Shown: positions 1-64,000 of the stretch, piece after piece | Layout: the number at the start of each line of letters is the position of its first letter | How positions within the stretch are numbered: the first letter of the stretch is position 1 | Source of the DNA: an uncultured Flavobacteriales bacterium | Lineage (GTDB): Bacteria > Bacteroidota > Bacteroidia > Palsa-965 | Direction of reading: 5' to 3' | Length of the DNA: 64,000 nucleotides | Assembly: GCA_903873905.1 (NCBI GenBank) | Contig: CAIQQJ010000145.1 | Span: 1 to 64,000 of the forward strand | Notes under the pieces: model-generated | What the model saw: only the letters and a program-made list of their open reading frames with translations | The model's database searches: none | What the model was told of the DNA's origin: nothing | Made by a program: the position numbers and the translations under genes

Positions 1-269
1 AAATTGTATGCTGTTTTGCAGATGGAAAATATACTGTTGTTCATAGCGCTTCGTCTGAAAAAATTATATCCACCAAAAACATTGGTGAATTTGAAGAATT
101 CCTTGATAAAACTGTTTTTTTTAGAACGCATCGGTCATGGATTATTAATTTGAAAAATGTACACTCCTTTTCAAAAGCTGATGGCACAATTGTTTTATCA
201 AATGGAATGAGTGTAGATTTATCTTCTCGAAAGAAAGATGACTTTTTGAAGCTGTTCAACATCTTTTAG
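1..269 (+). CDS. LytTR DNA-binding domain, C-terminal part (5' truncated)
   Basis: The reading frame is open from base 3 and ends at TAG 267-269, giving about 88 residues. It reads as the C-terminal half of a LytTR domain: a 'CFADGKYT' strand, then 'FFRTHRSWIINL', then 'FSKADGTIVLSNG', ending 'SSRKKDDFLKLF'. LytTR domains bind DNA and usually sit at the C-terminus of response regulators paired with a LytS-type kinase, so this is probably the end of a LytTR response regulator whose receiver domain lies upstream of the window. Seen directly: the motif order and the stop. Inferred: the missing receiver domain and the regulatory role. Its target genes cannot be told. Confidence 0.8.
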   Translation, partial: IVCCFADGKYTVVHSASSEKIISTKNIGEFEEFLDKTVFFRTHRSWIINLKNVHSFSKADGTIVLSNGMSVDLSSRKKDDFLKLFNIF

Positions 270-484
270 TGCCAAAGCAATTTGCGCTTAATCCTTCTTT
301 TCCCGCTTTCATGCCCTTAAACATATCGATTGTTAAGTTTATGAATTATTGATAAAATGTATTGATAGTTTTAGCTTACAATTCAAAAAATCAAAACGAG
401 TAAATAGAATTAAAATTATCGCTGAAAACAAATAAACGATAAGACGCATTGTACAAGAGAAATAAGAAAAATATAAGCCTTAAA

Positions 485-3226
485 ATGATGAAACAAATTA
501 CAAGAACCTCAATACACACAATTGCCTTGCTCGTTCTTTTACTTATTAATTTTGGATCGCATAAATTACAAGCCCAAGTAAGCTATAATTGGGCAAAACA
601 GGCTAATAATTTAAGTGCTTATGCACGATCAGTTTCCTATAACATAGCAGTTGATAGCTTAGGAAACAGCTACACTGTTGGTTTCTTTTTTGGAACAGTT
701 GATTTTGATCCCGATCCAACAAGTACCTATAACTTGACAGCGAGTAACGGGAATGCAACTTCTCCTGGAAATATAATGATGGGCAAGGTTGATTTAATAG
801 GTTACAGCGGGAATGACGCTGGCGACGCCTACATATGCAAACTAGATCCCCTGGGTAATTTTGTTTGGGCAAAACGCATTGGAGGTTTAAGACCTTCATC
901 AAGTGCAAGAGCAAAAGAAATACAAATTGATGCAAACAACGATTTATACATTGTTGGCGTTTTTAAAGATACAGTCGATTTTGACCCTTCTACCTCGAGC
1001 TCGTTCAGTGTGCATTCGTCTTATGACTATATGAACTCTATATTTTGTTACAACTCATTTCTTCTGAAATTAGATGCTACCGGAAATTTCCAATGGGTAA
1101 AAACGTGGGGAGATAATAATTCTTTATATCCTAACACCTTTGACTCTCCTTACTTAAACTCCCTTGCACTTGATAACGTGGGAGACCTTTTCTTAACAGG
1201 CCATTTCAATAATTATACAGATATGGATCCATCTTCAGGTGCTTCAGCTATAGATGGAATGAGCGGAAGTTTGGGTGATTTATGTGTTATTAAACTACAA
1301 AACGGAACCGGTAATTTTTTATGGGCAAAAGCGTGTGTTGGCCCAGCTCCAATTAATTTCAGTGGAGTTGCTGACGGGGCATCGATAACCATTGATAAGT
1401 ATAACAATATCCTAATAACAGGAATGTTTGGAGGAACTATTGATTTTGACCCTGACACAGCGGCAGCAAACGTATTTTACCTGAGTTCTGCGGGTCCAAA
1501 TATTTCTGGAAGCCAGTATGCGGGAGATATTTTTATTCTAAAATTAAACAACAGTGGTGGTTTTGTTTGGGCGAAGGCCATTGCAACTAATCCGCAAACA
1601 ACTGATTATGGTTTTGATATTACCTCGGATGGCTCCGGTAACGTCTTAATTACAGGATATAATTATTCACAATTTGCCATGATGCTTCCTAATACTTATG
1701 CAACTTCTAACTACGATTTTGATCCGGATCCGTCTGTGGTTCATAATTTGACATCCAATTCGAGCATGCAAGCCTATGCACTCAAGCTCGATGCAAATGG
1801 AATTTTTGTATGGGTTAAAAATCTTTGCGATTTAACAACAATTCCAACACGACCATTCTTTTCCTCCGGCAACGCGATCTGTACCGATAAATGTGACAAT
1901 GTATATATAACAGGATCTTTTAACGGCACTTGTGATTTCGATCCCAGTAATGGCACTTTTATAATGACTTCAACAGCTCCTTTACCGTCCAACCAAAATT
2001 TTGCAAGTGATCAAGATATATTTATTTCTAAGCTTGACGCAAATGGCAATTTTGCATGGGCAGGACAATTTGGTACAGGTACAGGTACTGATATTAACGT
2101 GAATAATAGTTATGATGTTTTTTTTACCGGTATTATTGGCGGTTCCGATAACACAGTTAACGTTCCTCCCGATTTTGATCCCGGTGCAGGTGTTCAACCT
2201 TTAGTTTATGGAATTGATTACACCTATTTTGCTTCGAAACTAACAGGCAGCCCTCCGCCCCCCACTTCTGTATCGGCTAACCCACCTGGAATTTGTGAAA
2301 ATAGTTCAACTACACTTGCTGCTTCTGGTATATATGCTACTTACACCTGGAGCCCTTCTACAGGCTTAAACACAATAATTGGTTCAAGTGTTATAGCTAG
2401 CCCAAGCGTCACAACTACTTATACTGTTTTAGGAGCAAATGGGACTTGCTCTGATACTGCACAAATTACAATTATAGTTACACCTAGTCCAATAACCATT
2501 TTGATGCCAACAGATACTGCTATCTGCGTTGGTAATTCGACATCGATAACAGCAAGCGGAGCTTCAACTTATTTATGGTCGCCATCAACTGGCTTAAGTT
2601 CAACTTCAGGAACAAACGTAATTGCGAATCCTACAACGACTACAACTTATACGGTCATTGGCACAAGTAATGGTTGCCCCGATACCACTACACAAACAAT
2701 ATTTGTGAATCCAATTCCTACAGTAGGTTTAACAAATGACATTACAATTATTGAAGGAACTTCAACAGTCCTTACTGCAAATGGAGGGGGAACATATAAC
2801 TGGTCACCGGCAGCAGGACTGTCTTGCACAACTTGTGCAAATCCAACAGCCAATCCATTGACTTCAACAACTTATTGCGTAGAGGTAACCAATAATGGAT
2901 GCGTCAATTCAGATTGTGTTAATGTTACGGTAGAAATTCAGTGTGGTGAATTGTTTGTACCAAATGTTTTTTCTCCAAATGGAGATAGTAAAAATGATGT
3001 TTTGGAAGTGAAGTTTAATCGAAATTGTATTAAAGATTATAGCCTGCTGATTTTTGACAGATGGGGCGAAAAGGTATTCGAATCAAATGATATAAATTAT
3101 TCGTGGGATGGAACATACAAAAGCAAGGCACTCGATAATGCAGCCTTTGTTTATTATTTGGAAATTTCACTAAATAATTCAGATACTCCTATTTCAAAAA
3201 ATGGAAATGTGAGTATCATTAAATAG
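485..3226 (+). CDS. Secreted beta-propeller-repeat protein with type B (CHU_C-like) T9SS sorting domain
   Basis: 913 residues from the ATG at 485; the frame extends to a TTG at 449, but the ATG gives a clean signal peptide (MMKQ... ending at LQAQ). Residues ~35-590 hold about seven SBBP-like repeats with the recurring pieces 'LDxxGNFVWAK', 'YITGxFxGTxDFDPD'. Residues ~600-810 are three Ig/PKD-like segments with 'YTWSPSTGL' and 'TTTYTV' motifs. Residues ~819-913 are a gliding-motility-type C-terminal domain ('VPNVFSPNGDSKND', 'IFDRWGEKVF', 'WDGTYK'), the type B signal of the type IX secretion system. It is therefore probably exported and surface-attached or released. The next gene is a PorP/SprF-family protein, a common partner of type B cargo. 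The ligand is unknown. Confidence 0.85.
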   Translation: MMKQITRTSIHTIALLVLLLINFGSHKLQAQVSYNWAKQANNLSAYARSVSYNIAVDSLGNSYTVGFFFGTVDFDPDPTSTYNLTASNGNATSPGNIMMGKVDLIGYSGNDAGDAYICKLDPLGNFVWAKRIGGLRPSSSARAKEIQIDANNDLYIVGVFKDTVDFDPSTSSSFSVHSSYDYMNSIFCYNSFLLKLDATGNFQWVKTWGDNNSLYPNTFDSPYLNSLALDNVGDLFLTGHFNNYTDMDPSSGASAIDGMSGSLGDLCVIKLQNGTGNFLWAKACVGPAPINFSGVADGASITIDKYNNILITGMFGGTIDFDPDTAAANVFYLSSAGPNISGSQYAGDIFILKLNNSGGFVWAKAIATNPQTTDYGFDITSDGSGNVLITGYNYSQFAMMLPNTYATSNYDFDPDPSVVHNLTSNSSMQAYALKLDANGIFVWVKNLCDLTTIPTRPFFSSGNAICTDKCDNVYITGSFNGTCDFDPSNGTFIMTSTAPLPSNQNFASDQDIFISKLDANGNFAWAGQFGTGTGTDINVNNSYDVFFTGIIGGSDNTVNVPPDFDPGAGVQPLVYGIDYTYFASKLTGSPPPPTSVSANPPGICENSSTTLAASGIYATYTWSPSTGLNTIIGSSVIASPSVTTTYTVLGANGTCSDTAQITIIVTPSPITILMPTDTAICVGNSTSITASGASTYLWSPSTGLSSTSGTNVIANPTTTTTYTVIGTSNGCPDTTTQTIFVNPIPTVGLTNDITIIEGTSTVLTANGGGTYNWSPAAGLSCTTCANPTANPLTSTTYCVEVTNNGCVNSDCVNVTVEIQCGELFVPNVFSPNGDSKNDVLEVKFNRNCIKDYSLLIFDRWGEKVFESNDINYSWDGTYKSKALDNAAFVYYLEISLNNSDTPISKNGNVSIIK

Positions 3227-3377
3227 ATATCAATAACGGTCATTACATAAAATCATAACGCATTAAGTTTGTGAATAAATGCTTGTTCCTGTAGCTAGTT
3301 TTATTTAATAAATAATAATTGATTAAATACACAGGCAATAGAAAAACTAGTCGCAATCTTTAATAACAAATATTATT

Positions 3378-4421
3378 ATGAAAATAAGACTACACATCAA
3401 TCGAATCATAATCCTTGCACTTATTTTGACATCAAATGCAAAATTGAATGCACAGGATTTTCATTTTTCACAATTTCGCGAAACGCCAATGTTAATAAAT
3501 CCAGCCCAAACTGCCTTAAATAAGGATGTTCGGATAATTGTAAATTATAAGGATCAGTGGCGCAGTGTTGCATCTCCATTTAAAACCTACGCTGTTTCGG
3601 GAGAGTATGCCATCAATCATAAAGGAGAAAAAAATAATTATTTGGGAATTGGATTGCAAATTTTAGGTGATCAGGCTGGAGACGCAAAAATTGGAACAAC
3701 ACTAGGAATGATAGCAATTAACGGAGTTCTGAAAATTGCAGAACTCAATAAATTGTCTGTGGGGATCATAGGTGGAGTTGGACAACGTTCAATAAATACA
3801 GGTGCGCTGCAATGGGGCTCACAATATGATGGGGCAAACTTTAACAGTGCCATCCCATCAGGTGAGGATGTTCCGAAATCATTTGTTTATCCTGATTTGG
3901 GTGCAGGAATCGCATGGAGTTATGGTAAGGGTGAAAAGTGCATCAGTGCAAATGATGGAATAAATGCAACAGTTGGCTTGTCAGTATTTCATTTTGGTAT
4001 CCCCAGTTATTCGTATTATTCAACTTCAAGTGAAAAATTAAACACAAAAATAATTGGTCATGCAAGTGTTACAATAGGTATTGCAAATTCAAACTTATTA
4101 ATTATTCCAGATTTAATATTTGTAAATCAAGGCGCTTTACACGAAATAAATATGGGAGGCATCTTCAAGTTTATTACTCAAGATGGATCAAAATACACGA
4201 AGAATAAAAAACCATCTGCATACTCAATTGGGGCACATTACAGAATGGGCGATGCTATGATATTAACTGGTATGTATGAATATTCTAATTATGCAATCGG
4301 CATAAGTTACGATGTCAATATGTCGAAATTAACGAGTGTTTCAAAATCTCGAGGTGGATTAGAAATTGCTTTGAGATTTGTAACACCGAATCAGTTTTCA
4401 AGTACAGGTTCAAAAATTTAA
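3378..4421 (+). CDS. PorP/SprF family type IX secretion-associated outer membrane protein
   Basis: 347 residues starting at ATG 3378, with a signal peptide ending near 'KLNAQDFHFSQF'. The 'FSQFRETPMLINPAQTAL' start and the following 'RIIVNYKDQWRSV' and 'SGEYAI' are the standard opening of the PorP/SprF family, and the remainder alternates short hydrophobic and polar stretches as expected for an outer-membrane beta-barrel. Family members support secretion or surface display of type B T9SS cargo. Placement 150 bases after the CHU_C-type protein at 485 suggests they act as a pair. Which step of secretion it serves is inferred from the family. Confidence 0.88.
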   Translation: MKIRLHINRIIILALILTSNAKLNAQDFHFSQFRETPMLINPAQTALNKDVRIIVNYKDQWRSVASPFKTYAVSGEYAINHKGEKNNYLGIGLQILGDQAGDAKIGTTLGMIAINGVLKIAELNKLSVGIIGGVGQRSINTGALQWGSQYDGANFNSAIPSGEDVPKSFVYPDLGAGIAWSYGKGEKCISANDGINATVGLSVFHFGIPSYSYYSTSSEKLNTKIIGHASVTIGIANSNLLIIPDLIFVNQGALHEINMGGIFKFITQDGSKYTKNKKPSAYSIGAHYRMGDAMILTGMYEYSNYAIGISYDVNMSKLTSVSKSRGGLEIALRFVTPNQFSSTGSKI

Positions 4422-5000
4422 TTCAGAAAAATACTTTTTACGAATGAAGTATTTCTTGAAATTCAAATAATATTTGTTTTAGCATTGTTTATTTCACGAA
4501 AACTCCTTGCGTACAAAAATAACTTTGTATTGCGAGATGTCTTTCCAAATTATTTTTCCTTCGTAAGAAAATATCTAGTCTCCCACTTTTTTTATTGGAA
4601 ATAGAGAACAAGAGGGTTGGGCAAATTTAAGTGGCGGCCAATTAAAAAAACTTCAACGAAAAAAGCACCTAACTAATCTGACGCTTTTTTGCTTTTCCGA
4701 AATTCAGGCAATGCCTTTATTTCACTCCGCTCCTACTTCAACATATCACAATTTAGACTTTTTCAAAATCGTGAAATGCCTCTATCGATCATAGGTCTTT
4801 ATTAGTTTCGAAAAATCGAAAATAGAATCCACCAAGTTTAGGAATAGTAAACCTTATAAATGGAATTTAAATGTTGCATTCGAAGTGCTCGACCTGCAAA
4901 ATCATTTATTTCTTTAGCCGCTCAAAACTGGAACTTTTATTGCAAGTTTTTCTGTTTATCTTTAACAGATGCGACAGAACCAGCTCACAAAATTTAAGAA
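4422..5000. other. Intergenic region, no gene seen (579 bases)
   Basis: AT-rich, with stops in all frames and no coding-like stretch. A TAACTTTG string at 4520-4527 fits the Bacteroidota -7 box but has no upstream -33 match and no gene close downstream. An 8-base inverted repeat (AAAAAAGC ... GCTTTTTT) lies near 4662-4693, with a loop of about 16 bases; it could be a weak terminator. Nothing else is supported. Confidence 0.5.
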
Positions 5001-5804
5001 ATGAAAAAGATCTTATTCCTTTCGCTCATTACCCTTTCACTTACCACTTGCAAAAAAGATGACAGCATAACCGAGCTTACCGGAACTCCCGTTAACGGCA
5101 ATGGACTAGTGGATATTTTTTGGAGCAATGATAAACCGCACAGTAATGTCTGCTGGGAAGCCAATTACCTAGCTTACTCGTTAGGTAAACTAACGGGCCG
5201 ATTCAATAATTTCGGCTTTACACCGAAATTCATTTTCGATCAGGCCAACCTTAGTAATTGCAGCATCCATGCTTACGTACTTATTTCCTCTATCGATTCG
5301 GGCGAACCACTACGTGATGGACTCGGAAAATGCATTCGTAGTTATATGGGTCAAACATATTTGGATACACTCAAAACTATTATAGATCCTGCATCCGATA
5401 CTGCGTGGTTCCATAGTACCGACATTCGACAGTCAGGAACGGGCTATGTTGCAATTGGAACTTTTTCCTTCAACCGCTATCGCACGCCAAGTGGATTTCC
5501 TGATGGAACACCCATTTCAAAACCTTGTTTGTTTTATTTTACCTACAACGGCACGAAGGACTTTGATACCGATGGCGATTTTATTAACGATAAATTACGT
5601 GCATCATTTACTGGGCACTTTTCTTTTTTACGTTCCGATCATATGGATATCGCTTCTACCATTCAATACATTCCTGTTCCTGCACTGATCGACCTTCCTG
5701 GAAACGGCATTGCAGCAAGCAATAAAACCTATGGTGAGTGGACCACCAACGTTGCCGATCAAATGGACTTTACCTTGAATATCCAATTCTATAAAAATCA
5801 CTAA
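5001..5804 (+). CDS. Hypothetical exported protein, possibly a lipoprotein
   Basis: 267 residues from ATG 5001. The start (MKKILFLSLITLSLTTCKKDDS) is a hydrophobic signal followed by Cys-17 and a charged stretch. It resembles Bacteroidota lipoprotein leaders, although Thr just before the Cys is not ideal for a lipobox. The body is rich in Asn, Asp and aromatic residues and contains a 'DFDTDGDFINDKL' segment like a calcium-binding type 3 loop. I do not recognise the family. The next lipoprotein gene starts 2 bases after its stop and a propeller protein follows, so the three are probably one transcript. Confidence 0.7.
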   Translation: MKKILFLSLITLSLTTCKKDDSITELTGTPVNGNGLVDIFWSNDKPHSNVCWEANYLAYSLGKLTGRFNNFGFTPKFIFDQANLSNCSIHAYVLISSIDSGEPLRDGLGKCIRSYMGQTYLDTLKTIIDPASDTAWFHSTDIRQSGTGYVAIGTFSFNRYRTPSGFPDGTPISKPCLFYFTYNGTKDFDTDGDFINDKLRASFTGHFSFLRSDHMDIASTIQYIPVPALIDLPGNGIAASNKTYGEWTTNVADQMDFTLNIQFYKNH

Positions 5805-5806
5805 TC

Positions 5807-6184
5807 ATGAAAGGAAATATTTTCTTCTCATTTATATTTCTTGTTTTGATTGCCTCCTCTTGCAAAAAAGAAGCGGGAATAGGTGGCAAGAAAACAATTT
5901 CAGGAACGGTGCATTATAAAAATGGTGCAACAGGTGCAATGGAAATTGCAAATGGAGCAACAGTGATGATCTGCTACGGAACTAAAACTTACAGTTCCGC
6001 TTACGATCAAACGCTGTTTACGGATGCAAACGGAGAATATCATATTGACGGATTAAGAAAAGGTGATTACTTTTTTTCAGCCGAATTTACAGATGTGCAC
6101 GGATTCAAATACACAACAGCGGGATATGGTGTTACAGTGGAAAATAAAAAAGATAACCTAACACTGAATTTAGATTTGCAATGA
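5807..6184 (+). CDS. Small lipoprotein with carboxypeptidase-regulatory-like (CNA-B type) fold
   Basis: 125 residues. The leader ends in a good lipobox (LIASSC, Cys-20 followed by KKE). The mature part reads 'KTISGTVHYKNGATG... TDANGEYHIDGLRKGDYFF', the strand pattern of carboxypeptidase regulatory-like/CNA-B beta-sandwich domains, which are found as spacers or binding modules on cell-surface proteins. There is no catalytic motif. It lies 2 bases after the preceding gene and 32 bases before the next one, so an operon is likely. Function beyond an envelope-anchored beta-sandwich is unknown. Confidence 0.75.
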   Translation: MKGNIFFSFIFLVLIASSCKKEAGIGGKKTISGTVHYKNGATGAMEIANGATVMICYGTKTYSSAYDQTLFTDANGEYHIDGLRKGDYFFSAEFTDVHGFKYTTAGYGVTVENKKDNLTLNLDLQ

Positions 6185-6216
6185 ATTTCATACTTATCTG
6201 ATAAATAATTTAAAAG

Positions 6217-7881
6217 ATGAAAAAACATTACTTCACATTATTAGCACTTTTTCTTTCTTTAGTCTCTCCTACTCTTTTCGCACAAACGCCCAATTGGGAT
6301 TGGGCCGATGCTGCAGGCGACCATGGCTACGAATCAGCCTCGTCAGTCGCAGTTGATGCCGCTGGAAACGCATACATCACCGGTCCATACACCTCTGCTT
6401 TCATCAATTTCGGAACTTTTTCTCTTCTCAATACTTTCAGCGGAACTGCCGATATCTTTCTTGTAAAATACGATCCAACAGGTCTCGTTCTTTGGGCAAA
6501 TACCATTGGAGCTGCCGACGGTGATGTCGCCACAAGTATAACAATTGATGCTGGTGGAAATGTGTTGATCACAGGATGGTTTACCAGTCCAAGTATTACT
6601 TTCGGAACCACTGTTTTAACCAATGCAGGAACAGCAAGCAGCGATTTTTTTATTGCTAAATATGATTCTGCAGGGAATTTGATCTGGGCAAAATCCGCAG
6701 GTGGAACGGTGAATGATCGCGGACAAGATGTATGTACAGATGGAACCGGAAATATTTTTGTTGCAGGATGGTACACCAGCCCAACAATCAATTTTGGTAC
6801 GGGAGTACTCACCAATTCAGGTTCAGCTACCAATGAGATTTTTGTCGTTAAATATGATCCGAACGGAAATGCGCTTTGGTCAAAAAGTATTGGAGGAACA
6901 AATTATGATGCAGCATACAGTTGCGAAGCGGATGCAACGGGAAATTTATATGTGACTGGATCTTTTGCATCAGCTTCAATTGATTTCGGATCAGGAGCAT
7001 TAGTCAATACGCAAACAAATTTTCATGATTTTTTTATCACTAAATACGACGCTGCAGGAAATTCCATTTGGTCGAGATCGGCAGCTGGAGCTTATGATGA
7101 TATTGCAAATGCAATTACCATTTCAGGAACAAATATTTATGTGACTGGATATTTCAATAGCCCAACCGTGCAATTCGGAACTAACCCTGTATTGACAAAT
7201 GCAAGTGCTCCAACGAACGATATTTTTATTGCACAATATTCTTCCACTGGAACAGCGAACTGGTCCGAACGAGCAGGCGGCATTGATAGCGATGAAGGAA
7301 AATGTATTTATGCAGATGCATTAGGTAACGCGTATATCTCTGGCTCATTCATTAGCACCAGCATTAGTTTCGGAACAGGAATTCTTACCAATTTTTCAGC
7401 TGGGACAAAAGATATTTTTGTTGGCGCTTTCAATAATGCCGGCACTTCACTTTGGTCCTTGCAAGTTGGTAACTCCACTGATGAAGTTGGCTATGGCATA
7501 GCATGTACTTCAAATGCAGCTATTATATATGTGGCAGGGATGTTCAATAGTGGTACAGTAAGTTTCGGGAGCAATGCTATTTTCAAAGGCTGTGGCGATG
7601 ATGTTTTTTTGGCAAAATTAAGTAACTCCACTACAGGTCTTGGAGAGAATTCTTCAGAGAATAATTTCTTGATCTACCCAAATCCTTCTAACGGTATTTT
7701 TTTTATCGACAGTAAATTTGAAAATGCCAAAGTAGAAATCTATAATTCAATGGGAGAAAAAATCTTTTCTAGTTCGCATATGCCTAACAGCATTGATATT
7801 TCCGCAAACGCGAAAGGAGTTTATTTTGTAAAAATTAATTTGGAAGGCAAAATTTACTCACGACGAGTGATTGTTGAATAA
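6217..7881 (+). CDS. Secreted SBBP beta-propeller protein with type A T9SS sorting domain
   Basis: 554 residues with a signal peptide (ending TLFAQ). Residues ~30-470 hold about eight near-identical repeats of ~50 residues ('DAxGNxYITGxF', 'FGTxxLTN', 'DIFxxKYDxxGNxLWAKSxGG'), the seven-bladed-beta-propeller SBBP pattern. Residues ~480-554 are a type A sorting domain ('NNFLIYPNPSNGIFFID', 'YFVKINLEGKIYSRRVIVE'). It is probably exported through the T9SS. It resembles the repeat part of the protein at 485 but uses the other sorting-signal type. The ligand is unknown. Confidence 0.85.
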   Translation: MKKHYFTLLALFLSLVSPTLFAQTPNWDWADAAGDHGYESASSVAVDAAGNAYITGPYTSAFINFGTFSLLNTFSGTADIFLVKYDPTGLVLWANTIGAADGDVATSITIDAGGNVLITGWFTSPSITFGTTVLTNAGTASSDFFIAKYDSAGNLIWAKSAGGTVNDRGQDVCTDGTGNIFVAGWYTSPTINFGTGVLTNSGSATNEIFVVKYDPNGNALWSKSIGGTNYDAAYSCEADATGNLYVTGSFASASIDFGSGALVNTQTNFHDFFITKYDAAGNSIWSRSAAGAYDDIANAITISGTNIYVTGYFNSPTVQFGTNPVLTNASAPTNDIFIAQYSSTGTANWSERAGGIDSDEGKCIYADALGNAYISGSFISTSISFGTGILTNFSAGTKDIFVGAFNNAGTSLWSLQVGNSTDEVGYGIACTSNAAIIYVAGMFNSGTVSFGSNAIFKGCGDDVFLAKLSNSTTGLGENSSENNFLIYPNPSNGIFFIDSKFENAKVEIYNSMGEKIFSSSHMPNSIDISANAKGVYFVKINLEGKIYSRRVIVE

Positions 7882-8196
7882 GAACATTTAGCGAAATAAT
7901 CTCGTTTCGAAATAATACAAATCGATTTTTTACAATTATCGTTTTTTCTTTTTTCATTGACAGCAATAACTTTTCTCTGCGTTTTCTGAAAGCAAAACTA
8001 CAACCGTTCATAATTAGGCTTCAACCGAATTTCGATTTCCGTATCAGATTTCATCTTCAATTCATCCAAATAAACTACGCGTTTCCATTTATGGAAATGC
8101 ACATAAGCCTCCTAGTGTAAAGGCATTTTTGGGGCTTATCACATAGAAGAATTTAATGTTGTAATTTAGGAGTTAAGAAAACATAAATAAATCGAA
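7882..8196. other. Intergenic region with a possible gene remnant on the minus strand
   Basis: 315 bases without a confident gene. On the minus strand, 7998-8102 is a short open stretch (GTG start, TAG stop, 34 codons) whose translation looks protein-like ('HFHKWKRVVYLDELKMK', 'EIEIRLKPNYERL'). It has a stop four codons upstream of the GTG and no recognised family, so it may be the tail of a decayed gene or a very small protein. See the separate finding. Confidence 0.35.
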
Positions 8197-9171
8197 ATGA
8201 AAACAAGGATCAGTTTGTCTTTGCTACTTGTGCTGGCTCTGTATTGGAGTTGCAGTTCCTCAAAATTCTCCTATAAAAATCGCAATTCAACTTTGGATGT
8301 TGCAGTTGTTGAAAAACAAAATATCCTGAAGATTGACTTGCAGAATCCACAGGAACTAGTTGCAAGTAGAGAACAGCGTGGAATGTTTGCTCCCCTTTTG
8401 GGCAAGAGTTTAAATTTCGCAACGCAACTGGTGAAGAAAGCAATCGACAATGAACAGAAAAAGTATATTTCTCAAGATGAAAGTGGCGTAACGGATCTGT
8501 TTTTTTACGATAATGTTTCACAAATAAGTACGATTGATCCTACTGGAATGCAATTTGGAGGAATAAGAATTGTACGAACTTTTGAAACAAAAAAAGGAGT
8601 AATGGATACAGCCTACGTCATTGAATTGGCAGTGGACACGACCGATGTGCAAGGGATTCTTAATAATGAATTTTTTCATTTGATCGTTAAGAAAGTTGAC
8701 ATTCGTTATGCAGAAGCGAAAGTCCCAGGTGCAAAATGGTATTTCCCATGGACGTATTATCAACACAAAACAAAAGACGATAAATTAAATATGGACATTG
8801 AAATTTCACTTACTTCTTCATTTGTAAATTCTGATGGTGAATTAAAATCAGATGTGGAGATGGGTAAATTTTTCCTTTTCCTGCATGGCATTCCCCTCAA
8901 TCCAAAAGCAATAGGGTATGAAGAATATAGAACAAAACTTAAAGGTCAAGCATTAATTGGAAAGTGCTTTTTGGTTCCTCGATCACTAGGACATTACATG
9001 GAAAATTATGGTGTAATGAAAGAATGTTTCAGTAAGGGAAACTACAATGTAACAGTAGCGGTTACAGAATCCGGAGGCGATAAGTTTGTAAATAAATTTC
9101 TTTTTCATAACTCAGAAATCCTCATCAATGAAGCTGCTGGGAATGTAAAAAAAGTTCATTTTCATAAATAG
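8197..9171 (+). CDS. Hypothetical lipoprotein next to the caspase genes
   Basis: 324 residues. The leader has a lipobox-like stretch (LALYWSC, Cys-19, then SSSKF), so lipid anchoring is likely though Ser at -1 is only acceptable. The mature part has no motif I recognise; it is soluble and mixed alpha/beta in appearance, with 'DTTDVQGI', 'PWTYYQHKTKDD' and a C-terminal region that looks like strands. It stands alone 263 bases upstream of the first caspase gene, on the same strand. An association with the caspase island is positional only. Confidence 0.65.
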   Translation: MKTRISLSLLLVLALYWSCSSSKFSYKNRNSTLDVAVVEKQNILKIDLQNPQELVASREQRGMFAPLLGKSLNFATQLVKKAIDNEQKKYISQDESGVTDLFFYDNVSQISTIDPTGMQFGGIRIVRTFETKKGVMDTAYVIELAVDTTDVQGILNNEFFHLIVKKVDIRYAEAKVPGAKWYFPWTYYQHKTKDDKLNMDIEISLTSSFVNSDGELKSDVEMGKFFLFLHGIPLNPKAIGYEEYRTKLKGQALIGKCFLVPRSLGHYMENYGVMKECFSKGNYNVTVAVTESGGDKFVNKFLFHNSEILINEAAGNVKKVHFHK

Positions 9172-9369
9172 AAAATCTAATATGTATGAATCTATTTCAA
9201 TGATTCATCTAAAAATGATTTTGCCTTATATGGAGAATGGCAAAACGCCAACATTCCTTCAAGAAACAAAATAGTATTGATGGGTTCTGATTGGTGAATT
9301 GGAGACCTGATCCAAATAGTTTGTCCCCTTTTTGAATTTCCTGATATAGAAATTAGCCTTTTAATTTCG

Positions 9370-9377
9370 TACTTTTG
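9370..9377 (+). promoter_or_regulatory. Possible -7 promoter box for the caspase-TPR gene
   Basis: TACTTTTG fits the Bacteroidota -7 consensus TAnnTTTG, 56 bases upstream of the ATG at 9434. No convincing TTTG-type -33 box lies 17-23 bases upstream, so this is tentative. Confidence 0.3.
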
Positions 9378-9433
9378 ATCAACAGTTTTGAATTCACAAG
9401 TTCGGCTAATTCAAATAAAATAACCCCCAAATC

Positions 9434-11782
9434 ATGCGTGCGAAAATTAGTTTTAGAGCATGGAAACATTCCTTCTCCCTCATTTTTATTTTCTGCAACG
9501 TTTTTTTATTTTCTCAAAATGAAAAAGGCGTTTATCCTGTCGTAAACTCAGCGGCTCCTTTCACAGGAAAAACTTACGCAGTAATCATTGGGATTTCACA
9601 TTATCAAAGTTCCAAACTTCCCCAACTGGAATATGCAGATAAAGATGCAAGAGCCTTTTCTGATTTTCTCATTTCACCTGCTGGAGGAAAAACAGATTCT
9701 GCAAATATTAAATTATTGCTTAATGAAAATGCAAAATGTGCGAATATTTGGGCAGCCATTGGATGGCTGGGAAGAGTTGTGCAAAAAGGAGACAAGGCAT
9801 TTATTTATTTTTCTGGACATGGCGATGCGATTGATGAACGTGAATCTTTCCTTCTTGCATATGATGCGCCTGGACAAGATCCAAATTTGTACTTAGCGGG
9901 AGGTGTGATACAAATTTACAATCTAAAAAACAGAATTCACGATTTAGTAAATGCAAAAGGTGCGCAGGTCTTATTCATAACGGATGCATGTCGCACAAAT
10001 GAAATTCCTGGAGGACAAAACGGATCAGGTTATGCGTTCAAGAAAATCATGGAAGACAATGAAGGAGAAATTCAATTCAATAGTTGTTCTGCCAATGAAG
10101 CTTCGCAAGAAGGAATCCAGTGGGGAAATGGCAGAGGTGTATTTTCATGGTATCTCATTAATGGAATGATGGGATTGGCGGACGAAGATGATGATGGAAT
10201 TGTGACATTATATGAATTACAAAGTTATGTTTCATCAAACGTTCGAAAAGAAACCAAATCGGCTTCAACAGGAAAACCCAAACAATCGCCTTCCTTTTGT
10301 TGCACTGACAAAAATGATTTAGCCATTGCAAACGTGAACAAGGATGAAAAAAACAAGGCAATGCTTTCATTGGGAAAAAATGTATCTCCCACAAATGCAA
10401 TTGCTAAAAAAGGTGTTTTTTCATTTACTGATACCACTGCACAAAAAACCTATGATAATTTTTCAAGTCATATTCAAAAGAAGGAATTTTATTCTCTTTA
10501 CAGTGATTGTGCATTCAATGATTTGAATACGCTTCGTAATTTCAAAAGTATTCCTGAAGAGAAAAAATTTGATTTGATTGACATTTATGTTTCGGCAGTC
10601 ATGAATAATGTTCAGGAAGAATTGAATAGCTTATTGGATGGAAAGTTGACTGAGAAGGCTGCCGACTCCTATCAAATTCAATCTGTTTTAGATCTTGTAT
10701 CGCTTCCCAAAGAAGAAATGCAAACCATTAAGGGAAATTATTATTTTTTCAAAGGGTGGGAATATTGTTATTATTCTTCACCTGAACTTTTGAATACCGG
10801 TCTCCTCTATTGTGATTCGGCCATTCAAATTATGCCCAATGCGGCTTACATCTATGACATACAAGGTTTAATTTATCAAGCACAAAAAAAATACGATGAA
10901 GCGCAAGTTTCTTTCAAAAAAGCCATACAGCTAGCGCCCAATTGGACTTTTGCCTTGGGAAATCTTGGACACAATTATTCCAATTTGGGAGATGACTCAA
11001 CAGCCTTGATTTTATATGATCGTGTTTTGAAATTGGATTCTACACTTTGGCCTGCTTATAATAATATTGGAGCAATTTATTTTCATAAATGGAGAATTTC
11101 TCAAGATGAAAACTATAAAAAGTTGGGAATAGAAAATTATGAAAAAGCAATCTTCTATGATTCCACGAGTTATGATGCGTATTATAACTTGTCGCTTTTT
11201 TATGAAAAGGATTCCATTCAAGACAAATACGTTTCCCTACTGCTAAAAGCTTTTCATGCGGATTCCACCAGAGCGCAAGTGCTTCAACCTTTGGCTGAAT
11301 ATTATTATGATAAAGAAAAATATTCCGAAGCCGCTTATTATTTTGGACAATGGTACTATGTCTCTTCGGATCCTATACACGAATACAATTGGGGCGTATC
11401 AGCATTGCTTGCAAAGGAGTATGATTACGCGATCAGAATTTTTCTAAACTATTGTGACATCAACGTCCATGATTCAGATGGATTTTACATGTTAGGGAAA
11501 TGTTATTACCAGAATTCAAATTACGATACGGCGCTTTACTACTTTAAAACAGAAGAAAAAATAAATCCCAATCGTGTCAATTTGATTTACTACACAGGCA
11601 TGACCTACAAATTATTGGGCAATAACCAAAAAGCCATTCCCTATTTTCGTAGGGAAATAAAAACCCATCCTAACAATGCATCTGCATGTTACTATGAACT
11701 TTCTCTAATCTATTCGGAAAAATTTCTTGGCAAGCGAAAATCGAAAAGGTATTGGGCAGAGTATGAAAAGTTGAAAGGGTAA
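9434..11782 (+). CDS. Exported caspase-family (C14) protein with C-terminal TPR repeats
   Basis: 782 residues. A signal peptide is present (hydrophobic core 'FSLIFIFCNVFLFS'). Residues ~45-290 form a caspase-like domain: 'AVIIGISHY', 'YADKDARAF', catalytic His-129 in YFSGHGD and catalytic Cys-186 in FITDACRTN. Just after it lies an EF-hand-like loop, DEDDDGIVTLYE, with the canonical D-x-D-x-D-G-x-V-x-x-x-E spacing. Residues ~440-780 carry repeated tetratricopeptide units ('AAYIYDIQGLIYQAQKKYDEAQVSFKKA', shortened here to its TPR signature of A/Y/G positions). C14 enzymes cut after specific residues; substrate and partners here are unknown. It is paralogous to the protein at 15550-18534. Export to the periplasm is inferred from the leader. 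Confidence 0.88.
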   Translation: MRAKISFRAWKHSFSLIFIFCNVFLFSQNEKGVYPVVNSAAPFTGKTYAVIIGISHYQSSKLPQLEYADKDARAFSDFLISPAGGKTDSANIKLLLNENAKCANIWAAIGWLGRVVQKGDKAFIYFSGHGDAIDERESFLLAYDAPGQDPNLYLAGGVIQIYNLKNRIHDLVNAKGAQVLFITDACRTNEIPGGQNGSGYAFKKIMEDNEGEIQFNSCSANEASQEGIQWGNGRGVFSWYLINGMMGLADEDDDGIVTLYELQSYVSSNVRKETKSASTGKPKQSPSFCCTDKNDLAIANVNKDEKNKAMLSLGKNVSPTNAIAKKGVFSFTDTTAQKTYDNFSSHIQKKEFYSLYSDCAFNDLNTLRNFKSIPEEKKFDLIDIYVSAVMNNVQEELNSLLDGKLTEKAADSYQIQSVLDLVSLPKEEMQTIKGNYYFFKGWEYCYYSSPELLNTGLLYCDSAIQIMPNAAYIYDIQGLIYQAQKKYDEAQVSFKKAIQLAPNWTFALGNLGHNYSNLGDDSTALILYDRVLKLDSTLWPAYNNIGAIYFHKWRISQDENYKKLGIENYEKAIFYDSTSYDAYYNLSLFYEKDSIQDKYVSLLLKAFHADSTRAQVLQPLAEYYYDKEKYSEAAYYFGQWYYVSSDPIHEYNWGVSALLAKEYDYAIRIFLNYCDINVHDSDGFYMLGKCYYQNSNYDTALYYFKTEEKINPNRVNLIYYTGMTYKLLGNNQKAIPYFRREIKTHPNNASACYYELSLIYSEKFLGKRKSKRYWAEYEKLKG

Positions 11783-11855
11783 ATGATTAAGTGCCTATTG
11801 TTCAGACATTTCTTCTGCTGACTATAGTAAAACCTGTTAACGAGGATGAGTGCAA

Positions 11856-11883
11856 TTTTTCAGAATTAATTTTTCAGAATTAA
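11856..11883 (+). repeat. Tandem duplication of a 14-bp unit upstream of the WD40-caspase gene
   Basis: TTTTTCAGAATTAA occurs twice in direct succession (11856-11869 and 11870-11883), about 55 bases before the ATG at 11938. It may be a replication slip in the promoter region or a doubled operator; nothing decides between these. Confidence 0.6.
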
Positions 11884-11937
11884 TTTGAAATTTTTGGAAC
11901 GAAATATTCAAAATCAAAAACAATAACCCCAATTGAT

Positions 11938-14900
11938 ATGATTTCTCCAAAACAATTTTTGCTTTGTGCAATTCTTTTCATTTGGAATTGTACATTTCTA
12001 TTTTCACAACAGTCCGCAACCAATTCTTCGAAACCGGAGTTGGTATTACCATTAGGACACATTGATCCCATTGTATCTTGCGAATTTAGTCCTGATGGGA
12101 AAACCGTTCTTACTGGTGCGGAGGATCACACTGCAAAAATCTGGGATGTTGTAAGTGGACGGATATTGAAATCCTTTAATGGACATACCACAACAGTTAC
12201 ACACGCAAGATTCAGTCCTGATGGAAAAACCATACTCACATCCTCTTATGATAATACCGTAAAAACCTGGGATGTTCAATCTGGAAAATTGCTTTTGAAT
12301 TTAATTGGCGCTGAAAAATTCAATGATGCACTTTTCAGCCCAGATGGAAAGAGATTTATCACATCCTCTGAGGATGCCAACTTGAAAATTTGGGATAGCA
12401 AGAGTGGTTTACTAATAATTGAATTGGAAGAAACCGAAGATTGGGGAACACAACCAAAATTCAGCCCCGATGGAAAAATAGTTTTGGCTCTTTCCCATGA
12501 TCTTGTAAATCTTTGGGATTCACAAACCGGAAAATTAATTCGTACACTGAAAGGACACTTCAGTACCATTTATGACGCAGAGTTTAGTCCCGATGGCAAA
12601 AGAATCGTTACCACTTCTGATGATAATAAAGCCAAAACATGGGATGTTGAATCCGGTAAAGTACTTCTTACTTTGGAGAAGCATCAGGAAACAGTTTATA
12701 CAGGGAAATTCAGTCCCGATGGAAAAAAAATCATTACTGCATCGAGAGATGAATCAGTAATAGTTTGGGATGCATTGAATGGAAAAACCTTGATGCAAAT
12801 AAATCCACTTTCCGGAAACTGGATCACAGCAGATTTCAGCCCTGATGGAAATACGATTATCACAAAAGCTTCTCTATTTGAAATAAAAACATGGGATGCA
12901 GTCACAGGAAGATTGCGACACACCTTCTCATTAAGCAATGAAGGCCTCGCCGCTTTTAGTCCTGATGGAAAAAAATTGGTGACCGCGGCTAGCGATCATA
13001 CAGGATCCATTTGGAATGTGGCAGAAGGAAAAATAGTTACAAAACTTAAAGGGCATACATTCAGTATTTGGGACTGTGTCCTAAGTAAGGATGGTCACAA
13101 AATGATTACCACTTATTGGGGAAAGGCGGCACAAGTTTGGGATCTTACCAATGGAAAATTCGTGTCCAACATTGGAACGGATACCAATATTTTTTATGGA
13201 ATGATATTCACGCTAGATGGCAAAAGTATCATTACCACTTCAGATGATAACGATGTTTGTCTTTGGGATGTCGCAACAGGAAAACTGATCAGGAAATTTT
13301 CAGGACACACCAATCGTACCAGAGGAATAAAATTAAATTCGAGTGGAACTATAATCCTTTCTTTTGCAACGGATAACACTGCAAGAACATGGGATCTCAA
13401 AACTGGAAAATCATTGCACATATTTGAAGGACATGAGGAATCAATCGAATACGCAGAATTCAGTCGTGATGACAAAAGCATATTAACGATGTCACAGGAC
13501 AACACAGTAAAAATATGGGATGTGGAAAGCGGAAAATTAATTCATACGCTGAAAGAACATAATCGTTTTTGTTTTGCAGCACGCTTTTCACCAGATGGAA
13601 AACACATCGTTACAAGTGCTGAAGACAGTCTTGCGTCCGTTTGGGATGTTCAAAGTGGCAAAAAACTTTTTTCGCTTTATGAGCCGAATTTTGGTTGGAT
13701 CAGTGCTATAGAATTTAATGCTGTAGGCGACGAAGTGGTGCTCAATTCACTTGATACGGTTGCAACAGTTTGGGATTTATCCAATGGCAAACTTTTACAA
13801 AGACTTCCTGGCATCTCTGATTTTGCTGAACTTTTTCCAAATGAAAAAAACAGGTTGACGTTTGCAAAAGACAATGCAATCATGATTGGCGACTTGCAAA
13901 CATCGACAGTAAAACACACCATTAACTTTTCCGGACTTTTTAAATTCATCGATTGGCAAAATCACCGTTTGGCAACTACCGATAATTCCCTTCTTACGTT
14001 TTATGATACTGAATCAGGTCTTGAACTGTATAGCATGGCGGCAGTTGATGCAAAAGAATATGTATGGGTTCTTCCCTCTGGAGAATACATGACCACTCCT
14101 GATGCTGCAAAACATCTTGCCTGGGAAAATAATTTTCAACTTTACGATTTCGATCAATGGGATTTGCAATACAATCGTCCCGATAAGGTTTTAATTGCAT
14201 TGGGAAATACGGATACCCTCTTGACAAAATCTTACTATGAAGCCTATTATAAACGCCTGCGAAAAATGGGCATTGATAGTACAATGTTCAATGGAGATTT
14301 CCATGTACCTGAAACGGAAATAACAAATGCAGAAGAAATCCATGACAATACCAATCAATCATCAGTCAATCTAACCATAAGGGTTTCGGATTCAAATCCT
14401 CAAAATTTCATCAGGAAAATAATGGTTACGGTAAATGGCAATCCCATTTATGGAATGAAGGGAATGAATGTTGAAGCCACGAAACAAAATCAAATTTCAT
14501 TGACAATTCCAATAACATTATCCAATGGAGTCAACAGCATTAAAGTTTCGTGTTTAAATAATCATGCTGCTGCTTCCATCAAGCAAACGGCATACATCAA
14601 TTATCAGCCGAAAGAAAAAATTGTTTCCAAAACCTATTACATCGGCATTGGCGTTTCAGATTATCAGAATCCGAATTACAAATTGAATTACGCCGCCAAA
14701 GACGTGAACGATTTATCCAAGGGAATAAAAAAGAAATATCCCGATGCTGAAATCCATTTGCTGACCAACAAGGATGCCACTCGTGAAAATATCAAGGCAC
14801 TCAAGAAAGATATTTTGAGCAAGACCAATGTGGATGATATTGTCATTGTGTCTTTCAGTGGTCACGGTGTTGCCGACAAGAAAAATAATTTTTATTTCGG

Positions 14901-15450
14901 AACCTACGATATCAGTTTTGATGATCCTGCGAAAAGGGGTTTATCCTACGATGACATCGAATGGCTGCTCGATAGTATTCCTGCAAGAAAGAAATTGGTC
15001 ATGATGGATGCGTGTCACAGTGGTGAATTGGATAAAGAGGATTTTTACGAAATAAAAAAAGACAGCTCCAATCTTTCGAATAACAATGTTGTCGCTTCAA
15101 GAGGTGTTTATATGGTTGCATCAGATCATCCGAAACTTGGAATGAAAAACAGTTTTACATTAATGCAGGATCTTTTTGCCAATGTGAGTGCCGGAAATGG
15201 CGCGACAATAATTTCCGCAGCAGCAGGAACCGAATTTGCCTTTGAGGGAAATGATTGGAAGAATGGCGTGTTCACCTATTGCGTTTTGCAAGGTTTGATA
15301 AATAGAAAAGCCGATGCGAATGCTGATTCAGAAATTACCGTGAATGAATTGAAATCTTTTGTTGGTGAAGAAGTGCAAAAACTCACCAATGGAAAACAAA
15401 AGCCAACAGCACGCCAAGAGAATTTGGAATATGATTGGAGGATTTGGTGA
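11938..15450 (+). CDS. Exported WD40-repeat/caspase (C14) fusion protein
   Basis: 1170 residues. A signal peptide ends near 'LFSQQ'. Residues ~35-650 contain 14 clear WD40 repeats, each with 'FSPDGKxIxTxSxDxxxxxWDxxxGK', plus one or two worn ones, enough for two seven-bladed propellers. A linker of ~250 residues follows, with an Ig-like stretch ('NLTIRVSDSNPQ'). Residues ~895-1170 are a caspase domain: 'KTYYIGIGVSDYQ', catalytic His-976 in SFSGHGV, catalytic Cys-1026 in MMDACHSGE. It ends with a degenerate EF-hand-like loop (DANADSEITVNE, Gly-6 replaced by Ser). WD40 propellers commonly act as recognition platforms, so target or partner binding controlling the protease is a reasonable inference. 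It follows the caspase-TPR gene by 155 bases on the same strand. Confidence 0.9.
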   Translation: MISPKQFLLCAILFIWNCTFLFSQQSATNSSKPELVLPLGHIDPIVSCEFSPDGKTVLTGAEDHTAKIWDVVSGRILKSFNGHTTTVTHARFSPDGKTILTSSYDNTVKTWDVQSGKLLLNLIGAEKFNDALFSPDGKRFITSSEDANLKIWDSKSGLLIIELEETEDWGTQPKFSPDGKIVLALSHDLVNLWDSQTGKLIRTLKGHFSTIYDAEFSPDGKRIVTTSDDNKAKTWDVESGKVLLTLEKHQETVYTGKFSPDGKKIITASRDESVIVWDALNGKTLMQINPLSGNWITADFSPDGNTIITKASLFEIKTWDAVTGRLRHTFSLSNEGLAAFSPDGKKLVTAASDHTGSIWNVAEGKIVTKLKGHTFSIWDCVLSKDGHKMITTYWGKAAQVWDLTNGKFVSNIGTDTNIFYGMIFTLDGKSIITTSDDNDVCLWDVATGKLIRKFSGHTNRTRGIKLNSSGTIILSFATDNTARTWDLKTGKSLHIFEGHEESIEYAEFSRDDKSILTMSQDNTVKIWDVESGKLIHTLKEHNRFCFAARFSPDGKHIVTSAEDSLASVWDVQSGKKLFSLYEPNFGWISAIEFNAVGDEVVLNSLDTVATVWDLSNGKLLQRLPGISDFAELFPNEKNRLTFAKDNAIMIGDLQTSTVKHTINFSGLFKFIDWQNHRLATTDNSLLTFYDTESGLELYSMAAVDAKEYVWVLPSGEYMTTPDAAKHLAWENNFQLYDFDQWDLQYNRPDKVLIALGNTDTLLTKSYYEAYYKRLRKMGIDSTMFNGDFHVPETEITNAEEIHDNTNQSSVNLTIRVSDSNPQNFIRKIMVTVNGNPIYGMKGMNVEATKQNQISLTIPITLSNGVNSIKVSCLNNHAAASIKQTAYINYQPKEKIVSKTYYIGIGVSDYQNPNYKLNYAAKDVNDLSKGIKKKYPDAEIHLLTNKDATRENIKALKKDILSKTNVDDIVIVSFSGHGVADKKNNFYFGTYDISFDDPAKRGLSYDDIEWLLDSIPARKKLVMMDACHSGELDKEDFYEIKKDSSNLSNNNVVASRGVYMVASDHPKLGMKNSFTLMQDLFANVSAGNGATIISAAAGTEFAFEGNDWKNGVFTYCVLQGLINRKADANADSEITVNELKSFVGEEVQKLTNGKQKPTARQENLEYDWRIW

Positions 15451-15549
15451 AAAATCAGACTGCAACTTTGCTTCCTAGGAAAGATGCGATGGTGAAGTAT
15501 TGTTACTGTTAAAATATTAATAAATTACAATTCCCGATACAAATATCTA

Positions 15550-18534
15550 TTATTTCTTCCCAGTATTTTTCGCCACTTGCAACTCATCATATTTTCTCAA
15601 ATATTTTTTTGCTTTCCCTTTCTTAAACGCTTTTTTCTGGTACAACTGCGACAAACACAAATAGGCTGTTGCAAAATCAGGTTTTTGTAAGGTGCAGTTT
15701 TCAAAATACTTTATTGCCCTATTATCGTCTCCTCGCAATTGGTAAGCGCGGCCGAGTAAAAAACTTTTCTGGAAATCCTTTTCAGGACTTGGCATTGCTG
15801 GTCCAACAATCGCGATAACTGAATCATTGAATCCAGATTGCAGAAATAGATTTCCTAATAATAATCTTCCATCCGCACTATTTGGGTGAGCAGCCACTTG
15901 TTCTTTTGCAACTTTGGTAGCACCTGGGATGTCACCGGATTCCAATAAAGTATTGGCAATATAAATGCGGTAATCGGATTGTGGGATTTGCTTACCAGCT
16001 TTTTCATACCAGGAAATTGCTTCATTGTATTTTTTGTTATAAGAACAAATCTGTCCAGCAAAATATTTCAATGAATTGTAATGCTCAATTTGTTCACGAT
16101 AATAATTAATTAGTTGATAAGCAGAATCAAGGTTTTTACCAATGATTTGGCAATCCATTTTCCTTCTAACCACTTCCTCTCCACGCGGCATGATGGAATC
16201 TCCTTTAGCAAGAAAAGTTGCATAAAGAGGATCTGATGGATTTATTTTCGCATAAAATCTGATAAGGCACAAAATATTAATCTGGTTATACGGAGCAATA
16301 CGATAAGCCTTGGAATAATTTGCACGTGCTGAATAACCATCTTCCTTTCTCAGAAAAATATCACCCTTCAATCGATAGAGATAATCTTTTGTAGAATCAA
16401 CAGCGATAAGTCTATTGATGAATTTTATCGAAGCATCATCTGCATTGTATTTTTGCCAATAATCCGTGAGGCAATACAAAGCATTTACATTCCAGTTATT
16501 TATTTTGAAAGCCTTCTTGTAATATTCATAAGCAATGGAATCATTTCCTCCGCGTTCAATCATTTGTCCAATGGCAGTATAAATTTCAGCTGAATCACCA
16601 CCCAATGCAAGGCTCTTTGAAAAATAATTATTCGCAAGTGTAACATCTGAATTGCTGTAATAATCTCCAAGCATTTTAATGGTGTTCCAATTGGAGGAAT
16701 CCTTACTATAAGCAAGATTCAGATAATGCAACACGCTGTCTGTTTTGTAATAAGAGTAATAATAGGATGCAAGTGAACGATAAGGGCTACTAAATTGTGG
16801 AGCAATAGCGATGCTCTTTTTCATACAAGCAATAGCACGTGTATCATTATCTCCTCCGAAATTATTGTACATGCGATGATAGGTAGTACCCATCATATCA
16901 TAAGCGGATGTAAAAGTAGAATCAACCGCCAATGCTTTTTTGCACCATGAAATTGCCGCATTGCAATTATTAAAATATTTCACTTCAATGGCAGCCATAC
17001 CAACCATTGGGAAAACCCAATTGGGTGCAAGTGATAAAGCCTTGTTTACATCAGCAAGTGCTAGATCATACTCACCGAGACTTCCATGAAGCATTCCCCT
17101 GGTATTATAAATGTAAGCGGCATTGGGTTGATATTTTATGGAAGAGTCACAATAGGTAATCCCCAATTCAAATTGTTCATTATGCAAACCAAATGTTTGT
17201 TCCCGTGCCATGAAGAAATAATACTTCCCCATGAAATTATTTCTCTCGTTGCCTTCCAATACAACCATTCCTATAAGCGATTTCATTGCACCTGAAGCAT
17301 TGAAGATGGATTGAGAAGAAAGTATAGTCCGATCACCACCGAGATAATCATTCACCAAATCCTGGCAATAATTCATCACCTCATCGATATACAAATCTTT
17401 CAAATCTGATTTTCGTTCTTCGCTTACATTGGAAGAAGAGAGCAATTTGTTGAGTTGTGTAAATGCAGATTCAGATTTTCCAGCAATGTAATTTTGTTTA
17501 TTCAACTCCGCTTGAAAACGCAGATAATCCTGTTGTGTGGTATAATCATCAAAATGAATCAAACCTGCACGCGTAATATTATCCGCCTTGGAATATGATT
17601 TTGGTTTGGTGTTGGGATGAATGGATTGTAGAGCCTTCGCTTTCATTTTGGCATCAACATGATCAGCTACGCGGTCAATTTTTGTTTCCTCACAAAAAAA
17701 TGTAGGCGTTTGTTTGACAGTACCCGATGAGGATTTGGAATCAGCTCGAACACTATCGATAACATAGTTTTTCAATTCATACCACGAAACATTTCCATCA
17801 TTATCCTTATCCGCCAATCCTGACATTCCGTTGACGAGATGATAAGAAAACAAACCTCGTCCACCACCCCACGCTGCTCCTTCCATGGAAGTTTGATTGG
17901 CAGAACAGCTTGCAAACTGAATTTCACCAGCGTTCTCTTCCATAATTTTCGCATTCGTATAACGTATACCATTTACTTTTCCAGGTAAATCATTGGTACG
18001 ACATGCATCCGTAATCAAAACCACCTCAGCACTTTTTGACGTCATGTATTTGACTCTGTTTTTCAAATTAAAAACCTGAATTGTTCCTCCCGTGATATAT
18101 AAATTATCATCACCGCCTGGAGGAGCATCATAGGCTAACAGAAATGCTTCTTGTTCATCATAGGAATCGCCGTGACAGGCGAAATAAATATAAATGCGTG
18201 TATGAGGACTTGCACGTTTCGAGAGCCAAGACAAAGCAGTAGTTATACTTTGTGCTTTTGCATTTTCATTCAACAACAATTTAATATTTAGAGAATCTAC
18301 ATTTCCTCCTGCAGGTGAACGAAGAAAATTATAAAAGGCCTGAGCATCCGCATCTGCATACTGTAGCGATTGAACATTCTGGTATTTTGAAATCCCAACA
18401 ACCAAAGCGTAGGTTGTATCATATTGACCTTGCTCTTGTTGTTGCACAGGAATTGGCCCACGCGCCTGCTGTGCTGAAATATCAAAAGTGATATGCATTA
18501 ACAACAGCAAAACAAGAGTTCTTCTGATTTTCAT
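15550..18534 (-). CDS. Exported caspase-family (C14) protein with long TPR array
   Basis: 994 residues with a signal peptide (LVLLLLMHITFDISAQ). The caspase domain covers residues ~40-290: 'YALVVGISKYQ', catalytic His-121 in YFACHGD and Cys-178 in LITDACRTN. The residue before the His is Cys where the family and the paralogue at 9434 have Gly. An EF-hand-like loop (DKDNDGNVSWYE) follows with all canonical ligand positions. Residues ~430-985 are an extended array of TPR-like units. It is transcribed after the metacaspase-like gene upstream, with a 29-base gap, so the two are probably co-transcribed. It is a paralogue of the 782-residue protein, in opposite orientation across the WD40-caspase gene. 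Confidence 0.88.
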   Translation of the reverse strand: MKIRRTLVLLLLMHITFDISAQQARGPIPVQQQEQGQYDTTYALVVGISKYQNVQSLQYADADAQAFYNFLRSPAGGNVDSLNIKLLLNENAKAQSITTALSWLSKRASPHTRIYIYFACHGDSYDEQEAFLLAYDAPPGGDDNLYITGGTIQVFNLKNRVKYMTSKSAEVVLITDACRTNDLPGKVNGIRYTNAKIMEENAGEIQFASCSANQTSMEGAAWGGGRGLFSYHLVNGMSGLADKDNDGNVSWYELKNYVIDSVRADSKSSSGTVKQTPTFFCEETKIDRVADHVDAKMKAKALQSIHPNTKPKSYSKADNITRAGLIHFDDYTTQQDYLRFQAELNKQNYIAGKSESAFTQLNKLLSSSNVSEERKSDLKDLYIDEVMNYCQDLVNDYLGGDRTILSSQSIFNASGAMKSLIGMVVLEGNERNNFMGKYYFFMAREQTFGLHNEQFELGITYCDSSIKYQPNAAYIYNTRGMLHGSLGEYDLALADVNKALSLAPNWVFPMVGMAAIEVKYFNNCNAAISWCKKALAVDSTFTSAYDMMGTTYHRMYNNFGGDNDTRAIACMKKSIAIAPQFSSPYRSLASYYYSYYKTDSVLHYLNLAYSKDSSNWNTIKMLGDYYSNSDVTLANNYFSKSLALGGDSAEIYTAIGQMIERGGNDSIAYEYYKKAFKINNWNVNALYCLTDYWQKYNADDASIKFINRLIAVDSTKDYLYRLKGDIFLRKEDGYSARANYSKAYRIAPYNQINILCLIRFYAKINPSDPLYATFLAKGDSIMPRGEEVVRRKMDCQIIGKNLDSAYQLINYYREQIEHYNSLKYFAGQICSYNKKYNEAISWYEKAGKQIPQSDYRIYIANTLLESGDIPGATKVAKEQVAAHPNSADGRLLLGNLFLQSGFNDSVIAIVGPAMPSPEKDFQKSFLLGRAYQLRGDDNRAIKYFENCTLQKPDFATAYLCLSQLYQKKAFKKGKAKKYLRKYDELQVAKNTGKK

Positions 18535-18563
18535 TTATTTCTTATAAAATATTTGAAACTAAA

Positions 18564-20843
18564 TTATTTCCCTTTAGGAAGACTCTGGAAAGTAAATTTC
18601 TGAATTGACCAATGCGTAACGACAGGAGGTTTCGGTTTTGGCGCTCTGGTTTGTGCACCATTATCCATAAGTAAATCATCAAGTGGTCCTTTTGTCCCTC
18701 TTATGCCACGCGTCATAACGCCTTTACTTTCAAATACACTAGTCGAAACTGCTACGTCAGAAGTCAACAGGAAATAAGTGTCATTCCCAAAAGGAGGACC
18801 AATTGTAAAATTTACTGAATCATTCACAGGTAATACATTCATCAGCATTGGAGAACTTCCAGGAATATATTTTATCAAGTTACTTTCAGCGCCATATTCT
18901 CCAGAAGGATAAAACAATGTCATTTGTCCCGTTGCATCAATGGTGAAAATATAACAATAACGTGGGATGATTCTGCTTGAAGGTGCATTTGCCGAATCAA
19001 GTTTCAATGCGAAGTGATATTCTTGCTCTTCGATCATTTTCTCTCCTGGCTGAACAATTTGTTTTTTTCCATTCACCAAAACGAGAGAGTAAGGATAATT
19101 ATCAGCTGGTGATTTCAAGTTTAGCCAAGAACTAATTTTTCCCAAACGAACCGCAAATACAGAAAGGCTATCAGCAGTTGTGTCAATTCCATAGCTGCAC
19201 CAATTTGTTCGTACTGGAAATGAATTGCGAAAGGAAGAATCCTGATCGGAAATATTTGGACGAATCAGTGAATAGGCCAATGAACCTTTTTCAGATCTTC
19301 CAACAAGAATATAATTTGCCAGCAATGGATTTTTTGTGAACTCAACTGCGGAATTAGGAGAACCAGGTCCAAGCTTTTTATTGAGTGCTAAAGTTAATTC
19401 AGTTGAAGGAGGAAGTTGTAGAAAAACTTCACTGCCTATAGGTATAACAGCTTTGATGTTCGCAACTGTCAATGCGGAAAGAATATGCGATTCGTTATGC
19501 CCGGCCGATGTCACCAACCATTTTCCTTCATTGAATTGAATAACATTTGCAGGTGCCTTCTTTGTTGGATCACTTACTAATTTATAATTACTTCCTAAAA
19601 ATGACATTACAGGAGCTATTTCTTTCTTGAGTTGAGCTGCTGTCATTGTTGTTTCAGGTGCCCAAATTCTCAAAGTTGGACCAGCAGGATTTACCCAGCT
19701 AACCATTTCAACTAAGTCTCCATTTTTTAGGTTGGAAATATTTCCTTTACCAACAACAATTGCACTTGATTCCCCAATGCGTTCCACTTTAGTTACTTCA
19801 AGTGCAATCGTATCCTTTCCTGTCACTTTAATAAAACGACATCCTTCATAAATTGATAGTTCATGTCCTCCTCTTAAAGTCACCTGAGTCGCTGTTACAT
19901 TCATCACGGCAATAAAAGTTTTTGCAGAATTTTCAGTGACTTTATCATTAAAAATTCCGGCTTTTTTTCGTTCATCAGTTCCTCCCATAATCGGATCTTG
20001 AAAAGTAGGTCCCTGATCTGATTTTATTATTCCAAGAATGGAAGTGTAAAGTCTTTCTGCACTTTGATTGGCGGAAGAAGAATTAATTGCTTTTATCAAA
20101 GCAAGAGTAAATGCACCATGTGCAGTTCCATCAAGGTCTGCTGCTTCCTTTGCGGTTTGATTACGTTGCGCGGCTGAAAATAGCAATGCACCTCGTTTTT
20201 CAGGTACAATTTGTTCTTTCGAATCGTCGTTAGCATCCCAATCAACTGGAGGTGCTTTTCTTTCTTTAAAAGTCACGGGCAAACTATTTCCTCTTGCAAT
20301 TGCACCGCTATGACAACTGTCAAAAATCAGTGTAAGTGTAACACCCTTATCTAAAAGTTGATTGAATAATTTTGAAAGTTCCTTGTTGCGAATATCCCAC
20401 AAATCAGCAGGAACAATAGTTTGATCCCAACCTGTTCCATCATAAGACTTGCTGTTTTTTACTTGTGAGCCATGTCCTGCATAATAAAAAAACACAACAT
20501 CGCCAGGTTGAGAGGTATTGATCAATTTTTGAATTCCATCAAGAATACCTTGACGTGAAGCCTTTTGATTGAACAATGTGTCAATGTTATTTTCCATAAA
20601 TCCATAACGCGCCATAATGATGGAACGCATAGATTTTGCATCGTTTAAACATCCGTTCAGATTTTCCCAACCAGAACGCTCATTGGCCTTCCCCCTATTT
20701 GCAAATACTTCTGGAGTAGTAGCTGTGGGCACGTAAATATCAATACCAATCAATAAGGCACGTTTGGTAATTGCAGACATTGTAAAAGAAGAAAAACACA
20801 ATGTCAAAATAAAAAAAGCACGGGATAGGGGAAATGTTTTCAT
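18564..20843 (-). CDS. Exported metacaspase-like C14 peptidase with DUF4384-like C-terminal region
   Basis: 759 residues. A signal peptide (FFILTLCFSSFTMSA) leads straight into a metacaspase-type domain: 'KRALLIGIDIY', 'LNGCLNDAKSM', His-124 in YYAGHGSQV, 'YDGTGWDQTIVPADL' and Cys-177 in IFDSCHSG. Metacaspases of this type usually cleave after Arg or Lys. There is no EF-hand-like loop here, unlike the other three. The middle (residues ~310-500) is unrecognised. Residues ~540-690 resemble DUF4384 ('QPGEKMIEEQEYHF', 'RYCYIFTIDATGQMTLFYPS'), and the tail carries 'SKGVMTRGIRGTKGPLDDLL', a run with several possible Arg/Lys cleavage points. It is the first gene of a two-gene minus-strand operon. 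Confidence 0.88.
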   Translation of the reverse strand: MKTFPLSRAFFILTLCFSSFTMSAITKRALLIGIDIYVPTATTPEVFANRGKANERSGWENLNGCLNDAKSMRSIIMARYGFMENNIDTLFNQKASRQGILDGIQKLINTSQPGDVVFFYYAGHGSQVKNSKSYDGTGWDQTIVPADLWDIRNKELSKLFNQLLDKGVTLTLIFDSCHSGAIARGNSLPVTFKERKAPPVDWDANDDSKEQIVPEKRGALLFSAAQRNQTAKEAADLDGTAHGAFTLALIKAINSSSANQSAERLYTSILGIIKSDQGPTFQDPIMGGTDERKKAGIFNDKVTENSAKTFIAVMNVTATQVTLRGGHELSIYEGCRFIKVTGKDTIALEVTKVERIGESSAIVVGKGNISNLKNGDLVEMVSWVNPAGPTLRIWAPETTMTAAQLKKEIAPVMSFLGSNYKLVSDPTKKAPANVIQFNEGKWLVTSAGHNESHILSALTVANIKAVIPIGSEVFLQLPPSTELTLALNKKLGPGSPNSAVEFTKNPLLANYILVGRSEKGSLAYSLIRPNISDQDSSFRNSFPVRTNWCSYGIDTTADSLSVFAVRLGKISSWLNLKSPADNYPYSLVLVNGKKQIVQPGEKMIEEQEYHFALKLDSANAPSSRIIPRYCYIFTIDATGQMTLFYPSGEYGAESNLIKYIPGSSPMLMNVLPVNDSVNFTIGPPFGNDTYFLLTSDVAVSTSVFESKGVMTRGIRGTKGPLDDLLMDNGAQTRAPKPKPPVVTHWSIQKFTFQSLPKGK

Positions 20844-20887
20844 AGAGTAATAAAGATAATCAAAGAAATTAGAAAAAAATTGAAGAC

Positions 20888-20919
20888 AAAAAAAAGAGCA
20901 CTCCTAAAAAGAAGTGCTC
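20888..20919 (-). terminator. Rho-independent terminator after the small secreted protein gene
   Basis: On the minus strand a perfect 7-bp stem (GAGCACT / AGTGCTC) with a 10-base loop is followed at once by eight Ts. It lies 20 bases after the stop of the 20939-21346 gene and separates it from the metacaspase operon that starts at 20843. Confidence 0.85.
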
Positions 20920-20938
20920 CTCAACAATATCAATTCAA

Positions 20939-21346
20939 TTATTTCAAGTTGATATGGTAGTCGCCACTGCAATCACCATTATCGGACCAAGAATAAGTTC
21001 CTCCGGCAGTCACGCAATAATAAGTTGTGTATCCACCATACACTGTTACATCTCCAACACCGTAAGGAGCAACATCACCTTTGTAGTTTCCATCAACATA
21101 AACGTTGATCCAGTAACCAGTGTAATTGTCAAATGTAATTGTGCAAAAATCAGTAGAACCACGTTGAGCTGGAGCTGGAGCAGCTACATCGGTAGTTGGT
21201 TTGTCAACTTTAATAGCAGCACCACGAGCTTTAGCATCAACTTTTGTCTGCTTTGGATCTTGAACGATCAATGGTTTTTTTACTTGAGCTGAAACGTACG
21301 ATACAGACATTACTGTAAGGCAAATCATCAATAGATACTTTTTCAT
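20939..21346 (-). CDS. Small secreted protein with K/R-rich linker and aromatic C-terminal domain
   Basis: 135 residues. A signal peptide (MICLTVMSVSYVSAQ) is followed by a flexible basic, Ala/Pro-rich stretch (residues ~21-66, with 'AKARGAAIK' and 'APAQRGST'). A compact Tyr/Gly-rich domain follows (residues ~67-135: 'TFDNYTGYWINVYVDG', 'GDVTVYGGYTTYYC', 'WSDNGDCSGDYHIN') with three Cys. No family is recognised with certainty; the fold looks like a small beta-sandwich. It has its own promoter and a strong terminator, so it can be made at a different level from the flanking caspase genes. The basic linker would suit trypsin-like or metacaspase cleavage, which is inference only. Confidence 0.75.
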   Translation of the reverse strand: MKKYLLMICLTVMSVSYVSAQVKKPLIVQDPKQTKVDAKARGAAIKVDKPTTDVAAPAPAQRGSTDFCTITFDNYTGYWINVYVDGNYKGDVAPYGVGDVTVYGGYTTYYCVTAGGTYSWSDNGDCSGDYHINLK

Positions 21347-21668
21347 AGGATAATTGGGTTTTGGTTTGGGTTAATTCGTGTAATGCAAATATATTTAAAA
21401 TTGTGAAGTACAAAATAAAACAAGTGATGTAAAGTCTTTTTTTACGTTTTTAATGAAAAAATTACGCTCTGAGGAAACTGCAAACAAAACTCTACCACTC
21501 TATATTTCAAATCTTTACGTTACAATTAATTTTTCAAGTGGTACTTGTTATGCTATGTTATTTTAAATGTACCAACACTCAAAACAATAAATTCTCCATT
21601 ATTCGGATCTGACGAAAAGTAATGAGATAGATTTCTATATTTATGGCCAAACCCCAAAAAACAATTTC
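21347..21668. other. Intergenic region between small secreted gene and thioredoxin gene
   Basis: 322 bases, very AT-rich. It holds the minus-strand promoter at 21386-21413 and the presumed plus-strand promoter of the thioredoxin gene, which I cannot place. No coding-like stretch is seen. Confidence 0.5.
21386..21413 (-). promoter_or_regulatory. Bacteroidota-type promoter for the small secreted protein
   Basis: On the minus strand TATATTTG (-7 box, consensus TAnnTTTG; plus-strand CAAATATA at 21386-21393) is preceded by TTTTG with a 17-base spacer (TTG at plus 21411-21413). A start about 7 bases downstream would leave a leader of roughly 33 bases before the ATG at 21346. Confidence 0.6.
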
Positions 21669-22574
21669 TTGCAAAAGCCCCACATCAGATTTTTTCTACA
21701 TTCTATTCTTTCAAAGAGAAATTATTTTTTTCTATTTTTTTTTCTGTATAATTTCTCTTTAGAACTTTCTGCCCAACATAAAATTGATTTTCAGGTAAAA
21801 TCTTGGACAGAGATTTTGAATCTTGCCAGAAAAGAGAACAAGCCCATTTTTGTAGATGCGTTTACGAACTGGTGTGGTCCTTGTAAAAAAATGGCAGAAG
21901 ATGTTTTTTCTGATTCAAGCGTGGTGCCATTTTTCAATAAATCATTTGTCAATTACAGTGTCAATATTGAAACTCAGGAAGGAAAATTATTTGACTCCAT
22001 CTTCAAAGTTTCGGCCTACCCCTCACTCTTATTTTTTGAAGCTAACGGAGAATTGATTTTCAGAGAAATTGGTTATAGGAATGTGTCAAAGTTTCTCGCA
22101 CTTGGAGTGAGCGCAAAAAACAATCGAGCTTTCATGGACTTTACAAAAAAAATGAGAACTGCCTACGAAAATGGATCTGCCAACAAACATTTACTCTATA
22201 AATACTTCCTGATTTTACGTGATAGTGGAAGGTCTGTTGATTCCGTTGCCGCTAGCATCATAAGCAAACTTGTACCTGAAGATCTTAAAAATGACACGGC
22301 ATTCAACATCTGGTCTGATTATGATCAAAGGATGGATTCTCCTTTACTCGATTATTTCCTAGAACAAAAACAATGGTTCATTACGAATCGTTCACAAAAT
22401 GACTTCGATCACAAATTGAATATGATTGTTGCAGAAAACTTGTCCTCTTCGAAAAGCTCAAATGATTTAGCTCGCTATGAGAATTTGAAAACTTTCATTC
22501 GCCGCGTTTATGATGGCGATGAGGAACAACTTGTTCTGAATGGTGTGGATCGAAAGTTTAATAGCGAAAAATAA
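21669..22574 (+). CDS. Exported thioredoxin-fold protein
   Basis: 301 residues if it begins at the TTG at 21669; no in-frame ATG exists before the conserved core, so the start is uncertain. A hydrophobic leader ('YFFLFFFLYNFSLELSAQ') precedes the thioredoxin domain at residues ~35-140: 'KPIFVDAFTNWCGPCKKM' holds the redox CGPC motif, and 'VSAYPSLLFFEANGE' holds the cis-Pro loop. The remaining ~150 residues are an unrecognised helical extension. Such proteins reduce or oxidise disulfides in the periplasm. It lies 30 bases before the CHASE2 gene and is probably co-transcribed with CHASE2 and the FecR-like gene. The Cys-bearing small secreted protein is a possible client, by position only. Confidence 0.8.
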   Translation: MQKPHIRFFLHSILSKRNYFFLFFFLYNFSLELSAQHKIDFQVKSWTEILNLARKENKPIFVDAFTNWCGPCKKMAEDVFSDSSVVPFFNKSFVNYSVNIETQEGKLFDSIFKVSAYPSLLFFEANGELIFREIGYRNVSKFLALGVSAKNNRAFMDFTKKMRTAYENGSANKHLLYKYFLILRDSGRSVDSVAASIISKLVPEDLKNDTAFNIWSDYDQRMDSPLLDYFLEQKQWFITNRSQNDFDHKLNMIVAENLSSSKSSNDLARYENLKTFIRRVYDGDEEQLVLNGVDRKFNSEK

Positions 22575-22604
22575 TCCCTTCGTTTTACAAATTTCTATTT
22601 CACT

Positions 22605-23822
22605 ATGAAACCCCTTCTGTACCGAGACGCTTTTTTCGCCACCATTTTCGTAATAGCGCTCTATTTGCTTTTGAAACTTGTAATTCTGAATATCCATTTC
22701 CTAGAACCTGGACATGAAGAGAAAAAAGATTTTGAAATGACTGATCTGGTTTATTCCAAATTCAGTAGTGAAAACAAAAATGGAGTTTCAGTTACAGATC
22801 GAGATACCAATATTGTAATGGTAAATATTGGAAATCTAACCAGAAAAGAAATTGCAGAGTTATTGGATTCCATTAATTCACATAACCCAAAAGTCATTGC
22901 ATTAGATGTATTATTCAGTGCAAATAAGCAGGATGATGATACATCACTTGCAACAGTTCTTAAAAAAATATCGAACAAATTGGTAATGGTGGGAATGTTG
23001 GCATACGATGAACAGGAAAATGCATCAGGAATCGAATCTTCTCAATCACAATTTAATGTTGGGGCAAAAATTGGGTATACCAATTTCGTTACCAATTCAA
23101 TGCTCAGTGTTGTCCGATATTTTGCACCATTTACAAAAGTTGGAAATGAAGAAGTGCCTGCATTTCCCGTTGCCATTGCAGAAAAATATAATCCAGCACT
23201 AATTGAAAAGCTGAAACGTCGTGGAAATGAAAAGGAAATTATTAATTATCAGTACACGCAGAAAAACATTTATGCTTACGATCACAAGGACATCACGGAT
23301 CAAAATAGCGGAGCGCTTTCAAATCTGATGGGGAAAATTGTCTTGGTTGGCTATTTGGGTTCAGATCTGGATCATGTGGTTACCGAGGATTATCACTACA
23401 CACCAATGAACGAGGGCAAAAATAAAAAAACTGATCCCGACATGAGTGGACTAGCCATTCATGCAAATATCATCAGTATGATTCTTCATGGAAAATACAT
23501 TAGCCATGTTCCAAAATGGTTGATGTGGACGATTTCAATTATCCTTTGTTTTTTACACATGATTTTTTTTATTCAATATTTTGTAAAAAAACATTTGTGG
23601 TTTCATTTGTATTTCAAAACCATTCAATTCGTCAGTTCTGCAATCATTATCGGTATTGCAGTTGGACTTTATGGCAAATGGGATTTGCGAATGGAAACCG
23701 AAATTTTGCTCGCCCCTATTCTACTATCGGTAGATGCGCTCTATTTCTTTGAACCACTTATGTTATGGCTTAATAAAAAGCGTGGAATAAAAACTTACTT
23801 AATCATGTTACATGACCACTAA
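22605..23822 (+). CDS. CHASE2-domain membrane sensor without an output domain
   Basis: 405 residues. One membrane segment near the N-terminus ('AFFATIFVIALYLLLKLVIL') is followed by an extracytoplasmic CHASE2 domain: 'IVMVNIGNLTRKEIAELLDSIN', 'PKVIALDVLFS', 'NKLVMVGML', 'GKIVLVGYLGSDLDHV', 'ADPDMSG'-like 'DPDMSGLAIHANIISMIL'. Two to three membrane segments follow at residues ~300-390. CHASE2 is usually joined to a kinase, cyclase or other effector; here the protein stops after the membrane segments. Its 3' end overlaps the FecR-like gene by 11 bases, so the two are translationally linked. CHASE2 genes are known beside FecR-like and CHAT/caspase protease genes in other bacteria. The signal it senses is unknown. 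Confidence 0.88.
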   Translation: MKPLLYRDAFFATIFVIALYLLLKLVILNIHFLEPGHEEKKDFEMTDLVYSKFSSENKNGVSVTDRDTNIVMVNIGNLTRKEIAELLDSINSHNPKVIALDVLFSANKQDDDTSLATVLKKISNKLVMVGMLAYDEQENASGIESSQSQFNVGAKIGYTNFVTNSMLSVVRYFAPFTKVGNEEVPAFPVAIAEKYNPALIEKLKRRGNEKEIINYQYTQKNIYAYDHKDITDQNSGALSNLMGKIVLVGYLGSDLDHVVTEDYHYTPMNEGKNKKTDPDMSGLAIHANIISMILHGKYISHVPKWLMWTISIILCFLHMIFFIQYFVKKHLWFHLYFKTIQFVSSAIIIGIAVGLYGKWDLRMETEILLAPILLSVDALYFFEPLMLWLNKKRGIKTYLIMLHDH

Positions 23823-24747
23823 AAAATATTTTCTTTCCGCGGTCTTTAGTTTTGTTTTGTTTGTTTCTGCAATTAATGCATTTGGACAAACGACAAGCAT
23901 GCGTGTATTTTATTTCCGTGGGACTGTACAATACAAGAATCCTGGATCAAACTACAATGCAATTAATCAAGTCAATATTATTCTCAAAGAAAATCAAACC
24001 GTTAAAGTTGGTACGAATTCTCAATTAGTTTTGATTCATCCAAACGGGAAACAAATTACGCTTAGTAAACCAGTTGAAATTTTGGTAAGTGAATTAATCA
24101 TAATGGGAAATGTATCCAATGGCCAATCACTGATTGATTCTTACATTAATTTTCTCTGGAAGGAAACAACTGCAGGTCATCAGGAAATGGACCCGGGCAA
24201 AAAAGAATCAACTACACAAAAGGGAATGGTGGTGAGAGGGAATTGTGACGGTGTCCATTTGGATTTTCCTTATGACGGAAGTGAAGTGACCGATAGTATT
24301 CTCACTTTTAATTGGACACCGTACGTTGGAACTGCTTTTTCCTTCCGTGTTTACGATGCACAAGGCGGTCCTGATTGGCCAGCAATGTACTCACAGAAAG
24401 TTTCCACCCAATCCTTGACCATAAATTTGGATACTGGAATTTTTGCAAAATATGATTCCTTGTATTGGGATGTCTATCAGGAAGGAATGTCGGAAAGTGA
24501 ATGTCCGCATTATTTATATGTAAAAAGAGACGTTGCCTTTAATGACAACTTGAAAAAGGATTTTGCAAATTTGGATTTAAGTGCATACGATGCCCCAATG
24601 AAGGAATTGTTGTTGGGCGCATTTTACGAGAAGCATCGCATGTATTCCGAAGCGCGTGAGCATTATCAAGCCGCGGTCAAACTTGCTCCCGACAATGTCA
24701 ACTTTTCAGAAACGCTGAAGAAGTTTGAGGAGCGTGTTGGGAAATAA
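23812..24747 (+). CDS. FecR-like exported protein with C-terminal TPR-like segment
   Basis: 311 residues starting inside the CHASE2 gene's end (11-base overlap). A signal peptide (AVFSFVLFVSAINAFGQ) is followed by a FecR-like beta-rich region (residues ~25-100: 'FYFRGTVQYK', 'LKENQTVKVGTNSQLVLIHPNGKQ'), the same layout as FecR periplasmic domains but without the anti-sigma segment. Residues ~140-235 look like another beta-domain ('DSILTFNWTPYVGTAFSFRVYDAQG'). Residues ~255-311 contain a TPR-like helix pair ('MYSEAREHYQAAVKLAPDNV'). The tight linkage suggests it is the periplasmic partner of CHASE2. No sigma factor gene is nearby. Confidence 0.8.
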   Translation: MTTKKYFLSAVFSFVLFVSAINAFGQTTSMRVFYFRGTVQYKNPGSNYNAINQVNIILKENQTVKVGTNSQLVLIHPNGKQITLSKPVEILVSELIIMGNVSNGQSLIDSYINFLWKETTAGHQEMDPGKKESTTQKGMVVRGNCDGVHLDFPYDGSEVTDSILTFNWTPYVGTAFSFRVYDAQGGPDWPAMYSQKVSTQSLTINLDTGIFAKYDSLYWDVYQEGMSESECPHYLYVKRDVAFNDNLKKDFANLDLSAYDAPMKELLLGAFYEKHRMYSEAREHYQAAVKLAPDNVNFSETLKKFEERVGK

Positions 24748-25150
24748 GAATTGATCGAAACTATCTAGGTCGGCATGAAGTGGAATGGGAATTTGTGATG
24801 TTGAAGAAAACGAAATGACAATATTTAATAAATGATATGTAATCAATTATTTCTGTTTTACTTTTTCCCATTTCCACCCTTGTGCAATGCGAGCATTGAG
24901 ACCTTGCTTTGAAACAAACAACTTTCGCAATTCCACACGAATTGTGCACTTGCGAGTATGGACGTCCCTCATCCAATGTGGATGAATTTGAAAATAAATC
25001 CTGCGAATTAGAAAAAGCCAAGAGGCCTCAAGCATAATCTCTAATTCCAGAGTCATTTCACCGCAAGACAAGAAATACCTGTTATAATAGAGTTTTAGAG
25101 ATAATTCCATTTCCAATTCATCACCAAAATGGGTATTTTTGTACCTCCCA
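24748..25150. other. Intergenic region upstream of the Moco operon, no gene seen
   Basis: 403 bases. Minus-strand open stretches here (for example 24847-25170) have no recognisable family, unusual composition and overlap the moaA promoter and start, so I do not call them. It contains the moaA promoter box at 25134. I see no molybdenum-cofactor riboswitch-like structure by eye. Confidence 0.5.
25110..25141 (+). promoter_or_regulatory. Promoter of the molybdenum cofactor operon
   Basis: TATTTTTG at 25134-25141 fits the -7 consensus TAnnTTTG, with TTTC at 25110-25113 as an imperfect -33 box (20-base spacer). A start ~7 bases later would fall at or within a few bases of the moaA ATG at 25151, which would make the message nearly leaderless. 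Confidence 0.45.
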
Positions 25151-26134
25151 ATGCTTAAAGACAAATTCAATCGCGTTCATGATTATCTGAGGATTTCGGT
25201 CACGGATAAATGCAATTTGCGCTGCACGTATTGTTCTCCCGACGATTTGCCCAAAGGAGCTTTTGCTAATGCGCCTCGTATGACTGCGGATGAAATTGAA
25301 CGCATAGCTTCCGTATTTGTAAAATCAGGTGTGAAAAAAATCCGAATTACAGGTGGTGAACCATTGGTAAGAAGAGATTTGAAAGAAATCATTCAACGGC
25401 TATCGAAATTTCCAGTGGAACTTGCTATTACAACAAATGGCGTTTTTGTCAATGAGTTTGTGGAAACATTCAAAGAAGCAGGATTGAGATCTGTCAATGT
25501 CAGTTTGGATTCATTGCAAAAAGAAAAATATTTTTCCATTACAAAACGTGATCAATTCAATCGCGTAATGGAAAATATCAATTTGTTGCTGACAAATAAT
25601 TTTCATGTGAAAGTGAATGTTGTTGTGATGAAAGACGTCAATGACAATGAGATTCTGAACTTCATTGAATGGACAAAAGACTTTCCTATACATGTTCGTT
25701 TCATTGAATACATGCCATTTTCAGGAAACGAATGGAGCTCCGAAAAGGTTTTTTCACATGAAGAAATATTGAATGTCATTGCTGCAAAATATGAATTCGT
25801 CAAATTGCAAAATGAGACAAATGACACAGCAAAAAAATTCTTTGTTCCCCAACACCAAGGAACTTTTGCGATTATCAGCACCATGAGTGAACCCTTTTGC
25901 AGTGGATGCAACCGCATGCGCCTTACATCCGATGGCAAAATGTATAACTGTCTTTTTGCAGAAAAAGAGACTGATCTACTCAGCAATCTGAGATTGGGAA
26001 ATGACATTGAACCCTTGATCCAAAAATGTGTATTGGAAAAATCCGAAATGCTTGGTGGCAATAATGAAAATAAAAACTGGGGAAAAGAAAACACGGAAAC
26101 TCGTGAGAGAAGTATGATAAATCTTGGTGGCTAA
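25151..26134 (+). CDS. moaA: GTP 3',8-cyclase MoaA
   Basis: 327 residues from ATG 25151 (an in-frame TTG at 25139 is four codons upstream; family proteins start at MLKD-like positions). A radical-SAM enzyme that, with MoaC, turns GTP into cyclic pyranopterin monophosphate. The SAM-binding 4Fe-4S motif is C21-x3-C25-x2-C28 ('DKCNLRCTYC'); the second cluster is ligated by C250, C253 and C267 ('CSGCNRMRLTSDGK...YNC'). 'GGEPLVRRDL' is the SAM-contact region, and the C-terminal Gly-Gly typical of MoaA is present. It is the first gene of the operon that continues through 31830. Confidence 0.97.
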   Translation: MLKDKFNRVHDYLRISVTDKCNLRCTYCSPDDLPKGAFANAPRMTADEIERIASVFVKSGVKKIRITGGEPLVRRDLKEIIQRLSKFPVELAITTNGVFVNEFVETFKEAGLRSVNVSLDSLQKEKYFSITKRDQFNRVMENINLLLTNNFHVKVNVVVMKDVNDNEILNFIEWTKDFPIHVRFIEYMPFSGNEWSSEKVFSHEEILNVIAAKYEFVKLQNETNDTAKKFFVPQHQGTFAIISTMSEPFCSGCNRMRLTSDGKMYNCLFAEKETDLLSNLRLGNDIEPLIQKCVLEKSEMLGGNNENKNWGKENTETRERSMINLGG

Positions 26135-26182
26135 TTTTTTTTACCCACCGTTATTACTAGAAAGACATAGCGAATTATTTTT

Positions 26183-27373
26183 ATGATAACAGTAACTGAA
26201 GCAAAACGATTAACTACTGAAAATGCAAAAGCACTTGAGCCTTGCATCACTTCTTTATTGGATGCAAGCGGCTTCATTCTAGCAGAGGACATTTTCTCAA
26301 CAATCGATGTACCTTCTTTTAACCAATCTGCAATGGATGGATATGGATTTAGATTCGATGACTTAAAAGAAAATCAAGCACTTGAAATTACCGGTGAAAT
26401 CCCTGCTGGTGTTTTTCCTACTGAGAAACTTTTGCCGAATACAGCTGTCAGAATTTTCACAGGTGCAATGGTGCCAGACGGATGTGACACGATTGTGATG
26501 CAAGAAAAGGTTTCCGTTCAGCAAAACCAACTTTTGATTCATGATGCGCAAATAAAAAAAGGAATGAACATCCGACTTCAAGGATCTCAAACCTTAAAAG
26601 GAAATCTTGCTTTAAAGGCAGGTAGTAAAATCACGCCAGGTGCCGCAGGTTTTTTAGCAGGAATTGGCTGTGATAAAATAAAAGTTTTTCGAAGGCCTTC
26701 AGTTTGTATTATTACCACGGGCAAAGAATTAAATAAGCCAGGACAAACTTTAGAACCTGGAAAAGTATTTGAATGCAATTCCTATAGCATAAATGCGGCA
26801 TTAAGCGAATTGAATATCAAACCAAAAAACATTCTAAGTGTTGATGATGATGAAATTGAAATAAGTCAAGCAATTGAAAACAATTTGTCCGCATGCGATG
26901 TAATGATTCTTTCAGGAGGTGTTTCGGTGGGTGACTATGATTTCGTCCATACAGCACTTGAAAAGTGCGGCGTTCAAAAGGTTTTCCATAAAGTGAAACA
27001 AAAACCAGGCAAGCCAATTTACTTCGGAAAATATAAAAACACGTTGATATTCGGCTTACCAGGAAATCCATCTGCATTGTTGACTTGCTATTATGAATAC
27101 ATTGCTCCTGTGCTGAAAACAATGATGGGATTTCAAATAAAAGACGAAACAAAACTTCAATTTCCTTTAGCAGCAGATTTCAGCAAAAAAGAAGGATTGA
27201 CCTTTTTTCTTAAAGGAAAACTTTCTGAACATGAAGTTGCACCATTGCAAGGACAAGAATCCTATCAAATGAATTCTTTCGCTTTTGCCGATTGCATCAT
27301 TCAACTGGAAGAAAATAAAACCGAGTTTCGAAAAGGTGATTTAGTGGAAGTCCATTTGTTAAATCAACATTGA
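26183..27373 (+). CDS. moeA: Molybdopterin molybdenumtransferase MoeA
   Basis: 396 residues, the family's usual length. MoeA inserts molybdate into adenylylated molybdopterin. The usual features appear in order: 'DVPSFNQSAMDGYGF' near residue 42, 'GEIPAG', 'RIFTGAMVPDGCDTIVMQE', 'VCIITTGKEL', 'LSGGVSVGDYDFV' and 'PIYFGKYKNTLIFGLPGNPSA'. It follows moaA by 48 bases, and the regulator gene starts 1 base after its stop. Confidence 0.96.
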   Translation: MITVTEAKRLTTENAKALEPCITSLLDASGFILAEDIFSTIDVPSFNQSAMDGYGFRFDDLKENQALEITGEIPAGVFPTEKLLPNTAVRIFTGAMVPDGCDTIVMQEKVSVQQNQLLIHDAQIKKGMNIRLQGSQTLKGNLALKAGSKITPGAAGFLAGIGCDKIKVFRRPSVCIITTGKELNKPGQTLEPGKVFECNSYSINAALSELNIKPKNILSVDDDEIEISQAIENNLSACDVMILSGGVSVGDYDFVHTALEKCGVQKVFHKVKQKPGKPIYFGKYKNTLIFGLPGNPSALLTCYYEYIAPVLKTMMGFQIKDETKLQFPLAADFSKKEGLTFFLKGKLSEHEVAPLQGQESYQMNSFAFADCIIQLEENKTEFRKGDLVEVHLLNQH

Positions 27374-27374
27374 T

Positions 27375-27722
27375 ATGAGCTTGTTTCAGATAAAAGGAAA
27401 TTTGTGGATGCAAGTTGCTGGAGTACATATTGGAAAAGGCCGCGCTCAATTATTGGAAAAAATCAAAGAACACGGCTCCATTTCAAAAGCTGCCCAAGCA
27501 TTAAAAATATCATATCGACAAGCCTGGGCAATGATTAATGAAATGAATCGCGCATCGAAAAAAAAGATTGTCATCAAAACAATTGGAGGCAGCAAAGGTG
27601 GCGGAACCATTTTGACAAATGAAGGAGAAATTCTTTTAAAACATTTCCATCAGTTAGAAGATGAGTTTCAAAAATTCAAATTAAAAATTGCGAATAAGCT
27701 CAATAAGAAAAGCATAAAATGA
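27375..27722 (+). CDS. ModE-like winged-helix regulator (N-terminal domain only)
   Basis: 115 residues: a ModE/LysR-type winged helix-turn-helix ('GRAQLLEKIKEHGSISKAAQALKISYRQAWAMINEMN', given here in pieces: helix 'SISKAAQALKISYRQAW', wing 'GGSKGGGTILTNEG'). Full ModE has C-terminal molybdate-binding TOBE/Mop domains; these are absent, as in the common short 'molybdate regulator' family. It probably controls this operon or a molybdoenzyme operon, but without a Mop domain molybdate sensing is not assured. Its stop overlaps the next start by four bases (ATGA). Confidence 0.85.
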   Translation: MSLFQIKGNLWMQVAGVHIGKGRAQLLEKIKEHGSISKAAQALKISYRQAWAMINEMNRASKKKIVIKTIGGSKGGGTILTNEGEILLKHFHQLEDEFQKFKLKIANKLNKKSIK

Positions 27723-28453
27723 CCACATCGCTTATCCTCTTTTACATTATGTTGCTAATTAGTGCATTCTTATATGCCTCGGTGGGGCACGGCGGCGCAA
27801 GTGGTTACTTGGCATTGATGGCCTTCTTTTCATTCGCACCCGCAACCATGCGACCAACAGCATTGTTATTGAATGTCTTCGTTTCTCTCATTGCATTTAT
27901 ACAATATTACAGAAGCGGCTATTTTAAATGGAATTTATTTTGGCCATTCGCAATTGCATCTTTTCCTGCTGCATTTATTGGCGGATTGATTTCAGTCGAT
28001 GCCAATTTGTACAAGAAATTTTTAGCTGTTTTGTTACTTTTTTCAGTTGTGAAACTACTTGGCGTCAAATTTAAAGTCAAAGAATTTGAAGTAAGGCAAA
28101 ATACAGCACTTGCACTATTAATTGGAGCTGCAATTGGATTGTTTTCAGGAATGATAGGAATTGGAGGTGGAATAATTTTAAGTCCTGTCATACTGCTCAT
28201 GCGTTGGGCTGACATGAAACAAACAGCTGCCGTTTCCGCATTATTCATTTTCGTGAATTCACTTGCTGGACTTGCTGGACTTTTTTCAAAAGGATTCGAA
28301 TTTAAAAATGAAATGGGAATAATGATTGGAATTGCGCTGGTTGGAGGATTGATTGGCTCTTATTTAGGCGCAAAGAAATTTGAGAGCCCTTTACTCAAGA
28401 AAATATTGGCCGTTGTATTAATTATGGCCGCTGTTAAACTATTTACGACGTGA
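27719..28453 (+). CDS. TauE/SafE-family sulfite/organosulfonate-type permease
   Basis: 244 residues, strongly hydrophobic with about eight membrane segments in two related halves; the family signatures 'YASVGHGGASGYLALM' and 'SGMIGIGGGIILSPVILL' are both present. TauE/SafE proteins are linked to export of sulfite or related anions. Its place inside a Moco operon (four-base overlaps on both sides) suggests a role linked to a molybdoenzyme substrate or product, or anion transport for cofactor synthesis; the actual substrate cannot be read from sequence. Confidence 0.9.
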   Translation: MTTSLILFYIMLLISAFLYASVGHGGASGYLALMAFFSFAPATMRPTALLLNVFVSLIAFIQYYRSGYFKWNLFWPFAIASFPAAFIGGLISVDANLYKKFLAVLLLFSVVKLLGVKFKVKEFEVRQNTALALLIGAAIGLFSGMIGIGGGIILSPVILLMRWADMKQTAAVSALFIFVNSLAGLAGLFSKGFEFKNEMGIMIGIALVGGLIGSYLGAKKFESPLLKKILAVVLIMAAVKLFTT

Positions 28454-29058
28454 TTTCTAATTCGAAAAATATAAATACGATTACAGGATTTATCCTTGCA
28501 GGAGGGAAAAGTTCACGCATGGGCACGGACAAAGGACTGATTATTTTTAATGAGGAAACAATCATTCAACAGGTGATCGCGCAACTAAAACCAGTAGTAA
28601 ATAATTTAGTTATCGTTTCTAATAACACCACTTATGAAAAATTCGGCTTGGAAGTTATTGGTGATATCATAAAAGATATTGGCCCAGCAGGAGGAATTCA
28701 ATCTGCATTAAACCATTCCGAAACCAATTATAATTTTATTGTGAGTTGCGATATGCCTTTCATAAAAACAAATGCGATTGAATTCATCATTCAGCAATCT
28801 TTTCAATCACAGATAACAATACCAATATTCCATCAAAAAGCAGAACCATTGTTTGGTGTTTACACAAAAGAATGTTTGCCAAAATGGACCGAACTAATTC
28901 AATTAGGAATCATAAAACTGACGGATATTGCAAGTAATTTTCAATTGAACAAATTAAATGTCGATGACAATCCGCTATTTTCAGATGTTTTTTTCACCAA
29001 CATAAATACGCAAAACGATTTTAATGACGCGCTAAAAATATCGAAAAATGGAAATTAG
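28450..29058 (+). CDS. mobA: Molybdenum cofactor guanylyltransferase MobA
   Basis: 202 residues starting at a GTG that overlaps the previous stop (GTGA). The nucleotide-binding start 'GFILAGGKSSRMGTDKGLI' and 'CDMPFIKTNAIEFI' are MobA signatures. MobA attaches GMP to molybdopterin to form the MGD cofactor used by DMSO-reductase-family enzymes. It overlaps moaD by 11 bases. Confidence 0.93.
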   Translation: MISNSKNINTITGFILAGGKSSRMGTDKGLIIFNEETIIQQVIAQLKPVVNNLVIVSNNTTYEKFGLEVIGDIIKDIGPAGGIQSALNHSETNYNFIVSCDMPFIKTNAIEFIIQQSFQSQITIPIFHQKAEPLFGVYTKECLPKWTELIQLGIIKLTDIASNFQLNKLNVDDNPLFSDVFFTNINTQNDFNDALKISKNGN

Positions 29059-29281
29059 AATAATTGTCTTCGGTCAACTTACGGATATCATTGGGAAAAC
29101 AGAACTTGCATTTTCAGATGTGAATAATACGGATGAGTTAAAACAAAAACTTTCTAATATGTTTCCTGAATTATCAAAAATTAAATATGCCATTGCAGTA
29201 AATAAAATAGTAGCACAAAACAATACAGCACTGATTGAAAAAGATTTGGTAGCCCTATTGCCACCATTTTCCGGAGGATAA
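29048..29281 (+). CDS. moaD: Molybdopterin synthase sulfur carrier subunit MoaD
   Basis: 77 residues, ubiquitin-like. It ends in 'ALLPPFSGG', the C-terminal Gly-Gly that is adenylylated by MoeB and thiocarboxylated before donating sulfur to molybdopterin synthase. The start codon lies inside the mobA end; moeB follows 31 bases on. Confidence 0.92.
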   Translation: MEIRIIVFGQLTDIIGKTELAFSDVNNTDELKQKLSNMFPELSKIKYAIAVNKIVAQNNTALIEKDLVALLPPFSGG

Positions 29282-29312
29282 AATTAAGAAGACAAAATAT
29301 TGAGAAACAAAA

Positions 29313-30437
29313 ATGAATTCAACCAATAAATACAAACGCTACCAAAGGCAAATTCTGCTCCATGAATTTGGCGAAGCTGCGCAAGAGAAACTTCAGAATG
29401 CAAAAGTGCTTGTGATTGGCGCAGGAGGTCTGGGTTGTCCTGCACTTCAATACCTTGCAGCCGCCGGTGTTGGCACTATTGGAATTGTTGATTTTGATGT
29501 GGTGGATATTTCAAATCTTCAAAGACAAATTCTTTATACGGTTGAGGATATCGGAAAATCAAAAGCGGAAACAGCTGTATCTAAATTAGCCGCATTGAAT
29601 CCAGAAATACAAATACGAAGTTTCAATTTTCAAATTACAAACGAGAATGCGCTCCAAATAATTTCAGATTTTGATTTGGTGATTGATGGTTCTGATAATT
29701 TCCCAACTCGCTATCTTGTAAACGACGCTTGCGTCATTCTTGATAAACCATTGGTATATGGTGCAGTTTTACGCTTTGAAGGACAAGTCGGCGTATTTAA
29801 CCTTGCGGATAAACACTCAAACATCAAAACAAATTATCGTGATCTATTTCCTGAGTCTCCCGATTCAACTTCGAAACTAAGTTGTAATGAAGTGGGCGTT
29901 CTTGGCGTATTGCCAGGAATAATCGGAACCATGCAAGCAACAGAAGCGATAAAAATCATCGCAGGCGTAGGGCAAGTTCTTGCTAATAAAATAATTTCCT
30001 ACAATGCGCTGAGTAACTCGTTTTATGATTTTGAAATAACACCAGCAAAGAATGAAACAATTACATTTCCGAAAAACGAGAACGAATTTCTAAACTTCAA
30101 TTACGAATGGTTCTGCAAATCCCAATCAATCAAGGGTGAGATTTCTATTTCTGAATTTGATGCGCTGAGAAGAATTGAAAAAATCACAATCATTGATGTA
30201 CGTGAAATGGCCGAATTGCCATTGGTAGATGAGTTTTTATATATACATATTCCCTTAGTAAACTTTGAAAAGTTCATTTCAACTATTCCACAAGAAAATA
30301 AAATTGTTATTTTTTGCAGATCGGGTAAACGCAGTTTGAAAGCACTTGAAATTTTGAATAAGAAACTTCCAAATTGTATTGCCTTTAGTTTAGCAGGTGG
30401 AATTGAATCCTGGAAAATAAATAATTCTAATTCCTGA
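29313..30437 (+). CDS. moeB: MoaD-adenylylating enzyme MoeB fused to a rhodanese domain
   Basis: 374 residues. Residues ~1-245 are an E1-like ThiF/MoeB domain: 'YQRQILLHEFGE', ATP-binding 'VIGAGGLGCPALQYLAAAGVG', 'DxVDISNLQRQILY', 'DGSDNFPTRYLVNDAC' and 'GVLPGIIGTMQATEAIKI'. The two CxxC zinc pairs of E. coli MoeB are not seen. Residues ~275-370 are a rhodanese-like domain with active-site loop 'FCRSGKRS', containing the sulfur-carrying Cys. The arrangement matches eukaryotic MOCS3: one protein can activate MoaD and supply the sulfur. Confidence 0.93.
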   Translation: MNSTNKYKRYQRQILLHEFGEAAQEKLQNAKVLVIGAGGLGCPALQYLAAAGVGTIGIVDFDVVDISNLQRQILYTVEDIGKSKAETAVSKLAALNPEIQIRSFNFQITNENALQIISDFDLVIDGSDNFPTRYLVNDACVILDKPLVYGAVLRFEGQVGVFNLADKHSNIKTNYRDLFPESPDSTSKLSCNEVGVLGVLPGIIGTMQATEAIKIIAGVGQVLANKIISYNALSNSFYDFEITPAKNETITFPKNENEFLNFNYEWFCKSQSIKGEISISEFDALRRIEKITIIDVREMAELPLVDEFLYIHIPLVNFEKFISTIPQENKIVIFCRSGKRSLKALEILNKKLPNCIAFSLAGGIESWKINNSNS

Positions 30438-30443
30438 TTTATC

Positions 30444-30887
30444 ATGACTGAGAAAAAGAAACATAAGGTATTTAGACAAGGAGCCATAACTGCCAACTTC
30501 ATTGCAGAAAGCATTGCAAAACACAGTGGGAAAACAAATATTGGCGCTCATGATATTTTTTTAGGGCAAGTGCGAAATGATTTAATTGAAAACAAAACAG
30601 TCGTTGCAATTGACTATTCTGCATATGAGGAAATGGCGGAACAGAAATTCCATGAAATCCGTGAAGCTGCTTTTTCAAAATACAATTTGGTTTGCATGCA
30701 CATATATCACAGTATAGGAATTGTAAAGGCTGGTGAAATTTGTTTGTTTGTTTTTGTCTCTTCAAAACACAGAACAGATGCCTTTGATGCTTGCCGTGAA
30801 ATTGTGGAGCAGATAAAAGCACAAGTTCCCATCTGGGGAAAAGAAATATTTGAGGACGAATCTCACGTGTGGAAAATAAATAACTGA
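30444..30887 (+). CDS. moaE: Molybdopterin synthase catalytic subunit MoaE
   Basis: 147 residues. 'FLGQVRND', '[18 protein letters not shown]', '[21 protein letters not shown]', '[26 protein letters not shown]' (shown in its recognised sub-motifs 'HRTDAFDAC' and 'VPIWGKE') mark MoaE. With MoaD it converts cyclic pyranopterin monophosphate to molybdopterin. It starts 6 bases after moeB. Confidence 0.93.
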
Positions 30888-30912
30888 AAATATATTTTTA
30901 AAATTTATTGAA

Positions 30913-31830
30913 ATGGTAGACATAACTTTCAAATCAAGCACACTTCGCACTGCAAAAGCACAGGCAATCCTAAAAGTCAGTAAAAAAGAAACTGTTGATG
31001 CAATCCTCAACAAAAGCGTTCCCAAGGGAGATGTTTTTGAAATGGCTAAAACCGCAGGTCTTTTTGCCGTCAAGCGAACCAGCGACATGATTCCCGATTG
31101 TCATCCCATGCCAATAGAATATACTGCTGTTCGATATGACATTAAAGGTTTGGAAATTTTTATTGAAATAGAAGTTCATACCATTTATAAAACAGGAATT
31201 GAAGTCGAAGCGATGCATGGTGCATCTGTCGTTGCATTAACCATGTATGATATGTTGAAACCAATTGACAAGGGAATTGAAATTCACAGCATAAAATTAT
31301 TGGAGAAAAAAGGTGGCAAGTCAGACTTCATAGATAAATTCAGAACTGATTTGAAAGCAGCCGTAATTGTTTGTTCAGATAGTATTTCAGCAGGAAAAAA
31401 AACGGATAAAGCTGGAAAAGCAATTATCAATAAATTAGAATTGTGCAAAGTTTCCATATCTGATTATTCCATCATTCCAGATGACATTAAAGTGATTCAG
31501 GAAAAAGTATTGAGTTTATATGCTGCAAAAAATGACATCATTATTTTAACTGGCGGCACAGGTCTTTCTCCTCGTGACAATTCTCCAGAAGCAATAAAAC
31601 CATTGTTAGACAGAGAAGTTCCTGGCATAATGGAAGCCGCAAGAAATTACGGACAAGACCGCACGCCGTTTTCCATGTTATCTCGAGGCATTGCCGGAAT
31701 GAAAGGCAACACGCTAATAATGACACTGCCAGGTTCAACAAAAGGTGCGCAAGAATCAATGAACGCCTTGTTTCCTCCTATTCTACATATTTTTAGAATT
31801 GTTGAAGGCGCGCAACATTACGGGGAATAA
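30913..31830 (+). CDS. moaC: MoaC-MogA/MoaB bifunctional fusion
   Basis: 305 residues. Residues ~1-150 are MoaC, the cyclic pyranopterin monophosphate synthase ('[20 protein letters not shown]', '[19 protein letters not shown]', '[13 protein letters not shown]'). Residues ~155-305 are the MogA/MoaB adenylyltransferase that activates molybdopterin with ATP ('[20 protein letters not shown]', '[18 protein letters not shown]', '[14 protein letters not shown]'). Such fusions occur in some bacteria; here steps 1b and 3 of Moco synthesis are in one chain. Last gene of the operon. Confidence 0.93.
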
Positions 31831-31846
31831 ATTCCTTAAATGTTTT

Positions 31847-31879
31847 GAAAAAATACTTGCCACTGATTTATTGTGGTAA
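31847..31879 (-). terminator. Probable terminator of the Kelch-protein operon
   Basis: On the minus strand a 7-bp stem (TTACCAC / GTGGCAA, one G-U pair) with a 9-base loop is followed by 'GTATTTTTTC'. It lies just past the stop of the 31892-33106 gene and close to the end of the convergent Moco operon. Confidence 0.5.
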
Positions 31880-31891
31880 TAAGCTTCATCA

Positions 31892-33106
31892 TTACTGAAG
31901 AATAAATTTTCTTGTTGCAATTACATTCCCCATCTCGTCATAAACAACGCAACAATAATTTCCAGACGGACAATTTCTAATTGTCACATCGAATGCATTT
32001 TCTCTTTTTTCCATTGCAAACATAGAAGTAACATCTCTTCCATCCATTGCCACTATTCTCAGAAATGAAAAGTTTCCCACAGTTGTACCAAAAGACAACG
32101 TAAACCTTTCTGATACAGGATTAGGACTCAACGAAATTTCCACGTTTGACAAACTCTCCTCTACTCCAACTATTCCTGAGTACGCAAAAAAATCACCCAG
32201 CATGTTTCCATTATAACCCGTTCCCAAATAAGCAACACCATTTATCACAAATGAAATTGCATTCTTCCTTCCCGATGCAGGCAAACTTGTTCTTTGTATC
32301 CATTGATCCGTGAAATAATCATATTCCCAAACATCATTTTTGTAATTGAAATTGTTGTCTTCTCCAGTTGCGATGTAAGCATTGGGAAATATTCCCCAAC
32401 CTGTTGCACCCGCACGTGGACTGCCAGGAAAATTTGTTTTCTGAACCCACATATTTTGAAATACAAGATATTGCCAGAAATCATTACGCATAATTCCATC
32501 GTAGCCTGTTCCAACGTAACCCTGAGCTCCCATTGATAATCCAACAGCCTGTTTGCGTGGAGTACCTGCAAAATCTGAAACGTAGCCCCAAATATTATTT
32601 ACAGGATCATATTTGAAAAAGTCCTTTCGCAATCCGCTTGCATCTTCACCCGTTCCTACATAAGCGATTCCATCAATTACAAATGCTACTGCACCTCTTC
32701 GTGCACTGCCCGGAAAGTCCGCCTTCTGGGTCCATACATCCAATGAAGGATCATATTCCCAATTGTCTTTCAGAAAATCTGTGTTGTCGCCTTGTCCAGT
32801 ACAAACATATCCTTTATTAAAAGCAGAGAATGCACATGCAGAACCTCGACTTAATCCGCCACCATTTACACCACCCATCGATTGCTCATTATCCCAATTG
32901 TCTTGAAGCACTTTGTAGGAATACATTTTGCGAATGAACCCAGTGTTATCAAGTCCTGTTACAACCCAACCTTTTCCAATAGCAGTGAAAGCGGCACAGA
33001 CGGTTTTGTTTGCTCCATTGATGGAATCTTTCTGCACCCAAGAATCCTGTGCACTCAGTGAGATGCCAATTGAAACTGAAAACAAAAAAATATAAAACTT
33101 CTTCAT
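31892..33106 (-). CDS. Kelch-type repeat protein with type A T9SS sorting domain
   Basis: 404 residues with a signal peptide (FSVSIGISLSAQ). Residues ~20-320 contain six Kelch-like repeats of ~50 residues ('AYVGTGEDASGLRKDFFKYDP', 'NIWxxxxDFxGxxRxxA'), forming a beta-propeller. Residues ~325-404 are a type A sorting domain ('VEISLSPNPVSERFTLSF', 'GNVIATRKFILQ'). It is the last of four minus-strand genes spaced 3 bases apart or overlapping; two neighbours are close paralogues. Likely a surface-displayed recognition protein; the ligand is unknown. Confidence 0.85.
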   Translation of the reverse strand: MKKFYIFLFSVSIGISLSAQDSWVQKDSINGANKTVCAAFTAIGKGWVVTGLDNTGFIRKMYSYKVLQDNWDNEQSMGGVNGGGLSRGSACAFSAFNKGYVCTGQGDNTDFLKDNWEYDPSLDVWTQKADFPGSARRGAVAFVIDGIAYVGTGEDASGLRKDFFKYDPVNNIWGYVSDFAGTPRKQAVGLSMGAQGYVGTGYDGIMRNDFWQYLVFQNMWVQKTNFPGSPRAGATGWGIFPNAYIATGEDNNFNYKNDVWEYDYFTDQWIQRTSLPASGRKNAISFVINGVAYLGTGYNGNMLGDFFAYSGIVGVEESLSNVEISLSPNPVSERFTLSFGTTVGNFSFLRIVAMDGRDVTSMFAMEKRENAFDVTIRNCPSGNYCCVVYDEMGNVIATRKFILQ

Positions 33107-33109
33107 CGC

Positions 33110-34333
33110 TTAAAGGAATATCATTTTTTTCGTCCCAACTCTATTACCACTTCTATCCTTTGCCACCAACAAATAAACACCTGAATCAATTCCATTTCGA
33201 TCCAAATTATTGGTTGTATTATTACTCAACTCTACACTCCTAATTAATTTTCCTTCTAATGTAAAAAGTAAATAAATCACATTTTCATTTCTTCCATTCT
33301 CAATTGTAAATTGTTCACTAACTGGATTCGGGAAAACAAAAATTTCTTCTGCGGAATAACTTTCTTCCATTCCAAGAATCGAAACGGGCGAATATTCATA
33401 TATGGTTTGTTTCTTTCCGCTGTAACCATTGCCAGTTCCGACAAATGCCCTTCCTCCAACAGCAAATGCCACCGCACATTTCCTTGCGCTGCCTCCATAC
33501 GAAGCTCGTGATGTCCACGAATCTAAGAATGGATTGTATTCCCACAAATCATTTTTCAATCCACCATCAACACCCAAACAAACAAATCCGCGTTCTCCCA
33601 ATGTAAAAGTGCATGCAGATCCGCGTTCTCCTCCTGCAAAATCCGATTTCTGAATCCATGTATCAGAACCTGGATGGTATTCCCAAATATCTTTTTTGTA
33701 AACATTATAATCCACACCAAGTCCTACATATGCCAAATTATCAATTACAAAACTGCTGAGTTGATAACGAACTCCTCCAGGGAAATCTGCGCGTTGAGTC
33801 CATTCATCTGTTGAAGGCTTGTATTCCCAAACTTCATCAATGTAAGTTGCGGAACCAACTTTTCCTCCGCAAACATATCCCTTATGATCTAGACAAAATG
33901 CCGTTGCAAAATAAACTCCACCTCCCGACCCACCAGGATAACTCGCCTTTTGTGTCCACACATTAGATGCTGGATTATATTCCCAAAAATCACTATGAAT
34001 TATTCCAGTAAAAGATTCTGTGCTGTCAACTCCCATTCCCACGTACCCTTTACCATCAATGGCGAAACCAATAGCATCTCTCCTTACAAAAGAAGGCAAA
34101 TTTGCTTTTTGTGTCCATGTATCAAGCATAACATCATATTCCCACAAATCATTGCAAACCGTTTCAGATGTATCCACTCCAGTAGCAATATATCCTTTCC
34201 CAAAAATCGAAAACGCAACAGCTCGCTCACGCTTCAATGCACCGAAGTCCGCTTTTTTGGTCCAGAAATTTTCCGTCTGCGAAAAAGATGTTGCGCAAAT
34301 GAAAATAAATAGGAATGCGAATATTCTGTTCAT
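33110..34333 (-). CDS. Kelch-type repeat protein with type A T9SS sorting domain
   Basis: 407 residues with a signal peptide (AFLFIFICATSFSQ). Six to seven Kelch-like repeats fill residues ~20-320 ('KGYIATGVDTSETVCNDLWEYD', 'DTWTQKANLPSFVRRDA'). The type A sorting domain is 'IFVFPNPVSEQFTIENG' through 'GTKKMIFL'. The gap to the following gene is 3 bases. It is more similar to its downstream neighbour than to the 34337-35488 protein, as judged by repeat wording. Confidence 0.85.
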   Translation of the reverse strand: MNRIFAFLFIFICATSFSQTENFWTKKADFGALKRERAVAFSIFGKGYIATGVDTSETVCNDLWEYDVMLDTWTQKANLPSFVRRDAIGFAIDGKGYVGMGVDSTESFTGIIHSDFWEYNPASNVWTQKASYPGGSGGGVYFATAFCLDHKGYVCGGKVGSATYIDEVWEYKPSTDEWTQRADFPGGVRYQLSSFVIDNLAYVGLGVDYNVYKKDIWEYHPGSDTWIQKSDFAGGERGSACTFTLGERGFVCLGVDGGLKNDLWEYNPFLDSWTSRASYGGSARKCAVAFAVGGRAFVGTGNGYSGKKQTIYEYSPVSILGMEESYSAEEIFVFPNPVSEQFTIENGRNENVIYLLFTLEGKLIRSVELSNNTTNNLDRNGIDSGVYLLVAKDRSGNRVGTKKMIFL

Positions 34334-34336
34334 CTT

Positions 34337-35488
34337 TTATTCTCCGAAAATAATTTTTCCTGTACTGATTGTTTTTCCATCCAACAAAACCTGATAAATG
34401 TAAATGCCATCAGCTTTTCCGTTTCGTAAAATTTCACAGGATTGATCTGCAACAGTTACAACATCAGTAAGTTCACCGGATGCGGAATACATTCTCACTT
34501 CTGCTGCTTTTTCAATGTTCATTCCTTGAATCGTAAATTTCACATATGCAGTGGCAGGATTTGGGAATGCATTTACACGAACTTTAGTTGAAGATAAATC
34601 GTTCACAGAAACATTGTCGTTCAACTCCCAAAAATCATTCAAATTAATTCCATTTGTTCCTGTTCCAAAATAGCCGCGATTGTTGATGGTAAATGCCACA
34701 GAAAATCTTCTGCTTGTTCCAGGGAAATCATTCATTTGTGACCAAACATTGTTTCCAGGATTATATTCCCAAACTTCAGAGGTAACATTTGTAAGTGAAC
34801 CAACAAAACCCGTAACAATGTATGCTTTGCCATCTCTCACAAATGCTCCAGAACTGTTGGTTGCCAATCCTGGGAAATTTGATTTCAACAACCATTGATC
34901 ATTCAGCGGTTTATATTCATATAATGTTGCTCCGCTTTTAATGTAACCACTCGCCCCCACATTAAACCCAACACACCATGTTGCAAATGAAATGGGTGCC
35001 GATTGTTTGATTGTCCAATTTCCTGTTGCAGGATCATATTCATATAAATTATTTGCAAAAATTACATAGCCCTTATTATTCACAACAAAACATCCTTGAT
35101 CACCAGGCGTACTCGGACAATTCTGAATGGCATTCCATGTATTGGTTTGTGGATTGTATTCATAAAATTCACTTCCTAAAAAAGCTCCTCCTCCTGCATA
35201 TCCACGCGTAGACGTTGCAAAAGAAATTGCCCCATAATTAAGCGTTGGATAATCCGCCACTTGTGTCCAAGAATCGGATGAAGGATCATACGACCACCAA
35301 TCTTTATACGCGATATTGATATTATTCCCATTCACATGACCAAGTCCTACATATCCTCTATTACCAATGGCAAATGCACTCGAACGATGTCTTCCAACTC
35401 CTCCGAAATTGGTTCGTTGAATCCAAGCCTGGCTAAATCCGGCTTGAAATAAAATCAGCAATCCAATAAGCAGAAAAAACTTCCTCAT
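34337..35488 (-). CDS. Kelch-type repeat protein with type A T9SS sorting domain
   Basis: 383 residues with a signal peptide (LLIGLLILFQAGFSQ). Kelch-like repeats cover residues ~20-305 ('RGYVGLGHVNGNNINIAYKDWWSYDP', cut here to its core 'YKDWWSYDPSSDSWTQVADYP'). The sorting domain follows ('VNAFPNPATAYVKFTIQ', 'GKTISTGKIIFGE'). It overlaps the upstream GEVED gene by four bases, evidence of co-transcription. Confidence 0.85.
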   Translation of the reverse strand: MRKFFLLIGLLILFQAGFSQAWIQRTNFGGVGRHRSSAFAIGNRGYVGLGHVNGNNINIAYKDWWSYDPSSDSWTQVADYPTLNYGAISFATSTRGYAGGGAFLGSEFYEYNPQTNTWNAIQNCPSTPGDQGCFVVNNKGYVIFANNLYEYDPATGNWTIKQSAPISFATWCVGFNVGASGYIKSGATLYEYKPLNDQWLLKSNFPGLATNSSGAFVRDGKAYIVTGFVGSLTNVTSEVWEYNPGNNVWSQMNDFPGTSRRFSVAFTINNRGYFGTGTNGINLNDFWELNDNVSVNDLSSTKVRVNAFPNPATAYVKFTIQGMNIEKAAEVRMYSASGELTDVVTVADQSCEILRNGKADGIYIYQVLLDGKTISTGKIIFGE

Positions 35489-36624
35489 TCGGTGATGATT
35501 ATTTTTTTGGAATAATTATTTCCAGCGCAAGTGAACTTAACAAAATAAATTCCCGGAGTAATTTCATTTGTGGAAATCTGCTCGCCATGATAATTTGAAA
35601 TATGATCAACCGTATTTCCAATAAGATCAGTAATCATTATTTCACCACTTACATTTCCAGTAATGGAAAAATAATTCTGAGCAGGATTCGGGAAAATAGA
35701 AAAATTACTTGGGGAATATTCCTCTACTCCCACAAAATCCTCCGTGAGTTGAAGTGTGTAAAGTCCCATTTGCATTCCCCAACCTTCAACAATTACATAA
35801 GCGGTATCCACTCCAACCGTTGAAAAAGTAAGTTCACTCTGTGGTGCACAACTGCCTCCATCATCATTGTAAGTGATCACATTTCTTTGCGGATCAATCA
35901 CGCTGAGAAAAGTGTCAAAATTAGAACCACACAAGGATGCATGAATCGAACTTGAACCTGGAGAAGGAATGACACGATAGAAAACATCAGGTGAAGGATA
36001 AACTGGATTGCGATTGGAATAACAATAGGAATTATCTCCATTGTCGGTATAAGGAATACTTGCAACAATTTTCGGATCATTGATATCATCACCAACATAT
36101 CCTGTACAATTCAATCCGCCAGTAATAACAATTGAAAAATCCATCACAGAGCCCCATGAAAAAGCTCCACATGGATCAAGCGGAAGACTTCCTGCTTCAT
36201 GTTGCATCACACGCATACGAGTGGTTCCATTATGTGCGCCGGCAGGAACTACAAAAGTGAAAACAGAAAGTGGAACGGGTGGTGTTCCGCTCCATGTTCC
36301 AACCGATTCACCTGCATCAAAAGTCATGCTTTGATCGTAATCAATCCAAACCTCGCCTGCACCAAGATAATTTCCATTGCAAGTTCCGAATTGAACATTC
36401 AGTGTATAAGAATTGGTTGCGTTTAATGTTGTACTTAGCACGGTCAAATCTTGAACGCCAATTACGCCTGGGCAACCAATATGAGAAATGGAGCCGGAGG
36501 AACCTGTCAATTGGACGGATTGCACATTGGAATCAACAGTAGAATTTGGACCGCCAGAAGTGCAGTATTGCGCATAGGAGAAACTGCTTAACAGCATCCC
36601 TGCAGTGATCAAAAAGATTTTCAT
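35485..36624 (-). CDS. GEVED-domain secreted protein with type A T9SS sorting domain
   Basis: 379 residues, first gene of the four-gene operon. A signal peptide (LLSSFSYAQ) is followed by a GEVED-like domain (residues ~20-175: 'CNGNYLGAGEVWIDYDQSMTFD', 'TTRMRVMQHEAG') and a PPC-like beta-domain (residues ~180-300: 'DVFYRVIPSPGSSSI', 'NFDTFLSVID', 'VIVEGWGMQMGLYTLQL'). The sorting domain is 'FSIFPNPAQNYFSITG'. Both domains occur in extracellular adhesins and proteases; there is no protease motif here. Confidence 0.83.
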   Translation of the reverse strand: MKIFLITAGMLLSSFSYAQYCTSGGPNSTVDSNVQSVQLTGSSGSISHIGCPGVIGVQDLTVLSTTLNATNSYTLNVQFGTCNGNYLGAGEVWIDYDQSMTFDAGESVGTWSGTPPVPLSVFTFVVPAGAHNGTTRMRVMQHEAGSLPLDPCGAFSWGSVMDFSIVITGGLNCTGYVGDDINDPKIVASIPYTDNGDNSYCYSNRNPVYPSPDVFYRVIPSPGSSSIHASLCGSNFDTFLSVIDPQRNVITYNDDGGSCAPQSELTFSTVGVDTAYVIVEGWGMQMGLYTLQLTEDFVGVEEYSPSNFSIFPNPAQNYFSITGNVSGEIMITDLIGNTVDHISNYHGEQISTNEITPGIYFVKFTCAGNNYSKKIIITE

Positions 36625-36857
36625 GTAAATGTGTTTCTGATCTAAAGTTAATTAATTAATCGTAAAAATCAGAATGGAATTCTTTTTGATTCTCAGAATT
36701 CTGCTTGAGACAACCTAATTAGCAGATGAAGAAAAATAAAATTTTGACGATTAAGTCCCTTTTGGAAAGTTAGATAGAAACATAAGCCTATTGGAAAATA
36801 GGTTGTTATATAATACAATCCTATTTCTCGCTAATTAATTCTTTAGTAGGGCACAAT

Positions 36858-37124
36858 TTACTTCTCGAAAAATTCGCTAAGTCGAATGAATCTAGATTCA
36901 ACCCAACGATCCAAATCTTTTTCATTTTTCAGAATCCGCATCACCATCGGCTCGTCCAATCCATGTCTATATTCAAAAATAACTTCTGCATCCATTCGCA
37001 ATTCATAACGAACCGTTGCAATCAAAACTTTCATTCGTTCTGCCGCATCCAAATTTCCACGAGCAGTCAATTCCCGATAATCATCCTCCAACAACTGCAA
37101 ATCATAATGACGAATCTCTGACAT
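36858..37124 (-). CDS. Small hypothetical cytoplasmic protein
   Basis: 88 residues, mostly helical and charged (MSEIRHYDLQLLEDDYREL...), without signal or membrane segments. The codon pattern and composition look real, and 'GLDEPMVMRILKNEKDLDRWVESR' suggests a helical pair. The family is not recognised. It stands alone between the GEVED operon and the HrpB gene. Confidence 0.6.
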   Translation of the reverse strand: MSEIRHYDLQLLEDDYRELTARGNLDAAERMKVLIATVRYELRMDAEVIFEYRHGLDEPMVMRILKNEKDLDRWVESRFIRLSEFFEK

Positions 37125-37282
37125 ATTTCATTTCGAATTTGCACGAATATACGAATCATTATAGGCCTTTATTGTAATTTAAAAAATCCCTATTTTATAA
37201 ATGAAAATTTCTGTTTTAAACTATTTCGGAGCAGGGAAATTTTAGTTCTCCACTTACACCTTTCGCGCTTTCCGCTGCAAGT

Positions 37283-37316
37283 CTCCCAACCCCAACAATT
37301 CTGTTGGGGTTGGGAG
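37283..37316. repeat. Perfect 15-bp inverted repeat (4-base loop)
   Basis: CTCCCAACCCCAACA is followed by ATTC and then its exact complement. No T-run follows on either strand, so a classical terminator is unlikely. The element is flanked on both sides by GCTGCAA at 5-10 bases. It could be a REP-like palindrome. Confidence 0.7.
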
Positions 37317-37429
37317 GCTTTACGCTGCAATCACGGCTATTTCCGAACATCCCAGTTTCAAACAAAAAACCACGGAGTCAAGGAGACACGGAGGAATTTC
37401 CATTTGTAATCCACACCTTTGTATGCACC

Positions 37430-37495
37430 AATTGGTAATTGGTAATCCCGTAATTGGTAATTGTAATCTGCACATCTGTAATCTGTAATACGCAC
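37430..37495 (+). repeat. Degenerate TAATTGGTAAT / GTAATCTG repeats
   Basis: Several near-identical units (AATTGGTAAT three times, TGTAATCTG three times) lie directly before the hrpB ATG at 37505. They are probably slipped-strand repeats; an in-frame TTG inside them at 37454 is not a credible start. Confidence 0.6.
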
Positions 37496-37504
37496 ATCAT
37501 TTCA

Positions 37505-39982
37505 ATGAACACGAATCTCCCAATTCTTGAAATCATCCCCGATGTCAAAAAGGAATTGGCCTTACACAATACGCTCATCCTTCAAGCAGCTCCCGGCGCA
37601 GGAAAAAGCACTTACCTCCCACTCCAATTGCTACAAGAAGATTGGCTGAAAGGAAAAAAGATTTTGATGCTCGAGCCTCGAAGATTGGCTGCAAAAACAG
37701 TTGCTGCTCGTCTTGCCTTTCAATTGAATGAAGAAATCGGACAAACCGTTGGATATAAAATCCGTTTCGAAAATAAAACTTCAAAAACAACGCGACTGGA
37801 AATTCTCACCGAAGGAATTCTAACACGCATGTTGCAAAACGATGGTGCACTGGAAGATGTTGGTCTGGTAATTTTTGATGAATTTCACGAAAGAAGTTTG
37901 CATGCCGATCTTGCGCTTGCATTATGTCGTGAAGTCCAAAATATTTTGCGTCCTGATTTAAGAATTTTGATCATGTCGGCAACACTGGATGGTGAAAAAC
38001 TATCTTCCCTACTCGGCAATGCAAAAATTCTCACCAGCAAAGGCCGACAATTTCCAATCACCTTTCATTACGCTGGCTCCGACGAAAAAATTCCCTTGCA
38101 CATTCAAATGACACGTCTCATCAAAAGAGCAATGTTAGAAAATGATGGTGATGTACTTGCTTTTTTTCCAGGAGCAGGAGAAATTTTACGAACGGCAGAA
38201 TTACTAGAAGCAGAAAATGTTGCAGCAAAAATTTGTCCTTTGTTTGGCGATTTGCCATTTCAAGAACAACAACAGGCAATTCTTCCCAATAAAAATGGAA
38301 TTAGAAAAATTGTTCTCGCAACTTCAATAGCTGAAACAAGTTTAACGATTGAAGGAATTAAAATTGTAATTGATTGCGGCATGTCGCGTGTACCGCGTTT
38401 TGATACACGATCCGGATTAACAAGATTGGAAACAATTCGTATCACCAAAGATGCTGCGGATCAACGTGCAGGTCGTGCGGGAAGATTAGGGCCTGGAGTG
38501 TGTTATCGTTTATGGACCGAAGGATTCAATCATCATTTGATTCCACATCGCTCTCCCGAAATTCTCGAAGCGGATCTTGCTCCACTCGTTCTTGAACTTT
38601 CCAATTGGGGAACACATGATTTGCAAGCACTCACTTGGCTCACGCCACCTCCAACAGGGACAATTTTTCAGGCGCAAGAACTCTTAGCGCAACTCGGAGC
38701 GCTTTCTGGTAGTAAAATAACACAACTTGGAAAGGAAATGTTGCGTTTGCCCACACATCCACGTATTGCTCATTTGCTAACGCAGGCGCATGAAAAAAAA
38801 TCATCTGCACTTGCCTGTGAAATTGCAGCGCTATTGGAAGAACGTGATCCACTTTCAAAAGATGCCGGTGCCGATTTGGTTTTACGAATTGAAGCGTTAA
38901 GAAAATTCCGAAAGAAAGAATTCGTCAATGCCGATCGAAAAAGATTGGAAAGAATTGAACGAGTCGCACAACAATGGAGAAAATTACTCAATACCGAAAT
39001 TGATAATTCAGCACCTGTATCAGAAGAAGTTGGAAAACTTTTGGCTGCAGCCTATCCCGAAAGAATCGCGAAACGAGAAAGTGGAAATCGTTATCGATTG
39101 GGTAATGGAAGAATGGCCAAATTAAGTGAAACGGATGCACTCATTGGCGAAGATTGGATTTCAATTGCGGATTTGGAAGGTGTTGCCAATAAGGAAGGAA
39201 GAATTTTTCTCGCAGCAGCGCTTGATTCTGATGACATAAAACATCTTGCCATTGAAAAGAAAGTTTTGGAATGGGATCATCAAAAAGGAGAACTCATTGC
39301 GAGAATTGAAAAACGCGTGGGCGATATCATTCTTGAAAGCAAACCCTTAAAAATAATTTCTGAGGAAGACCGACTTGAAATTCTGCTCGATGCGGTTCGG
39401 ACAAATGGTTTGGAATTATTGAATTGGTCGGAGGATGTAAATGTTTTTATTGCACGTGTCAGTTCCATTCGCAAATGGAGACCGGATGAAAATTGGCCCG
39501 ATGTAAATCGTGTTCATTTACTTTCAATAGTTGAAGAATGGCTTTCTCCCTATCTCCATAACATAAAGCGAAAAGATGATTTTCGAAAACTCGATTTGCA
39601 TTTGATTTTATCTTCGTCTTTACCTTATGAAAAACAAAATCAATTAGAAAAATTATTACCTCAAAAGATTTCAGTTCCGAGTGGCTCTGAAATCAAGATT
39701 CAATATCAGGAAGATGCCACAGCTCCGATTCTCGCGGTTCGCTTACAGGAAATTTTCGGAATGCTGGAAACACCTAGTATCAATGAAGGAAGAACAAAGT
39801 TGATGGTGCACTTGCTTTCTCCTGCCTACAGACCAGTACAGGTAACACAGGACCTACACAGTTTTTGGAAAAATACCTACGCTGAAGTTAGAAAGGAATT
39901 ACGCATGCGTTATCAAAAACATTCCTGGCCAGAAGATCCTTATACAGCCGTTGCCATTCGAGGTGCGAAAAAAAGGAAATAA
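37505..39982 (+). CDS. hrpB: ATP-dependent RNA helicase HrpB
   Basis: 825 residues from ATG 37505. A DEAH-box helicase: Walker A 'APGAGKST' at residues 29-36, motif II 'DEFH' at 125-128, motif III 'SATLD', motif IV-VI with 'STSIAETSLTIEGI'-like 'LATSIAETSLT' and 'DQRAGRAGRLGPG'. The HrpB C-terminal region follows, ending 'RKHSWPEDPYTA'-like 'QKHSWPEDPYTAVAIRGAKKRK'. DEFH instead of DEAH is usual for HrpB. The exact role is poorly known; RNA remodelling is assumed. It is not part of an obvious operon. Confidence 0.93.
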   Translation: MNTNLPILEIIPDVKKELALHNTLILQAAPGAGKSTYLPLQLLQEDWLKGKKILMLEPRRLAAKTVAARLAFQLNEEIGQTVGYKIRFENKTSKTTRLEILTEGILTRMLQNDGALEDVGLVIFDEFHERSLHADLALALCREVQNILRPDLRILIMSATLDGEKLSSLLGNAKILTSKGRQFPITFHYAGSDEKIPLHIQMTRLIKRAMLENDGDVLAFFPGAGEILRTAELLEAENVAAKICPLFGDLPFQEQQQAILPNKNGIRKIVLATSIAETSLTIEGIKIVIDCGMSRVPRFDTRSGLTRLETIRITKDAADQRAGRAGRLGPGVCYRLWTEGFNHHLIPHRSPEILEADLAPLVLELSNWGTHDLQALTWLTPPPTGTIFQAQELLAQLGALSGSKITQLGKEMLRLPTHPRIAHLLTQAHEKKSSALACEIAALLEERDPLSKDAGADLVLRIEALRKFRKKEFVNADRKRLERIERVAQQWRKLLNTEIDNSAPVSEEVGKLLAAAYPERIAKRESGNRYRLGNGRMAKLSETDALIGEDWISIADLEGVANKEGRIFLAAALDSDDIKHLAIEKKVLEWDHQKGELIARIEKRVGDIILESKPLKIISEEDRLEILLDAVRTNGLELLNWSEDVNVFIARVSSIRKWRPDENWPDVNRVHLLSIVEEWLSPYLHNIKRKDDFRKLDLHLILSSSLPYEKQNQLEKLLPQKISVPSGSEIKIQYQEDATAPILAVRLQEIFGMLETPSINEGRTKLMVHLLSPAYRPVQVTQDLHSFWKNTYAEVRKELRMRYQKHSWPEDPYTAVAIRGAKKRK

Positions 39983-40061
39983 TTGTTAATTGATGATTTG
40001 CATTAATCAAAATTTGCACAAGCAAATCACACTCCTCCATCCTCAATCATCATATTTTCGG

Positions 40062-40069
40062 TAACTTTG
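40062..40069 (+). promoter_or_regulatory. Probable -7 promoter box of the T9SS protein at 40105
   Basis: TAACTTTG matches the -7 consensus TAnnTTTG; transcription would start ~28 bases before the ATG. I see no good -33 box. Confidence 0.4.
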
Positions 40070-40104
40070 ATTTACCTCCCCATTAAAAATCAAATACTAC
40101 AAGA

Positions 40105-41001
40105 ATGAAAAAAAATCTACTTTTTATCGCTGCAGTTAGCTTGATGAGTGCAGCTTCCTACGCGCAGACAATTCCTAATGCTGGATTTGAAAATTGGACT
40201 ACCACCACTTTTTCAGATCCTGATAATTGGGGAACGTTCAATTCAACAACAGCTCCACTCGGTGCATCAACTGTTGAACAAGGAGCGCCTGGAAATCCTG
40301 GTAGTTTTTATATTAAAATAACTTCTAAAACAATTGCTCCATTAGGCATTGTTCCTGGTGTTGCAGTAACGGGAATTATCAACATTGCAACGCAATCCGT
40401 ATCAGGTGGATTTCCAATTTCTTCACGTCCTGCTAAACTCACAGGAAAATGGCAATACATGTCCTATGGCATAACGGATACGGGATCAGTTACCGTGTTG
40501 CTTTCGCATTGGAATACCATTACACACGCAAAAGACACAGTTTCCTATACACATCGTTTGCTTACAGGAATGGTTATGTCTTGGGCTAGTTTTAACATTA
40601 TACTCAACTATCAAAGTAGTTCATTAACTCCCGATACTGCAATGATTGTGCTTGCAGCAAGCAATGCAACACCTGCAAACAATAGTTATCTGTATGTTGA
40701 TGCATTGGCATTTACAGGAGCTGTAGGAATAGATGAAAATAGCTCTTCAGCAAATATGCTTTCTGTTTATCCAAATCCATCTAGCAATTTATTGAACGTT
40801 TCGTTTACACTTGAAAATTCTTCAAATGTAAAAGTTCAACTACTGGACCTCAGCGGCAAACTATTACAAGAATTAAATTCCAAATCTTCGGTTGGGGAAA
40901 ATACACTTTCAATGAATCTCGAAGGAATTGACAATGGAATTTATTTCGTTCGACTTTTGACAGACAATGGAACTGAAACGAAAAAAATAGTTATTGAATA
41001 A
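40105..41001 (+). CDS. Secreted protein with PCMD-like domain and type A T9SS sorting domain
   Basis: 298 residues. A signal peptide (AAVSLMSAASYAQ) is followed by 'TIPNAGFENWTTTTFSDPDNWG', the start typical of PCMD/carbohydrate-binding-like modules in Bacteroidota secreted proteins; residues ~25-205 make up this beta-rich domain. Residues ~215-298 are a type A sorting domain ('MLSVYPNPSSNLLNVSF', 'NGTETKKIVIE'). A catalytic role is not evident. It ends in a strong terminator. Confidence 0.82.
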   Translation: MKKNLLFIAAVSLMSAASYAQTIPNAGFENWTTTTFSDPDNWGTFNSTTAPLGASTVEQGAPGNPGSFYIKITSKTIAPLGIVPGVAVTGIINIATQSVSGGFPISSRPAKLTGKWQYMSYGITDTGSVTVLLSHWNTITHAKDTVSYTHRLLTGMVMSWASFNIILNYQSSSLTPDTAMIVLAASNATPANNSYLYVDALAFTGAVGIDENSSSANMLSVYPNPSSNLLNVSFTLENSSNVKVQLLDLSGKLLQELNSKSSVGENTLSMNLEGIDNGIYFVRLLTDNGTETKKIVIE

Positions 41002-41021
41002 TACCCTTCACACTATTTCAG

Positions 41022-41050
41022 AAAAGGCGGATTTTTTCGCCTTTTTTTAT
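41022..41050 (+). terminator. Rho-independent terminator after the 40105 gene
   Basis: AAAAGGCG / CGCCTTTT, 8-bp stem, loop of 8 bases, followed by TTTATT. It lies 21 bases after the stop codon. Confidence 0.85.
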
Positions 41051-41132
41051 TCCCAAATAAGACTACTAGTCAATAGGATGCTAGCAGCTTCTTTGTTACA
41101 TTTACTAACACAGAACCCCAAACTTTTCTCAT

Positions 41133-44100
41133 ATGAAATGTAAACTTACTTTACTCGCCGTTTTATTGGCCGCCTCTTCCTTTGCAAAAATTTATTTAGG
41201 CGTTGAAGCAGCAAAACTTGTTCCTGGCACTGACAAAATTATTGTGGATGACCAACGCCAGACATTTTCGTTTGTGCATTTCGGAACACAACCCGTTTCT
41301 GGAGATCACAACTCTTTTCTGAAACAGATTTTCGGATCTGAAAATGAAATAAGTTTCCAATTGTATTCAACCGAAGCTGATAAAATTGGATGGACAAATT
41401 ACCGCTATTATCAATTGTACAAAAACATTCGTGTGGAAGGAGCGGTTTATTATGTGCATGTGAAAGATGGAAAAATAATCTCTGCGAATGGAGCGTATTA
41501 TTCTGGGATTTCTGCAAATGTAAATCCAATAATTTCATTTTCAGATGCAGTTATTACAGCGAAAAAAGATTTGAATTCAACGCGCCTTGGTGATGAAAAA
41601 AATATTGAAGCGCCTTATTTGGTTTTATTCCGTGATCAACAAAATAAGTATCGCCTCTGTTGGAAAACGGATGCATGGTCACTTTCCCCAATGAAAAGAT
41701 TCTATTATTTCGTGGATGCAATCACCGGAAAAATCATCGGAAAAAATTCACGCATTTGCGACAATGATAGTCATGGAACAGCGGTAACTGTATATAATGG
41801 TGTACATGCCATTACAACAGATAGTACTTCTCCAACAAACTTTCGACTTGCAGAATCAGGCAGAAATATTTTAACACATGCACCTGGACCAGCAGATGTA
41901 ATAGACAATGACAATTATTGGAACAACACTTCAAACCTTGACAACTATGCAACAGACGCACATTGGGGAATTGAAATGACCCATGATTTTTATTTGAATT
42001 CATTGGGAAGACTTGGACAAGACGGATTGGGTTTGCCATGTGACATTCAAGTTCATGATGGATTATATGTCAATGCATATTGGTCAGGGACAGGAATTCT
42101 TTTTGGCGATGGCGATGGCACACAATACACACCGCTTACTTCCTTGGAAATTGTTTCACATGAATATACACATGGCGTTACACAATACACAGCGAATCTA
42201 AATTACTCTGGAGAATCGGGAGCGCTCAACGAATCGTTCAGTGATGTTTTTGGAAACACAATGCGATTTACTTATTCTCCAAGCGTGGCATCGTGGTTGG
42301 TGGGTGATCAAATTGTAATTCCAAATATGGGCGGAACTCCTTTCCGCGACATGTCAAATCCAAATGCATTTCAATGCGCAGATACTTATGGTGGATTGTA
42401 TTGGAACAATGGTGACATCGTACACTACGATAGTGGCGTTCAGAATTATTGGTATTATTTATTGGTAACTGGAGGATCAGGAACAAATGATATTGGAAAT
42501 GCATTCAGTGTTTCTGGTATCGGATTGACAGATGCAATTCAAATTGCCTATAGAAATCTTGCCACCTATCTCACTCCAAATTCAACTTTTGCTGATGCTG
42601 CAACTTTCGCTTCACAATCTGCAGATGATCTATTCGGTTCTTGTTCCAACCAATTGATTCAAACTGCAAATGCATGGTATGCATGTGGTGTTGGAACGCC
42701 ATTTAGCGGAGTTGTTACTTCAGCTTTTGTTGCAAGTCCTGCAATCAGTTGTTCGGCTCCTGCAAATGTTTCATTCATCAATAACAGTTGGAATGCCACA
42801 ACTTATAATTGGAATTTTGGAGATGGTAATTTTTCAACAGCAACAAACCCTACGCACACCTATGCGCTTCCAGGAAATTACAATGTCACACTTATAGCAA
42901 CAGGAGTTGGCAATTGTGTTGGTGCCGATACATTGCTGATCAATGCAGCCGTTGTTGTGAATAATGTTCCAGGACCAGTTCCTACCTCTTGTAATCCTGC
43001 AACCACAAATTACTGTTGTGGATATGGAATTACCAATGTGAATTTTCATAGCATCAACTGGACTTCTGCAGATGCAATTGATGGTTATAGTGATTTCACC
43101 TGTGCAGATTCTACCTTGATCGTTGCTGGAAATCCCTATCCATTTTCTGTTGCTGTCAATTCAAATTCACCCAATGGTTTTGGTGAAAGGGTGAGTGCTT
43201 GGATTGATTACAACAATGATGGTATTTTCAATAACACCAATGAACTTATTTATTCCGATTCAGGTTCTGCAGTTAGTATTCATAATGGAATTATACACAC
43301 ACCAACAACAGCAACATTGAATACGCGCTTACGCATGCGTGTCATTTCTGATGCACAAACAAACGTGATTACAGGAGCATGTTATTCACCTTTGAAAGGA
43401 CAAGTGGAAGATTACATGGTTTATTTCATTGCAAATACTTTGGCTCCTGATGCAATGTTCACCGCCAACATTACAACTGTTCCAGTAGGCAACACCGTTA
43501 ATTTTACGGATTTATCCATGAATGCTCCAACCTCTTGGCATTGGATAATTACAGGAGGGTTTCCAGGAACATCTACGAATCAAAATCCTTCAAATATTCT
43601 TTATTCTACTGCTGGAATTTATCCAGTGAAATTGGTTGCAACAAATGGCTTTGGTTCAGATAGTTTGACTCAAATCTCCTATATCAATGTTGTGAATTCA
43701 TCGAATATTTGTCAGAACACAACAATGAGTTCCAATTCAGGATTGATTTATGATTCAGGCGGACCAACAGGCGATTATATTGATCTTGAAAATTGCAGCT
43801 TTCTGATTAATCCATGCGGAGCAAATCTTCAACTCACATTTTCAAATTTCAACTTGGAAACTTCGTATGACTTCCTCACGATTTACGATGGAACAAGTGC
43901 TGCTGCTCCATTGGTTGGTTCTTATACCGGCAATGCACTTCCACCAGTTGTAAATTCAACTTCCGGAAAATTATTTCTCGTATTCACTTCCGATTATTCT
44001 GTCGTCTATTCTGGATTTGCTGCCAATTGGACCTCCACTCCTATTGGAAATGCACCCGCTGCAAGCTTCAGTTATACACCGGCAGCTCCTGCCGCATTAA

Positions 44101-44564
44101 TTCCAATTCAGTTTACAGATCAATCGCTCAATTCTCCAACCTCTTGGTTCTGGGATTTTGGCGATTTGGGAAATTCTATCGTACAAAACCCATTACATGC
44201 TTATGCAAATTCAGGAACTTATACGGTAACGTTAATCGCAATGAATTGCATTTCCAGCGATACAACATCTTTTGTGCTTACTGTTTTGCCCAATGGAGTT
44301 GAAGAGAATTTTTCATCGAATGATTTCTCTGTTTATCCAAATCCATTTTCGTCCACAGCTACCATTCAGTTCAGCGATGTTGTTGATATTTCAAAATTGA
44401 AAATAGAACTCGTTGATCTTAGCGGAAGAGTTGTCCGTGTTATTACACCACAAAATCACAAAGTACAACTTGATCGTTCTGGGCTTTCTTCTGGAATGTA
44501 TTTCATGAATGTTTATGCCAATGAGAAATTGGCGGGTAGCAGAAAAATTGTGCTGAATGATTAA
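41133..44564 (+). CDS. Secreted M4 (thermolysin-type) metalloprotease with PKD, GEVED, CUB and T9SS sorting domains
   Basis: 1143 residues. Signal peptide, then an FTP/propeptide region (residues ~30-190), then the M4 catalytic domain (residues ~200-525) with zinc motif HEYTH at 343-347 and third ligand Glu-367 in 'GALNESFSDVFG', exactly 20 residues on as in thermolysin; the catalytic His region 'DIVHYDSGVQNYW' is present. C-terminal modules follow: PKD (~530-610), GEVED (~640-765), PKD (~770-855), CUB (~860-965), PKD (~970-1055) and a type A sorting domain ending 'AGSRKIVLND'. The active site looks intact. It is probably a surface or released broad-range protease. Confidence 0.93.
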   Translation: MKCKLTLLAVLLAASSFAKIYLGVEAAKLVPGTDKIIVDDQRQTFSFVHFGTQPVSGDHNSFLKQIFGSENEISFQLYSTEADKIGWTNYRYYQLYKNIRVEGAVYYVHVKDGKIISANGAYYSGISANVNPIISFSDAVITAKKDLNSTRLGDEKNIEAPYLVLFRDQQNKYRLCWKTDAWSLSPMKRFYYFVDAITGKIIGKNSRICDNDSHGTAVTVYNGVHAITTDSTSPTNFRLAESGRNILTHAPGPADVIDNDNYWNNTSNLDNYATDAHWGIEMTHDFYLNSLGRLGQDGLGLPCDIQVHDGLYVNAYWSGTGILFGDGDGTQYTPLTSLEIVSHEYTHGVTQYTANLNYSGESGALNESFSDVFGNTMRFTYSPSVASWLVGDQIVIPNMGGTPFRDMSNPNAFQCADTYGGLYWNNGDIVHYDSGVQNYWYYLLVTGGSGTNDIGNAFSVSGIGLTDAIQIAYRNLATYLTPNSTFADAATFASQSADDLFGSCSNQLIQTANAWYACGVGTPFSGVVTSAFVASPAISCSAPANVSFINNSWNATTYNWNFGDGNFSTATNPTHTYALPGNYNVTLIATGVGNCVGADTLLINAAVVVNNVPGPVPTSCNPATTNYCCGYGITNVNFHSINWTSADAIDGYSDFTCADSTLIVAGNPYPFSVAVNSNSPNGFGERVSAWIDYNNDGIFNNTNELIYSDSGSAVSIHNGIIHTPTTATLNTRLRMRVISDAQTNVITGACYSPLKGQVEDYMVYFIANTLAPDAMFTANITTVPVGNTVNFTDLSMNAPTSWHWIITGGFPGTSTNQNPSNILYSTAGIYPVKLVATNGFGSDSLTQISYINVVNSSNICQNTTMSSNSGLIYDSGGPTGDYIDLENCSFLINPCGANLQLTFSNFNLETSYDFLTIYDGTSAAAPLVGSYTGNALPPVVNSTSGKLFLVFTSDYSVVYSGFAANWTSTPIGNAPAASFSYTPAAPAALIPIQFTDQSLNSPTSWFWDFGDLGNSIVQNPLHAYANSGTYTVTLIAMNCISSDTTSFVLTVLPNGVEENFSSNDFSVYPNPFSSTATIQFSDVVDISKLKIELVDLSGRVVRVITPQNHKVQLDRSGLSSGMYFMNVYANEKLAGSRKIVLND

Positions 44565-44597
44565 TTAAAAAATAAAACTCACAGAAAAAAATAGATT

Positions 44598-45170
44598 ATG
44601 TATAATTTGAAAATCATTTCTTCGACGATAAGACCAGGAAGAAAAGGCCCTATGATAGCTGGATGGATTGCTGAAAAGGCAATGCAATCAGGAAATTTCA
44701 ATGTGGAAGTACTCGATCTCGGAGCAATCAATTTGCCGATGATGAATGAAGCGAATCATCCAATTTTGAAAAAATACGAACATGAGCACACAAAAAAATG
44801 GAGTGCTAAAATTGAAGAAGCGGATGCATTTATTTTTGTAACTGCCGAATACGATTACAATTATCCTGCACCATTGAGAAATGCGATTGAATATCTCGTT
44901 CATGAATGGTCTTATAAAGCTGCGGGAATTGTTAGTTATGGAGGCGTTTCAGCTGGAACAAGAGCGGCAAATAGTTTGAAAGCGGATCTGTCTACAATGA
45001 AAATTGTACCAATGATGGAAGCTGTGAATTTCCCTTTCTACAACAAATTAATCAATGACAATGGCGAATTCGTTCCCAATGAAACATCACACAAAGCAGC
45101 GGAAGCCATGCTAACAGAAATTGTTCGTTGGACAAAAGGCCTGAAACTTATTAAGGAAAATAAATTCTAA
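44598..45170 (+). CDS. NADPH-dependent FMN reductase family protein
   Basis: 190 residues, flavodoxin-like. 'IISSTIRPGRKGP' is the FMN phosphate loop, and 'FVTAEYDYNYPAPLRNAIEYL' and 'VSYGGVSAGTRAANSL' are family motifs. It probably reduces FMN, quinones or azo compounds using NAD(P)H. It sits 1 base before the DsbA-like gene, so the two form a small redox operon. Confidence 0.9.
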   Translation: MYNLKIISSTIRPGRKGPMIAGWIAEKAMQSGNFNVEVLDLGAINLPMMNEANHPILKKYEHEHTKKWSAKIEEADAFIFVTAEYDYNYPAPLRNAIEYLVHEWSYKAAGIVSYGGVSAGTRAANSLKADLSTMKIVPMMEAVNFPFYNKLINDNGEFVPNETSHKAAEAMLTEIVRWTKGLKLIKENKF

Positions 45171-45171
45171 A

Positions 45172-45810
45172 ATGAAAGTAGAAATCTGGTCGGATGTAAT
45201 GTGTCCGTTCTGTTATATCGGGAAACGTAAATTTGAAAATGCACTTTCAGAATTTGATCATAAAGGTGAGGTAGAAATTATCTGGAAAAGTTTTCAGTTG
45301 AATCCTGCAATGAAAACCGAGCCCGGAAAAAATATCAATCAATATCTTGCAGAACTGAAAAGTTGGTCGATTGCAGAGGCGAAAGAAATGAACGATCGTG
45401 TTTCAGGAATGGCAAAGGAAGTTGGCTTGAATTATGATTTCGACAAGGCGATTGTTGCGAATTCTTTTGATGCACATCGACTCATACAATTTGCCAAGAC
45501 CAAGAAAAAAGGTGATGAGGCGGAAGAGCGAATTTTCAAAGCCTATTTCACTGAAGGGAAAAACACGGATGATCATTCAACACTTCTTCAACTTGGAAAA
45601 GAAATCGGATTGGATGAAAATGAATTGAAGGAAATATTGGAAAGTGAAAGGTTTTCACAGGAAGTCCATAATGACATCGAAGAGGCGCAACTAATTGGAG
45701 TAAGAGGTGTTCCTTTTTTTGTGTTTGATAGAAAGTTGGCTGTTTCCGGTGCACAACCTCAACAGGTTTTCATGGACACATTAAAGAAAGCTTGGAAAGA
45801 GAAAAATTGA
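45172..45810 (+). CDS. DsbA-family (FrnE-type) oxidoreductase
   Basis: 212 residues without a signal peptide. The thioredoxin-fold N-terminus 'IWSDVMCPFCYIGKRKFE' has the CPFC active-site motif, and 'GVRGVPFFVFDRKLAVSGAQ' has the cis-Pro region. This is the cytoplasmic DsbA/FrnE subgroup (with 2-hydroxychromene isomerase-like fold), linked to disulfide and oxidative-stress chemistry. It follows the FMN reductase by 1 base. Confidence 0.9.
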   Translation: MKVEIWSDVMCPFCYIGKRKFENALSEFDHKGEVEIIWKSFQLNPAMKTEPGKNINQYLAELKSWSIAEAKEMNDRVSGMAKEVGLNYDFDKAIVANSFDAHRLIQFAKTKKKGDEAEERIFKAYFTEGKNTDDHSTLLQLGKEIGLDENELKEILESERFSQEVHNDIEEAQLIGVRGVPFFVFDRKLAVSGAQPQQVFMDTLKKAWKEKN

Positions 45811-45927
45811 AATGTCCTTAGTGGATTTTTTTGATTTTCAGGATATTTGGGTGTGATTAATGTTCCCAATACAGTGCAAATCAGTGATTCGCCAAAAAAT
45901 CAAGGAATTATTTGACTAACGTTTTTT

Positions 45928-45949
45928 CCCGAAGGGACCACCCTGTGGT
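45928..45949 (-). repeat. 22-nt double-hairpin insertion, copy 1 (inverted)
   Basis: Read on the minus strand it has stem CCAC-AGG-GTGG, then T, then CCC-TTC-GGG, then A. It is absent from the intact copy at 46312-46426 at the matching point (a run of six Ts before AATACG). The position can shift by one base because of the T run. Confidence 0.85.
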
Positions 45950-45978
45950 AATACGATCTGTTTATTATTTTTGCGACG

Positions 45979-46000
45979 CCACATAGTGGTCCCTTCGGGA
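45979..46000 (+). repeat. 22-nt double-hairpin insertion, copy 2
   Basis: Same element in plus orientation, with the first loop changed from AGG to ATA while the CCAC/GTGG stem stays intact. It is inserted directly after the first G of the tRNA-Ser acceptor stem copy. Confidence 0.85.
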
Positions 46001-46035
46001 GAGAAATGGCAGAGTGGTCGATCGCGGTAGTCTTG

Positions 46036-46057
46036 CCACAGGGTGGTCCCTTCGGGA
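46036..46057 (+). repeat. 22-nt double-hairpin insertion, copy 3
   Basis: Identical to copy 1 in the opposite orientation. It is inserted between the second and third anticodon bases (TG|A) of the tRNA-Ser copy. Confidence 0.85.
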
Positions 46058-46090
46058 AAAACTATTGACTGTAACAATAAATTTTATTTT

Positions 46091-46333
46091 ATGTTTTTTA
46101 CATATATCCTGTTAAGCAAGGTGGATGGGAAATATTATTATGGAAGTTGTGCTAATATTGAAATAAGGTTGAAGGCCCATAACAGTGGTAAAGTTCGATC
46201 AACAAAAGGACGTCGGCCACTTGTGCTACATTACCAAGAATCCTTTGACACAAAATCTGACGCAATAAGACGAGAAAACTTTTTTAAATCCATTGACGGC
46301 TATAATTGGCTAAAAAATCAAGGAATTATTTGA
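46091..46333 (+). CDS. Small GIY-YIG domain nuclease
   Basis: 80 residues from ATG 46091 (an upstream in-frame extension would run through the repeat copy and is not credible). 'FFTYILLSKVDGKYYYGSC' holds the GIY-YIG strands as Y-I-L and Y-Y-G, 'IRLKAHNSGKVRSTKGRRP' holds the catalytic Arg, and 'IRRENFFKS' holds the Glu-bearing helix. These small single-domain proteins (YhbQ/URI type) are found across Bacteroidota; some relatives are homing nucleases. Its 3' end and the following tRNA-Ser are partly duplicated just upstream, which suggests a past rearrangement around this gene. Confidence 0.85.
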   Translation: MFFTYILLSKVDGKYYYGSCANIEIRLKAHNSGKVRSTKGRRPLVLHYQESFDTKSDAIRRENFFKSIDGYNWLKNQGII

Positions 46334-46373
46334 CTAACGTTTTTTAATACGATCTGTTTATTACTTTTGCGAC

Positions 46374-46458
46374 GGAGAAATGGCAGAGTGGTCGATCGCG
46401 GTAGTCTTGAAAACTATTGACTGTAATAGGTCCGGGGGTTCGAATCCCTCTTTCTCCG
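46374..46458 (+). tRNA. tRNA-Ser(UGA)
   Basis: 85 bases. Acceptor stem GGAGAAA / TTTCTCC, D-arm with AGTGGTCGATC, anticodon stem GTAGT / ACTAT around loop CTTGAAA (anticodon TGA at 46408-46410), a long class II variable arm, T-arm GGGGG-TTCGAAT-CCCTC and discriminator G. It reads the UCA (and probably UCG/UCU) serine codons. CCA is not encoded. Confidence 0.95.
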
Positions 46459-46464
46459 CGGAAT

Positions 46465-46510
46465 AAATGAAAAATCCTTTGAACTCGAGAGTTTAAAGGA
46501 TTTTTCATTT
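46465..46510 (+). terminator. Terminator after tRNA-Ser
   Basis: A perfect 16-bp stem (AAATGAAAAATCCTTT and its complement at 46495-46510) with a 14-base loop starts 7 bases after the tRNA. The AT-rich outer stem gives a T-run on either strand, so it may work in both directions. Confidence 0.8.
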
Positions 46511-46543
46511 TAAGACTTTTTGATCACAAAATTGCTCGATTAG

Positions 46544-46573
46544 AAAAAACCCCCTCTTTTCAGAAGGGATTTT
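46544..46573 (-). terminator. Terminator of the cytochrome/porin operon
   Basis: On the minus strand a ~12-bp stem (AAATCCCTTCT / AGAGGGGGTTT, with G-U pairs) around a GAAA tetraloop runs into a T-run. It lies 27 bases after the 46600 stop. Confidence 0.8.
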
Positions 46574-46599
46574 CATTAAACAGGATACTTAAATTCCAT

Positions 46600-46872
46600 T
46601 TAATTCGCGGACTTCAAAAACTCGACAATTTTATCCGTTTCCATTTTTGTAAGATTGGCACGATCCTGCATGTGTAATCCAATCGTTTTCCATTGTTCGT
46701 CGTTGAATTCGGTTGGAGAAGGTCCATTATGACAGCGGATGCAATTTTCCGCCCAAAGTTGTGCGCCAGATTTGGCTTCAACAATCTGTTTTGCAGATGA
46801 ACAACCTTGAGCAATTATGATTGTCATCAAAAGAGAAAACAGAAATCCAATTATATATTTTGATTTTTTCAT
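46600..46872 (-). CDS. Small c-type cytochrome lipoprotein
   Basis: 90 residues. A lipoprotein-like leader (LMTIIIAQGC, Cys-24) is followed by a single heme c site 'CIRCHNG' and the C-terminal helix pattern 'EQWKTIGLHMQDRANLTKMETDKIVEFLK'-type (His-Met region HMQDRANLT gives the likely axial Met). It is a short electron carrier anchored in the periplasm. It is the last gene of a four-gene minus-strand operon. Confidence 0.82.
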   Translation of the reverse strand: MKKSKYIIGFLFSLLMTIIIAQGCSSAKQIVEAKSGAQLWAENCIRCHNGPSPTEFNDEQWKTIGLHMQDRANLTKMETDKIVEFLKSAN

Positions 46873-46891
46873 GGCTATATATTTTAATTTT

Positions 46892-48121
46892 TTACAATCC
46901 TGTTGCTACGTGAATGAGAAACATACTTGTCTTCATGCCGCTCATACCTGGCATATTTCCCATTCCCGATCCTCCCATAGCACCATCGGAAATTTGGTAG
47001 CTGATTTTTAAAACTGTTCTCCATACAAACCAGTAATTCAGGCCGACCTCTATTTGTGATTGATTGCTGTACCATAGCGACCCTTTCGGTGTATTGTAAA
47101 CGGAATATCTACCAACCAACTCAAAGTTCCTGAGCACATTATTAGCAACCAAAGCAGGCCGATAAGCGAGCTGCACATAATAGGAGGAACATTTATTTGT
47201 AAATGTGTAACGAGTGGTATCCTCCGGATTAAGGTAAGTGGCTTTACTCACATTTGAAATATTGTGCTGCCCTTTAATGTCAATAGTCCCTTTGATAAGG
47301 TTAATGACTTTTATGTAAGCCACATCACCAGCAAAAAGCAAAGCCGTAACATCTTTATAATTTAAATCCTCATTAAGAGTATCGCCAGCAAATGGAGACG
47401 TTTTTGATCCAGGTTTTGCATAATATCCAGAAACCCCAATTTCCAAAGATGAATTTGAAAAAGGCAAAAAACCAATTCTAGCTCCAACAGCCTTGTTGTT
47501 ATTATTATCATTTGCATTTTCAAACGACAACATTCCTGCTTCGGTTGGTTCTTCAGTTCCATCTTTTATCCTAGGACCATTTACACAAAACAAGGAATAG
47601 CTCAATTTGGATTTTCCAACTTGCAATCCTCCTCGCACCTCAACACCAATATCCGCCATCGGCAACATACCATCATGACCAACACCAAGAGGAGCCGAAC
47701 TGAATTTATTTACCCATGATGGATGAAATTTTTCACCAAAAGTTCCAAAAGGAATTAGAATCTTCCCAACTTTCACAACGACACCTTTTGAAACAACAAA
47801 GGATGCATTGGCATAACCCAAATTCAAACCAAATTGGTTCGACATGTATTCCATTTCCAATTCACTTTCAAAAAGGAAACGATCTCCTTGTCGCCACAAC
47901 AAAACCGGATTAAAAGATGTCATATTAAAATTCACATTATCGGATCCTGCATCCAATCCAAATTGTGAAAAACCGCGAATCATGAAATTTGTATTCGGAT
48001 CTCTTTTTAAAGTTGTGACATCATCCTTTAAATTATTGATTTGGTCTTGAATAGTATCCTGTGCTTTAAGAGCACCAAAACACAAAACAAACCCTCCTGC
48101 TAAAATCAGTTTTTGTAGCAT
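46892..48121 (-). CDS. Outer membrane porin-like beta-barrel protein
   Basis: 409 residues. A signal peptide (GGFVLCFGALKAQ) is followed by a short coiled coil ('DQINNLKDDVTTLKRD') and then amphipathic strands to the C-terminus, like phosphate-selective or trimeric porins. Near the end is a Met/Gly-rich loop ('GAMGGSGMGNMPGMSGMKTSM') with about six Met residues in a MxxM-like pattern, of the sort found in copper-binding proteins; metal binding is inference. It is located between two cytochrome c genes with gaps of 4 and 19 bases. Confidence 0.75.
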   Translation of the reverse strand: MLQKLILAGGFVLCFGALKAQDTIQDQINNLKDDVTTLKRDPNTNFMIRGFSQFGLDAGSDNVNFNMTSFNPVLLWRQGDRFLFESELEMEYMSNQFGLNLGYANASFVVSKGVVVKVGKILIPFGTFGEKFHPSWVNKFSSAPLGVGHDGMLPMADIGVEVRGGLQVGKSKLSYSLFCVNGPRIKDGTEEPTEAGMLSFENANDNNNNKAVGARIGFLPFSNSSLEIGVSGYYAKPGSKTSPFAGDTLNEDLNYKDVTALLFAGDVAYIKVINLIKGTIDIKGQHNISNVSKATYLNPEDTTRYTFTNKCSSYYVQLAYRPALVANNVLRNFELVGRYSVYNTPKGSLWYSNQSQIEVGLNYWFVWRTVLKISYQISDGAMGGSGMGNMPGMSGMKTSMFLIHVATGL

Positions 48122-48125
48122 GATT

Positions 48126-48524
48126 CTATTTTTTAAAAGTTCTTAAATAATTTACCAATTGCCAGCGTTGAGTTTCTGTCAGCAAAGCTTTGTAACTCGC
48201 CATTGGTGCGCGTCCTGTAGTCATTTTCCAAAATAGTGAACCGTCGCTTTCTGCTTGTACTTTTGGAAGGGTGTAATTTGCTGGACGTGGAGTAAGTGCA
48301 AGTCCTGCTACTCCATCGCCTTTTCCCTTTTCACCATGACACATAACACACATGGCTGTGTAGGTCTTTTTTCCTTCTGCTGTTGCAGTTTCATTTCCTT
48401 TCAATGGATTAACCAAAGTATCAACGACTGAAGGTGCAACCCATGGTGTGTAAGCAAAACAAAACACAGCAATAGAAAAGCTGAGTACAACAATAATCCC
48501 TAGTGAATAAATTAATTTTCTCAT
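48126..48524 (-). CDS. Class I c-type cytochrome
   Basis: 132 residues. A hydrophobic N-terminal segment (LGIIVVLSFSIAVFCFAY) acts as signal or anchor, followed by the heme site 'CVMCHGEKGKGDG' and 'TTGRAPMASYKALLTETQRWQLVNYLRTF' (in part: axial Met in 'APMASY', terminal helix 'QRWQLVNYLR'). It is a periplasmic electron carrier, close in form to cytochromes c associated with nitrogen or respiratory oxidases. Its neighbours are the PKD lipoprotein upstream (11 bases) and the porin downstream (4 bases). Confidence 0.88.
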   Translation of the reverse strand: MRKLIYSLGIIVVLSFSIAVFCFAYTPWVAPSVVDTLVNPLKGNETATAEGKKTYTAMCVMCHGEKGKGDGVAGLALTPRPANYTLPKVQAESDGSLFWKMTTGRAPMASYKALLTETQRWQLVNYLRTFKK

Positions 48525-48535
48525 TATTTCTAGAA

Positions 48536-48847
48536 TTAGTTAATGGTAACGGTCTTTGTCGTCTCGTCCATTTTTTTTCCATTCTTACTCATGGCCATAA
48601 TCTTTACAGTATAGGTTCCTGCTGTAGTGTAGGTATGAGAAGGATTTGCTTCAGTTGGAGTACCTCCATCGCCAAAATCCCAACTGTAATTATCTGCATC
48701 CATACTGCAAGTTGAACTGAAACTCATTGCTGTTCCTACGGTTCCAGTTGAAGCAAAATCGCAGCATGCCATTGGCTTTTTCATACAACCTGTAGAAGCA
48801 AGGATGAGTACGAACAATACATTGAGGAATATTAATTTGGTCTTCAT
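48536..48847 (-). CDS. PKD-domain lipoprotein
   Basis: 103 residues from ATG 48847 (a longer in-frame start lies upstream, but this ATG gives the only good leader). The lipobox is LASTGC (Cys-21). The single PKD domain is 'YSWDFGDGGTPTEANPSHTY' with 'AGTYTVKIMAMSKNG'. It has an unusually Cys- and Met-rich stretch just after the lipobox ('CMKKPMACCDF'). It is the first gene of the cytochrome operon, 11 bases before the next. Confidence 0.8.
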   Translation of the reverse strand: MKTKLIFLNVLFVLILASTGCMKKPMACCDFASTGTVGTAMSFSSTCSMDADNYSWDFGDGGTPTEANPSHTYTTAGTYTVKIMAMSKNGKKMDETTKTVTIN

Positions 48848-48983
48848 GTTATCTTGATTTTTAATATTAATAGGAAGGGTTATTAATAGAACAATAGGCT
48901 TGCGGAAAGCAAGCAAAAATAAAATACAAAAGTCCCACACACTCTTCAATCTGAAGAGCAGAAGAAATTCTGTTTAGGAAAAT

Positions 48984-49406
48984 TTAAATCCGGAAAACCG
49001 CTATGAATGGCAGATGCACCGATGAAAGATCGGGAGGTGGTCGATAACAAACGAAATTCTTAAATTCAAAAACTTGCGGAACAAAAATATAGTCAAGTTG
49101 TATTGTTGCATGACTAAAATCGAAAAGGCCTAAAGCAAATTTATCAGGTGAATAAAAAACATCAGAATTTATTTTCTGAAATTGATCATGACAACATTGG
49201 GCATTGTCAATTGTTGTGGTTGAAAAATTATGGCAGTTGGTTCTGCAATTGTTTTTATGCCCTTCCATTCCACAAGTCGCTTGGCCATAACCAAAAACGA
49301 TTTTGAATTGAGCCAAATGATTGCCGCAAAAATGAAATGCAATACCCATTCTCAACGAAAGCTCGAGAATTAGGAATGCCATGGAAAATGCAATTGTCCT
49401 TTTCAT
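48984..49406 (-). CDS. HYC_CC_PP family protein
   Basis: 140 residues. The family's three landmarks are present: 'AFHFCGNHL' (the HYC site, with Phe for Tyr), 'NAQCCHDQF' (CC) and 'CYRPPPDL' (PP). A signal-like N-terminus precedes them. It is Cys- and His-rich (about eight Cys), suggesting metal binding, though the family's function is not established. It lies 136 bases upstream of the PKD/cytochrome operon, same strand. Confidence 0.8.
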   Translation of the reverse strand: MKRTIAFSMAFLILELSLRMGIAFHFCGNHLAQFKIVFGYGQATCGMEGHKNNCRTNCHNFSTTTIDNAQCCHDQFQKINSDVFYSPDKFALGLFDFSHATIQLDYIFVPQVFEFKNFVCYRPPPDLSSVHLPFIAVFRI

Positions 49407-49740
49407 TTTTTATTTAATGAAATAAAGGTATTCAAAAAACGTATCGATTTTTTAAGAGAGAAATCATCTTTTCTGTAAAATATTTCCAATTTTTAAATGA
49501 AAAAGTTCCAACTCCTAGTATGTTTTGCAATTAGCAACTTACAAAAGCAAAAATAGAAATAGCTCAAATGCTCAATCAACACATGAATAATTCACCACAT
49601 ATCCAGAGTAAATTGCCATTTATGAAGAGAAGCAACCTTTGCGCTAATCCATTCAGAAATCAGCCCTGTTTTTCGTAACTTAGTGCATTAATGTTTTTGG
49701 TCACGCCTCCCGTCCAATTGGGTAAAAAAAATATCATTCC
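49407..49740. other. Divergent intergenic region, no gene seen
   Basis: 334 bases between the minus-strand HYC_CC_PP gene and the plus-strand GWxTD gene. It is AT-rich and should hold both promoters, but I find no clear TAnnTTTG box with a spaced -33 match. No hairpin or ORF is supported. Confidence 0.5.
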
Positions 49741-51243
49741 ATGAAAAGGATTATCATGTTTGCTTCGCTGCTTTTTGCTGTAGGCAATTCGTTCGCAAGG
49801 GAAATCACAGCCAATCTTTCCTGTTGCGCATTCAGCACAGCCGATAGTAAAAGTTATGTTGAAACTTATATTTCCATTATTGGTAATTCCGTGACGTACA
49901 ACAAAAAACCAAATGGGAAATATTCCGCTGCAGTAGACGTCGTGATGACTTTTACCAGTAATGATTCCATTCGTTCAGCACAACGTTATATTCTGAACAG
50001 TCCTGAAGTAGATGATTCCTCAAAAGCAGTAAATTTTCTAGACCTCCAACGAATTCCTCTACCTGCAGGATATTATTACTTGCAGGTTTCACTTACCGAT
50101 TTGAATCGTCAGCCTCAACATCCAATTTCAAATAAAAGATCAATTCTTGTTTCCATTGATCAAGATTCTGTCAATCTTTCGGATGTGGAATTGCTGGACA
50201 ATTATTACAAATCAACAACACAGGGATTGCTAACTAAAAGCGGTTATGATCTTGTTCCTTATGTTTCTTCCTTTTATCCGCCGAATCTTTCTCAACTTAG
50301 TTTTTACTCAGAAATTTATAATACAAGCAAGGTATTAAAGCCTGAAGAAAAATTTCTTGTCCTGTACTATATCGAATCCGCAGTGAATGGCAATAAAATG
50401 TCAGGATTCAGTTCATTTATTAAACCAACACCTGAAAAAGTCATTCCACTTTTATTTTCATTTAATGTCACCTCATTGCCTTCCGGTAGTTATTATCTCG
50501 TAGTGGAAGTTCGTAATGCATCCAATCGATTATTGTCAATGCACAAAACTTCGTTCGAACGATTCAATCCTGGTGTGATTTATAAATTGGATGATTTGGC
50601 GGCAATTGACATTGCAAATACATTTGCCGGGAAAATAAAAAATGGAGATTCTCTGGTAGATGTAATTCGAAGTCTTCGTCCCATTAGCAGTTCTTCCGAA
50701 ATTGAATTTGCGGAAAATAGAATAAAAGCTGGCGACATAAAATTAATGCAGCAATATCTTTACAATTTTTGGCTAGCTAGAAACGAACCGAATCCACAAG
50801 CTGCTTGGGATAAATACAACAGTGAAGTACAAAGAGTCAACAAAGAATTTGGAACTCAAATTATGAAAGGTTATGATTCAGACCGTGGCCGCGTTTATTT
50901 GCAATATGGACCTCCTGATCAACGTGTGGTAATGAATGAGGAGCCGAGTGCCTATCCTTATGAAATTTGGCAATACTACAGCATTCGAAACAACCCGAAC
51001 ATTTCAGAAATCAATCAGCCAGATAATGTCACGCAAACAAACAAGAAATTTGTTTTTGCAGATTTCGATCTTGTAACAAATAAATACCAACTCATTCATT
51101 CCGATGCAAGAGGAGAAACGCGTGATGACAATTGGAAACTGCGTTTGGTTAAACGTGACAATGCAACGCACAGCCTCGATCAACAAAATGGAAATCCACA
51201 ATATGGTGGTCACTCAAATGATTGGTACACTAATCCGCATTAA
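49741..51243 (+). CDS. GWxTD domain-containing protein
   Basis: 500 residues, with a signal peptide (FASLLFAVGNSFA). N-terminal beta-rich region (residues ~25-270), then a helical part and the C-terminal GWxTD region (residues ~360-440: 'GYDSDRGRVYLQYGPPDQRV', 'YPYEIWQYY'). The signature is in the variant form G-Y-D-S-D. GWxTD proteins are widespread in Bacteroidota and of unknown function. A glycosyltransferase follows 64 bases later. Confidence 0.88.
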   Translation: MKRIIMFASLLFAVGNSFAREITANLSCCAFSTADSKSYVETYISIIGNSVTYNKKPNGKYSAAVDVVMTFTSNDSIRSAQRYILNSPEVDDSSKAVNFLDLQRIPLPAGYYYLQVSLTDLNRQPQHPISNKRSILVSIDQDSVNLSDVELLDNYYKSTTQGLLTKSGYDLVPYVSSFYPPNLSQLSFYSEIYNTSKVLKPEEKFLVLYYIESAVNGNKMSGFSSFIKPTPEKVIPLLFSFNVTSLPSGSYYLVVEVRNASNRLLSMHKTSFERFNPGVIYKLDDLAAIDIANTFAGKIKNGDSLVDVIRSLRPISSSSEIEFAENRIKAGDIKLMQQYLYNFWLARNEPNPQAAWDKYNSEVQRVNKEFGTQIMKGYDSDRGRVYLQYGPPDQRVVMNEEPSAYPYEIWQYYSIRNNPNISEINQPDNVTQTNKKFVFADFDLVTNKYQLIHSDARGETRDDNWKLRLVKRDNATHSLDQQNGNPQYGGHSNDWYTNPH

Positions 51244-51307
51244 TAAATTCGAAAGTCAAGGATCTGTTAATTGGAATCATTGAATTTTTGAATTTTTGAA
51301 TTTTTTT

Positions 51308-52342
51308 ATGTCAAAAGTCGCTGTCGTAATTCTGAATTGGAACGGAAGAAAATTTCTGGAACAATTCCTGCCGTCCGTAATAAATAATAACCCCGACTTT
51401 TCCGAAATAATTATTGCAGACAACGCTTCAACCGACGATTCTATCGATTGGCTGAAAAACAATTATCCTTCAATTCGCATCATCAGCAATGCCTCCAATT
51501 TTGGATTTTCAAAAGGCTATAATGAATCACTAAAACAAGTTGATGCAGAATATTTTGTGCTGTTGAATTCGGATGTTGAAGTTACTTCTGGATGGCTGGA
51601 ACCAGTTATTAAATTAATGGACAGTGATTCCAAAATTGCAGCATGCCAACCAAAAATTCGCGCATTTCATGAGCCCGAAAAATTTGAATATGCAGGAGCA
51701 GCAGGAGGATTTATTGATAAATGGGGATATCCATTTTGCCGAGGAAGAATTTTTGACACCTACGAAACGGATGAAGGCCAATACAATGATTCATGCGAAG
51801 TTTTCTGGGCAACTGGCGCCTGTTTATTTGTTCGTGCAAATGCGTGGAAAGAAGTGAGCGGATTAGACGAAGATTTTTTCGCACATATGGAGGAAATTGA
51901 TTTGTGTTGGAGAATGCGTAACCACGGATGGAAAGTGATGTATTGCGGAGACTCCTCCGTTTTTCACGTGGGCGGTGGAACATTGGCAAAACAAAACCCC
52001 AAAAAAACATTTCTGAATTTCAGAAACAACCTTCTTCTTCTTGTAAAAAATCATTCCACACGATTTTTTATTTTGAAAATTTTTCTAAGAATGTGTTTGG
52101 ATGGAATTGCAGGGATGAAATTTTTGTTGAGCGGGGAAATCAATCATTGCTTTGCAGTCATCCATGCGCATTTTAGTTTTTATGGCATGTTAGGAAAAAC
52201 CCTGAGCAAAAGAAATGCGATGAAAAAGGAAATTGAAAAATACGCCACCACCTGCATCTATGAAAAAACATTGATCATGGAATATTTTTTCAGAGGCAAG
52301 AAAAAATTCAGTGATTTAGATAAAGCGAAATTCAGTAAATAA
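51308..52342 (+). CDS. Family 2 glycosyltransferase
   Basis: 344 residues from ATG 51308. GT-A fold: 'VAVVILNWNGRKFLEQFLPSV', nucleotide-binding 'IIADNASTDDSIDWL', the DxD-type metal site 'LLNSDVEVTSGWL', and an acceptor region 'EIDLCWRMRNHGWKVMYCGDSSVFHVGGGT' (given in recognised parts 'EIDLCWRMRNHG' and 'VFHVGGGT'). It probably transfers sugars onto a surface polysaccharide such as rhamnosyl residues. An AT-rich TTTTTGAA triplet repeat lies just upstream. Confidence 0.9.
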   Translation: MSKVAVVILNWNGRKFLEQFLPSVINNNPDFSEIIIADNASTDDSIDWLKNNYPSIRIISNASNFGFSKGYNESLKQVDAEYFVLLNSDVEVTSGWLEPVIKLMDSDSKIAACQPKIRAFHEPEKFEYAGAAGGFIDKWGYPFCRGRIFDTYETDEGQYNDSCEVFWATGACLFVRANAWKEVSGLDEDFFAHMEEIDLCWRMRNHGWKVMYCGDSSVFHVGGGTLAKQNPKKTFLNFRNNLLLLVKNHSTRFFILKIFLRMCLDGIAGMKFLLSGEINHCFAVIHAHFSFYGMLGKTLSKRNAMKKEIEKYATTCIYEKTLIMEYFFRGKKKFSDLDKAKFSK

Positions 52343-52425
52343 TAAATTGCCTATTTATTAATTTCCAATTCCAGTTTTTTTGAACCTCTTCAATTCGAAA
52401 TTGGCGATCACCAAATTGCAAATCG

Positions 52426-53178
52426 CTACTTCTCACCCAAAATCCCAACGGGTCTCATTTTAGTTCTCAATTTGAATTTTTCAATCGCTTTTATTTGAAG
52501 CCAATTCATTGCTTCTTCCACCGAATCGGTAAACAGAATGATTTCCAAATCGGCTCTTGCGATTGTACCTTCAGCAATCATCATTTCAAAGTGTTCTCTT
52601 AACTTTTTGTGATAATCCATTCCCATTACCACAATTGGGAAATGAAGCATTTTCCCGGTTTGCACCAAAGTTACGGCTTCAAAAAGTTCATCAAGGGTAC
52701 CAAAACCTCCTGGCATCACCACATAAGCATAGGAATATTTCGAGAGCAAGACTTTCCGCACAAAAAAGAATCGAATATCCACCCAAGTATCCAAATAAGG
52801 ATTCGGGTGCTGTTCATGGGGTAGTATTATATTACAACCAACGGACCTCCCACCCTCTTCCTTTGCACCACGATTGGCCGCTTCCATTATTCCTGGACCA
52901 CCACCCGTCATGACTGTAAATCCCAATTTTGCGATTCCTTTTCCGGCTTCACGAGCAAGCTCATAATATTGATGGCCTTCCTTAAATCGTGCCGATCCAA
53001 AAACAGTAACACAAGGGCCAACGAAATGTAATTTTCGTAATCCTCGAATAAATTCCCACAAAACTTTAATAACGAAAACAAATTCTTTTTTCCGTGAACG
53101 TGGCCCTTCTAAAAATGCCCTTTCCTGCTTGACCCTTTCAACTGATTCTTCAGCCACTTTTTTCACATCGATTTCCAT
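52426..53178 (-). CDS. LOG-family (TIGR00730 type) protein, possible cytokinin-riboside phosphoribohydrolase
   Basis: 250 residues. Rossmann fold with 'VTVFGSARF', 'VMTGGGPGIMEAANRGAKE' and the active-site loop 'VMPGGFGTLDELFEAVTLVQ' (PGGxGTxxE). Members hydrolyse nucleoside-5'-monophosphates (LOG/PpnN types). The physiological role here is uncertain. It is convergent with the glycosyltransferase and downstream of a TPR gene on the same strand. Confidence 0.88.
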   Translation of the reverse strand: MEIDVKKVAEESVERVKQERAFLEGPRSRKKEFVFVIKVLWEFIRGLRKLHFVGPCVTVFGSARFKEGHQYYELAREAGKGIAKLGFTVMTGGGPGIMEAANRGAKEEGGRSVGCNIILPHEQHPNPYLDTWVDIRFFFVRKVLLSKYSYAYVVMPGGFGTLDELFEAVTLVQTGKMLHFPIVVMGMDYHKKLREHFEMMIAEGTIARADLEIILFTDSVEEAMNWLQIKAIEKFKLRTKMRPVGILGEK

Positions 53179-53231
53179 TCCGGTAATTGGTTCTTAAAAA
53201 TAATTAAGAAATACTGTATGATAGCGGATAC

Positions 53232-53259
53232 AAAAAAGCCGCTTCTGTAGGAAACGGCT
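53232..53259 (-). terminator. Terminator of the TPR protein gene
   Basis: On the minus strand a 9-bp stem (AGCCGTTTC / GAAGCGGCT, one G-U pair) with a 5-base loop is followed by six Ts. It lies 19 bases past the 53279 stop. Confidence 0.85.
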
Positions 53260-53278
53260 CTTCTGAATATTGCTGAAA

Positions 53279-54370
53279 TTATTTGACACATTCTTTTAGA
53301 AATTCCGTTGCGTCCGGATTTCCCAATTGTGATGCTCTTCCAAAATCCTTACAGGCTTTTCCACTGTCTTTCATTTCACGTTCAAGCAAAGCACGACGGT
53401 AATAAGCTTCAGGGTCAGAAGGGCGAAGTGAAATTGCCTGACCATAATCGTAAATGGCTGAAGTCTGTTGATTTTTTCTTTCGCAACATTGAGCACGAAA
53501 AACATAAGCATCATAATTCATAGGATCTCTTGTAATGGTCTTTGTAAGAAAGTCGAAAGCCTTTTCAAAATTTTCAAGATTGAAATAATACACTCCCAAT
53601 TGGTAATAACCATCAGGATTAGTTGGAGAAAGTTCTGTTGCTTTCGTGAAATCTTCTAGCGCTTGTTCATTTTTCTTCAACCCTTCATAAGCTTGACCAC
53701 GTTTTGAATAATAGGCGCCAGAATCTGTACAAAGAGCAATGGCCTGATTCAACGAAACAATTGCCTCATCATATTTACGAAGTGTAAGATTAGAACATCC
53801 ATCTTTATAATGTTGCTGAGCTGTATTCCAACAAAAGTTGTCATCAAATGCAACTTTTGCCTTCTCACTTCCAAGTGATGCGGCTTTGCTCATATCAATA
53901 CAAGCATTTTCCCTGTTGTCTTTAGAATTGATAATCAATGCACGTTGGTAATAGGCATCAGCAAATGAACTGTTCAAACAAATTGCAATACCCAAATCAG
54001 GTGTTGCTTCTACCTTTTTCATCAATGAAACATTGCACATGGCACGGCCATAATACAATTTCGCCCAATCGGAATAATTCTTTTTCACTTCATCCTGATT
54101 CTGATTTGCTTTCTCAAACTCACTCATCTTATCATAATCAGTTTTGAGTTTGACAATCCTTTGCACATCCGCATCAATCTTGGTGATCTCGGTGGTGTAA
54201 TCAGCAATCGCACCAGTGAAATCGCCCTTGTCGCGTTTCATATCACCAGAAGCAGACGGACCTGAATAAACAACGGTCTGTTTTGAAGGAGGAGTTTGTG
54301 CCTTTAAGTCAGAAACAAAAATGTTCAAACCGACAAAAACAGAAATGAGAAGTAAGTAATTCTTATTCAT
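53279..54370 (-). CDS. Exported TPR-repeat protein
   Basis: 363 residues with a signal peptide (LISVFVGLNIFVSDLKAQ). Eight or so TPR-like units cover residues ~45-355 ('DAYYQRALIINSKDNRENACIDM', cut here to 'ADAYYQRALI'; 'GAYYSKRGQAYEGLKKNEQAL'; 'DPEAYYRRALLE'). It is a periplasmic or envelope scaffold; the partner is unknown. It has a good promoter upstream. Confidence 0.85.
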   Translation of the reverse strand: MNKNYLLLISVFVGLNIFVSDLKAQTPPSKQTVVYSGPSASGDMKRDKGDFTGAIADYTTEITKIDADVQRIVKLKTDYDKMSEFEKANQNQDEVKKNYSDWAKLYYGRAMCNVSLMKKVEATPDLGIAICLNSSFADAYYQRALIINSKDNRENACIDMSKAASLGSEKAKVAFDDNFCWNTAQQHYKDGCSNLTLRKYDEAIVSLNQAIALCTDSGAYYSKRGQAYEGLKKNEQALEDFTKATELSPTNPDGYYQLGVYYFNLENFEKAFDFLTKTITRDPMNYDAYVFRAQCCERKNQQTSAIYDYGQAISLRPSDPEAYYRRALLEREMKDSGKACKDFGRASQLGNPDATEFLKECVK

Positions 54371-54393
54371 GCAATTAGTTTTAAATTATGGGA

Positions 54394-54425
54394 CAAAGCT
54401 ATTCAAATTCAGCCAATCAGGAAAA
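54394..54425 (-). promoter_or_regulatory. Promoter of the TPR protein gene
   Basis: On the minus strand TAGCTTTG (-7, plus-strand CAAAGCTA at 54394-54401) has a TTTT -33 box (plus AAAA at 54422-54425) with a 20-base spacer. The start would give a leader of about 17 bases to the ATG at 54370. Confidence 0.6.
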
Positions 54426-54495
54426 ACTGTAATGGTCTTTCAGCAAAATGCATGGACGTTATTCTGAAAGAACCATGCCAATTTTGAAAATCAGC

Positions 54496-56283
54496 TCACA
54501 TCCTTTCTGGAACATCAATTCCAAGCATGTTAAAAGCGGATTTAATAGTCCTCGCAACCGAAATAGAAAGTGCCAAGCGGAAATCTCTAAGTGCTCCATT
54601 TTCCTCCTTTAACACTGGACAAACATCATAAAACTGATTGAAAGTTTTCGCCAATTCATAAGTGAAATTCGCAATCAATGCGGGCGACAATTCTTTGGCG
54701 GCATCAGCAATTGATTTTGGAAAACCGAAAAGATGTTTAATCAATTCTTTTTCTTTGGGATGGATGGCGACTGACAAATCTAATTGGGGAATTTCTTTCA
54801 ATTCTGATTTTTTCCAAATGCTGCGAATCCGCGCATGCGTGTATTGTATGAAAGGGCCTGTGTTACCATGCAGGTCAATGCTTTCTTTGGGGTCAAAAAG
54901 CATTTTCTTTTTTGGATCAACTTTTAGGATAAAATATTTCAATGCTGCCATTCCAATCATATGGGAAAGTGCGGCCTTTTCGGTTTCACTCATTCCCTCC
55001 ACCAAACCTTTTTGTTCCGACAATTCCAAGGCATCATTCTCCATCTTCTCAATCAAATCATCCGCGTCAACAACAGTTCCTTCACGCGATTTCATTTTCC
55101 CTTCTGGTAATTCCACCATTCCATAGGACAAGTGATAAAGACCTTTCGCCCAATCATAACCCAATTTCTCCAAACACATTTTCAAAACCTTGAAATGATA
55201 GTCCTGTTCATTTCCAACAGTGTAAACCAATTTTTCAAATGGAAATTCTTTGTGCCGTTCAACTGCAGTTCCCAAATCCTGCGTCATATAAACTGAGGTG
55301 CCATCGCTACGCAATAAAACTTTCTCATCTAGTTTCTCTGCGGTAAGGTCAATTATTACAGCTCCATCAGCACGCTTCACAAAAACATTTTTTTTCAGAC
55401 CTTCTTCAATAATTTCTTTTCCAAGAATGTAAGTATTGGATTCGTAATAGATTTTATCAAATTCAACACCGAGCTTTTCATACGTTTTCGCAAACCCATC
55501 ATAAACCCACCCATTCATTTTTGACCACAATTCTTTTACCTCTGTATCACCAGCTTCCCATTTCTGAAGCATTTCCTGTGCTTCCAAAATCAGAGGTGCA
55601 TTTTTTTCCGCTTCCTCAGCACTTTTTCCACTTGATTTTAGACTTTCTATTTGGGACTTATAGTGTTTATCAAATTCAACATAATATTTCCCTACCAAAT
55701 GATCCCCTTTCAGTCCGCTTAGTTCAGGGGTTTCGCCATTTCCCCACTTTTGCCAGGCCAACATGCTCTTACAAATGTGAATTCCCCGGTCATTGACCAG
55801 ATTAACCATCATAACATTATTCCCATCCGCCTTTAGTATCTGACTAACAGAATAACCCAAGAGGTTGTTGCGGACATGACCTAAATGAAGTGGTTTATTG
55901 GTGTTGGGTGAACTGTATTCAACCATCACAAGGGGCGCGGATGGCACTAGTTTTTTTATTCCAAACGTATCGTCTTTTACAATTTCCTTGAATTGTTCCT
56001 TCCAAAAGTCATCGGTAAAGACCAAATTAAGGAAACCCTTGACCACATTATAGCTTTCTATTTCAGTAACGGAATTCTTTAGGAAATCGCCAATTATTTG
56101 CCCCGTCTGTTCCGGCCCTTTGCCAGCCAGCTTTACATAGGGGAAAACAACCAATGTAATATCACCTTCAAACTGGGGATTTGTATTGCTGAATAAAATA
56201 GTTGAAGGGTCAATTTTTGAACCAAAAAGGTTCTCAATGGCATTTGTAACCGGTATGGAAAGTAGAGATTCTAGAGATTGCAT
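54496..56283 (-). CDS. argS: Arginyl-tRNA synthetase
   Basis: 595 residues, full length for the family. A class I synthetase: HLGH (HIGH motif) at 133-136, KMKSR (KMSKS variant) at 396-400, an N-terminal Arg-tRNA synthetase-specific domain (residues ~1-115) and a C-terminal anticodon-binding helical domain. It charges tRNA-Arg. It lies 3 bases after arginase on the same strand, so they should be co-transcribed. Confidence 0.97.
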   Translation of the reverse strand: MQSLESLLSIPVTNAIENLFGSKIDPSTILFSNTNPQFEGDITLVVFPYVKLAGKGPEQTGQIIGDFLKNSVTEIESYNVVKGFLNLVFTDDFWKEQFKEIVKDDTFGIKKLVPSAPLVMVEYSSPNTNKPLHLGHVRNNLLGYSVSQILKADGNNVMMVNLVNDRGIHICKSMLAWQKWGNGETPELSGLKGDHLVGKYYVEFDKHYKSQIESLKSSGKSAEEAEKNAPLILEAQEMLQKWEAGDTEVKELWSKMNGWVYDGFAKTYEKLGVEFDKIYYESNTYILGKEIIEEGLKKNVFVKRADGAVIIDLTAEKLDEKVLLRSDGTSVYMTQDLGTAVERHKEFPFEKLVYTVGNEQDYHFKVLKMCLEKLGYDWAKGLYHLSYGMVELPEGKMKSREGTVVDADDLIEKMENDALELSEQKGLVEGMSETEKAALSHMIGMAALKYFILKVDPKKKMLFDPKESIDLHGNTGPFIQYTHARIRSIWKKSELKEIPQLDLSVAIHPKEKELIKHLFGFPKSIADAAKELSPALIANFTYELAKTFNQFYDVCPVLKEENGALRDFRLALSISVARTIKSAFNMLGIDVPERM

Positions 56284-56286
56284 AAA

Positions 56287-57237
56287 TTAATTGGTAAGTT
56301 GAGCTACTACTTTGGTGAGGATTTCAAAAGTGTTTTCGGCCATTAAATTCTCCTTATCAAGTGTTGGATTGACTTCGCAGACTTCAAAACAACAAACTTT
56401 CTCATTCTGAATAAGTCTCACCAATAAGGAACCCGCTTCTTTTTCAGTTATTCCGTTTCTAACCGGTGTTCCTGTTCCCTTAGAAATGGAGGAGTCCATA
56501 CAATCCACATCAAATGAAATGTATATAAGGCTACACTGGTTTAAGTGGGATAAAGTATCGCGTGCAATTCGCTCAACTCCATGTCGCTTCACTTCCGCCG
56601 TGGTGAACATTTTAACATGATGTTTCTTAAGTAGCGATGTTTCTTCTGGTTCGACATCGCGAACACCAATATAAACAAGGTCGCGATAATTGATTTTTGG
56701 AACAATTCCCCCTATTTCTTTCAACTTTTTCCAATGTTCCACGGTCTCTTTATCGGGCTTATTCATCTTATTCCCAATGTTGTCTTCGGCTAAAGATGCC
56801 GCAATCGGCATGCCATGGAGATTGCCAGAAGGGGAGGTCCATGGAGAATGAATATCAGCATGAGCATCAATCCAAATCACACCAAGTCTAGCTTTTGGAT
56901 AAGCCATTCTGATCCCGGCAATGGTCCCTCCAGCCGTACTATGATCGCCAGCTAGTATCAAAGGGAAGCCATTTGACTTAAGTGTTTTTTGAACTTCAAG
57001 CCCAATTCTATCATACATCGTTATTAAACCCTTGATCCTCTTGGCATAAGGACTTCCTGGCGATTCAAAAAGGAGATGATTCTCATTTTTAATTTCGACC
57101 GTTTCAAAGGTTTTAAACATATTGGAACCATAGTCCAAAGCCGCAATTTTAATGGCATCTACGCCAAGACTGGCACCTCGCGTACCAGCCCCAATTTCGG
57201 ACTTCACTTCAACGAACTTTATTTTTCGATTTGCCAT
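56287..57237 (-). CDS. rocF: Arginase
   Basis: 316 residues. Manganese ligands lie in 'GDHS' (97-100), 'DAHAD' (124-128) and 'DVDCMD' (243-248); 'SGNLHGMPIA' is the arginase-specific loop that distinguishes it from agmatinase. It hydrolyses arginine to ornithine and urea. It is the first gene of the arginase-argS operon and is divergent from the arginine decarboxylase gene across ~100 bases. Confidence 0.92.
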   Translation of the reverse strand: MANRKIKFVEVKSEIGAGTRGASLGVDAIKIAALDYGSNMFKTFETVEIKNENHLLFESPGSPYAKRIKGLITMYDRIGLEVQKTLKSNGFPLILAGDHSTAGGTIAGIRMAYPKARLGVIWIDAHADIHSPWTSPSGNLHGMPIAASLAEDNIGNKMNKPDKETVEHWKKLKEIGGIVPKINYRDLVYIGVRDVEPEETSLLKKHHVKMFTTAEVKRHGVERIARDTLSHLNQCSLIYISFDVDCMDSSISKGTGTPVRNGITEKEAGSLLVRLIQNEKVCCFEVCEVNPTLDKENLMAENTFEILTKVVAQLTN

Positions 57238-57252
57238 GATTTAGGCGTTTTA

Positions 57253-57286
57253 TTGACATATTTTTAATCCAAGTCACTTACATTTG
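57253..57286 (+). promoter_or_regulatory. Promoter of the arginine decarboxylase gene
   Basis: TTG at 57253-57255 and TACATTTG at 57279-57286 (-7 consensus TAnnTTTG) with a 23-base spacer. Transcription should begin near 57292, giving a ~48-base leader to the ATG at 57341 and supporting that start over the one at 57293. Confidence 0.55.
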
Positions 57287-57340
57287 CATAACATGTATAC
57301 AAGTAACTCACCCGCTTCACAGAAAGCACATTCGGTAGCG

Positions 57341-58738
57341 ATGGAAAACACCTACCAGAAGTTAATCGAACAGACGTTTAACTTTCCACAAGAAGGCTTC
57401 TCTGTTGCCGACAATGAACTGTATTTCAATGATATTCCCTTGATGGATATTATTAAAAAATATGGAACGCCATTGAAAATCACTTATCTGCCAAAAATTA
57501 GTCAACAGATCCAAAAAGCCAAACGCTTATTTAATGTCGCAATGGCCAAAGTGGATTACAAAGGTAGTTATACCTACTGTTATTGCACTAAAAGTTCCCA
57601 TTTTTCATTTGTTATGGAAGAAGCGTTGAAGAACGATATCCACATTGAAACTTCTTCGGCTTACGACATTTATATCATCAAGGAACTTTTCAAAAAAGGT
57701 TTAATAAAAAAAGACCGTTTTATTGTTTGTAATGGATACAAACGCAAACAATACCAGCAGCTCATTACTGAATTAGCAAATGACGGCTTTAATGTACTTC
57801 CTGTTCTGGACAACAAAACTGAAATCGATTATTACTCGAAGAATATCAAAGCACCAAAAATGAAAATTGGTATTCGGATTGCGTCTGAGGAAGAACCTAA
57901 TTTTCAGTTTTACACTTCACGTTTGGGAATACGCCATAGTGAGATTGTCCAATACTACAAGGATAAAATTCTCAGCAATCCGAAATTTGAATTGAAGATG
58001 CTCCACTTCTTCATCAATACTGGAATCAAAGACACCATCTATTATTGGACAGAATTGGCCAAGTGCATGAAAGTATATTGGGAATTAAAAAGCATTTGCC
58101 CAACACTTGATTCATTGAACATCGGAGGAGGAATGCCTATAAAAACATCTTTGGGTTTCGAATACGATTATGAATACATGATTGAAGAAATCATTTCTCA
58201 AATCAAGAATTTCTGCGACAATAATGATATTCCAGAGCCGAATATTTTTACTGAATTCGGATCTTTCACTGTAAGCGAAAGCGGTGCTGCCCTTTATTCT
58301 GTTGTTGACATTAAGCTCCAGAATGATCGAGAGCTTTGGTATATGATTGACAGTTCCTTCATCACCACTTTGCCAGATACATGGGGAATAAATCAGCGCT
58401 TCATTTTGCTTGCAATTAACAATTGGGAAAGGGAATATCAACCTGTCAATTTGGGTGGACTTACCTGTGATAGCATGGACTATTACAATACGGAAGCGCA
58501 TGCCAACAATGTCTATCTTCCCAAATTAAATCCAAATGCCAAAGACCCGCTTTACATTGGATTTTTCCATACTGGTGCTTATCAAGAATCACTAGGTGGC
58601 TATGGTGGAATTCAACACTGCTTGATGCCTGCTCCGAAACATGTCATTATTGACAGAGATGAAGACGGTGAAATTACAACCAGATTATTCGCCAAAGAGC
58701 AGAGTTATAAATCAATGTTGAAGACTTTGGGTTATTAG
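57341..58738 (+). CDS. speA: Arginine decarboxylase, PLP-dependent group IV type
   Basis: 465 residues from ATG 57341 (in-frame TTG 57284 and ATG 57293 upstream). The start 'MENTYQKLIEQTFNFPQEGF' is the usual one for Bacteroidota homologues, and the promoter at 57279 fits it. An alanine-racemase-like PLP barrel covers residues ~40-320; 'YCYCTKSSHFSFVMEEALK' carries the PLP-linked Lys, 'LNIGGGMPI' and 'FTEFGSFTVSESGAAL' are cofactor contacts, and a C-terminal beta-domain follows with 'GGLTCDSMDYYN' (catalytic Cys). It makes agmatine from arginine for polyamines. It competes with the divergently coded arginase for the same substrate. Confidence 0.9.
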   Translation: MENTYQKLIEQTFNFPQEGFSVADNELYFNDIPLMDIIKKYGTPLKITYLPKISQQIQKAKRLFNVAMAKVDYKGSYTYCYCTKSSHFSFVMEEALKNDIHIETSSAYDIYIIKELFKKGLIKKDRFIVCNGYKRKQYQQLITELANDGFNVLPVLDNKTEIDYYSKNIKAPKMKIGIRIASEEEPNFQFYTSRLGIRHSEIVQYYKDKILSNPKFELKMLHFFINTGIKDTIYYWTELAKCMKVYWELKSICPTLDSLNIGGGMPIKTSLGFEYDYEYMIEEIISQIKNFCDNNDIPEPNIFTEFGSFTVSESGAALYSVVDIKLQNDRELWYMIDSSFITTLPDTWGINQRFILLAINNWEREYQPVNLGGLTCDSMDYYNTEAHANNVYLPKLNPNAKDPLYIGFFHTGAYQESLGGYGGIQHCLMPAPKHVIIDRDEDGEITTRLFAKEQSYKSMLKTLGY

Positions 58739-58905
58739 AATTCCCCAATTTATAGTTATGATTTGATGCGGCTGATTTATCGAATCAAAAAAAACAGCAA
58801 TTCGTAATTCCCTCATTGCACATCATTTAAAATTAATCTTTACCTTGCCCATCCGATGAAATAAATCTGTTTTAATAGAACTGATTTATTTCGAAGAAGA
58901 ATGAT

Positions 58906-59631
58906 ATGAAAACCAGTTTAACCCCAACAATTTGCCTTTTTTTCCTTGCATTGCTTTTGCTAACTCAGGCATGCACTGGGATATTCAAAAAAGACATCAA
59001 AGAAGGCATAATTGAATTCAAAGCAGAAGCGGTGGATTCAAAAGAGCATGCCTCCATGACCGTTCCGGATAAGATGATTGTGAAATTCAAAAACGATTTT
59101 TCAGCAGCAGAACTGGAAGCTGGATTGGGATTTGCCAAAATGAAATTCATATCCGATCCTGTCAAAAAACAGTTTAGATCCCAAGTTTTCTTTTTTGAGA
59201 AGAAGCAAAGCACTATGAATTTGGCAGAAGTTCAAAAAACAAATTATTACCTACCAGATTACGATGTTGTTTATGGAAATACAACAAAAGAATTTGCGGG
59301 ATACAAATGCAGAAATGCAACGATTAAATTCAAGGACGGAACACCTTCTTATGATGTTTGGTTTACAAAAGATATCGGAATAAAAAACCCTAATTGGTCC
59401 AACGCTTATTACAAAATAGATGGTGTGCTAATGGATTACCGCTTGAGAAAGTATGGATTGGAATTGCATTTTACTGCAACTAGCGTATCCCCAGCAACAA
59501 TAGATGATGCATATTTTACAATTCCTGCAGAATTTGAACCCGTAAAGAATTCAGAATTGGAGAATATGTTTGAAGGTTTCTATTCGAGTATAAAACCAAA
59601 ATCGAGCAATTATTCCCTCGCTAGCCTTTAA
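58906..59631 (+). CDS. Lipoprotein with GLPGLI/DUF4412-like domain
   Basis: 241 residues. Lipobox LTQAC (Cys-23). The mature part has 'FAGYKCRNATIKFKDGTPSYDVWFTKDIGI' (recognised sub-motif 'FAGYKCRNATI'), 'YYKIDGVLMDYRL' and 'DDAYFTIPAEFEP', matching the layout of GLPGLI/DUF4412 Bacteroidota lipoproteins. The function is unknown. It ends in a strong terminator. Confidence 0.78.
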   Translation: MKTSLTPTICLFFLALLLLTQACTGIFKKDIKEGIIEFKAEAVDSKEHASMTVPDKMIVKFKNDFSAAELEAGLGFAKMKFISDPVKKQFRSQVFFFEKKQSTMNLAEVQKTNYYLPDYDVVYGNTTKEFAGYKCRNATIKFKDGTPSYDVWFTKDIGIKNPNWSNAYYKIDGVLMDYRLRKYGLELHFTATSVSPATIDDAYFTIPAEFEPVKNSELENMFEGFYSSIKPKSSNYSLASL

Positions 59632-59653
59632 TTTTCAATCCAATTTCGCCTCT

Positions 59654-59679
59654 AAAAGCCTCTATTTGGAGGCTTTTTT
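59654..59679 (+). terminator. Rho-independent terminator after the 58906 gene
   Basis: AAAAGCCTC / GAGGCTTTT, 9-bp perfect stem, 6-base loop, followed by TT. It lies 22 bases after the stop. Confidence 0.88.
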
Positions 59680-59741
59680 GTTTAAACACCGTTTCGTTCA
59701 TAACATTTCAAGTTCACAGAGACCTCCGCAATGGCTTTCCC

Positions 59742-59749
59742 TATTTTTG
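59742..59749 (+). promoter_or_regulatory. Possible -7 box of the ftsK gene
   Basis: TATTTTTG fits TAnnTTTG, 45 bases before the ATG at 59794. No clear -33 box. Confidence 0.3.
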
Positions 59750-59793
59750 TTTAAATGGACTCCTTATGAGTTTGTTCGAAATGCAATTATAAA

Positions 59794-62469
59794 ATGGCCG
59801 AAAAGGAACCTGAGAAGAAAACAAACAAACTCCGAAACGAAGTAAAAGACCGTGTGGAGAGAAAACCTGTTTCGCTTACTGATATTGAAGAGCCGATAGA
59901 AAAGAAAGTCGAGAAAAATTCTTCAAAAAAATCAACATCGGAAAAAATCAATTCCATAAAAGAGGAATCGAAAGATGAGAAGAATCCTTCAACAGATTCT
60001 GTTCAGAAAAAAACTGAAAAAAAATCACCAAAACCTCCACGTGTCAATCCAGTTTCTGCATTCATTCAGCGCATTCGAGAAAATGAAAGACTGCATAAAC
60101 TTACTGGGGCTTTTCTTCTTTTCATCGTAACACCCTATCTCGCCGTAGCTTTTGCTTCTTACTTTTTCACTTGGCAGGCAGACCAGGACAAAGTGATGGG
60201 GCCATTGGGAACATTGTTTCTCTCCGACGTTCATGTAGACAATATTCTCGGAAAATTCGGCGCACTCATTTCACATTTTTTCATTCACAATTGTTTTGGC
60301 GCAACCTCCTTTTTCTTCCCATTAATCTCTTTTGTTGCAGGATTAAGATTACTCACTGAAATAAAAATCCTGCCTATTGGAAAAACTTTTCGTCTAGGAT
60401 TATTTTTCATGCTCTTCGGTTCTGTCGCACTTGGATTTATTTTTCGCGATGCCTTTTTTTATATCGGAGGCGTGTTCGGATTTGAAGTCAGTTCTTACTT
60501 GAATGAAGTTGTTGGTCCACTTGGAACAGGATTTTTATTGTTTTTTGTTTTTCTTTCCTGGCTAATAATTTCTTTCAATGTTTCTTTCAAGCTTTTTTCA
60601 AAAAAGCCTTTACCTGTTGTGTTGGATGAAACTATTATTGAGGAACCGCTTGAATTGCGCAACACGCTTTTAACAAATGAAGAAGACGAAGAAAACATTG
60701 ACCCATCAGAAGTTCCCGAACCTATCTTGGTAAATCCTATTGATGAAATTGATAATGGTGAATGGGACAAAGTGGTTGCAGAAAAAGTGATTCCAAATCC
60801 AACCATTGTTCCAGTCGAAACAGTGACTACTGATTTAACTTCCGGAGGCGACATTCAATTTACAGTTGAGAAAAAAGAAGAAGGAGGAGAATTAAGTGCA
60901 GATGAAATTGGCGCAAAGGCAGAAGATCTCGTCCGTGAATTTGGTGAGTATGACCCAACACTTGATCTTTCAGGATATCAGTTCCCTCCTATTGATTTAT
61001 TGGAAAGTTATGGTGGCGGAAAAGAGCCTAATGTAAATACAGAAGAGCTTACACTGAACAAAAATCGAATCGTTGAGACACTTGGAAATTATGGAATCGC
61101 CATTGACAAAATCAAGGCAACCATTGGGCCAACGGTAACACTTTACGAAATTATTCCTGCCGCAGGAGTTCGTATTTCCAAAATAAAAAACCTTGAGGAT
61201 GACATCGCATTGAGTTTATCCGCATTGGGAATTCGAATCATTGCTCCTATCCCTGGAAAAGGAACAATCGGAATTGAGGTCCCAAATTTGAATCCAGAAA
61301 TGGTTCCAATGCGCCATTTAATGGCTTCGGAAAAATTCCAGAATACAGGATTTGATTTGCCGGTTGCATTGGGAAAAACAATTTCAAACGAAATTTTCAT
61401 TGCAGATTTGGCGAAAATGCCCCATTTATTGATGGCGGGAGCAACAGGACAAGGGAAATCTGTTGGATTGAATGCAATTCTAGTTTCACTTCTTTATAAA
61501 AAACATCCTGCGCAAATAAAATTTGTTCTCGTTGATCCGAAAAAAGTGGAATTGACATTATTCAACAAGATTGAAAGACATTTCCTTGCAAAACTTCCAG
61601 ATTCTGCTGAAGCAATTATTACGGATACAAAAAAAGTAGTGCACACTTTAAATTCGTTGTGCATTGAAATGGATTCTAGGTACGATTTATTGAAAGATGC
61701 TGAAGTCAGAAATATCAAGGAATACAACGCTAAATTTATCCAACGAAAATTAAATCCGAACAATGGGCACAAGTATTTGCCTTACATCGTTCTTGTTGTC
61801 GATGAGTTTGCCGATTTAATCATGACTGCAGGTAAAGAAGTGGAAGCTCCAATAGCAAGACTTGCGCAATTGGCACGTGCGATAGGAATTCATTTGATCA
61901 TTGCTACACAAAGACCTTCGGTAAATATTATTACAGGAACAATTAAGGCCAATTTCCCTTCGAGAATTGCTTTCCGTGTCACTTCAAGAATCGACTCGAG
62001 AACCATTCTTGATTCAGGTGGTGCGGAACAATTAATTGGTAAAGGCGACATGCTTTATTCCACTGGTAACGATTTAATTCGCTTACAATGTGCTTTTGTG
62101 GATACGCCTGAAGTTGAAAAAATCACTTCATTTATTGGCGGACAGAAAGGTTATCCTGAAGCTTTCCAATTGCCAGAATTTATTGATGAAAATGAAACCA
62201 AACTGGAAATTGATGACGGCGATCGCGACTCCTTATTCGAAGATGCTGCACGAATAATTGTTAGTCACCAACAAGGCTCTGCTTCTTTGCTTCAACGGAA
62301 ACTAAAACTCGGGTACAATAGAGCGGGCAGAATTGTAGATCAATTGGAAGCAGCAGGAATAATTGGGCAATTTGAAGGAAGTAAAGCAAGAGAAGTTTTA
62401 ATCAAGGATCCTGTGACACTTGAGGAGAAACTTGCGGCCATGGCCAACAAGAAAAATGACCTTTTTTGA
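59794..62469 (+). CDS. ftsK: DNA translocase FtsK/SpoIIIE
   Basis: 891 residues. A charged Lys/Glu-rich N-terminus (~1-95) is followed by four membrane segments (~100-265), an acidic linker (~270-415) and the translocase motor (~425-800) with Walker A 'GATGQGKS' at 549-556 and 'VLVVDEFADLIM' (Walker B). The C-terminal gamma winged-helix domain ('EDAARIIVSHQQGSASLLQRK', ending 'GAKARE'-like 'GSKAREVLI') follows; it reads KOPS-type polarity sequences. It pumps chromosomal DNA at the septum. The N-terminal charged part is long but normal for Bacteroidota. Confidence 0.96.
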   Translation: MAEKEPEKKTNKLRNEVKDRVERKPVSLTDIEEPIEKKVEKNSSKKSTSEKINSIKEESKDEKNPSTDSVQKKTEKKSPKPPRVNPVSAFIQRIRENERLHKLTGAFLLFIVTPYLAVAFASYFFTWQADQDKVMGPLGTLFLSDVHVDNILGKFGALISHFFIHNCFGATSFFFPLISFVAGLRLLTEIKILPIGKTFRLGLFFMLFGSVALGFIFRDAFFYIGGVFGFEVSSYLNEVVGPLGTGFLLFFVFLSWLIISFNVSFKLFSKKPLPVVLDETIIEEPLELRNTLLTNEEDEENIDPSEVPEPILVNPIDEIDNGEWDKVVAEKVIPNPTIVPVETVTTDLTSGGDIQFTVEKKEEGGELSADEIGAKAEDLVREFGEYDPTLDLSGYQFPPIDLLESYGGGKEPNVNTEELTLNKNRIVETLGNYGIAIDKIKATIGPTVTLYEIIPAAGVRISKIKNLEDDIALSLSALGIRIIAPIPGKGTIGIEVPNLNPEMVPMRHLMASEKFQNTGFDLPVALGKTISNEIFIADLAKMPHLLMAGATGQGKSVGLNAILVSLLYKKHPAQIKFVLVDPKKVELTLFNKIERHFLAKLPDSAEAIITDTKKVVHTLNSLCIEMDSRYDLLKDAEVRNIKEYNAKFIQRKLNPNNGHKYLPYIVLVVDEFADLIMTAGKEVEAPIARLAQLARAIGIHLIIATQRPSVNIITGTIKANFPSRIAFRVTSRIDSRTILDSGGAEQLIGKGDMLYSTGNDLIRLQCAFVDTPEVEKITSFIGGQKGYPEAFQLPEFIDENETKLEIDDGDRDSLFEDAARIIVSHQQGSASLLQRKLKLGYNRAGRIVDQLEAAGIIGQFEGSKAREVLIKDPVTLEEKLAAMANKKNDLF

Positions 62470-62545
62470 GTTAACGGATAAACCTTGAATCTCAGTGGTT
62501 TCAATTACCGGTTTTACTAGAAATCCAAACAAACTAGTGGTTTCG

Positions 62546-62553
62546 TATCTTTG
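62546..62553 (+). promoter_or_regulatory. Probable -7 box of the lolA gene
   Basis: TATCTTTG fits TAnnTTTG; the predicted start leaves ~32 bases before the ATG at 62592. A 5-bp inverted repeat (ACTAG...CTAGT) lies immediately upstream and could be an operator. Confidence 0.45.
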
Positions 62554-62591
62554 GAACGCTTTTTGAAAGTACCGACTAAACAACACTACCA

Positions 62592-63311
62592 ATGACCATG
62601 AAGCCTTTTATTAAATCACTCTTTGCAATCCCCATTTTCCTTCTTGTTTTTCCAACAATAACAAAAGCCCAGGATCCAAATTACGATCCGAAAGCAAAAC
62701 TTATTCTGGATGACGTAAGCAAAACGGCAAAAGCCTACACTACTATTACCGCCACTTTTTCAATTACCATAAAAAAAGCGGACAATACTTCTGATGTGAA
62801 AAATGGAAGTATCATAATGAAAAGTGGCAAGTATAAAATCACCTTGGAAAACAAAGTGAAAGAGGTGATCAAAAAAGAGGAATACTATAACGATGGAAAA
62901 ACAACTTGGGTATATAGCGAAAAGGACAAAGAGGTAAATGTTGACAATTTTGATCCCAACAAAAAGAAGACGGAGAACTCCATTTCCCCAAATGATATTT
63001 TCACCATTCATGAAAAAGGTTTCAAGTACAAATTCATTAAGGAAGAAATACAAAATGGCAAAACGGTTCAATTGATAGATTTATACCCTGAAAAACCAGA
63101 CAAAAAAAATTATCACACCGTAAAACTGACGATTGACAAAGTGAAAAAACAAATCATCAATGTTGTTTTTCTCAATAAGGACGGAAGTACTACTACCTAC
63201 ACAGTAAAAACATTCACACCAAATCTTGACGTTCCCGATAGCACTTTTCAATTTGACATAAAAACACACCCAGGTGTTTCCGTTATTGATTTGCGTGATG
63301 ATGGAAAATAA
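62592..63311 (+). CDS. lolA: Outer-membrane lipoprotein carrier protein LolA
   Basis: 239 residues from ATG 62592 (ATG at 62598 is an alternative). A signal peptide (PIFLLVFPTITKAQ) is followed by the LolA/LppX half-barrel: 'TTITATFSITIKKAD', 'GSIIMKSGKYKITL', 'EEYYNDGKTTWVYSEKDKEV', 'TIDKVKKQIINVVFLNKDG'. LolA carries lipoproteins across the periplasm. It follows ftsK by 122 bases, a common Bacteroidota order. Confidence 0.9.
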   Translation: MTMKPFIKSLFAIPIFLLVFPTITKAQDPNYDPKAKLILDDVSKTAKAYTTITATFSITIKKADNTSDVKNGSIIMKSGKYKITLENKVKEVIKKEEYYNDGKTTWVYSEKDKEVNVDNFDPNKKKTENSISPNDIFTIHEKGFKYKFIKEEIQNGKTVQLIDLYPEKPDKKNYHTVKLTIDKVKKQIINVVFLNKDGSTTTYTVKTFTPNLDVPDSTFQFDIKTHPGVSVIDLRDDGK

Positions 63312-63341
63312 GGATTGTTGATTTTAGATTATTTATTTGAT

Positions 63342-63380
63342 AAATGGGCATTGCTGTAAACGTGCCCATTTTCATTATTT
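63342..63380 (+). terminator. Rho-independent terminator after lolA
   Basis: AAATGGGCA / TGCCCATTT, 9-bp perfect stem, 12-base loop, followed by 'TCATTATTTT'. It lies 30 bases after the lolA stop. Confidence 0.8.
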
Positions 63381-63500
63381 TAACATTCCTATTTAAAAAC
63401 ACCATCTGCACACCTACTTAATGACTGTTTTAACCGGCATTATTCATACTAATGGAATCATAATCTTATCTTTGGCTTTCCAAAAAATCATTCGCTTCTT

Positions 63501-64000
63501 TTGAAATTCAACAAACTATTTTTCTTTCTTGTTTCAGGATTATTTATTTCCGCTACCATAGCAGGCCAAACGCTTACTGCAAATGCTGGAAATAACACAA
63601 TGATTTGCCCTGGCACCACTTATACGGTTGGAGGAACTCCAACTGCAACAGGCGGAATTCCTCCATACACTTATCACTGGACTCCTAATGTGAATATCAG
63701 TAATGTCAATGTTGCCAATCCTATTGTGAATCCAGCAGTCCCAACTTGGTATTTTGTAAGAGTAACTGATTCGACCGGTGCTTCAAAAACCGATTCTGTT
63801 GGAGTAGATTTAAATCCAGTTTATGCATATGATGGAGGAATGGACACTTCAATTTGTATTGGAGGAACTGCAACCATTGGTGGGATTCATAACAGTTTAA
63901 CAGGTGGAGTTACTTATTCTTGGACACCGGGAACTGCTTTATCAAGTACAACTGCACCAAATCCAATTTCAACAACAACTGTTACAATTACTTACTCCGT
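63501..64000 (+). CDS. Start of a large secreted PKD/Ig-like-repeat protein (3' truncated)
   Basis: Open from TTG 63501 to the window edge (166 codons). A signal peptide (LFFFLVSGLFISATIAGQ) is followed by Ig/PKD-like repeats ('NTMICPGTTYTVGG', 'GIPPYTYHWTPNVNIS', 'DTSICIGGTATIGG', 'TYSWTPGTAL'), of the type joined to CHU_C sorting domains in Bacteroidota surface proteins; compare the protein at 485. The sorting domain, if any, is beyond the window. The TTG start is inferred from the leader. Confidence 0.8.
   Translation, partial: MKFNKLFFFLVSGLFISATIAGQTLTANAGNNTMICPGTTYTVGGTPTATGGIPPYTYHWTPNVNISNVNVANPIVNPAVPTWYFVRVTDSTGASKTDSVGVDLNPVYAYDGGMDTSICIGGTATIGGIHNSLTGGVTYSWTPGTALSSTTAPNPISTTTVTITYS

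What the first reader, a model, noticed from the sequence alone, without database searches (positions are those of the whole stretch)
45928..46057. Three precise 22-nt double-hairpin insertions in a duplicated tRNA-Ser region
Comparing 45894-46074 with the intact copy 46312-46426 gives an internal before/after pair. Exactly three 22-nt insertions are seen, two plus and one minus, with no target duplication and the rest of the copy almost unchanged. Each folds as CCAC-NNN-GTGG, T, CCC-TTC-GGG, A; in one copy only the first loop changed (AGG to ATA) while the stem was kept. All three are followed by an A-rich flank (AAAAA, GAGAAA, AAAACT). This looks like a very small transposable palindrome, perhaps moved by the neighbouring GIY-YIG protein.
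Basis: partly seen in the sequence, partly recalled or inferred. Interest (0 to 1): 0.8.

Follow-up and report, generated by a model that had tools for sequence, protein, structure and literature searches.

The report
Tiny 22-base double-hairpin jumping DNA
A 22-letter piece of DNA that folds into two small hairpins has inserted itself cleanly, over and over and in bacteria of several phyla, into the tips of other DNA hairpins, making it one of the shortest mobile-looking DNA units seen in bacteria, probably carried by a poorly understood single-strand transposase.

Summary
The window has three exact 22-nt inserts CCAC-NNN-GTGG-TCCC-TTC-GGGA (two plus, one minus). The filled copy is 181 nt, the intact copy 115 nt, and the difference is exactly 3x22; with the inserts removed, one mismatch remains. 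The same genome has 22 exact copies and several decayed ones. One dispersed repeat is filled at one site ~17 times and empty at that site 67 times. The 22-mer is absent from 58 relatives and from a phylum sample, but occurs in 14 other assemblies (Bacteroidota, Ignavibacteria, Calditrichaeota, Zixibacteria, a Patescibacteria MAG; up to 40 copies). Over 37 independent junctions it sits at hairpin tips (palindrome score 3.46 vs 1.94, 0/20,000) at the motif G^NA (24/37; background 6.6%), without target duplication. In L111 one copy sits inside the G^AA loop of another. The better candidate is a Y1 HUH transposase (Y---Q--HH type, 'subclass 1.2'): these genes are flanked by GNA-loop hairpins, and in L107/L113 the 22-mers sit in them, with empty sites alongside. 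Insertion is well supported; the enzyme is inferred.

The parts
45894..46074 (+). partial duplicate: GIY-YIG 3' end + tRNA-Ser upstream region + 5' part of tRNA-Ser, carrying three 22-nt inserts
   Evidence: 181 nt vs 115 nt of the intact copy; one mismatch after taking the inserts out
45927..45948 (-). double-hairpin element 1, CCACAGGGTGGTCCCTTCGGGA; site CGTATTA^AAAAACG (imperfect palindrome centre)
45979..46000 (+). double-hairpin element 2, CCACATAGTGGTCCCTTCGGGA; site GCGACG^GAGAAATGG, between tRNA positions 1 and 2; G^NA motif but no palindrome
46036..46057 (+). double-hairpin element 3, CCACAGGGTGGTCCCTTCGGGA; site TAGTCTTG^AAAACTA, apex of the anticodon arm
46091..46333 (+). small GIY-YIG nuclease gene (80 aa) between the two tRNA-Ser copies
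   Evidence: Pfam PF01541; absent from the tRNA-Ser loci of relatives
46312..46426 (+). intact (empty) counterpart of 45894-46074
46374..46459 (+). intact tRNA-Ser (TGA)
   Evidence: ARAGORN and Rfam RF00005

Best explanation
The 22-mer is a non-autonomous mobile element made only of two back-to-back hairpins (4-bp stems, 3-nt loops). It integrates precisely, without target duplication, preferring the loop of an existing DNA hairpin at G^NA (between G and N of a GNA-type loop). SHOWN: discrete 22-nt unit, multiple copies, filled and empty sites, hairpin-tip/G^NA preference, self-nesting, patchy spread across phyla. INFERRED: it is moved in trans, as single-stranded DNA, by a Y1 HUH transposase of the Y---Q--HH type (subclass 1.2). 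Those enzymes sit among hairpins whose tips are C-GNA-G. That is also the form of the first hairpin of the element in many hosts (CCAC-GNA-GTGG), of the reverse complement of its second hairpin (TCCC-GAA-GGGA), and of its preferred target. On this reading the element is a minimal inverted pair of REP-like hairpins, and its target is another REP-like hairpin tip (or a tRNA stem-loop when a dead tRNA remnant is free to be hit).
For: 22 exact copies in the own genome, reversed-pattern control 0; ~17 filled vs 67 empty sites of one dispersed repeat at the same GTG^GAAAG point. 44 exact hits in 14 named assemblies against about 2 expected by chance in 257 Gb (my estimate); SURF_9 has 40 copies with varying loops. 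37 independent junctions: palindrome score 3.46 vs local null 1.94 (0/20,000); G^NA 24/37 vs 6.6% background, p=8e-20. Empty twins of many sites. A copy inside the G^AA loop of a copy in L111. Of five variants with two stem mismatches, three are compensatory (L109, L117, L184). All 14 other host assemblies have Y1_Tnp genes; the 137-like type is in 14/15 hosts vs 51/117 phylum controls (Fisher 2e-4). GNA-loop hairpins near 137-like Y1 genes 0.384/kb vs 0.072/kb in controls; GNA share of triloop hairpins p=3e-5. In L107 and L113 all exact copies of those genomes lie within about 1.6 kb of one such gene, in the GGTC-G^TA-GACC hairpins that surround it, with empty hairpins alongside. A Membranihabitans Y1 gene is surrounded by Y-shaped double hairpins of the same plan but other sequence.
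Against: In the own genome and most others the copies are not next to a Y1 gene, and most Y1 loci have no double hairpin. The Patescibacteria MAG has copies but no 137-like Y1, only more divergent Y1 proteins. The host/control comparison mixes phyla and genome sizes. In the own genome the first loop is ATA/AGG/ATT, not GNA. About half of the junctions, including the commonest repeat in this genome and window copy 2, show no clear palindrome. No cleavage, excision or new insertion was observed.
Confidence: 0.5

Rival explanations
1. The GIY-YIG nuclease moves the 22-mer: it cuts tRNA-like or other hairpin loops and the 22-mer is inserted at the break.
For: Two independent loci (window; L111 in another Bacteroidetes MAG) have a small GIY-YIG gene beside a tRNA gene with a duplicated tRNA fragment, and the 22-mers lie inside that fragment. 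A third GIY-YIG gene (L024) also follows a tRNA gene.
Against: Only these 2 of 37 junction clusters have a detectable GIY-YIG neighbour (by homology to the window protein). The other two small GIY-YIG genes here have no 22-mer near. A tRNA remnant is a hairpin-rich, unselected target, which may explain both cases.
Confidence: 0.12
2. RNA-level mechanism: the 22-nt RNA hairpin pair is joined into the loop of a structured RNA and copied back into DNA, as has been suggested for Allomyces mitochondrial double-hairpin elements.
For: Insertion in tRNA anticodon and T loops and other hairpin tips; no target duplication, the argument used for Allomyces elements (summarised in PMC2800124).
Against: No reverse transcriptase or RNA ligase association was found, and none was tested for. 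GNA loops are also a known stable single-stranded DNA form (own knowledge), so structure targeting does not need RNA.
Confidence: 0.13
3. Not separately mobile: the 22-mer is an internal module of larger repeats and spread with them (homologous exchange, gene conversion), plus a few rare events.
For: About 17 of the copies in this genome sit at the same point of one dispersed repeat.
Against: That repeat is about 4 times more often empty than filled. The same 22-mer lies in 37 unrelated flanks in 15 genomes, three times in one 130-bp tRNA remnant in both orientations, and once inside itself.
Confidence: 0.1
4. A different enzyme (for example a class 2 RAYT, an IS110-type or another transposase) inserts the 22-mer into REP tips.
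For: Several host palindromes look like GTAG-tagged REPs; several unrelated IS families are known to target REPs (PMC1525189).
Against: No such gene was seen next to the copies, but only Y1 and GIY-YIG queries were tested here.
Confidence: 0.15

Closest known systems
Mitochondrial double-hairpin elements of Allomyces (Paquin, Laforest and Lang 2000) and other mitochondrial hairpin repeats
   Same: Very short two-hairpin units, insertion with no target duplication (Allomyces), merging or tandem joining of hairpin units, patchy distribution (PMC2800124, PMC4478555).
   Different: Here in bacterial chromosomes; fixed 22-nt unit with conserved stems; target is the G^NA tip of a hairpin; candidate DNA transposase present.
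REP / REPIN elements with RAYT (TnpA_REP) transposases
   Same: Extragenic palindromes thought to be moved by a Y1 HUH enzyme; the second half reads GTGG + hairpin, like a GTRG-tagged REP; GNA-tip hairpins cluster at a Y1 gene.
   Different: The tag is itself paired inside hairpin 1; the unit is inserted inside other hairpins; the associated enzyme is of the Y---Q--HH type, which the 2018 survey lists without associated hairpins (PMC6006769).
IS200/IS605 insertion sequences
   Same: Same enzyme superfamily; hairpins as substrates; no target duplication (own knowledge). Closest solved structures by sequence are transposases 2xm3/2xma/2xo6 and 2fyx.
   Different: No gene inside, 22 nt in all, target is a hairpin loop rather than a fixed tetra- or pentanucleotide.
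Insertion sequences that target REPs (IS1397, ISKpn1, IS621, ISPpu9)
   Same: Insert into REP palindromes (PMC1525189).
   Different: They are full-size IS elements with their own transposase.

Membership tests
Mobile element (non-autonomous) | same unit at several unrelated sites | tested here: met
   37 junction clusters; 22 exact copies in this genome
Mobile element (non-autonomous) | empty and filled versions of the same site | tested here: met
Mobile element (non-autonomous) | observed movement between strains or in the laboratory | not testable with these tools
   no set of strains of one host species was available
MITE (DDE-type) | target-site duplication and terminal inverted repeats | tested here: not met
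   inserts are exactly 22 nt with no duplication; the ends CCAC and GGGA are not inverted copies of each other
GTAG-tagged REP | unpaired GTRG tag directly 5' of a hairpin | tested here: not met
   GTGG precedes TCCC-TTC-GGGA but is paired with CCAC in the predicted fold
RAYT-mobilised element | elements flank a Y1 transposase gene | tested here: inconclusive
   true in L107/L113 and for a sequence-different analogue in L230; not at most Y1 loci or in the own genome
TnpA_Y1 subclass 1.2 (for the candidate enzyme) | Y---Q--HH motif, HUH, short protein, no other domain | tested here: met
   C137 protein: DHLH, YIAKQQEHH, 154 aa, Pfam Y1_Tnp only; motif definition from PMC6006769; the subclass-specific C-terminal domain was not tested
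Mitochondrial double-hairpin element | two short hairpins, no target duplication | tested here: met
Mitochondrial double-hairpin element | common descent with the mitochondrial elements | not tested
   it works like one; no homology is claimed
GIY-YIG homing element | insertions associated with the nuclease gene | tested here: inconclusive
   2 of 37 clusters

The most novel reading that the evidence does not exclude
A 22-nt double hairpin is a minimal DNA transposon of bacteria that jumps as single-stranded DNA into GNA-type hairpin loops, is moved by Y1 HUH transposases of the orphan subclass 1.2, and has crossed at least five phyla; bacterial and mitochondrial double-hairpin elements may then share a mode of movement.
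Probability: 0.4. Interest if true: 0.85.

Novelty: new variant of a known kind. Interest (0 to 1): 0.7.

Why it matters
How ultra-short hairpin elements move has been open since the mitochondrial cases were described. Here the unit, its boundaries, its target rule (hairpin tip, G^NA) and a small candidate enzyme are all defined, so a one-protein, one-oligonucleotide assay could settle it. It would also give a substrate to a Y1 protein subclass listed as having no associated hairpins, and it explains one source of nested palindromes in bacterial intergenic DNA.

Tried and rejected
Scan for Y-shaped structures as a general signature of Y1 loci: only the L107/L113 family and L230, so this is not general. 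Own-genome Y1 genes as neighbours of 22-mers: none within the ~1.5 kb fetched around each. Viral contigs: no copy. Literature search for the sequence string gave only unrelated papers. DNA fold energy of the bare 22-mer is not unusual against shuffles (z -0.67 to -1.59), so fold energy alone is no evidence; the composite of host hairpin plus element folds strongly (z -4.85), but so does the host hairpin alone (z -7.49). RNA folding of the dispersed repeat did not place its insertion point clearly at a hairpin tip. A GTAG tag on the host palindromes is present in some, not a rule.

Full report
OBSERVATION. The window holds three exact copies of CCACNNNGTGGTCCCTTCGGGA, at 45927-45948 (-), 45979-46000 (+) and 46036-46057 (+). 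They lie in a partial duplicate (45894-46074, 181 nt) whose intact counterpart (46312-46426, 115 nt) includes the 5' part of a tRNA-Ser gene (46374-46459). The difference is exactly 3x22 nt and, with inserts removed, one substitution remains. There is no target duplication.

COPIES IN THE GENOME. The own genome (3.93 Mb, 181 contigs) has 22 exact copies, and the reversed pattern has none; several decayed copies exist. About 17 sit at one point of a dispersed repeat, GCGTGAGGGATAGNAGNG^GAAAGCCC; the same repeat is found empty 67 times at up to one mismatch. Others sit in a second repeat (GGTAATCTG^TAATC), in a third context (L008), and three in the tRNA-Ser remnant. Most copies are intergenic: 7 of 62 distinct copies in the scanned loci fall inside an ORF of at least 110 aa. 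Whether the ~17 copies in the dispersed repeat are separate insertions or were partly amplified with the repeat is unresolved.

OTHER GENOMES. None of 58 relatives (same genus, family and class), nor the rest of a 396-genome phylum sample, has a copy. A scan of 257 Gb of genome contigs found 44 exact hits in 14 assemblies, where about 2 would be expected by chance (own estimate). They are Bacteroidota, Ignavibacteria, Calditrichaeota, Zixibacteria and a Patescibacteria MAG, with up to 40 copies (SURF_9). The loops vary; the stems are fixed by the search pattern. Most hosts are MAGs, so single taxon assignments can be wrong, but two are named isolates (Tangfeifania, Membranihabitans). No copy was found in viral contigs.

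TARGET. I collapsed 89 distinct junctions into 37 clusters with unrelated flanks. A palindrome score centred on the joined flanks averages 3.46 against 1.94 for positions nearby (0 of 20,000 resamplings). The base before the insert is G in 27/37 and the second base after it is A in 33/37; G^NA holds in 24/37 against 6.6% background. Typical sites are GGTC-G^TA-GACC, CAGATT-G^CA-AATCTG, ACCCT-G^AA-AGGGT and GGGAC-G^AA-GTCCC. In the window, copy 3 is at the apex of the anticodon arm and copy 1 at an imperfect palindrome centre; copy 2 has G^GA but no palindrome. Empty twins of many sites are held in the loci. In L111 one 22-mer sits in the G^AA loop of another 22-mer, which itself sits in a tRNA-Pro T loop. 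Variants with compensated stems exist (L117 CAC/GTG, L109 CCCC/GGGG, L184).

CANDIDATE ENZYME. The own genome has three Y1_Tnp genes. The C137 protein has HUH (DHLH) and Y---Q--HH (YIAKQQEHH), the signature of TnpA_Y1 subclass 1.2, which PMC6006769 describes as generally without the terminal hairpins of IS200. All 14 other host assemblies have Y1_Tnp genes, and 14 of the 15 hosts have a 137-like one, against 51 of 117 phylum controls; this comparison is not phylogenetically matched. Around 137-like genes, hairpins with GNA loops are 0.384 per kb against 0.072 per kb in control loci. In L107 and L113 the gene is embedded in an array of GGTC-GTA-GACC hairpins, some empty and some carrying the 22-mer after the G; all exact copies of those two genomes are there. 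At a Membranihabitans Y1 gene (L230) there are Y-shaped double hairpins of the same plan and different sequence. A SURF_9 Y1 locus (L218) has a variant double hairpin about 270 nt past the gene. Most other Y1 loci lack double hairpins, so the link is suggestive, not proven.

GIY-YIG. Only two clusters have a homologous GIY-YIG neighbour, the window and L111, but they are strikingly alike: GIY-YIG gene beside a tRNA gene, a duplicated tRNA fragment on the other side, and 22-mers in that fragment. The relatives' tRNA-Ser loci lack the GIY-YIG gene. I read this as GIY-YIG elements making dead tRNA copies, which are free hairpin targets; a direct role remains possible.

CONCLUSION. A 22-nt, hairpin-tip-preferring, non-autonomous element is well supported (about 0.9). 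The Y1 subclass-1.2 mechanism is my best inference (about 0.5). It works like mitochondrial double-hairpin elements and REP/RAYT systems, without meeting the definition of a GTAG-tagged REP (unpaired tag) or of a MITE (target duplication). The literature was searched only in the open-access papers held.

Noticed in passing
own genome, e.g. L008 about 1577-1690, L272-L283: Dispersed repeat GCGTGAGGGATAGNAGNGGAAAGCCC-[variable palindrome]-GAGGACTTGCAACGAATAGCCCGACC-...-GGGCACGCC, at least 67 empty and ~17 filled copies, with exchangeable inner hairpin modules; function unknown.
   Followed up: partly
window 45894-46459; L111 1-520; L024 1309-1830: Small GIY-YIG genes sit directly beside tRNA genes with partial tRNA duplicates (Ser, Pro; Ala possibly), as if they insert at tRNA genes and restore them.
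   Followed up: partly
L107, L113, L119, L219, L222, L293, L303 and other Y1 loci: Y---Q--HH (subclass 1.2-like) Y1 genes are surrounded by arrays of hairpins with C-GNA-G or similar loops and differing stems; the 2018 survey lists no hairpins for this subclass.
   Followed up: partly
L230 (Membranihabitans, G461:C133): Y-shaped elements TTAATGGCTT-t-CCCC(GAAA)GGGG-TGGC(TAT)GCCA-AGCCATTAA and relatives, at least four copies around a Y1 gene.
   Followed up: partly
L023 1100-2127: Third small GIY-YIG gene lies among tandem repeats (GACAAGGTTGACATTTCA...GTATCGAAGG) rather than beside a tRNA.
   Followed up: no
window 37257-37342 (-): Flavo-1 RNA (RF01705), 53.7 bits.
   Followed up: no
L120 1920-2280: Degenerate GTGTGCAGTGTCCTCGCAAGT repeats between two CCCCAAGC-TTCA/TGAA-GCTTGGGG hairpins next to a Y1 gene.
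   Followed up: no
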